Of a stretch of 32,350 bases of DNA, positions 1 to 32,350 are shown piece by piece. The DNA is from Polyangiaceae bacterium (GTDB lineage: Bacteria > Myxococcota_A > Polyangia > Polyangiales > Polyangiaceae). The notes below the pieces were generated by a model. It worked only from the letters and a program-made list of their open reading frames with translations, had not been told where the DNA came from and did no database searches. The stretch lies in the NCBI GenBank assembly GCA_020848455.1, contig JADLAB010000256.1:1-32350 (forward strand). The letters run 5' to 3'. The position numbers were made by a program, and so were the translations under genes. Position 1 is the first letter of the stretch; every line of letters starts with the position of its first letter.

Positions 1-1153
1 TCCATGCCTCGGCGTCGAGCAGCCCGCGATACAGCGCACGCGCCTGCTCGTAGTCGGGTCTGAAGCCGCTATCGGGCCTCTCGGTGAGCACATCGCCGGC
101 GCCGGTGACCACGAACATCGCGTCGTGCAGCTCGCCCACCACGCCTCTCATCGCGTCGAGATCTCCCGCGCGCCATTTCTCGCGCACCTGCGCGATGAAC
201 GGGTGGTCGAATGCCTGCGCTGCCGCGGCCGCGTGCGCCGCGGCACGGCGCCGCTCGCTCGGGTCGAAGTCTCGTCGTATGCCCTCGATGAGCTCGGCGA
301 CCGGCTCGAGCTCGAGCAATCCCCGTTGCTTTGCCCAGGTGGCTGCGTCTTCGACGCCATGAGAGAGAAGCTCTTCTCCGAGCGCATTCTCGAGGTCGCC
401 CCTGGACAGGAAGAGCAGCGGCGGCTGCAAGGCGCCGACGTCTTCCGGCAGCCCGCCCTTTGCCTCGTCGGCGGCCGCGGCCTTCGCGTTGGTCTCGAGC
501 CACTGCGTCCACGGAGGGTCGGTGTCCCTGGCGAAGCTGAAGCTTATGCGGTTCACGGTGAGCACGTGGGTAGGCTTGCGGTGGGAAACGGCCAAGGCGA
601 GGAAGCCGAAGCGCGGATGCTTGTAGACCGCCATGGCCAACGGATTGCCGGTGGCCGCCGCGATGTCGGCGCGGCGCAGGAACACGCCGAAGTACACGCC
701 GGGGGAGAGATCGGTCTCGCGCCCCGGGCGCAGCCGCGCACATGAGCTTGCAAGGGCGCTCCCGCTGCTGCCGCTGGTCGACGGCGTGACGATCCACTCG
801 ACCTCGTCGAAGTCGCCTTCGCGGAAGCCCTTGGCCGCCATGAACGAGTCGCCGATCGCGTACGACTCGATGAGCCCCTCGCGCTGGGCTGTCTCGAGGC
901 GCGGCCCCCAATCTGCTAGCTCCTCGGCGAGATCGCTGAGCGACACCCCCGCGAGGCGTCCCGGGTACTCCTGGAACAGGCCAGGCGTGTCCGCAACATC
1001 CGCCAAGAGCGGCGGCTTGAGGCTGGCGCAGCCGGCGCACGCCATGACCATGCCGAGTGCCACGAGGCACCTCGCCAGCCGCCCGCGCGGCGCCATGAGG
1101 CCCGCTGATCGCGGCCACCGCCTTTTCGTGTCTGCTGCCTCGACCCACGCCAT
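1..1153 (-). CDS. Predicted lipoprotein of unknown function, 3' end outside window
   Basis: This minus-strand frame is open from the window edge, with 384 codons visible and the C-terminus cut off. I start it at ATG 1153 because GAAGGAG (1160-1166) lies 6 nt upstream. An in-frame ATG at 1096 has no ribosome binding site but would give a more usual signal peptide (MAPRGRLARCLVALG...). From 1153 the N-region is about 20 residues longer than normal. The hydrophobic stretch ends in VMACAGC, so lipidation at one of the two Cys is plausible, which would place the protein at the cell envelope. The mature part is soluble, mixed alpha/beta in character, and I recognise no family. It uses codons such as ATA, CTA, GCA, GTT and CCT more than its neighbours do, which hints at a lineage-specific or acquired gene. 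The next gene upstream is on the same strand, with 137 bp between them. Confidence 0.75.
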   Translation of the reverse strand, partial: MAWVEAADTKRRWPRSAGLMAPRGRLARCLVALGMVMACAGCASLKPPLLADVADTPGLFQEYPGRLAGVSLSDLAEELADWGPRLETAQREGLIESYAIGDSFMAAKGFREGDFDEVEWIVTPSTSGSSGSALASSCARLRPGRETDLSPGVYFGVFLRRADIAAATGNPLAMAVYKHPRFGFLALAVSHRKPTHVLTVNRISFSFARDTDPPWTQWLETNAKAAAADEAKGGLPEDVGALQPPLLFLSRGDLENALGEELLSHGVEDAATWAKQRGLLELEPVAELIEGIRRDFDPSERRRAAAHAAAAAQAFDHPFIAQVREKWRAGDLDAMRGVVGELHDAMFVVTGAGDVLTERPDSGFRPDYEQARALYRGLLDAEAW

Positions 1154-1159
1154 CGGACA

Positions 1160-1166
1160 CTCCTTC
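1160..1166 (-). promoter_or_regulatory. Shine-Dalgarno deciding the start at 1153
   Basis: GAAGGAG on the minus strand sits 6 nt before ATG 1153. The alternative start at 1096 has no comparable sequence, so this site decides in favour of the longer leader. Confidence 0.6.
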
Positions 1167-1290
1167 GCGGCCGTGCACCGCGCGACCAGACGGCGCGGCT
1201 GCCAGCAGCTAGCGCTCGCGACTGGTCTCGGCGTCGCCGCTGCAATACCCCAGCCTCGGCACGCGGCATCGCGGCCGCTCCGTGCCTCGC

Positions 1291-1938
1291 TCAGCCGTTC
1301 GCGGGCGGCCGAAATGAGTAGAACGCGTTGAAGCAGGTCCGGCTGCTCAAGTTACCTGAGCTGTTCGACGACGCCGCCGCATAGCAGGTGATCACATAGA
1401 CGGTGTCGCCGCGGCCGAGCGCGGCGATCTGCCCGGCGCGCTCGTTGAGGTTGGAGTTGGCGACGTCGTAGTTGGTGATGTTCTTGTAGGCGAACTCGAG
1501 GCCCGCCTTCTCGAGGCCCCACGGCGGATCCTCGCGCACCGACTCCTCGGCATCATAGCCCGCCGGCGGCCTGGCCTCTTTGACGAGCGCGGCGACCTTC
1601 GCGCCGGGTGTGCGCTTGACGACCTTGACGTGGATGGCCTCGGCGGGCCACTTCAGGTCGTCCGGCTTGATGTGGACATAGCCCCCGGTCCCGGTGTCCG
1701 CGGTCCAATCGTCCGGCACGAGCACCGAGCCCCACGGGCCGCTGCGCATGGCGTAGTGATCCTTCTGCGCTTCCGCGACCTGCGAGGCCGCGAGCGCGGG
1801 AATCGGCGGGAGCGCTGGCGCGGCCGCCGCGGTCGTGCCGGTCGGCGCCGTCGAAGCGGCGCTGACATTGTCGCTGTTCTTGTCGCCCTTGCAGGCGCAC
1901 ACACTCAACAATGCGAATCCAAGGATTGTGGTTCTCAC
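1291..1938 (-). CDS. Predicted lipoprotein, unknown function
   Basis: The gene encodes 215 residues from a GTG start at 1938. That start is chosen because it begins a compact signal peptide, VRTTILGFALLSVCACKG, with Cys14 or Cys16 as the lipidated residue. The frame stays open upstream to an ATG at 2160, but the added sequence is basic, Cys-rich and not signal-like. No good Shine-Dalgarno is visible for the GTG. A low-complexity Ala/Thr/Pro linker (about residues 25-50) leads to a globular domain rich in Trp, Tyr and Asp. The motifs GPWGSVLVPDDW and GDTVYVITCYAAA are visible but match no family I can name. The C-terminal Cys pair (TCYAAA, RTCFNAF) could form a disulphide. An envelope location is inferred. 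Confidence 0.65.
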   Translation of the reverse strand: MRTTILGFALLSVCACKGDKNSDNVSAASTAPTGTTAAAAPALPPIPALAASQVAEAQKDHYAMRSGPWGSVLVPDDWTADTGTGGYVHIKPDDLKWPAEAIHVKVVKRTPGAKVAALVKEARPPAGYDAEESVREDPPWGLEKAGLEFAYKNITNYDVANSNLNERAGQIAALGRGDTVYVITCYAAASSNSSGNLSSRTCFNAFYSFRPPANG

Positions 1939-2090
1939 GTGCGGCCCGTAACTCGGCGCGGTGGCGGCGGCAACCGGCGCAGCACATGGGCAGGGACTTC
2001 GAACCTGCAAACGGAGCCTCTCCGAACCTGCTCGCGCCGCAGGACGCAGGCGAGACAGGGCCGCGAACCCGGTCTCGGCGCCCAATGTGA

Positions 2091-2160
2091 CGTTGCGGTA
2101 CGTTGCGGCGCGCGCCATGACTCTCGTCGCGTCTGGGCCTATCTCGGCATGTCTCGGCAT
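2091..2160. repeat. Two short direct repeats with 10-bp period
   Basis: CGTTGCGG occurs at 2091-2098 and again at 2101-2108. TCTCGGCAT occurs at 2142-2150 and again at 2152-2160. Both pairs repeat with a period of one helical turn, the geometry of direct-repeat operators. They lie 150-220 bp upstream of the GTG at 1938. A binding function is inference. Confidence 0.4.
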
Positions 2161-2247
2161 CCGGGCACCGATGGCGCCGGATCGGACGTACCAGGCGACG
2201 CTGGCGCCAGGTGACGCGCCGGCTCAGGCACGCGGATAGCGGAGAGA

Positions 2248-2392
2248 TCTCGCGCAAAGGCGCAAAGCCGCAAAGAAGAGGCGGGGACGGGATGAAGGCG
2301 CTCATCGTCCGCCTTGGGTGCAGATCCCTGTTTGCACGAGCTCGCGCAGAGCAGAGCGCGAGGCCTTGGCGTCTTTGCGCCTTTGCGCGAGA
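2248..2392. repeat. Intergenic element bounded by 20-bp perfect inverted repeat
   Basis: The left arm TCTCGCGCAAAGGCGCAAAG (2248-2267) is repeated exactly in inverse at 2373-2392, with 105 bp between. The left arm is followed by a further CGCAAAG unit (2269-2275), so the arm is built from a short CGCAAAG repeat. Arms of this type, whose translations read like 'RKGAKAQRR' and 'LCAFARE', recur in intergenic regions of many bacteria. From memory they often flank GxxExxY-family genes, but no such gene is present here. The 105-bp core encodes nothing I recognise. It could be a miniature mobile element or a long-stem RNA structure. Confidence 0.7.
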
Positions 2393-2460
2393 ATTCTGGG
2401 TCCTCCGTGAACGAATCCGGGCTTCGCGTCGCTCGGCGGCGCCCGCGCGCGGCGCGAGGG

Positions 2461-3318
2461 TCAGGGCAGAACGGTCGCGCGGCGACAGTCGTCGGCGAGC
2501 TCGAGCTCGTCCGGCACGTCCTCGTCGAGCGCCACGGCCGCGAACGACGCGACGGTACCGGAGCCCGCCTCGTCGCTGGCGGTCGCCCCCTCGGGGCCCA
2601 GCACCTCGCCGCGCGCCGCGACGATCGTGCCGCGGGTGCGCTCGACCCACACGTCGGCCGTGCCGCTCACCTCGCCGTCCGCCGAGCCGAGGCTCACGCC
2701 ATAGCGGTCGGCGCGGTGTCCCTCGACCACCTCGTTCTCGGCGATGAGGCGCGCGCGGAAGGGTCCCGCGAAGGGGGCGAGCGGCCCGGTGCGCCCGGCG
2801 ACCCAGCCGGACGCGTAGGGGCGGAGCCCGACGGCCGCGCCCGGCACGCGCGCCGCGACCTGCTCGGCGGCGCGCTCCGTGCGCCAGGCCTTGCAGGTGG
2901 CGTCGCCGAGCTCGTACGCCACGTCGCCGACGCCGACGAGCCGCCGGCGCTCCGGCTCGGCGTCGGCATGCACCGTCACGTCGTAGACGAGCTCCGTCCA
3001 CTTGCCGCGCACGAAGCGCCGTAGCTCGACGTGCTCGACGCGGTCCGCGCTGCCTGGCACCTCGGCGAGGTACGTGAAGCGGACGGCGCCGCTCGGCTGC
3101 GAGTCGGGACCGGGCAGCACCCAGGCGAGCTCGCGCTCCTTCGGCGCCGCGCCCTTGGCCTGCGCCGGAGGGGCCGCCTTCTTGTTCTTCGCCTGCGCGA
3201 GCGGGTCCGTGCCGACCGGAAAGGCGATCCCGCCGCCCGTCGCCTCGGCGCACGCCGCGAGCGCGAGCGCGAGCGCCACCGCCACGACCGCCGACCTGGC
3301 CGAGGATGCCCTTCCCAT
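2461..3318 (-). CDS. Predicted lipoprotein, unknown function
   Basis: The gene encodes 285 residues. The start is placed at ATG 3318, which begins MGRASSARSAVVAVALALAL and ends in the perfect lipobox LAAC (Cys23). An ATG further upstream (3360) would only add a non-signal leader. A GGGAG lies very close upstream (2-3 nt). After a Lys/Ala/Pro linker the mature domain (about residues 60-285) is rich in beta-strand and charged residues. It contains a few Cys (DATCKAW; DDCRR near the C-terminus) that could pair. No family is recognised. It is divergent from the SDR gene, and the 132-bp gap between them must hold both promoters. Confidence 0.75.
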   Translation of the reverse strand: MGRASSARSAVVAVALALALAACAEATGGGIAFPVGTDPLAQAKNKKAAPPAQAKGAAPKERELAWVLPGPDSQPSGAVRFTYLAEVPGSADRVEHVELRRFVRGKWTELVYDVTVHADAEPERRRLVGVGDVAYELGDATCKAWRTERAAEQVAARVPGAAVGLRPYASGWVAGRTGPLAPFAGPFRARLIAENEVVEGHRADRYGVSLGSADGEVSGTADVWVERTRGTIVAARGEVLGPEGATASDEAGSGTVASFAAVALDEDVPDELELADDCRRATVLP

Positions 3319-3450
3319 CGCTCCCAACTTAGCCTCGACCGCCCCCGCGCGCGAAGGCAAGTCGCCCCGCCATCCTCCCGAAGCCTCGCCGCGCAGCGCG
3401 AATCGGCTTGGTGTAGGGTGGGCCGAGAGCGCAGCCGAAGGGAGCCAGCC

Positions 3451-4176
3451 ATGCGTCTAGACGGGAAGATCGTGCTCATCACCGGTGCGAGCCGTGGCAT
3501 CGGGCGCGCGAGCGCGCTCGCGCTCGCGCGCGAGGGTGCCCACATCGTGGCAGCGGCGCGGACGGCGTCCGATCTCGCCCGCCTGGTGGGCGAGGTGGAG
3601 GCGCTCGGCCGCAAGGCGCTCGCCGTGCCGACCGACGTCACCGACAGCGACGCGGTCGCGGCGTGCGTCGGGCGCGCCATCGTGGCGTTCGGGCGTATCG
3701 ACATCCTGGTGAACAACGCCGGCGTCGGCGGCTACCGGCCGTTCCTCGAGTGGAGCGAGGCCGACTACGACCGCATCATGGCGACCAACGCCAAGAGCAG
3801 CTGGCTCTTCTGCCGCGCCGTCATCCCGCACATGCGGACCCAGAAGGGCGGCCACATCATCAACGTGGCGAGCGTGGCGGGCCTGTCGGGCTATCCGAGC
3901 GAGGCCATCTACTGCATGTCGAAGTCCGCGCAGGTCGCCCTGAGCCAGGCGCTCGACCGCGAGTTCTACCAGGAGAACATCAAGGTGAGCCTGGTGTGCC
4001 CGGGCGGCGTCGAGACCTTCTTCGCGCTCGGCGACGGCCGCACGGCGGGCGAGGAGAAGCTCCGGGGCTTCTCCACGGCCGAGGACGTGGCCGAGGCGGT
4101 CGTGCTCGCGGCCCTGCCGCACGCGCGCTCGCGCATCGTGAACATCGTCATGCGCCCCATGAACGAGATGACCTGA
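3451..4176 (+). CDS. SDR-family NAD(P)-dependent oxidoreductase (FabG-like)
   Basis: This is a classical short-chain dehydrogenase of 241 residues, normal length for the family. The Rossmann nucleotide-binding motif TGASRGIG is at residues 11-18 and NNAG at 88-91. The catalytic tetrad is complete: Asn113, Ser141, Tyr154 and Lys158 (YCMSK). Substrate specificity cannot be read from sequence. 3-oxoacyl-ACP reductase and a general ketone/alcohol reductase are both possible. The start is ATG 3451, preceded by GAAGGGAG about 8 nt upstream. A -10-like TAGGGT lies at 3414-3419. The gene is 25 bp upstream of fhs and may be co-transcribed with it, though no functional link is evident. It is expected to be cytoplasmic. 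Confidence 0.93.
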   Translation: MRLDGKIVLITGASRGIGRASALALAREGAHIVAAARTASDLARLVGEVEALGRKALAVPTDVTDSDAVAACVGRAIVAFGRIDILVNNAGVGGYRPFLEWSEADYDRIMATNAKSSWLFCRAVIPHMRTQKGGHIINVASVAGLSGYPSEAIYCMSKSAQVALSQALDREFYQENIKVSLVCPGGVETFFALGDGRTAGEEKLRGFSTAEDVAEAVVLAALPHARSRIVNIVMRPMNEMT

Positions 4177-4201
4177 GCCGCCACGCGGCGCCGAGGAAGC
4201 C

Positions 4202-5872
4202 ATGCCGAGCGACGTCGAGATCGCCCAGTCCGTCACGCCGCGCCCCATCACGGCGATCGCCGCCGCGCTCGGCATCCCCGAGGACGCGCTCCACCTCTAC
4301 GGCCGCGACAAGGCGAAGGTCGATCTCTCGGTGCTCGCCGCGCCGCGCCGGCGACCCGGCACGGGCAGGCTCGTGCTCGTGTCGGCGATCACGCCGACCA
4401 AGGCCGGCGAGGGCAAGACCACGACCTCGATCGGTCTCGCCCAGGCGCTCGCGAAGCTCGGCGAGTCGGCGTGCCTCGCCCTGCGCGAGCCGTCGCTGGG
4501 GCCGTGCCTCGGGATGAAGGGTGGCGCGACGGGCGGGGGTCGCAGCCAGGTCATCCCGATGGAGAGCATCAACCTGCACTTCACGGGCGATCTGCACGCC
4601 GTCACCACGGCGCACAACCTCATCGCCGCCGTGCTCGACAACCACCTGCACTTCGGCTCGGAGCTCGGCATCGACCCGCGCCGTACCACCTGGCGCCGCG
4701 TCATCGACATGAACGACCGCTCGCTGCGCTCGATCATCGCCGGGCTCGGTGGGCCGGCGCAGGGCATCCCGCGCGAGACCGGCTTCGACATCACGGCCGC
4801 CAGCGAGGTGATGGCGATGCTGTGCCTCGCCTCCGGTGAGGAGGATCTGCGCGCCCGCGTCGATCGCACGCTGCTCGGCTTCACGCATGCGGGCAAGCCC
4901 GTGACGGTGCGCGACCTCGGCGTGACGGGCGCCGTGCTCGCCCTTCTGAAGGACGCGCTCATGCCGAACCTCGTCCAGACGCTCGAGGGCACCCCGGCGC
5001 TCATCCACGGCGGCCCCTTCGCGAACATCGCTCACGGCTGCAACAGCGTGCTCGCGACGCGCATGGCCCTGCACCTCGCCGACTGGTGCGTGACCGAGGC
5101 GGGCTTCGGCTTCGACCTCGGGGCCGAGAAGTTCTTCGACATCAAGTGCGTCTCGGCCGGGCTCGACACGGCGGCCGTCGTGCTCGTCGCGACGGTGCGC
5201 GCGCTGAAGCTGCACGGCGGCGCACGCTACGAGGCGCTCGGCACGCCCGACGAGGCGGCCGTGGCGGCGGGCATCCCGAACCTCGTGAAGCACATCGAGA
5301 ACATCCGGCATTTCGGCGAGCCGCCCATCGTCGCCTTGAACCGCTTCGGCGCCGACACGCCGGCCGAGATCGCGGTCGTCGAGCGCGCCTGTCGCGAGCA
5401 CGGCGTGCCGTTCGCGGTCTCGGACCACCACGCGCGCGGCGGTGACGGGGCGCAGGAGCTCGCGCGCGCCGTCGTGACCCACGCCGAGCGCGTCGGCCAG
5501 CCCTTCAAGCCGCTCTACGCGTGGCAGGACCGCGTCGAGGACAAGATCCACGCGGTCGCGAGCAAGATGTACGGGGCCGCGCGGGTGGTCTTCACGAAGC
5601 AGGCCGAGAAGGCGCTCGCCGAGGTGTACCGCCTCGGCTACGGCGCGCTGCCGGTGTGCATCGCCAAGACGCAGAGCTCACTCACCGACGACCCGACGCG
5701 CCAGGGGCGCCCGCTCGACTTCGAGGTCACGGTGCGCGACCTCGTCATCGCCGCGGGGGCCGGCTTCATCGTGGTCATGACCGGCGACATCCTGCGCATG
5801 CCCGGGCTGCCGCGCCACCCGGCGGCCGAGAACATCGATCTCGTCGACGGCCGCATCACCGGCATCCACTGA
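4202..5872 (+). CDS. fhs: Formate--tetrahydrofolate ligase
   Basis: The enzyme joins formate to tetrahydrofolate using ATP, giving 10-formyl-THF for one-carbon metabolism (purines, fMet-tRNA) and, in some organisms, for formate assimilation. At 556 residues it has the family's usual length. The ATP-binding loop TPTKAGEGKT is at residues 64-73 and is followed by the conserved LRxPSLGPCLGMKGGATGGG-like segment, here with LREPSLGPC. The motif GPAQGIPRETGFDITAASE is strongly conserved in the family, as is the C-terminal AGAGFIVVMTGDILRMPGLP. The ATG at 4202 follows GAGGAAGCC. The gene lies 25 bp after the SDR gene and 6 bp before the rRNA methyltransferase gene. It is cytoplasmic and probably a homotetramer, as known for the family. 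Confidence 0.97.
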   Translation: MPSDVEIAQSVTPRPITAIAAALGIPEDALHLYGRDKAKVDLSVLAAPRRRPGTGRLVLVSAITPTKAGEGKTTTSIGLAQALAKLGESACLALREPSLGPCLGMKGGATGGGRSQVIPMESINLHFTGDLHAVTTAHNLIAAVLDNHLHFGSELGIDPRRTTWRRVIDMNDRSLRSIIAGLGGPAQGIPRETGFDITAASEVMAMLCLASGEEDLRARVDRTLLGFTHAGKPVTVRDLGVTGAVLALLKDALMPNLVQTLEGTPALIHGGPFANIAHGCNSVLATRMALHLADWCVTEAGFGFDLGAEKFFDIKCVSAGLDTAAVVLVATVRALKLHGGARYEALGTPDEAAVAAGIPNLVKHIENIRHFGEPPIVALNRFGADTPAEIAVVERACREHGVPFAVSDHHARGGDGAQELARAVVTHAERVGQPFKPLYAWQDRVEDKIHAVASKMYGAARVVFTKQAEKALAEVYRLGYGALPVCIAKTQSSLTDDPTRQGRPLDFEVTVRDLVIAAGAGFIVVMTGDILRMPGLPRHPAAENIDLVDGRITGIH

Positions 5873-5878
5873 GGGCGC

Positions 5879-7120
5879 GTGGGCTCGCGCGCCACGAAGC
5901 ACGAGGGGCCACGCCCGCCGCGCCCGCGGGTCGCGGAGGCTCCGGCGCACCTCCTCGTCGCCGAGCGCGCCGCCCGGGCCGCGCGGCGCGGCCACCCGTG
6001 GGTGTTTCGGGACGCCCTCGGCACCCGGAGCCGCGAGCCCGGTGCGGTGCCCGCGCTCCCGAGCGGCACCGTGGTCGAGCTCCACGACGAGCGCGGACGC
6101 TTCGTCGCGCGCGGGCTCTTCGACGCCGACACGCCCATCGGCGTGCGCCTCTTCACGCTCGCGCCCGACGAGCCGCTCGACGACGCTCTCATCGTGCGCC
6201 GCCTCGCGCGCGCCTTCGCGCACCGCGACGACCTCTTCGCGGACGGCCTGACCGACGCCTACCGGCTCTGCAACGGCGAGGGCGATCGCCTGCCGGGCCT
6301 CGTGCTCGACCGCTACGCCGAGCTCGCCGTCCTGCGCCTCGACGGTGGGCTGTGGCGCCCGCACACGGACCGGCTGCGCCACCTCGTCGTGCCGCCCCTG
6401 CGCGCGCGCGGCATCGAGCACCTGGTGCTGCGCGCCCCGGGCGAGCGCCAGGTCCTCACGCACCGCGAGCCGCCCGACACGCTCGAGGTGCGCGAGCACG
6501 GCGTGCGCTTCGAGGTCGACGTGGCCCGCGGGCAGAAGACGGGCGCCTTCCTCGACCAGCGCGAGAACCGCGCCCGCGTGCGCGCGCTCGCCCGCGGGCT
6601 CGGCCGCGTCTGCAACCTCTTCAGCTACACCGGTGGCTTCTCGCTCGCCGCCGCGCTCGGCGGGGCCGGCGAGGTCGTGAGCGTCGACGTGGCCGGACCC
6701 GCGCACGAGGCCGCACGCCGCGCCTTCGCGCGGAACGACCTCGACCCGGGGCGCCACGCCTTCGTCACGGCGGATGCCTTCGCCTGGCTCGAGGGTGCGC
6801 GCGCGCGCGGCGAGCGCTTCGACCTCGTCGTCTGCGACCCGCCGAGCTTCGCCCCGAGCGAGCGCGCGGTGCCGAAGGCGCTCGCGGCCTACCGCCGCCT
6901 GCACGCGGCCGCGCTCGGTGTGCTCGCGCCGGGCGGTACCCTGTGCGCCGCGTCGTGCTCGAGCCACGTGCGGCTCGAGGACTTCCTCGGGACGCTCGAC
7001 GACGCCGTGCTCCCGGGGCGCGGCCTCTCGGTCCGCGAGGTGTGGGGCCAGCCCGCCGACCACCCCACGCTCGCGGCCTGGCCCGAGGGGCGGTATCTGA
7101 AGTTCGTCGTGCTCGCCTGA
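5879..7120 (+). CDS. rlmI: RlmI-like 23S rRNA (cytosine-5) methyltransferase, PUA plus SAM domain
   Basis: The protein has 413 residues (E. coli RlmI has about 396). An N-terminal PUA-like domain (about 23-105) is followed by an EEHEE-like linker and a class I SAM methyltransferase domain. Visible motifs are the family signature GQKTGAFLDQREN (218-230), SAM motif I NLFSYTGGFSLAAALG (about 246-261), motif IV DPPSF (320-324) and SCSSH (359-363), which holds the likely catalytic Cys. The predicted role is methylation of 23S rRNA, C1962 in E. coli numbering; the target here is inferred. The start is GTG 5879 with GAGGG just upstream, only 6 nt after the fhs stop, so it should be co-transcribed with fhs. 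A related alternative is RlmK-type or another RNA m5C methyltransferase. Confidence 0.85.
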   Translation: MGSRATKHEGPRPPRPRVAEAPAHLLVAERAARAARRGHPWVFRDALGTRSREPGAVPALPSGTVVELHDERGRFVARGLFDADTPIGVRLFTLAPDEPLDDALIVRRLARAFAHRDDLFADGLTDAYRLCNGEGDRLPGLVLDRYAELAVLRLDGGLWRPHTDRLRHLVVPPLRARGIEHLVLRAPGERQVLTHREPPDTLEVREHGVRFEVDVARGQKTGAFLDQRENRARVRALARGLGRVCNLFSYTGGFSLAAALGGAGEVVSVDVAGPAHEAARRAFARNDLDPGRHAFVTADAFAWLEGARARGERFDLVVCDPPSFAPSERAVPKALAAYRRLHAAALGVLAPGGTLCAASCSSHVRLEDFLGTLDDAVLPGRGLSVREVWGQPADHPTLAAWPEGRYLKFVVLA

Positions 7121-7276
7121 TGCGAACGCTTGCCGCGCGGCGCCGATCTTCCTCAAGATGCCGACGACGGGCTCGCCACGGGGAAGTGCGAGCTCCGCTG
7201 ACGAGGCGGGCGCGGCGCCCTCGGGGTGCCGCGGCCATGAGTCCGCGCGCCCATGCGACGCGGGCCGGAGGCAGCG

Positions 7277-7681
7277 ATGCTCTACGGGCGGTTCATCTGG
7301 TGGTTGCTCCTCGGTATTCTCGGCATCTCGAACCTCATCATCGCGAAGAAGCCGAACGCCAAGGAGCTGTTCGACAAGGTCGCGCCCTTCCAGGGCTGGT
7401 TCGGCGTGGTCTCGGCGCTGTGGGGCGCCTGGGGTCTCGTCGACGGGCTCCTCAGCATCAAGGTCCTGTCCATCTTCCCGCTCGTCTGGATCGCGTGGAT
7501 GGCGGGCTCGGGCGTGTGCCTCGCGCTCGGCGCGCTCATGGGCGTCGGCGTGATGAAGTCGTTCGTCAAGGACGCGGCCGCGGCCGACAAGCTGACCCGT
7601 ACCGTGTCGAAGCTCGCACCGTTCCAGGCGATCTTCGGCTTCGTGCTCATCGGCGCCGCGGTCTTCCTCATCGTCGCCTGA
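7277..7681 (+). CDS. Small four-helix membrane protein, unknown function
   Basis: The protein has 134 residues with four predicted transmembrane segments (about 6-23, 41-60, 64-92 and 114-133). It contains an internal duplication: KVAPFQGWFG at 34-43 and KLAPFQAIFG at 112-121, each leading into a helix. The protein may therefore have arisen from two hairpin units. I recognise no family. The ATG at 7277 is selected over an in-frame upstream start at 7253 because GGAGG (7267-7271) precedes it by 5 nt. The gene follows the fhs-rlmI pair after 156 bp with nothing recognisable in between, and it converges on the RlmL-type gene. Its composition matches the neighbours. An inner-membrane location is inferred. 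Confidence 0.8.
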   Translation: MLYGRFIWWLLLGILGISNLIIAKKPNAKELFDKVAPFQGWFGVVSALWGAWGLVDGLLSIKVLSIFPLVWIAWMAGSGVCLALGALMGVGVMKSFVKDAAAADKLTRTVSKLAPFQAIFGFVLIGAAVFLIVA

Positions 7682-7699
7682 GCCTCCGACGGCGCGCCA

Positions 7700-7713
7700 G
7701 GCGGGCGCCCGCC
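7700..7713. terminator. Perfect GC palindrome between convergent genes
   Basis: GGCGGGCGCCCGCC is a perfect 14-bp palindrome within the 39 bp separating the stop at 7681 from the convergent stop at 7721. It could act as a bidirectional transcription stop. There is no T tract, so intrinsic termination is uncertain. Confidence 0.35.
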
Positions 7714-7720
7714 CGGGTGC

Positions 7721-8857
7721 TCACGCGCCGCGCGCGCGCGCCGGTCGGAACAGGTAGTAGGTGCAGGCGATGCGCCCGTTGTAGAGCTTCCTCTTCTTCT
7801 CGGCGCGGCGGCCGAGGGCGGCCTCGAGCTCCGGCGCGGGTGTGAGCACGCCGAGCGACCAGTCGGGGCGGCGCTCGAGCGTCGTCGCCATCGCGGCGAA
7901 CAGGGCGCGCACCTCCTGCTCGTCGCCGAGGCGCTCGCCGTAGGGAGGGTTGCAGAGCACGAGGCCGCGCCCCTCGTCGCCCGGGAGCCGCTCGAGCTCG
8001 CGCCGCTCGAAGGCGACGTCGCTCGCGACGCCCGCCGCCTGGGCGTGCTGGCGCGCGAGGGCGAGCGCTTCGCCGTCGCGGTCGCTGCCCGCGCTGTGGA
8101 CCCCGGGGAGGCGCCGCTCGAGCGACCGGGCCTCCTCGCGCGCGCGCTGCCACGCGGCGGGCCCGATGCGCGGCCAGCGCTCCGCGGTGAAGCTCCTGCC
8201 GATGCCGGGCGCGACGTGGCGCGCGATGAGCGCCGCCTCGATGGGAATCGTGCCCGAGCCGCACAAGGGGTCGCACAGGGGCTCGTCCGGGCGCCAGCGC
8301 GACAGGAGCACGAGCGCCGCTGCGAGCGTCTCCTTCAGCGGGGCCGTGCCGACGAGCTTGCGGTAGCCGCGCTTGTGCAGGCCCGGGCCGCTCGTGTCGA
8401 GGGCGAGGGTCGCCACGTCGCGCAGCAGCGATACCTCGACCGGGTACTCGGGGCCGTCCTCGGGCAGCCGCTCGCGGCGGTGGGCGCGGCGCAGGCTCTC
8501 GACGATCGCCTTCTTGACGATGCTCTGGCAGGACGGGACGGCGTGGAGCTGGCTGCGCACGCTCTTGCCGCGCACCGGGAAGGCCGCGTTCGGCGGGAGC
8601 CAGCTCGCCCAGTCGAGCGCCGCCGTTCCCTCGAAGAGCGCGCCGAAGTCCCGCGCCGGGAACTCGCCGAGCTTCACGAGCACGCGATCGGCGGCCCGCA
8701 GCCATAGGTTCGCGCGGCACACGCCCGCCTCGTCGGCGACGAACGCGATGCGCCCGTCCGCCACCCGTCGCTCGCCGTAGCCGAGCGCCTCGAGCTCGTG
8801 CGCCACCACGGACTCGAGGCCGAAGGCCGACGTCGCGACGAGCTCGACGTTCGCCAT
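7721..8857 (-). CDS. rlmL: THUMP-domain class I SAM methyltransferase, RlmL type
   Basis: The protein has 378 residues, matching the stand-alone RlmL/YpsC type rather than the roughly 700-residue RlmKL fusion of enterics. An N-terminal ferredoxin-like plus THUMP region (about 1-160) precedes the methyltransferase domain. SAM motif I appears as DPLCGSGTIPIEAAL, and the N6/N2-methyltransferase motif IV NPPY is at 303-306. The predicted role is guanine-N2 methylation of 23S rRNA (G2445 in E. coli). A tRNA m2G methyltransferase is the main alternative. The ATG at 8857 lies 2 nt after the stop of the kinase-FGE gene, so translation is probably coupled. No strong Shine-Dalgarno is seen, consistent with coupling. 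Confidence 0.87.
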   Translation of the reverse strand: MANVELVATSAFGLESVVAHELEALGYGERRVADGRIAFVADEAGVCRANLWLRAADRVLVKLGEFPARDFGALFEGTAALDWASWLPPNAAFPVRGKSVRSQLHAVPSCQSIVKKAIVESLRRAHRRERLPEDGPEYPVEVSLLRDVATLALDTSGPGLHKRGYRKLVGTAPLKETLAAALVLLSRWRPDEPLCDPLCGSGTIPIEAALIARHVAPGIGRSFTAERWPRIGPAAWQRAREEARSLERRLPGVHSAGSDRDGEALALARQHAQAAGVASDVAFERRELERLPGDEGRGLVLCNPPYGERLGDEQEVRALFAAMATTLERRPDWSLGVLTPAPELEAALGRRAEKKRKLYNGRIACTYYLFRPARARGA

Positions 8858-8859
8858 GC

Positions 8860-10848
8860 TCAGTCCGCCACGCAGCGGAAGCCGACGTGCACCGAGCGCT
8901 CGCTCGGGGCGAGGCCGCGCCGCGCGCTCGTGCGCAGCAGGCGGCCCTCGCCGTCACCCCAGTGCCCGCCGCGCACGACGCGCCGCGCGTGGCCGGGCTC
9001 GTCGTACCAGCCGTCCACCCACTCGGCGACGTTGCCCGCCATGCCGAGCGCACCGTAGGGGCTCGCGCCGCCGGGCTTGCTCTCGGCCTCCATGGTGCCG
9101 CCTGCCCCGCAGCCCTCGGCGCCCTGCGTCATGACCGTGAAGTTGCAGCTCGCGGAGGGGCCGCCCCAGGGGAACTTCCGCCCGTCGAGCCCGCGCGCCG
9201 CCTTCTCCCACTCGTTCTCGTGGGGCAGCCGACCGCCCGCCCAGCGGCAGAAGGCCTCGGCCTGTGCGAAGTCGACGCAGTTGATCGGGTGACCGACCCG
9301 TTCGCCGTGCTGCCAGTTGCAGCGCTCGTTCGGTGCGGCGCTCCGCCCGCCGCCGTGCTCGCTGCCGAGCCCCTCGGCGCTGCAGGCGCCCGCGCGCACG
9401 CACGCCGCGAAGTCGCCCGTGCGCACCTCGCTGCGGTCCATGCGGAGCGCCGTGACGCTGGCGACGTGCCCGGGCTTCTCGTCGGCGGCGCAGTCGGCGT
9501 CGATGGCCTCCTTGCAGCCGTACCAGAACTCGCCGCCGGGTACGGTCACGCGCCGCGCCGCGAGCTGCGCGAGCAACGCGTCCGCGGCCCCACCGGCGGC
9601 GCTCGGGGCGGCCGAGCCGGCCGGTCGCTCCGGTGCGGCGCTCGCGGTCGCGCTCGCGGTCGCGCTCGTCGTCGTCGCCGGGGTGGCGCTCGCGCTCGCG
9701 CTCGTCGGCGGGGCGGCGGGGGCCGTCGGCGGGGCGCCCGTGCGCACGCCGGCGGGTGCGACGGTCGCGGCGAGCGAGGCTGCCGCGCTCGGCGCGCTTC
9801 CGGTCGTCGGCTCGCTCGCGCCGGAGCCGGGGGCGCCGGTCGCCACGCTGGGGTCGAGGGTCGCGCGCGCCTCCTGCACCGGGCCCCGCCGTCCGCCGAG
9901 CGTGGCGAGCACGACCACCGTCGCGAGCGCCGTGGCGAGCCCCGTGGCCGCGACCGAGGCGAGCATGTGCCGCTTCACGCTGCGCGCCGCCACCGACTTG
10001 CGCTCGAGGGCCGCGAAGCTCTGCGCCATTTCCCCGCCGGATTGCGGGCGCAGCGACCGGTCCGGGTGGAACACGCGCACGAACCAGGCGTCGTAGAGCT
10101 TGCCGAGGCTCGGGCGGGCGCGGCTCGGCGCGTAGAGCTTGCCCTCGAGGATGGCGTTGCACGTCTCGACCATGTCGTCGCCGCGGAACGGCAGCTCGCC
10201 GGTGAGGCACTTGTACACCGTGACGCCGAGCGCCCAGAGGTCGGTCCGGAAGTCGACCTTGCCCGGGTTCGCGAGCTGGTCGGGGCTCACGTACGCGGGC
10301 GTGCCCACCACGAGGTCGGGCGCGGTCTGCGGTCGCTCCTGGCGCGGGCCGAGGTGCTTGGCGCTGCCGAAGTCGACCATCTTGATGTGCGGCTCGCCGT
10401 GCATGTACGAGAGGAAGATGTTCTGCGGCTTCACGTCGCGGTGCACGATGCCGACCGCGTGGGCGGCGTCGAGCGCCCGCCCGGCCTGGCGCAGGATCTC
10501 GCCGACCTCCGTGGGCCCGAAGGGACCGGAGCGCTCGATGTGCTCCTGCAGCGACTCGCCCTCGAGCAGCTCCATCACGATGTAGGCCGCGCCGTCCTTG
10601 GTTTGGCCGCAGTCGAAGATGCGCACCACGTGCGGGCTGTGGACCTTGGCGGTCGCCTCCGCCTCGAGCGCGAAGCGCTGCTCGAGGTCGCCGAAGCGCT
10701 CGGTCGCCTCGTCGAGGATGAGCTTGACCGCGACCTCGGTCTTCAGGGTCGTGTGCTCGGCCACCCACAGGTCGCCCATCGCGCCCTGCCGCAGCCGGCG
10801 CACCAGCCGGAGCTTGTCGGTGATGTGGGTGCCGGGCTGTAGCTCCAT
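8860..10848 (-). CDS. Ser/Thr protein kinase with transmembrane segment and C-terminal FGE-sulfatase-like domain
   Basis: The 662-residue protein (start ATG 10848; an in-frame ATG at 10884 adds 12 residues, and neither has a clear Shine-Dalgarno) begins with a Hanks-type kinase domain (about 12-285). The catalytic residues look intact: Gly loop RQGAMG (20-25), Lys42 (VAVK), HRD (137-139) with Asn144, DFG (159-161) and GTPAY. A transmembrane helix lies at about 295-318. An Ala/Thr/Ser/Pro linker (about 319-430) leads to a formylglycine-generating-enzyme-like domain (433-662) with GGEFWYG, NEWEKAARG, GNVAEWV and VVRGGHWG. The kinase should be cytoplasmic and the FGE-like domain periplasmic. The FGE domain lacks the RGGSxxC-type catalytic cysteines (it reads RGGHWGDGEG), so I expect a sensory or binding role. 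The gene is coupled to the RlmL-type gene downstream. Confidence 0.92.
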   Translation of the reverse strand: MELQPGTHITDKLRLVRRLRQGAMGDLWVAEHTTLKTEVAVKLILDEATERFGDLEQRFALEAEATAKVHSPHVVRIFDCGQTKDGAAYIVMELLEGESLQEHIERSGPFGPTEVGEILRQAGRALDAAHAVGIVHRDVKPQNIFLSYMHGEPHIKMVDFGSAKHLGPRQERPQTAPDLVVGTPAYVSPDQLANPGKVDFRTDLWALGVTVYKCLTGELPFRGDDMVETCNAILEGKLYAPSRARPSLGKLYDAWFVRVFHPDRSLRPQSGGEMAQSFAALERKSVAARSVKRHMLASVAATGLATALATVVVLATLGGRRGPVQEARATLDPSVATGAPGSGASEPTTGSAPSAAASLAATVAPAGVRTGAPPTAPAAPPTSASASATPATTTSATASATASAAPERPAGSAAPSAAGGAADALLAQLAARRVTVPGGEFWYGCKEAIDADCAADEKPGHVASVTALRMDRSEVRTGDFAACVRAGACSAEGLGSEHGGGRSAAPNERCNWQHGERVGHPINCVDFAQAEAFCRWAGGRLPHENEWEKAARGLDGRKFPWGGPSASCNFTVMTQGAEGCGAGGTMEAESKPGGASPYGALGMAGNVAEWVDGWYDEPGHARRVVRGGHWGDGEGRLLRTSARRGLAPSERSVHVGFRCVAD
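9639..9706 (-). repeat. Low-complexity tandem repeat coding the Ala/Ser/Thr linker
   Basis: Short GCGCTCGCGGTC and GCGCTCGCGCTC-like units repeat within the kinase-FGE gene. They encode the Ser/Ala/Thr-rich flexible linker between the membrane helix and the FGE-like domain. Such tracts tend to vary in length between strains. Confidence 0.5.
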
Positions 10849-10928
10849 GGCGCGCTGCGAGGGTCCCCGTGAGGCAGATGACATGCCAACACGCGGGGCC
10901 TGGAAGATCAACGTTTCGGCTGTCCGCC

Positions 10929-10976
10929 GTGTCCTGAATTTGTACCCCGTTGCGTAAGTGTAGCGCAACTGGACAC
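10929..10976. promoter_or_regulatory. Nested inverted repeats upstream of kinase-FGE gene
   Basis: GTGTCC (10929-10934) and GGACAC (10971-10976) flank an inner pair, GTTGCG (10949-10954) and CGCAAC (10964-10969). The block lies 80-130 bp upstream of the chosen start in a region of lower GC. On the minus strand TTGCGC and TACAAA are about 18 bp apart, a weak -35/-10 candidate. A regulated promoter is inferred, not shown. Confidence 0.4.
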
Positions 10977-11005
10977 GATGCGCTCGGGCGCGGCGCGCCC
11001 CCGGC

Positions 11006-11569
11006 TCACTCGCTCGCGGAGCCGCGCACCTCGCCGAGCACGCGCAGGATCTCGGCCGGCGACGTGCGGTCGGCGGCGTTCTCGCCGACCTTGCGCAGCC
11101 GGATGCGGCCGGCGCGGTCGACGACGAACACGGCCGGGATCGCGATGTCGCGTCCCTCCATCGCGACGCCGTAGGCGAGGGCGACCCGGAGGTCGGGGTC
11201 GCTCAGCAGCGGGATGTGCAGGCCGAGCTCCTGCGCGAACGACTGCGACACCTCGCGGTCGTCCACGCTCACCGCCACGACGTGCGCGCCCGTCTTCTCG
11301 ATGTCGCGCCGGGCCTGTTCCAGCTCAACTAGCTGGTCGCGACAGAAGATTCACCAGAAGCCCCGGTAGAAGACGACGACGACGGGGCCGAGCTTGCGCA
11401 GGCCCGCGAGGCTCATCGTCTGGCCGTCGTGGCTCGGCAGCGTGAAGTCGGGGGCGGGCTCGCCCGGCGGGGGGCCGGGCGCGCGCGGCACGAGCTTGCA
11501 GCCCGCGAGCGCGCCCGCGAGCGCGAGGCCGAGGAGGCCGTGGTGGAAGCTGCGGCGCGCGAGCGACAT
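11006..11569 (-). CDS. Selenocysteine-containing redoxin-fold lipoprotein (in-frame UGA = Sec73), Tat-type signal
   Basis: Reading UGA at 11353-11351 as selenocysteine gives a continuous 187-residue protein. Residues 1-24 are a Tat-like lipoprotein signal: ARRSFHH, a hydrophobic run, then LAGC with Cys24. The peroxiredoxin/thioredoxin-fold domain begins at about 36 (GEPAPDFTLP). It contains VVVFYRGFW-U73-IF-C76, where relatives in the AhpC/TSA redoxin-like group have CxxC. It continues with VVAVSVDD, IPLLSDPD and the cis-Pro region AIPAVFVVD. Without readthrough both halves are useless fragments of the same fold, in the same frame. A SECIS-like hairpin follows the UGA. The terminal stop is also UGA, without such a hairpin. 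The likely role is thiol/peroxide reduction at the cell envelope. The gene lies 65 bp downstream of the ppx-like gene on the same strand. A nonsense-mutated pseudogene is the alternative, which the intact flanks make unlikely. Confidence 0.87.
11314..11346 (-). promoter_or_regulatory. Predicted bacterial SECIS element
   Basis: Directly after the UGA, CCAGCU (11336-11331) pairs perfectly with AGCUGG (11325-11320) around the loop AGUUG. A lower helix UCUGU/ACAGG (11346-11342 with 11318-11314) forms below an asymmetric bulge. The distance from UGA to the apical loop is 20 nt, and G is the second loop base. Both agree with the published bacterial SECIS consensus (16-37 nt; G among the first two loop bases). 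The loop requires codons CTA and GTT, which are uncommon in this window, suggesting selection on RNA structure. Confidence 0.78.
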
Positions 11570-11634
11570 CGGTGGTCATCCTAGTCGCGCCGCCGGCGCC
11601 CTGCCACTCGCGGGCCGCGGCGCGCCGCCGCCGC

Positions 11635-13146
11635 TCACGGCGCGTGCCGCGCGAGCTCGAGCCGGATGCCGGCGCGACCGAGCTCGGCTGCCTGCTCGTC
11701 GAGGACCGTGGCCGTGAGCGGGCGCTCCTCGAGCCAGCCCTCGGGGAACGACAGCACGAGCGCCGTGGGCTCGCCCGCGAGCCGCACGCGCGGCAGGGCC
11801 TCGGTGTCGCGGCTCCGGTGCAGGGCCGTCGCGATGCGGAACAGGACCGTGAGGCGCTTGACCTCCTCGATGCGCTCGGGCTCGAGGCGCGCGAAGTCGC
11901 CCTGGCGCAGCTTGCGGCGGTGGCCGAGGATCATGGCCGCGAGCTCCTTCTGATCCTCGCGCGCGAAGCCCGGCATGTGGGCGTTCTCGACGATGTACGC
12001 CGAGTGCTTGTGGTAGCCGGTGTGCGCGATGGCGAGGCCGATCTCGCACAGGTGGGCCGCCCAGCCGAGGAGCTGGCGCGCGCGCGCCGACCCGAGCTGC
12101 CAGGCCGCGTCGACGTCGGCCGCGAGGGCGAGCGCCGTCGCGGTGACGCGCGCCGCCTGTTCGCGATCCACCCGGTAGTGCTCGGCGAAGTACTGGATGG
12201 TGCGCTCGCGCACGTCCTCGTGGCGGATGCGGCCGACGAGGTCGTAGAGCAGACCCTCGCGCAGAGCCCCGGGCGAGGGCGTCATGCGCTCCACGCCGAG
12301 GCCCTCGAAGAGCGCCTCGAGGATCGCGACCCCGCCCGCGAGCACCGTGGCCCGCTCCGGGTCGAGACCCTTCAGCTCGAGGCGCGTGCTGGGGCCGGCG
12401 GCGATCATGGCCTTGCGCAGGCTCTTCAGGGCGGAGAGCGTGATCCCGTCGCTCGCCCAACCGTTGGCGCGCGCGAGGCCCGCCACGGCGTGCACCGTGC
12501 CGGACGAGCCGAGCGCCGCCTGCCAGCCGCGGCGCCGGTAGGCCCGCACGATGGGCGCGAGCTCGATGTGCGCGGCCAGCCGCGCCTCGCGGAAGCGCGG
12601 CTTCGTGACCTCGCCGTCGGGGAAGAAGCGCAGCGTGTGGCTCACGCACCCCATGAAGAGACTGTCGGCCTCGAGGATGTCGCTGCCCTCGCCGATGATG
12701 CACTCGGTCGAGCCGCCGCCGATGTCCACCACGAGCCGGCGCTCGACTGCCCCCGCGGTGCCGGACGGCACCGTCTGGGCGACCCCGAGGTACACGAGGC
12801 GCGCCTCTTCCTGGCCGCTGATGGTCTCGATGGGGTAGCCGAGGGCGCGGTGGCCGCGCTCGGCGAAGGCCGCCCCGTTGCGGGCCTGGCGCAGGGCGTT
12901 CGTGCCGACGGCGCGCACGCGCTCGGGCGGCATGCCGCGCAGCCGCTGCCCGAAGCGCTCGAGGCAGGCGAGCGCGCGCGCCGCGACGTCCTCGCGCAGG
13001 CTGCGGTTCTCGTCGAGGCCCGCCCCGAGGCTGACCCGCTCGCGCATGCGGTCGAGCACCACGAGCTGCCCCTCGTCGATGCGCGCCACGATCATGTGGA
13101 AGCTGTGCGAGCCGAGATCGACGGCGGCGGCTTCGAGCGCGGACAT
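11635..13146 (-). CDS. Ppx/GppA-family phosphatase with C-terminal HD-like domain
   Basis: The 503-residue protein matches the long exopolyphosphatase/guanosine pentaphosphatase form. The two actin-like subdomains show the phosphate-binding motifs AVDLGSHSFHMIVA (8-21) and VVDIGGGSTE (139-148), GTNALRQARN at 81-90, and the catalytic Glu region GQEEARLVY (111-119). The C-terminal part (about 320-503) is a degenerate HD-type helical domain. The predicted reaction is hydrolysis of terminal phosphate from polyphosphate and/or pppGpp, which ties it to the stringent response; sequence alone cannot separate the two. It is cytoplasmic. The ATG at 13146 is 11 nt after the stop of the MFS gene, so the two probably form an operon, with the selenoprotein gene next. 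Confidence 0.9.
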   Translation of the reverse strand: MSALEAAAVDLGSHSFHMIVARIDEGQLVVLDRMRERVSLGAGLDENRSLREDVAARALACLERFGQRLRGMPPERVRAVGTNALRQARNGAAFAERGHRALGYPIETISGQEEARLVYLGVAQTVPSGTAGAVERRLVVDIGGGSTECIIGEGSDILEADSLFMGCVSHTLRFFPDGEVTKPRFREARLAAHIELAPIVRAYRRRGWQAALGSSGTVHAVAGLARANGWASDGITLSALKSLRKAMIAAGPSTRLELKGLDPERATVLAGGVAILEALFEGLGVERMTPSPGALREGLLYDLVGRIRHEDVRERTIQYFAEHYRVDREQAARVTATALALAADVDAAWQLGSARARQLLGWAAHLCEIGLAIAHTGYHKHSAYIVENAHMPGFAREDQKELAAMILGHRRKLRQGDFARLEPERIEEVKRLTVLFRIATALHRSRDTEALPRVRLAGEPTALVLSFPEGWLEERPLTATVLDEQAAELGRAGIRLELARHAP

Positions 13147-13157
13147 GGTCGGGCACC

Positions 13158-14369
13158 CTAGACCCGGCGCTCCGCCGGGTCGACTCCGGGTTGGGGGGTG
13201 TCGGGCGACTCGGGCGCCGGGCGCGCCAGGGGCGGAAGCGTGAGCGCGACGAGCGCCCCGAGCGCCGAGGCGCCGCTCGCGCAGAAGAAGATGAGGCTGC
13301 CGCCACCGGCCCGGTAGAGCGTGCCCCAGGCGAGCATGCCGAGCGCCGAGCCGGCGGCCATGCTCACGGTGAGCAGCGCCTGGGCGGTGGCGAGGATCGC
13401 GGGCGGAGCGGCGCGGCGGTTGTGGGAGAGCGCGGCGAGCCACATGAGCGCGAAGGTCGCGGCGTGCAGGAGCTGCATCCCGAGGAGCGCGCCCACGTCG
13501 CGCAGGACGGCGATGAGGACCCAGCGCCCCGCGGCCACCCCGAACGCGAGCGCCAGCATGCGCGGGGCGCTCGTGCGCTCCACCAGGCGCGTCGCAGAGG
13601 CGAGCAGGACGACCTCGGCGCCGACCCCGAGCGCCCAGGCGGCGCCGACGAGGTCGTCGCCGACCCCGAGATCGCGCAGGTGGAACGAGTAACAGAGGTC
13701 GTAGGCCGCATGGCCGAGCTGCCCGAGCAGGGTCGCGACGAGAAAGCGCCGGTAGGGCGCGCGCGCGAGGAGCTCCCGCACCTCGCGTCCGATCGGTCGC
13801 GCCGCGAGCCGCCCTCGCACCGGCAAGAGGAAGGCCGCCAGGGTCGCGCACCCGAGACCGATCGCGATCGCGACGGGCAGCGGCGCCGGCTGCTTCGGGT
13901 CGAGCCACTCGCCCGCGCCGAGCGCGCCCGCGAGGAACCCGACCGAGCCCCACAGGCGCAGGCGCCCGTAGCTCGCACCCGTGCCGACGACGCGTTCGAG
14001 CGCGACCACGTCGGCGAGCATGAACATCGGCGCGCGGAAGAAGGAGAACACGACGACGGCGATGAGGATCGGCGCGAGGCCGACCGCCGCGTCGAAGGTG
14101 CTCGCGAGGGCGAGCGCCACGAAGGCCGCGAGCGCGCCCGCACAGGCCACGCGCAGGAGCGAGCCCCGGAGCTGCAGGCGGTCGGCGACCCAGCCGAACA
14201 GCGGCGGCGCGAGCACGCTCATCGCGGGCATGGTCGCGACGACGAGGCCGAGCGGGGCACCCGTGAGGCCGCGCGCCTCGAGCCAGCGCGGGAAGAACGG
14301 CAAGTAGGCGCCGAACATCGCGAAGCTCGCGAAGTAGTAGACGCGCAAGGCATGCAGGCTCGTGCCCAA
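13158..14369 (-). CDS. MFS transporter (LacY/nucleoside-symporter-like), about 12 TM
   Basis: The 403-residue integral membrane protein has about 12 hydrophobic segments. The N-terminus LHALRVYYFASFAMFGAYLP and the loop FGWVADRL (a variant of the MFS GxxxDRxG loop between TM2 and TM3) resemble the MFS_1-like group that includes LacY- and NupG-type and 3-phenylpropionate-type transporters. The substrate is unknown. I start at TTG 14369 because AGAGG lies 8 nt upstream and the first helix follows after a few residues; no good ATG lies nearby. The C-terminal tail is hydrophilic and Pro-rich. It is an inner-membrane protein and stands 11 nt upstream of the Ppx/GppA gene. Confidence 0.87.
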   Translation of the reverse strand: MGTSLHALRVYYFASFAMFGAYLPFFPRWLEARGLTGAPLGLVVATMPAMSVLAPPLFGWVADRLQLRGSLLRVACAGALAAFVALALASTFDAAVGLAPILIAVVVFSFFRAPMFMLADVVALERVVGTGASYGRLRLWGSVGFLAGALGAGEWLDPKQPAPLPVAIAIGLGCATLAAFLLPVRGRLAARPIGREVRELLARAPYRRFLVATLLGQLGHAAYDLCYSFHLRDLGVGDDLVGAAWALGVGAEVVLLASATRLVERTSAPRMLALAFGVAAGRWVLIAVLRDVGALLGMQLLHAATFALMWLAALSHNRRAAPPAILATAQALLTVSMAAGSALGMLAWGTLYRAGGGSLIFFCASGASALGALVALTLPPLARPAPESPDTPQPGVDPAERRV

Positions 14370-14423
14370 GGAGCCGACCTCTTAGCGGCAACCGAGCGCG
14401 CGCGCACGCGTGCGGGCCGTCGT

Positions 14424-14873
14424 TCAGCGCTCGAGTCCGCGCGGCGGCGGAGCGCCGTACAGCGGCACGGCCGTGGGCCGCGGGGCCGTGGGGATCGGCG
14501 GCATGCGAATCTCGTCGGGCGGCGGCGGTGGGCCGTACGCCGGCACCGCCGGCGGCCCGGGGCTCGTCTCGGTGGGCGACGGGGTGGGCAGCGGCACGAG
14601 TGGCTCGTCGGGCGGCGTCGGTTCCGGGGTGACGGTGGTGCTGGCACGGCTGCTCGGGGTCGAGCCGGTCGTGAGCGGGGTCGGCGGAAGCGGTGCGCTC
14701 TTCGGACAGCCGGCGAGGGCGGCCGCCGCGGCGGCGACCGCGGCGACGGCGAGCCACGACGCGCCCCGCCCGAGGCCGGCGCGCTCGTCGGGCGCCGAGC
14801 AGAACGGGCATGCCGCGGCGCAGAGGTCGAAGTGTCGTCCGCAGACCAGGCAGGGTGAGAGTCTTCGCTCCAT
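14424..14873 (-). CDS. Zinc-ribbon, single-TM, Pro-rich protein of unknown function
   Basis: The 149-residue protein starts with a probable zinc ribbon, with paired C-x2-C motifs at Cys8/Cys11 and Cys22/Cys25. An Ala-rich transmembrane helix (about 39-55, ending ALAGC) follows. The rest is a Pro/Thr/Ser-rich tail with repeated PPPPP and PxPTxP runs that should be extended and lie outside the cytoplasm. Similar ribbon-helix-Pro-tail proteins are common in myxobacteria, without assigned function as far as I know. The ATG at 14873 has only a weak AGGG upstream. The gene is divergent from the CxxCH lipoprotein gene across 193 bp, and lies 54 bp upstream of the MFS gene on the same strand. Confidence 0.75.
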   Translation of the reverse strand: MERRLSPCLVCGRHFDLCAAACPFCSAPDERAGLGRGASWLAVAAVAAAAAALAGCPKSAPLPPTPLTTGSTPSSRASTTVTPEPTPPDEPLVPLPTPSPTETSPGPPAVPAYGPPPPPDEIRMPPIPTAPRPTAVPLYGAPPPRGLER

Positions 14874-14920
14874 CGCCCTGAGCGTACGTTCGGCGGCGCG
14901 GAACGGTCCAGGGTGCGTGC

Positions 14921-14969
14921 GGAATTAGTCGCGCAATTCCAATATGTTACGTTAGGACACTTGGGTGTC
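14921..14969. promoter_or_regulatory. AT-rich promoter region with two inverted repeats
   Basis: In the divergent gap 14874-15066, GGAATT (14921-14926) and AATTCC (14935-14940) form an inverted repeat with an 8-bp spacer. GACAC (14956-14960) and GTGTC (14965-14969) form another with a 4-bp spacer. Between them lies the most AT-rich stretch of the neighbourhood (around CAATATGTTACG), a reasonable place for a promoter. The direction served is not clear. Confidence 0.35.
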
Positions 14970-15024
14970 GAGCGGGGCGAGCCGTGACCTGCGGGGTCCC
15001 GCGTGATAGGCCTCGGTGTGTCCA

Positions 15025-15046
15025 GCGTCACGTCGCGACGTGACGC
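15025..15046. promoter_or_regulatory. Perfect 22-bp palindrome in leader of CxxCH lipoprotein gene
   Basis: GCGTCACGTCG (15025-15035) is followed immediately by its exact reverse complement (15036-15046). It ends 3 nt before the Shine-Dalgarno AAGGAGGG (15050-15057) of the gene starting at 15067. It could be a dimer operator or, in RNA, a hairpin that shields the ribosome binding site. An intact half-site of 11 bp is unlikely to arise by chance in a region this short, even at high GC. Confidence 0.6.
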
Positions 15047-15066
15047 CCCAAGGAGGGAAGAACGCC

Positions 15067-15663
15067 ATGCGTAGCATCCTTGTCATCGGTAGCGCCGCGC
15101 TCGTCGCGGCCGCGGCTTTGGGCGCGTGCAAGTCCGACTCCGAAGAGACCAACAACACGACGACCACGACGACGACGTCGAGCACCACCTCGAGCACCAC
15201 GAGCTCGACGACGAACACGGGCGGCGGCGGCTCCGGCGGGTCCGGACAGGGAGGCGGCGGCGCCGCGGGCTTCTGGGACGGCGCGGCTGCGTACGACCCG
15301 GCCGGGCTGCCCAATCCCGCCGACGGCAACCACAACGACGGGGACAACTGCATGAACTGCCACTCGAACGGCCCCAATCCGCCGAAGTGGCTCTTCGGCG
15401 GCACCGTCTACGAGGCGGGCGGGACGGTCGGGGCTGCGAACGTGCAGGTCGGCCTCCTCGCCGGCGGTACGCTCTACACGACGTACTCGGCGACGAACGG
15501 CAACTTCTGGATCGACGCCGTGGCGGCGGGCAACCCGACCATCGACTGGGCCTCGGCCGAGATGGGCATGCGCAACGCCAACGGCGAAATCTACATGCAG
15601 GGGACGCCTGCGGCGACCTGCAACGGCTGCCACACGGGTGGCAACGTGCTCATCGAGCCGTGA
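15067..15663 (+). CDS. Lipoprotein with two CxxCH (heme c-type) motifs
   Basis: The 198-residue protein starts at ATG 15067 behind a strong AAGGAGGG, and its signal peptide ends in ALGAC (Cys21). Residues 27-66 are a Thr/Ser run followed by a Gly-rich linker, a typical myxobacterial lipoprotein stalk. The mature domain holds CMNCH (95-99) and CNGCH (185-189), both matching the covalent heme c motif. Between them lies a beta-rich segment with GGTVYEAGGTVGAANVQV and ATNGNFWID, like a small carboxypeptidase-regulatory (Ig-type) module. It may be a surface diheme electron carrier. Binding of a metal or a structural Zn by the CxxCH motifs is an alternative. The gene is divergent from the zinc-ribbon gene, and a strong hairpin follows it. 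Confidence 0.83.
   Translation: MRSILVIGSAALVAAAALGACKSDSEETNNTTTTTTTSSTTSSTTSSTTNTGGGGSGGSGQGGGGAAGFWDGAAAYDPAGLPNPADGNHNDGDNCMNCHSNGPNPPKWLFGGTVYEAGGTVGAANVQVGLLAGGTLYTTYSATNGNFWIDAVAAGNPTIDWASAEMGMRNANGEIYMQGTPAATCNGCHTGGNVLIEP
15156..15215 (+). repeat. Low-complexity ACG/AGC tract coding the Thr/Ser stalk
   Basis: ACGACG and AGCACC-type trinucleotides repeat within the CxxCH lipoprotein gene and encode its Thr/Ser-rich stalk. Length variation between strains would be expected. Confidence 0.5.
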
Positions 15664-15691
15664 CGTCCGGGCGCGGCGCGTAGCCTGCGGG

Positions 15692-15718
15692 GCCCGCGGT
15701 GCCAGGAGCACCGCGGGC
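15692..15718 (+). terminator. Strong hairpin after CxxCH lipoprotein gene
   Basis: GCCCGCGGTGC (15692-15702) and GCACCGCGGGC (15708-15718) form a perfect 11-bp stem with loop CAGGA, 30 nt after the stop at 15663. No T run follows, so it may slow or end transcription or protect the 3' end of the mRNA. Confidence 0.6.
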
Positions 15719-15794
15719 TCCCGCGCGCCTGCGACCTCGGCGAGCGCCGCGCCGAATTTGGCCCCGAGCGCGCGCGTCACCTATGGGCCGAGCC

Positions 15795-16523
15795 ATGAAG
15801 TGGCTCGTAGTGACGACGACGGTTTCGGTGCTCGCGATGGGCTGTGCACACGCAGGCACCTCGATGAACGCAGCGATGGCGCCGAGGGGCGAGGAGGTGA
15901 TGGCCGAGCTCGGGCTCGACGCGCCGGCGGCGGCGACCGTGGCGGTGTCCGCCCCGCTGCCCGAGCGGCAGCCCGGCGACTTCGCGGTGTACCGCGTGAG
16001 CGGCAACTACCGCGCGCAACCGCTCACCATCACGCAGCGCGTGGTGGACCGGCAGGGCACCGTGCTGCTCATGGACATCACGCTCGACGACGGCAACGGC
16101 CGCGACACCTTGCGGCTGCGCGTCGACGACGCGACCGGCGACCTGCTCAGCGTCGCCAAGCTCGAGAACGGCACGCTCACGCCCTTCGGCGTGGCGGCCT
16201 ACGAAGAGGTGATGTCGAAGGCGCTGCTGCCCGCCGACGAGAACCAGGGCATGCTGAAGACCGAGGACGCGCTGCTCGAGATCGGCGGCCGCAAGGTGCC
16301 CGTGACCGACACCGCGTACCGCGTGGTCATCGGTGGCGAGCAGGCGACCATGCACACCTACTCGAGCTCGAGCTTCGGCTGGGGCGACCTCGTCGGCGAG
16401 ATCGCGCGCGACGACGGCACCGTCCTGTACCGCGCCGAGATCGTCTCGCTCGGCCACGACGAGCCGAGCCGGAACGTCTCGACGACGGCCCGCAACGACA
16501 TGGGTGCGATCTACGCCGAGTGA
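15795..16523 (+). CDS. Predicted lipoprotein, unknown function
   Basis: The 242-residue protein has the short signal peptide MKWLVVTTTVSVLAMGC, with Cys17 as the likely lipidated residue. An in-frame ATG at 15783 would add MGRA and cannot be excluded; neither start has a convincing Shine-Dalgarno. The mature domain (about 60-242) is beta-rich, with alternating short strands and Asp/Gly turns (LDDGNGRDTLRLRVDD; ARDDGTVLYRAEIVS). This resembles lipocalin-like or LolA-like carriers, but I see no diagnostic motif and do not assign one. It follows the CxxCH gene after a strong hairpin, so it probably has its own promoter. It converges on the RRM gene with only 7 bp between the stop codons. Confidence 0.7.
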   Translation: MKWLVVTTTVSVLAMGCAHAGTSMNAAMAPRGEEVMAELGLDAPAAATVAVSAPLPERQPGDFAVYRVSGNYRAQPLTITQRVVDRQGTVLLMDITLDDGNGRDTLRLRVDDATGDLLSVAKLENGTLTPFGVAAYEEVMSKALLPADENQGMLKTEDALLEIGGRKVPVTDTAYRVVIGGEQATMHTYSSSSFGWGDLVGEIARDDGTVLYRAEIVSLGHDEPSRNVSTTARNDMGAIYAE

Positions 16524-16530
16524 CGCGCGC

Positions 16531-16839
16531 TCAGAAGCGGTTGCGGCCGCCGCCCCCGCCCTCCGCGCCGCCCGGTCCGGCTCGGCGGGGGCCCTGATCC
16601 TGGGCGAGCGCGACGCGGATGGTGCGCGTGTCGAGCGTGGCGCCGTCCATCTGCGACACCGCCGCGGCGGCGTGGTCCGCCTCGGCGAAGGTGACGAAGC
16701 CGAAGCCCTTGGAGCGGCCGTTGTCGCGGTCGGTGATGACCTTCGCCTCGGTCACGGCGCCGAAGGCCTCGAAGGCCTGGCGCAGACTGTCGTCGCGGGT
16801 GTCCCAGCTCAGGTTGCCGACAAACAGCTTCTTCGACAT
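16531..16839 (-). CDS. RRM-domain RNA-binding protein with Gly-rich tail
   Basis: The 102-residue protein is one RNA recognition motif. RNP2 is LFVGNL (5-10) and RNP1 is KGFGFVTF (44-51), with the aromatic residues that stack on RNA bases intact. A short Arg/Gly-rich tail (GPRRAGPGGAEGGGGGRNRF) follows, like those of the cyanobacterial Rbp and myxobacterial cold-response or glycine-rich RNA-binding proteins. Binding of single-stranded RNA is expected; the targets are unknown. The ATG at 16839 is preceded by GAGGAG and GAGGCG. The gene is divergent from prfC across 192 bp, which may hold both promoters, and convergent with the lipoprotein gene. Confidence 0.93.
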   Translation of the reverse strand: MSKKLFVGNLSWDTRDDSLRQAFEAFGAVTEAKVITDRDNGRSKGFGFVTFAEADHAAAAVSQMDGATLDTRTIRVALAQDQGPRRAGPGGAEGGGGGRNRF

Positions 16840-17031
16840 CGCCTCGTCACTCCTCGCTAGTCGTGGGGCGCCGCGCGCGCGGCGCCCGCGAAGTCGCAAG
16901 CCCTTCGAGCCGTCGACCGACGTGGCGCGAGGATAGCCCAGCAGCGCGGAGCTGGGGAGACCACACGCGACGCTGCCACACGGCGGTTGCCGCGCCCGCG
17001 CCGGGCGAGTACGCCACGCGCCGCGGTGGCC

Positions 17032-18675
<1,644 letters not shown>

Positions 18676-18733
18676 CGCGCGGCGTCGCGCGCGCCGCGAC
18701 CGACCCGCGGCGCCTGGTGTAAGCTCGGGGGCG

Positions 18734-19576
18734 ATGCAGCTCGCAGGCGCGGGGTCGCTTCACGCGGAGCTCGAGGACCGGATCGAGCGGCTCGAGATCC
18801 CGTGGAACCGCTTCGGCTACGACCCCTACGGCGCGTCCAAGCGCCACCTCGTGCGCACGCTCCTGCCCTTCTGCTGGGCCTATCGCCACTACTTCGGCGT
18901 GCGGGTGCACGGCATCGCGAACGTCCCCGCGCGCGGGCGCGCGATGCTCGTCGGCAACCACTCGGGTGGCATCGCGCTCGACGCGGCCATGGTGATCGCC
19001 GCGATGCTGCTCGAGCTCGATCCGCCGCGGCTCGCGCACGGCATGGCGGACCGGTTCCTGAGCCGCTGGCCTTTCCTCGCCGTCCTGGCACAGCGCTGCG
19101 GGCAGATGACCGGGCTACCGGAGCACGCCGAGCGCCTGCTCGAGGCCGAGCGCCTGCTGCTCGTGTTCCCGGAGGGAGCGCACGGCACCGAGAAGCTCTA
19201 CCGCCAGCGCTACTCGCTCGTCGACTTCGGGACGGGCTTCGTGCGGCTGGCGCTCGCGGCGAAGGCGCCGATCGTGCCCTTCGCCTTCCTCGGCGGGGGT
19301 GAGGCCATCCCGACCGTGGCCAACGCCTACAAGCTCGGCAGGCGCTTCGGCGCACCGTACCTGCCGGTCACGCCGTGGGTCCTGCCGCTGCCGCTGCCGG
19401 TGCGGCTCGACATCCACTTCGGGGAGCCCGTGGTCCTGGGGGGAACCGGGGACGAGGACGACGAGGTCGTCGCGGCGCACGTCGAGCGCGTGAAGCTCGC
19501 CATCGCCGGGCTCATCGCGCACGGCAAGCGCGTGCGGCGTGTCGGCGCGACGCGCGGCGCGGGGGCGACGCCGTGA
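18734..19576 (+). CDS. Lysophospholipid acyltransferase-like protein (PlsC/DAGAT-like)
   Basis: The 280-residue protein carries the acyltransferase block [10 protein letters not shown] (75-83) and block [11 protein letters not shown] (145-152). Block I has six rather than four residues between His76 and Asp83, as in the DAGAT/MGAT-like branch (NHSGG-type) rather than classical PlsC. The expected reaction is acyl transfer to a glycerolipid; the acceptor is unknown. Hydrophobic stretches at about 40-50 and 85-93 could associate with the membrane. The start ATG 18734 follows the sequence CTGGTGTAAGCT (a -10-like TAAGCT at 18720-18725), so the transcript leader may be very short. The stop overlaps the start of the next gene (GTGA). 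Confidence 0.85.
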
Positions 19577-20511
19577 AGGTGCTCATCACGGGCGTGGCGG
19601 GCCTGGTCGGGCAGCGGCTCGCGCGCCAGCTGTGCGCCGAGGGCCACGAGGTCATCGGCATCGATCGGCGCCGCTTCGCCGACGTGCCCGCGGGTCTGCA
19701 CCTGTGCCACGTCGACCTCCGCAAGCGCGCTGCCGAGGAGGTGTTTCGCCACTACCGGCCCGAGGTCGTGGTGCACATGGCCACCATCGAGCACCTCTTC
19801 GCCGAGAGCGAGGAGCGCTACCGCGTGAACCTCGGCGGCACGCGCGCCGTGTTCGAGCAGTGCCGCCGGCACGGCGCCGCGCACGCCATCTTCGTCGGCC
19901 GGCACACCTACTACGGCGCCGGGCCCGACTCGCCGCTCTACCACACCGAGGACGAGCCGCCGCTCGGCCTGGCCAGCTACCCCGAGCTCGCCGACCTCGT
20001 CGCGGCCGACCTCTACGCGGGCTCCGCCCTGTGGCGCTTCCCCGAGCTCGTGACGACCGTGCTCCGGGTCTGCTACTCGCTCGGGCCGAGCGGCCACGGC
20101 ACGCTCGCCACGCTGCTCAAGCGCCGGCTCGTGCCCGCCGTGCTCGGCTTCGACCCGCTCGCGCAGCTCATGCACGAGGCGGACGTGGTCGACGCCATCG
20201 CGACCGCGATCCGGGCGCGGCCGCGCGGCGTGTTCAACGTGTGCGGCCCCTCGCCCTTGCCCCTCAGCGTGCTCGTGCGCGAGACCGGGCGCCGGCTCGT
20301 GCCGATTCCGGAGCCGCTCATCGCGGCGGCGCTCGGGCGCTTCGGCCTGCCCAAGCTGTCGCGCGGGGCGCTCGGGCACCTCAAGCACTCCATCGTCGTC
20401 GACGGCTCGGCCTTCCGGCGGGCCACGGGCTTCGTGCACACCCGCGACGAGGCCCAGGCCATGACCGAGTTCGCCGCGGCCTTCCCGGCCCGGCGGCCCC
20501 GGGCGGCGTGA
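19573..20511 (+). CDS. NAD-dependent epimerase/dehydratase-like protein, catalytic Lys apparently missing
   Basis: The 312-residue extended SDR has the Rossmann motif TGVAGLVG (6-13) at the N-terminus, Asp31 at the NAD ribose position and the epimerase-like segment VVVHMAT. The usual active site Y-x-x-x-K appears at the right place as YPELA (Tyr136, Ala140), so the catalytic Lys seems replaced. The upstream Ser/Thr-type element is HTYYG. It may bind nucleotide without epimerase activity, or use another residue. The start GTG 19573 overlaps the acyltransferase stop by four bases (GTGA), indicating translational coupling and a possible shared lipid or cell-surface pathway. It is expected to be cytoplasmic. 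Confidence 0.83.
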
Positions 20512-20532
20512 GCGCATCCGGGTCGGGGATTT

Positions 20533-20553
20533 GCCCGCGCGCCGGGAGCGGGC
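20533..20553 (+). terminator. Weak hairpin after epimerase-like gene
   Basis: GCCCGC (20533-20538) and GCGGGC (20548-20553) form a 6-bp stem with a 9-nt loop in the 79-bp gap before asd. A -10-like TAGTCT (20561-20566) lies 24 nt before the asd start, so a transcript boundary here is plausible but not firm. Confidence 0.3.
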
Positions 20554-20590
20554 TAGCTCGTAGTCTCGCGTGGCGACGGTGAGAGCAGAC

Positions 20591-21724
20591 ATGAAGAGAG
20601 TCGGGTTCGTGGGCTGGCGGGGGATGGTCGGCTCGGTGCTGATGGACCGGATGCTGGCCGAGGGCGACTTCGCGCTCGGCTTCGAGCCGGCGTTCTTCTC
20701 CACCTCGCAGGTCGGCGCGCCGGGGCCCGATGTCGGGCACCCGACCGGGACGCTGCGCGACGCCTCGGACGTCCGCGCGCTCGCCGAGATGGACGCCGTC
20801 GTGTCGTGTCAGGGCGGCGACTACACGAACGACCTGCACCCGAAGCTGCGCGCCAGCGGCTGGCGCGGCATGTGGATCGACGCGGCGAGCGCGCTGCGCA
20901 TGAAGGACACGAGCGTCATCATCCTCGACCCGGTCAACCGCGCGCTCATCGAGCGCGCGCTCGCCCGTGGCGCCCGCGACTTCATCGGCGGCAACTGCAC
21001 GGTGAGCCTCATGCTCATGGTTCTCCACGGGCTGTTCGCCCGCGGCTGGGTCGAGTGGGTGAGCACCATGACCTACCAGGCGGCGAGCGGGGCCGGCGCC
21101 AAGACCATGCAGGAGCTGGTGGCGCAGATGCGCGCCGTCGTGGGCGCGGCCGGTGGCCTGCTCGACCGGGACGGCGCCACCGCGCTCGAGCTCGATCGCG
21201 CCGTCACCGCGTCGCTCGCAGCGCCGGACTTCCCGCGGCGCGAGCTCGGCGTGCCGCTCGCCGCGAGCCTCATCCCGTGGATCGACAAGGCCGTCGACGG
21301 CGGCCAGAGCCGCGAGGAGTGGAAGGGCTACGCCGAGACGAACAAGATCCTGGGGCTCGAGCCGCCCGTGCCGGTCGACGGCATCTGCGTGCGCGTCGGC
21401 GCGATGCGCTGCCACTCGCAGGGCCTCACCGTCAAGCTCACGCGCGACGTGCCGCTCGCCGACATCGAGGCCGCGATCCGCGACGCCAATCCCTGGGCGC
21501 GTGTCGTCCCGAACACGCCCGAGGCATCGCGGGCCGAGCTCACGCCCGCCGCGGTGTCCGGTACCCTCGCCGTGCCGATCGGCCGGCTGCACAAGCTCAA
21601 GATGGGCCCGGAGTACCTCGGGGCCTTCACGGTCGGCGACCAGCTGCTCTGGGGCGCGGCCGAGCCCCTGCGGCGCATGCTGCGCATCCTGCTCGGTGCC
21701 GAGCTCGGCGGCGGCGCGCCATGA
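20591..21724 (+). CDS. asd: Aspartate-semialdehyde dehydrogenase
   Basis: The enzyme reduces aspartyl phosphate to aspartate semialdehyde with NADPH, the branch point to lysine/diaminopimelate, threonine and methionine. The 377-residue protein is of the Gram-negative (E. coli, about 367) type. It shows GWRGMVGSVLMDRM at the N-terminus (NADP binding), the active-site GGNCTVSL with Cys136, and the phosphate-binding Arg/Lys segments near DPVNR and RCHSQGLTVKL. The start at ATG 20591 gives the standard N-terminus MKRVGFVGW; an upstream GTG at 20570 is less likely. asd is often beside lysC or dap genes, but none is visible here. The stop overlaps the next start (ATGA). Confidence 0.97.
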   Translation: MKRVGFVGWRGMVGSVLMDRMLAEGDFALGFEPAFFSTSQVGAPGPDVGHPTGTLRDASDVRALAEMDAVVSCQGGDYTNDLHPKLRASGWRGMWIDAASALRMKDTSVIILDPVNRALIERALARGARDFIGGNCTVSLMLMVLHGLFARGWVEWVSTMTYQAASGAGAKTMQELVAQMRAVVGAAGGLLDRDGATALELDRAVTASLAAPDFPRRELGVPLAASLIPWIDKAVDGGQSREEWKGYAETNKILGLEPPVPVDGICVRVGAMRCHSQGLTVKLTRDVPLADIEAAIRDANPWARVVPNTPEASRAELTPAAVSGTLAVPIGRLHKLKMGPEYLGAFTVGDQLLWGAAEPLRRMLRILLGAELGGGAP

Positions 21725-22860
21725 CGATCGCCCGTCCCGCGGAGGCGAGCGAGACGGCCCACCGCCCGGCGAGTCAGCCGCTCGGCCGCGGCACCGCCGT
21801 CGCGTGCGGCGCGGCCGAGGTCGCGGTCGTGCTCGGCCCGGACGGGCGGGCGGTCGGCGAGCTCGCAGCGCCCGGTGGGCCGCTCGATCCCGACCGGTTG
21901 GCCTTCCTCGCGCCGCTCGTCGCGGCCGACGGCTCCATCGCCGGCCGGCTCGTCTTCGTGCGCACCGCGGTCGAGTCGGTGCGCTGCGAGCTGCCGCTCG
22001 ACGGCGCGCGCCGCCTGTGCGTCGAGCTGATGGCGAAGGTCGAGGCGCCGACCCGCGCCGTGCCCGAGCTCTTTCCCGCGGGCGGGCGCCTCGGGGAGGG
22101 GGTCGCCTGCGTGCTCGGCGGCGTGCTCGGACCGGCCCTGCGCGTGGCGGCCCTGCAGGAGTCGTGGGAGATCGCGCCCGGCCGGGTGCCCGACCCGGTG
22201 GCGGCGGCGGCGCTCGAGCGCTGTCGGCCCCATCTCTTGCACGCCGGCCTCGGCGTCTTCGAGGGGGGCGCGCTCGAGGTCGCCGAGGGGTCCTCGCGCG
22301 CCTCCGGCGGGGTCGCGGCGGGGCCGGCGCCGGGCCTGCGCGTCCGCATCCCCGGCTCGGACGGGGCGGGGCGCGCCGGCACCGTGGTCGAGCCCGCCGT
22401 CACGGTCGTGTGCGACGACGGCGAGCTCGCGTTCGCGCGGCCAGCCGACCTGCGGCTCGATGCGCCGCCCGATCCGGACGCCGGCCTGCCGCCCTTCGAG
22501 CCGGGCAGCGACGTCGAGGGACCCGGTGCGCGCGGCGAGTACCGGCGCGCCGTCGTGAGCGAGCGGCTCGGCTGCGTGTACCGGCTCGCGTGGGCCGACG
22601 GCGGCGAGGGCTCCTGGGTGCGGCGTGCGCGGGTGCGTCGCCCACCGCCCCCGCGGCGCGCCGCAGAGCCCGCCGTCGCGACCGCGCCGGCGGGCGCCGC
22701 GCCACCCGCGCTCGAGCCCGGCCGCCGCGTCGTGGTGAGCTGGCCCGACGGGCAACGGCACGCCGGCACGCTCACCCACGTCCAGGGCGACTACGGCTAC
22801 GTCGCGTGGGACGCCGGCGGCGCGGCCTGGGTGCACGCGTCGACCATGCGCGTCGCCTAG
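21721..22860 (+). CDS. Protein of unknown function with three SH3/Tudor-like C-terminal modules
   Basis: The 379-residue protein starts at ATG 21721, overlapping the asd stop by four bases. The N-terminal part (about 1-200) is Ala/Leu/Gly-rich and unassigned. The C-terminal part has three short beta-rich modules, each opening with a P-G-x-x-V type turn: PGLRVRIPGSDG, PGSDVEGPGARGEY and PGRRVVVSWPDGQRH. Each ends in a W/F-containing strand (ELAFARPADL, EGSWVRRARV, AAWVHASTM). This pattern resembles tandem SH3-like (Tudor/agenet-type) barrels that bind polymers or peptides, but it is a visual inference only. No signal peptide or transmembrane segment is seen. Coupling to asd suggests coordinated expression rather than a known shared function. 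Confidence 0.7.
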   Translation: MTIARPAEASETAHRPASQPLGRGTAVACGAAEVAVVLGPDGRAVGELAAPGGPLDPDRLAFLAPLVAADGSIAGRLVFVRTAVESVRCELPLDGARRLCVELMAKVEAPTRAVPELFPAGGRLGEGVACVLGGVLGPALRVAALQESWEIAPGRVPDPVAAAALERCRPHLLHAGLGVFEGGALEVAEGSSRASGGVAAGPAPGLRVRIPGSDGAGRAGTVVEPAVTVVCDDGELAFARPADLRLDAPPDPDAGLPPFEPGSDVEGPGARGEYRRAVVSERLGCVYRLAWADGGEGSWVRRARVRRPPPPRRAAEPAVATAPAGAAPPALEPGRRVVVSWPDGQRHAGTLTHVQGDYGYVAWDAGGAAWVHASTMRVA

Positions 22861-22865
22861 GCCTC

Positions 22866-22881
22866 AGTCCGGCCGCGGACT
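22866..22881 (+). terminator. Small perfect hairpin after the three-module gene
   Basis: AGTCCG (22866-22871) and CGGACT (22876-22881) form a 6-bp stem with loop GCCG, 6 nt after the stop at 22860. It is a modest candidate for a transcript end before the TerB-like gene. Confidence 0.3.
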
Positions 22882-22934
22882 CCGGGGCCGACAACGGACC
22901 CCTGACGACCCTCGACCCCTGCTATGACAGCGGC

Positions 22935-23366
22935 ATGTCGATGCGAGAAGAGCTCATCGCCGACCTCCTCATGGGGGCGGCGTGCGCCGATCGCGACGTC
23001 GCTGCGGCCGAGGTGGCGACCGTGCGCGCGATCCTGTGTCGCGCGCTCGGCGCGAGCGCCCTGCCGCCCGAGCTCGAGGCGCGCATCGTCGCCTTCAGCC
23101 CCGCGATCTTCCGCGTCGAGCACGCGGTCGGCTGGCTCGGGCTCAGCGACCCGGCGGCCAAGCGGCAGCTGCTCGAGCTCATCGTCGCGGTGCGCGACGC
23201 CGACGGCGTGCTCGATCTCGAGGAGGACGCCTACCTGCGGCACGTGGCCGAGGCGCTCGGCCTGCCCCCGGAGGCCTACGCCGACCTCACGCTCGACGTG
23301 GCCGACGTGCCGGCGGCAGGCGCGGCGCTGCTCGGCAAGGCGCCCCCGCCGCTGCCGCGCCGCTGA
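22935..23366 (+). CDS. TerB-like (tellurite-resistance TerB domain) protein
   Basis: The 143-residue, all-helical acidic protein has the repeated D-G-(V/D)-(L/A)-(D/A)-x-x-E type motifs of the TerB/DjlA-like fold: ADRDVAAAEVATV at about 18-30 and DADGVLDLEEDAYL in the second half. TerB domains bind metal ions and are often attached to membrane-associated stress or signalling systems. Here the domain stands alone with a short Pro-rich tail. ATG 22935 is taken as the start, with a second ATG at 22941 also possible; neither has a clear Shine-Dalgarno. The next gene, 57 bp downstream on the same strand, is a Ser/Thr kinase, so a joint signalling role is possible but unproven. Confidence 0.8.
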   Translation: MSMREELIADLLMGAACADRDVAAAEVATVRAILCRALGASALPPELEARIVAFSPAIFRVEHAVGWLGLSDPAAKRQLLELIVAVRDADGVLDLEEDAYLRHVAEALGLPPEAYADLTLDVADVPAAGAALLGKAPPPLPRR

Positions 23367-23423
23367 GCTCGGCCGGCGGCCGGGCACGCGCGCGGAGCCG
23401 CGACAGGCCGCGCCTGGTATCGT

Positions 23424-25775
23424 ATGCTGCCCCCCGTGCCCGACCGCACGCCCGCGCCGGTGACCCCGACCTCGGGCCCACCCAGCTCCACGACGATTGG
23501 CCCCGGCACCGTGCTGGCGGGGCGCTACGTGCTCGGGCAGGAGCTCGGCGCGGGCGGCATGGGCACGGTGTGGCGGGCGCGCGACCTCGAGCTCGACGAG
23601 GAGGTGGCGGTCAAGCTGCTGCACGACGACCTGCTGCGTGACCTCGACGCGCTCGCGCGCTTCCGGCGCGAGGCGAAGATCGCCCGGCGCATCTGGCACC
23701 CCAACGTGGCGCGCGTGTTCGACCTCGGCGAGGACGCGGGCCGTCGCTACCTCACGATGGAGCTCGTCGACGGCCGGCCGCTCACCGATCTCCTGGCGCG
23801 CGAGGCGCCGCTCGCTGCCGTGCGCGTGGTCGACTTCGCGCTGCAGACCTGCGCGGGGCTCGCCGCGGCGCACGCGACGGGCATCGTGCACCGCGACCTC
23901 AAGCCGGACAACCTGCTGCTGACGGCTGTCGGGCGCCTCGTCATCACCGACTTCGGCATCGCCCACGCGCGCGGCGGCGTGCGCCTCACGGCCACGCACG
24001 CCACGCTGGGCACGCCGGCCTACCTGGCGCCCGAGCAGGTCGAGTCGCGGACCGACATCGACGCGCGGGCGGACATCTACGCGCTCGGCGCGGTCATGTT
24101 CGAGATGCTCACCGGCAAGCCGCCCTGGGAGGGCGACTCGGTCTACATGGTGGCCGCCGCGCGCGTGCTCGAGCAGCCGCCCGACCCGCGCAGCCGCGCC
24201 ACGGTCGACGACCGGCTAGCCGAGGTCGTGCTCCGCTGCCTCGCGCGCGAGCGCCAGGGCCGCTTCGAGGACGTCTTGGCGCTCGCCGCAGCGCTGCGCG
24301 CCACGCCCGTGGCGGCGGCCGGCGCGATGTCGCTGCACGCCTCGTCGGTGCCCGCGGAGCAAAGCGCTGGCCCGCCGCCGGTCGTCGCCGTGGTGGCGCG
24401 CGGGGCGGGGGAGCTCTTCCCCGGCGTCGCCCATCTCGTGCAGGAGGCGCTGCGGGCGAGCGGGGCCGTGTGGCTCCAGAGCTCGCTGCCGGGCGCTCCG
24501 GAGGGCGCGGGGCCGACCGAGCTCGCGCTCGCGGCGCGCGACGTCGGCGCCGCGGCGTTCCTGCTCGTCGAGCGCGAGGTCGGGAGCGAGGCCCCGTGCC
24601 CGCGCGCCGAGCTGCGCGCCGCCGGCACCGGCGAGATCCTCTGGGCGGCCCCGGCCGAGCCGTCGCTCGGCAAGGTCTTCGCGTTCGCCGCCGCCGTCGC
24701 GGCCGGCGTCGCCGGGGTGTTCGACGCGACACCGGCGGCTCCGCTGCCGGCAGGTCCGGCCTCGCCCGTCGAGGTCGAGCGCTTCCTGATGGCGGCGACC
24801 CTCATCGAGTCCTGGTCGAGCGCCGACGACGGCGCGCGCGCGCTCGTCCTGCTCGACGCGTCGCTGCGCGCGAGCCCGGATGACCCGTGGGTGAACGCCG
24901 CCTGTGCGCGCACCCTGCTGCGGCGCTTCGTCGACGGGGCGGGGTCGGGCGAGGACCTCGCCGAGGCGCTCGCCATGGCGAAGCTCGCCGTCGCCACGGC
25001 GCCGGAGCTCGTCTCGGCGCGCTCCACCCTCGCCGAGGTGCTGTTCGAGCTCGGCCGCGCCGAGGATGCTGCCGCCGAGCTCCGCGTGCTCGCCGCGCAG
25101 CAGCCGCTGCTCGCCGAGCCCCACCTCTGCGCCGGGCGCGCGTGGCTCGTCGCGGGCAACGCGGTGCACGCCGTTGCCGAGCTCGGGCGCGCGAGCGAGC
25201 TCGGTGCCGCGCGGCGCGCCCGGCTCGACCTCGCCTATGCCGTCGAGCTCGCGGGCTCGGGCGACGGGCTCGCCGTGCTCGAGGCGGCCGACGAGGGCGA
25301 GCGCAGCAGCTGGCGCTACTGGCTCGCGCGGGTGCGCATCGCCGCGTGGCGGGGCCGGGGGACGGCCGCGCTCGAGCAGGCGCAGGCGCTCGGCGACCGC
25401 CCGATCGCGCACGCCGACGACGTCCGCTCCTTCGCCGAGTGCCTCGCCGGCGCACAGCCCGTGCACGAGGCCCGCCGCCGCTGGTCCGAGCTCGCCGAGA
25501 CGGCGCCGCAGGCGCGCCGCCGCCGGGCCGCCCTGCGGGCGCTCGAGGCGGAGCTGCTCGCCGCGCGCGGCGCCCGCGATCTGGCCCTTTCGTTGCTGTC
25601 GCTCTCGGGGCTCGGCAGCGACGCGAGCGACATGCTGCCGCTCGCGTGGCTCGAGCGCTGCCCGCTGCTCGCGAGCCTGCGCGCCCACCCCGGGTACCGG
25701 GTGCTGCGCGAGCGGCTCGTGATGGCGCGGCGCGAGCTGCAGGCGTCGCTGCCGGAGCCGCCGGCGCCAGGGTGA
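23424..25775 (+). CDS. Soluble Ser/Thr protein kinase with C-terminal TPR-like repeats
   Basis: The 783-residue protein has a Hanks-type kinase domain at about 35-295 after a Pro/Thr-rich N-terminus. Catalytic elements are intact: Gly loop GAGGMG (42-47), Lys64 (VAVK), HRDLKPDN (156-163), DFG (176-178) and GTPAYLAPEQ. A middle domain (about 315-440) of alternating Val/Ala-rich strands and helices is unassigned. The rest (about 450-760) is helical with repeated Ala/Leu/Glu pairs (ARSTLAEVLFELGRAEDAAAELRVL), consistent with TPR-type repeats for protein docking. No transmembrane segment is seen, so it should be cytoplasmic. ATG 23424 is used. A -10-like TATCGT overlaps the start region, so GTG 23436 in a near-leaderless transcript is an alternative. 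Confidence 0.93.
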   Translation: MLPPVPDRTPAPVTPTSGPPSSTTIGPGTVLAGRYVLGQELGAGGMGTVWRARDLELDEEVAVKLLHDDLLRDLDALARFRREAKIARRIWHPNVARVFDLGEDAGRRYLTMELVDGRPLTDLLAREAPLAAVRVVDFALQTCAGLAAAHATGIVHRDLKPDNLLLTAVGRLVITDFGIAHARGGVRLTATHATLGTPAYLAPEQVESRTDIDARADIYALGAVMFEMLTGKPPWEGDSVYMVAAARVLEQPPDPRSRATVDDRLAEVVLRCLARERQGRFEDVLALAAALRATPVAAAGAMSLHASSVPAEQSAGPPPVVAVVARGAGELFPGVAHLVQEALRASGAVWLQSSLPGAPEGAGPTELALAARDVGAAAFLLVEREVGSEAPCPRAELRAAGTGEILWAAPAEPSLGKVFAFAAAVAAGVAGVFDATPAAPLPAGPASPVEVERFLMAATLIESWSSADDGARALVLLDASLRASPDDPWVNAACARTLLRRFVDGAGSGEDLAEALAMAKLAVATAPELVSARSTLAEVLFELGRAEDAAAELRVLAAQQPLLAEPHLCAGRAWLVAGNAVHAVAELGRASELGAARRARLDLAYAVELAGSGDGLAVLEAADEGERSSWRYWLARVRIAAWRGRGTAALEQAQALGDRPIAHADDVRSFAECLAGAQPVHEARRRWSELAETAPQARRRRAALRALEAELLAARGARDLALSLLSLSGLGSDASDMLPLAWLERCPLLASLRAHPGYRVLRERLVMARRELQASLPEPPAPG

Positions 25776-25777
25776 AG

Positions 25778-25799
25778 GAGCGGGCGCTCGCGCCCGCTC
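25778..25799. terminator. Perfect hairpin between convergent genes, overlapping a stop codon
   Basis: GAGCGGGCG (25778-25786) and CGCCCGCTC (25791-25799) form a perfect 9-bp stem with loop CTCG. It fills the 22-bp gap between the kinase stop (25775) and the convergent gene, and includes two bases of the latter's stop codon (25798-25800). A bidirectional terminator is likely despite the lack of T tracts. Confidence 0.6.
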
Positions 25800-28700
25800 A
25801 CGGCCGCTCGACGCGCGTCCCGGCGAGGAAGCCGTCGTCGATGGCCTGCACGCTCGCGACGAAGGCGGGGTACTCGGCGGGCGAGACGGTGCCGGTCGAC
25901 AGGCTCAGGCGGAAGTCCTCCTCGAGCGTCGTCCCGTCGGCCGTGACGACCCGCGTCGCGGCGACATGGGGGGCCTCGACGGCGACGGCGCGCGGCAGCC
26001 GACCGAGGCGCGCGCCGGGGGGCAGGGTGATGCGACGGCGCAGGTGGTAGAGGATGGCCGGATCGAGCGACAGCGCGCTGTCGCGCTCGGCGCGCGAGGC
26101 GTAGGCGCCGCCGAGGGTGTCGACGCCGGCGCCCGGGAAGACGCGGTGCACGGGCTCGAGGCCGGGCAGCACCCACACCTTGCCGGCGCGCCCCGCGGGG
26201 CGCGCGAAGCCGTGCGCCGAGACGGTGGCGCGCAGCGCGACGTCCCACGCGCCCTCGGCCGAGGCGAGGCTCACCTCCTCGACGTCGGCCCACGGCAGCC
26301 ACCCGAGCACGACGCGGCTCAGCAGTTGACGGCGCTCGCTGCCGACCGTGACCTCGAGCGCGGCGGCGAGGCCCTGGGCGGTGCGCCCGTGGAGCGTGAG
26401 CGCGAACGAGCCGCGCGCGTCGCCGGCGGCGTCGAGCGCGAGCGACACCTCGACCTCGTCGCGGGCCTCCTCGCTCTGCCCGCCCACGGGGGCGAGCGCG
26501 CCCGTCGGCGAGAGCGCGAGCCGACCGCGGAGCTCGGGGCTCACCCTTCCGGGGGGCAGCGGTGGACCGTCGACGTCGGCGTCGATCCAGAGCTCGCCCT
26601 CGGGCAGCCGTGCGACGAGCAGGGGCTGGCGGAAGCGACCCACGTGGGCCGGGAAGCCAGGGGCCGAGGCGAAGGGCTGGGTCTCCGCGACCCAGAGCGC
26701 GACCGGGACGCCGAGCGCCTCGAGCGCGCGGTAGACGACCCAGGTGCGGCTCCCCTGCCCGAGCTCGAGCGCGCTCCGCGCCGTCGTGCGCGGCGGGCCG
26801 GCGTCGTACCAGGCCGACGTGTCGGACAGGACGTCCCCGTTCGCCGTCGGGATGGCCTTGCCCGCGGCCGCGACGACGCGCGCGACGAGCGCGCGGGAGG
26901 GCGCGCGCTCCGGCCCGGCGGCGCGCTCGGCCCAGCGCGTGACGAAGGGGTCGCGCTCCTCGAGGGATCGCACGAGCTCCGAAAGCGCGCGCGCGACGTC
27001 CTGCCAGCCGACCGTGCCCACGCTCACCCCGACGCTCTGCTCGAGCGGCGACACGCCCGCCTCGAGGCTCCGCGGCGGCGCATCGCGCAGGCGCCAGAGG
27101 CGCGTCGTGTAGCCGCCCTCCTTGCCTTCCTCGGCCGCGCCGAGCAGCGGGTGGGACCACACGGACAAGGGCACGCCCGCCGCGACGCGCAGCTCGATGG
27201 TCGCCTCGCGCACGCCGGTGCGATCGGGCAGCAGATCGGGGCTGTCGAGCACGAAGTGCCCTCGGTCGTCGGGCAGAGCATAGCCCTCGGCGATCTGCTC
27301 GACGTAGTCGCCCGCCTCGAGCTGCGGCAGATCGGCGCCCGAGCCGTCGCCCTGTCGTGCCGTCGGCGCGAGCACGCGCCCGTCCTGCTTGTGGAGGCGG
27401 CGGCGCAGCATGCGACCGGCCGTGCGGCCCGCGATGGCCGGCCCGTAGGTCGCGGCGGCGGCCGCCACGTCGGCCGTGCCGCCCGGCCGGCGGAGATCGT
27501 AGACGAGGTAGCTAAGGAGGCCGTCGGCCTCGAGCGTGTAGCGCTCCACGCGCCGGAGCACGGTGGTCGCGGTGCCGACCGGCGCCGAGCGATCGGCGAG
27601 GACGAGCGCGCGCCCCTCGCGCTCGAGCGACGGCGCCGGGTCGGGCTCGAGCCCGAGCCGGCGCGCGAGCGGGCCGAAGAGGTAGACGCCGTCGCGCGCG
27701 CTCGTGCGGTCGCGCACGAAGCGCGTGCGCGCCGCCTCGAGGCTGCCCCGGCCCGCGGCGAACGATGGGGCGTCACCGATGAGCCGCTCGGCCGGCCCCA
27801 TGGCATCGTAGGCGGCGAGCGCGCCCGGCAGATCCCCGATCTCGACGAGGAGATCGATCTCCTCCGAGCGGAGCGCATCGGGCGCGCCGCGCAGGCGCCG
27901 CAGGCGCAGGAGCTCGGCGAGCGCGCCCTTCGGGTCGCCGACGGCGCGGCGCGCCTCGAGGCAGTCGGTCTCGGCCCGCCCCGTCGTGCCCTGGCACGCC
28001 ACCGCGACCGCCTCGGGGCCCGTGCGCGGGTGGATCCGCCGATCGACCGCGGTCGTGAGGGGCGCGCCGGGCGCGTTCGCGGCGAGCGCGGCGTAGGCGA
28101 TCTCGGCGACGTCGAACAGGCGCGCCTGCCGCGCCGTCGCGGCCGCGAAGGCTCGCACCATGCGGTCCGCGGGGGGCGCGCCGGGTGCCGCGGTCGCGCT
28201 CGCGCCGAGCTCGCCGAGCGCCGCCGGCGGGCCCTGCGCCTCGCCGCGTCGCCGGCCCGTCACCTCCGCGTGGCGCACCCGCGCCTCCCAGCCGTCGGGC
28301 CACGCCGCGAGCACGCGCTCGAGGGCGGCCGAGCTCTCGGCGAGCGCGACCGAGTCGGGCAGCTCGCCCGCGGCGGCGATGGCGCGCACGTAGAGCAGAT
28401 CGAGCCCGGCCGGGCGTGCCGCGCCGGCCGGGCTGGCTTCCGGATCGAGCAGCTCGAGGGCCGCGTGCGCCTCGCCGAGGGCGAGCAGGCCGGCGGCGCC
28501 GAGCAGGAGCTCCTCGGTGGAGGCGCCGGTCGGCGCGACGGCGAGCGGCGTCGCGCGCGTGGCGCGTACCGTCGCCGCCTCGCCGGGCTCGGGCGCGCGG
28601 CTCGCGAGCGGCAGGCCGTCCTCGCCCCAGGTGTCGAGCTCGATGGGCTCCGGCTCGCCGCGCGCGCCGAGCGCCACGACGATCCGCACGGTGCCCGCCG

Positions 28701-29607
28701 GCACCTCCACGCGGGCCGCGCGCAAGAGGGCCCGGCTGCCGGCGGCGAGCGGCCGCGCGATCGCCCCCACGCCCCCGACGAACACGTTCGCGGCCGAGGC
28801 GCTCGTGAGTGCCACGGTGATGCGCTGCGCCTCCGGCACGACGACGTCGACGGCGGCGAGGCGGCTGCCCGTGAGCGCGCTCGCGGCCGAGAGATCGAGG
28901 CGGCACGCGTCCGCGCGCACCACGACGGGCCGCGTCTCGGCGGCGAACGGTGGCACGCCCGGGTAGGCCGGCGCGAGCGGCCCCTCGGCGCCGATGAGCG
29001 GCTCGCGCTCGAGGCTCTCGAGCGGGGTCGCGTCCACGGGCCCGACGACGGAGGCGGCCCGGGCGCAGCCGCGGCGCTCACCCCAGCGCGCGGCCTCGGC
29101 CTCGTCGCCGGCGTCGAGGGCGAGCTCGTGGAGCGCGCCCGCGAGGAGGCCGCGCAAGAGGACGAGCACGCCGCCGCTCGGGTCGTCTGCCGCCGCGGGG
29201 TCGGCCGCGTCCCAGGCGGCGCGCAGGCGCTCGGCCACGCGGAGCGCGAGCCCCTCGGCGCGCGCGACGAGCGGGGTCGGACCGAGCAGCTGCTCGCCTG
29301 CTCCGGCGCCGTAGACGAGCGCGTCGAGGGCGGCCGCGCCCGCCGCGAGCGCGCCCGGGGCCGCCGGGCTCGCCACGGCCCGGTCGAGCAAGTCGAGGTA
29401 GGGCGAGGCGGCGCTCGAGTCGGCGGCCTCGGCGGCGAGAGCGGCGCGGTAGCTCTCGGCGTGATCGCCCGCGCCGCCGTGGGGCACGGCGGGACCGGGG
29501 CAGGCGCCGAGCAGCGCGGCGCAGCTCGCCGCGAGCGCGACCCACGCGCCTCGCCGGGGTGTCTGGCGCCGCGCCCCCGCGCCGCCTGCGTGCGCGGGCC
29601 CGCTCAT
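25798..29607 (-). CDS. DUF3857/transglutaminase-like lipoprotein, apparently lacking the Cys nucleophile
   Basis: The 1269-residue protein starts at ATG 29607 with a basic signal peptide ending in LLGAC (Cys36), so it is likely an envelope lipoprotein. The first half (about 50-600) is Ala-rich helical, possibly TPR-like. A DUF3857-type beta domain follows (RRRLHKQDGRVLAPTARQGDG; LPQLEAGDYVEQIAEGY). Then comes a transglutaminase-like core, where the segment equivalent to R-x-G-D-C reads LELGQGSRTW (around 26741-26765), so the catalytic Cys appears absent. The end (FRLSLSTGTVSPAEYPAF) parallels that of the upstream protein. The two genes overlap by four bases (ATGA) and are paralogues. A binding or scaffold role for this copy is inferred. 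Confidence 0.82.
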   Translation of the reverse strand: MSGPAHAGGAGARRQTPRRGAWVALAASCAALLGACPGPAVPHGGAGDHAESYRAALAAEAADSSAASPYLDLLDRAVASPAAPGALAAGAAALDALVYGAGAGEQLLGPTPLVARAEGLALRVAERLRAAWDAADPAAADDPSGGVLVLLRGLLAGALHELALDAGDEAEAARWGERRGCARAASVVGPVDATPLESLEREPLIGAEGPLAPAYPGVPPFAAETRPVVVRADACRLDLSAASALTGSRLAAVDVVVPEAQRITVALTSASAANVFVGGVGAIARPLAAGSRALLRAARVEVPAGTVRIVVALGARGEPEPIELDTWGEDGLPLASRAPEPGEAATVRATRATPLAVAPTGASTEELLLGAAGLLALGEAHAALELLDPEASPAGAARPAGLDLLYVRAIAAAGELPDSVALAESSAALERVLAAWPDGWEARVRHAEVTGRRRGEAQGPPAALGELGASATAAPGAPPADRMVRAFAAATARQARLFDVAEIAYAALAANAPGAPLTTAVDRRIHPRTGPEAVAVACQGTTGRAETDCLEARRAVGDPKGALAELLRLRRLRGAPDALRSEEIDLLVEIGDLPGALAAYDAMGPAERLIGDAPSFAAGRGSLEAARTRFVRDRTSARDGVYLFGPLARRLGLEPDPAPSLEREGRALVLADRSAPVGTATTVLRRVERYTLEADGLLSYLVYDLRRPGGTADVAAAAATYGPAIAGRTAGRMLRRRLHKQDGRVLAPTARQGDGSGADLPQLEAGDYVEQIAEGYALPDDRGHFVLDSPDLLPDRTGVREATIELRVAAGVPLSVWSHPLLGAAEEGKEGGYTTRLWRLRDAPPRSLEAGVSPLEQSVGVSVGTVGWQDVARALSELVRSLEERDPFVTRWAERAAGPERAPSRALVARVVAAAGKAIPTANGDVLSDTSAWYDAGPPRTTARSALELGQGSRTWVVYRALEALGVPVALWVAETQPFASAPGFPAHVGRFRQPLLVARLPEGELWIDADVDGPPLPPGRVSPELRGRLALSPTGALAPVGGQSEEARDEVEVSLALDAAGDARGSFALTLHGRTAQGLAAALEVTVGSERRQLLSRVVLGWLPWADVEEVSLASAEGAWDVALRATVSAHGFARPAGRAGKVWVLPGLEPVHRVFPGAGVDTLGGAYASRAERDSALSLDPAILYHLRRRITLPPGARLGRLPRAVAVEAPHVAATRVVTADGTTLEEDFRLSLSTGTVSPAEYPAFVASVQAIDDGFLAGTRVERP

Positions 29608-32350
29608 CGCTTCTCTCCAGCGCCCGGCGCCGCGCGCTCCGGCACGAGCCGCACCACGCGGCGCATCAGGCCGTCGACCCGCTGCAGGAATGCGCGCCAC
29701 GCCGGGTACTCGTCGGGCGCAATCGTGGACCTGTCGAGCTCGATCCTGCGCTCGACGACGACCGCGTTCTGGCCGGGCGCGCGCGCGAAGGCGAGGTGCG
29801 CGCGGCCGAGCGCGCCGCCGTCCTCGTCGCCGTCGGGCGGCAGCTCCGCGAAGACGAAGCCCGGGGGCGCGTGGATCGTGAGCGTCCGCACGTCGTGCGA
29901 CGGCGCGATCTGAGGCGGCAGCACGACGGGCAGGCGGCGGCTCGGCAGCGGCGCGAGCTCCGACGTGAGCGATCCGAGGGGCGAGATCGGCACGGCGAGC
30001 TCGTCGCCCTCGCGGCGCGCGAAGCCCTCGGACGTGACGGCGTAGCCGAGGCTCGAGAAGCCGCCCGGCAGGTAGGGCGTGAACGCGACCGCCGGCCGCG
30101 CGTGGCACGGGTCGTCGGGCCGGGCGTCGTCGGCCCGGCAGCCGTCCGGTCTCAGGCGCACGGCCGGGAGCCAGCCCGAGGCGAGGTACTGCTCGAGCCA
30201 CTGGGCGCGCGCGGCCTCCTCCTTCAGGTGCGTCCGCAGCGCGAAGGCGGCGTCGCCCGCGTGGCGCTCCTCGGCCGTCACGTCCGCGCGGCCGCTCGCC
30301 GCGAGCGCGATGGTCCAGGTGGCGTCGATGCCGTGCTCGGCCGGCGAGCTCGCCGGCGTCGCGACGATCTCGGCCGGCCCCTCGGTCGCGAAGAGGGCCA
30401 CGGCGCGGGCGTCCATGCTCGGCAAGGGTCCGATGCGGCTCTCCGGGCTTGTGGCGTCGAGCCACACCCCCGGCTTGCCGCCGACGCCCGGCAGGTACGC
30501 GATGCCGTGGTCGAAGAGCGGGATCGCCGCCGTCGTGCTGGCCAGCAGCGAGGGCTGCCCGGTGTAGCGCGTCTGCACGAGCACCTCGGTCGCCTCGATG
30601 CCGAGGACCTTGAGCAGCGTGATGAGCAAGAGCGCCTTGTCGTCGCAGTCGCCCTGGCGCCGCTGCAGCAGCTCCTGCGGTCGGTTCGGCAGCCACCACT
30701 CGCCCGACACGTAGTTGACGTAGCGGATGTCGTCCGCCACGAAGTCGAATACGGCCCGGACCTTCTCGTCGCGGGTCGTCTTGCCGCGCGTGAGCTCGGC
30801 GGCGATGCGCCGCACCTCGGCGTCGGGCTCGGTGAAGCCCGCGACCGCCGCGGCGTACCACTGCCGAAACGCGGCCCAGCCCGGGAAGGTCGAGCCGACG
30901 ACCACCGGCAGCGTCTCGCTCGGGCTCGGCGCGAGGGGCTCGTCCGGGACGGTCGGTGGATCGTCCCACACGTAGTGGGTGACGTGCTGCCCGCCCGTCT
31001 CGTGCTCGAAGCGTCGGTCGGGCCGACCGTGGAGCACGTCGATGGCGAGCGGCGAGGCCGGCGGCGCCACCACGACGACCTCGTTGTAGAGCACCGGGTG
31101 CGTGTCGGTCGAGCCGACGTAGTCGACGAAGTAAAACGGTGGGTCGCCGTGGCGCCCCACCGGCCCCGGGGTCCAGCTGCGCACCACCACCTCGGCGACG
31201 TCGCCCTGGTGGAGCTCCGGCCAGCGCACGTAGGGCGGCCCGGAGCCGCCGGCGCCTTGCTCCTCGGGTGCCACGACGGTGCCGTCCTTTCTGTGCAGGC
31301 GCGCGCGCACGAGCTCGGTCCGGGCGCTCTCGCCGACGAGCGGCTCGTAGCGCTCGGCCTCGTTGCGGGGCTCGATCACGATCTCGCGCGCGTAGTGCAT
31401 GAGCTGCGAAACGCGGCCGTCCGCGTGGTAGGTGACGACGCGCACCCAGTGCAGCTGCCGGTCGAACACCTCGCCCTGCCTGGCCGGCCGGGCGCGCCCG
31501 CGCGCGAGGAACACCTCCGGCCGCACCAGGTACTGCTCGTCCGGCTCGGGTGCGCGCGCGGCGCCGGCGCCCGCCGCGCGAAACGCGAGCTCGGCCTCGA
31601 GCGTGGGGTCGCCCGGCTCGAGCTCGCGCGCGCGCTCGAGCCAGGCCTGCGCGGACGCCTGCACCGGCTCGGGCTCGGGCGAAGGCGCCGCCCCGGCGGT
31701 GGCGGCGCGCGCGAGCTCGGCGGCCGCGAGGCCGCGGAAGCCGGCCGGCTGGTTCGGTGCGAAGTGCGTCGCCGCGGCGTAGAGGTCCGACGCACCGCCG
31801 AGCCTGCCCGCCTCGAGCAGGAGCGAGGCGAGCTCGGCGAGGTCGTGCGCGGAGGTCTGCACGGCGACGCTCGCCCGCGCCGCGCGCTCGAGCGCCGCGG
31901 CGCCCTCGAGCGCGAAGGCGGCCACGTAGCGCGGGCCTCGGGCGTCGACCGCGGCGTCGGCGAGCCGCCGGCGCAGGCGGTGCCGCAGCTCGGGCCGCGC
32001 GTGGGCCCGGTTCGCGAGCTCCGCCAGCACGCCGACCGGCGTCGCCTCGCCGAGGCGCGTGTCGAGGTCGACGAGGTCGGCGAGCGCCGCGTCGCCGAGG
32101 CCGCTCGCGCCGAGCGCGGCCGAGCCGAGGGCGCGCAGCAGCGCCGCCTCGGCGTCCCCGGCCCGCCCGAGCGGCCCCTCGGCCATCTCGGCCTGCGCCC
32201 AGTCGGCCTGTCCGGTCGCGAGATAGCTCGCGACCAGGCGCCGCGTCGTGAAGGCCTCGGTCTCGGCGTCGCCCGCGGCGCGCGCGCGCCCGCGCGCGAG
32301 CTCGAGCCAGCCGCTGCGCGCAGCGCCCTCCGGGGCGATCCAGCCCGCCA
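29604..32350 (-). CDS. DUF3857/transglutaminase-like protein with intact triad, 5' end outside window
   Basis: The frame is open to the window edge; 914 residues are visible and the N-terminus is missing. The N-terminal part is helical and Ala-rich. The DUF3857 domain is seen as VTYHADGRVSQLMHYAREIVI and RARLHRKDGTVVAPEEQG. A transglutaminase-like core follows with RQGDCDDKALLL (catalytic Cys codon 30645-30647), His in FDHGIAYLPG and Asp in VWLDATS, so a papain-like thiol triad is complete. A C-terminal beta domain ends in ELDRSTIAPDEYPAWRAF. The activity could be peptidase, transglutaminase or amidase; the substrate is unknown. The stop overlaps the start of the paralogue downstream. A location across or outside the inner membrane is inferred from the partner's lipobox. 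Confidence 0.85.
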   Translation of the reverse strand, partial: AGWIAPEGAARSGWLELARGRARAAGDAETEAFTTRRLVASYLATGQADWAQAEMAEGPLGRAGDAEAALLRALGSAALGASGLGDAALADLVDLDTRLGEATPVGVLAELANRAHARPELRHRLRRRLADAAVDARGPRYVAAFALEGAAALERAARASVAVQTSAHDLAELASLLLEAGRLGGASDLYAAATHFAPNQPAGFRGLAAAELARAATAGAAPSPEPEPVQASAQAWLERARELEPGDPTLEAELAFRAAGAGAARAPEPDEQYLVRPEVFLARGRARPARQGEVFDRQLHWVRVVTYHADGRVSQLMHYAREIVIEPRNEAERYEPLVGESARTELVRARLHRKDGTVVAPEEQGAGGSGPPYVRWPELHQGDVAEVVVRSWTPGPVGRHGDPPFYFVDYVGSTDTHPVLYNEVVVVAPPASPLAIDVLHGRPDRRFEHETGGQHVTHYVWDDPPTVPDEPLAPSPSETLPVVVGSTFPGWAAFRQWYAAAVAGFTEPDAEVRRIAAELTRGKTTRDEKVRAVFDFVADDIRYVNYVSGEWWLPNRPQELLQRRQGDCDDKALLLITLLKVLGIEATEVLVQTRYTGQPSLLASTTAAIPLFDHGIAYLPGVGGKPGVWLDATSPESRIGPLPSMDARAVALFATEGPAEIVATPASSPAEHGIDATWTIALAASGRADVTAEERHAGDAAFALRTHLKEEAARAQWLEQYLASGWLPAVRLRPDGCRADDARPDDPCHARPAVAFTPYLPGGFSSLGYAVTSEGFARREGDELAVPISPLGSLTSELAPLPSRRLPVVLPPQIAPSHDVRTLTIHAPPGFVFAELPPDGDEDGGALGRAHLAFARAPGQNAVVVERRIELDRSTIAPDEYPAWRAFLQRVDGLMRRVVRLVPERAAPGAGEKR

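Follow-up and report, generated by a model that had tools for sequence, protein, structure and literature searches.

A gene interrupted in frame by a single UGA

The window analysed here is the whole 32,350-nucleotide stretch of contig JADLAB010000256.1 from a Polyangiaceae bacterium (assembly GCA_020848455.1). Its minus strand carries a frame of 188 codons in which one TGA is the sole internal stop (Table 1). Minus-strand translation gives MSLARRSFHHGLLGLALAGALAGCKLV...VVVFYRGFW-UGA-IFCRDQLVELEQ...RGSASE, and reading the TGA as selenocysteine (Sec) gives VVVFYRGFW-U-IFC-RDQL around residue 73. The standard ORF list shows the gene only as pieces. On the same strand, the gene is flanked upstream by a Ppx/GppA phosphatase and an MFS transporter, and downstream by a Ser/Thr protein kinase fused to a formylglycine-generating-enzyme-like (FGE-sulfatase) domain (8863-10851, minus strand) and an RlmL-like methyltransferase; none of these flanking genes has a clear functional link to it.

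Table 1. Features of the predicted selenoprotein gene (positions are those of the window).
Feature	Position	Strand	Details
Whole predicted selenoprotein gene	11006..11569	-	ATG 11569-11567, terminal TGA 11008-11006; 187 aa, Sec at 73
Putative N-terminal signal MSLARRSFHHGLLGLALAGALAGC	11498..11569	-	RR, hydrophobic stretch, lipobox LAGC (Cys24)
In-frame TGA, Sec reading (U73 of FYRGFW-U-IFC)	11351..11353	-	TGA at the same codon in 57/57 UGA-type homologues; Cys (TGC/TGT) in 13 others
Resolving/partner Cys76 codon of UxxC	11342..11344	-	Invariant in the nine-row protein alignment
Predicted bacterial SECIS hairpin CCAGCU-AGUUG-AGCUGG	11320..11336	-	Loop 11330-11326, conserved G 11329; agrees with the bSECIS model

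One Pfam AhpC-TSA domain (PF00578) covers residues 35-157 (E = 4.4e-32, 111.1 bits against a cut-off of 26) and runs unbroken across the UGA. The AlphaFold model made from nine rows of relatives (pLDDT 85) showed a continuous peroxiredoxin fold, with residue 73 immediately preceding helix 74-92; this location just before the helix is the active-site place in thioredoxin folds. Aligning homologues at this codon gave 57 forms with UGA and 13 with Cys. The preliminary description had claimed that the frame is broken by the UGA alone, that a redoxin fold continues on both sides of it and that it falls on the first Cys of the CxxC motif of relatives, and all of this was confirmed.

A UxxC motif with Sec first is characteristic of the Prx-like thiol:disulfide oxidoreductases, which are separate from the TxxU peroxiredoxins (PMC1088965, PMC9312934). 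Selenoproteins of this family (PF00578, UxxC/UxxU; representative WP_010940744.1) have been listed (PMC13188914, PMC9312934) and occur in Geobacter and other Deltaproteobacteria (PMC1794560). Judged by domain and motif, the predicted product belongs to this already catalogued family: it has the same Pfam domain, which scored above the AhpC-TSA gathering score, and the same UxxC motif with Sec first and with Cys in the non-Sec homologues. Compared with the published description of the family, the clade examined here adds an N-terminal lipoprotein-type signal and an FYRGxWU signature. The best NCBIfam match was NF040769 (SelL-related redox protein, residues 38-134), but at 72.5 bits it falls short of the curated cut-off (120 bits) and covers no more than the model's N-terminal half, so the protein is not a SelL-related member by that model.

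The best PDB matches were AhpE of M. tuberculosis and then other peroxiredoxins, and the fold is shared with AhpE and the PrxQ/Bcp peroxiredoxins (TM-score up to 0.92, normalised by target). These nearest solved structures argue for a Sec protein acting as a peroxidase (1-Cys/2-Cys peroxiredoxin) and not as a thiol:disulfide oxidoreductase. However, the catalytic motif of AhpE and PrxQ/Bcp is TxxC, while here it is UxxC; when the sequences are aligned, it is Cys76 that matches the peroxidatic Cys, Sec73 lying three residues before it, and this speaks for chemistry of the thiol:disulfide type. The UxxC motif also resembles that of thioredoxin-like oxidoreductases, set apart from the TxxU peroxiredoxins (PMC1088965), and the PxxxTxxC motif of typical 2-Cys/1-Cys peroxiredoxins is absent here, with YRGFWUIFC in its place. 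We consider a peroxidase function a serious though less likely alternative, and prefer the thiol:disulfide oxidoreductase reading.

The hairpin downstream of the UGA

The predicted SECIS hairpin begins 14 nt downstream of the UGA. The bSECIS model (PMC13188914) comprises a stem of 4-16 bp capped by an apical loop of 3-9 nt whose first or second base is G, commonly with G or U as the next base, a distance of 16-37 nt from the UGA to the apical loop and a minimum free energy not above -7.5 kcal/mol. The hairpin found here has a 5-nt loop (A-G-U-U-G) on 6 bp, a UGA-to-loop distance of 20 nt and an energy of -8.9 kcal/mol (28 nt) or -9.4 kcal/mol (33 nt). Its loop is closed by an A/G mismatch, compared to the C-GGU-G loop in most homologues. 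In a 65-nt context, the minimum-free-energy fold was a different structure (z -0.51), and folding energy alone therefore gives the SECIS no support; this alternative fold uses bases that would be covered by the ribosome at the UGA. An Rfam scan of the window returned no match.

The preliminary description had reported this stem, with G second in its loop and 20 nt from the UGA, and had noted that the loop is written in the codons CTA and GTT, rare in the window. Both points stood: CTA and GTT account for 2.5 and 3.6 per 1000 codons, compared to 61.7 for CTC and 33.3 for GTC. A lower UCUGU/ACAGG helix had also been described; such pairing is possible in this gene, but the five pairs are present in only 23, 32, 52, 15 and 28 of the 57 homologues, and a same-genus relative breaks one of them (TGT to TGC). 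It was rejected as part of the SECIS, as it is not conserved across these homologues. The conclusion of a Sec codon with a SECIS was right, but the evidence drawn from one gene was weak: all 6 pairs arise in 19% of synonymous re-drawings of the same peptide. Single-gene significance was consequently rejected, and the significance of the hairpin comes from the family.

Pairs were counted taking the T of TGA as base 0, with bases 17-22 pairing with bases 28-33, and five homologues outside the signature that gives the U/C register were excluded from the hairpin counts. The UGA forms (n = 57) had a mean of 5.68 pairs out of 6, compared to 4.52 expected from synonymous re-drawing (300 trials, maximum 4.81), while the Cys forms (n = 13) had 3.85 compared to 3.57 expected, which was not significant; in this null, the codon usage of the window's genes was applied to all genomes. 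The basal pair of the UGA forms varies on both sides (CG 32, GC 17, TA 1, AT 1), that is, it covaries from CG to GC, AU or UA. The fourth pair was GC in 47, AT in 4 and GT in 5 UGA forms, and the loop G (base 24) was invariant (57/57). A bSECIS-type hairpin was present in 56 of the 57 UGA forms compared to 4 of the 13 Cys forms, in a simplified test of loop size, loop G, spacing and a stem of 5 bp or more. A covariation count on 22 sequences was set aside as biased, because these had been picked mostly with the hairpin; the counts on the 57 UGA and 13 Cys forms are the unbiased ones.

Conservation of the UGA and the Sec machinery

A second, independent MAG from this genus ('Myxococcales bacterium', L021) encodes a protein that is 95% identical to the one described here, with TGA at the same codon. 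Past the UGA, the two genes differ in 9 codons synonymously and in 4 non-synonymously, a pattern indicating that purifying selection acts on the downstream half; no difference falls within codons 78-84, where the hairpin lies. In the class, 61 of 318 genomes had the TGA form of the protein. A tRNA-Sec scoring above the cut-off of its family was present in 54 of these 61 genomes compared to 84 of the 257 others (Fisher p = 8e-16, a value that is optimistic owing to the relatedness between genomes). Six of the seven TGA-form genomes without tRNA-Sec are less than 90% complete. No tRNA-Sec above the threshold was detected in the same-genus MAG G001, plausibly due to its 86% completeness.

The family is present in 3-4 copies in each of four genomes (G157, G158, G150 and G171), and most of these copies have TGA; UxxC selenoproteins may have expanded in family f29. 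In the UGA-type homologue L128 there is another TGA some 40 codons upstream, for which a frameshift or a missed start is a likelier explanation than a second Sec. Homologue matches labelled '1 TAG' or '2 TAG' were rejected as cases of second recoding, the TAGs being terminal or upstream stops.

The source genome of the window is a MAG of 9.2 Mb in 742 contigs (96.5% complete, 4.75% contamination), and the linkage between the window and the Sec machinery consequently rests on binning. selA, selB, selC and selD were all found in this genome above their curated cut-offs, so a Sec reading cannot be dismissed on their absence. The tRNA-Sec scored 75.4 bits (cut-off 47) and was called by ARAGORN as tRNA-SeC(tca), with a UCA anticodon. 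selB (293 bits) lies directly beside it; the two are divergent neighbours on contig C410 (L001 and L009), with approximately 58 nt between match ends. selA scored 470 bits and selD 312 bits. The selD gene (L017:1531-1571, contig C11) is itself a selenoprotein gene, with its own TGA in frame after GGG (GGG-U-ARK), which we take to be the catalytic position. A perfect 7-bp SECIS-like hairpin, AGAGCCU-GGUCC-AGGCUCU with the loop GGUCC (L017:1553-1571), is found 19 nt past that UGA.

The Sec interpretation of the UGA, made in the preliminary description, is strongly supported by this machinery and by the TGA conserved in relatives. Suppressor tRNAs that insert Cys at UGA are known from some bacteria, and the non-UGA homologues have Cys at this position; both would agree with a UGA recoded as another residue (Trp, or Cys via tRNA-Cys(UCA)) or with generic readthrough. 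We regard this as very improbable, as the genome has the complete selA/selB/selC/selD set, the SECIS-type hairpin is found mainly with the UGA forms, and UGA remains a stop in this genome, since the gene and its relative both end with TGA. A true stop, arising from a recent pseudogene or from a sequencing error in place of TGC or TGT, would fit the two fragments of standard annotation and the ORF pieces, but can practically be discarded. The TGA sits at the same codon in the independent same-genus MAG and in each of the 57 UGA-type homologues compared (from the set of 61 genomes), selection past the UGA is purifying and the hairpin is conserved; the recurrence of the codon in that MAG and in many genomes rules out in practice a misread TGC or TGT, the possibility raised in the preliminary description.

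Predicted envelope location and mechanism

In the AlphaFold model, residues 1-24 have low confidence. In most homologues the N-terminus has a hydrophobic stretch that ends with a lipobox-like [A/S/G]-[A/G]-C, frequently with RR before it (LALAGALAGC here; ALLALAAGC and GALAVLLASGC in homologues); export and lipid anchoring in the cell envelope are therefore probable for the protein. The conserved lipobox is the least described aspect of this myxobacterial clade. The newest review (PMC13188914) mentions neither lipoproteins nor selenoproteins of Myxococcota, suggesting, with the weak weight of one review, that a class-wide lipoprotein form may be undescribed. It is conceivable, although we would not yet call it probable, that myxobacteria have class-wide exported, lipid-anchored selenoproteins with Sec at an envelope Prx-like catalytic site, sometimes in several copies per genome, the Sec being retained although Cys forms coexist.

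We are highly confident that the gene product is a thiol oxidoreductase of peroxiredoxin fold, with Sec73 as the nucleophile of UxxC, SelB-dependent Sec insertion and probable envelope anchoring. Frame, conserved UGA, covarying hairpin, Sec machinery and fold were obtained by computation, and from there we infer Sec insertion, export, substrate and reductant as follows. SelB-GTP-Sec-tRNA(Sec), bound to the predicted hairpin, would bring Sec to the UGA in place of release factor 2. The lipoprotein-type N-terminal signal would direct the product to export and anchoring in the envelope. There, the selenolate of Sec73 would act as nucleophile on its substrate, a peroxide or a disulfide, Cys76 would resolve Sec73 to give a selenenylsulfide, and a thioredoxin-type partner would reduce the latter.

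A gene usually annotated as two fragments or as a pseudogene would accordingly be read as functional, and UGA-type members of its family are common in the class (61/318 genomes). With its U forms and C forms, and the hairpin present or absent, the family offers a clean natural comparison for the exchange of Cys to Sec paired with acquisition of a SECIS. The lipobox points to selenium taking part in the redox defence of the envelope, which has been little described.
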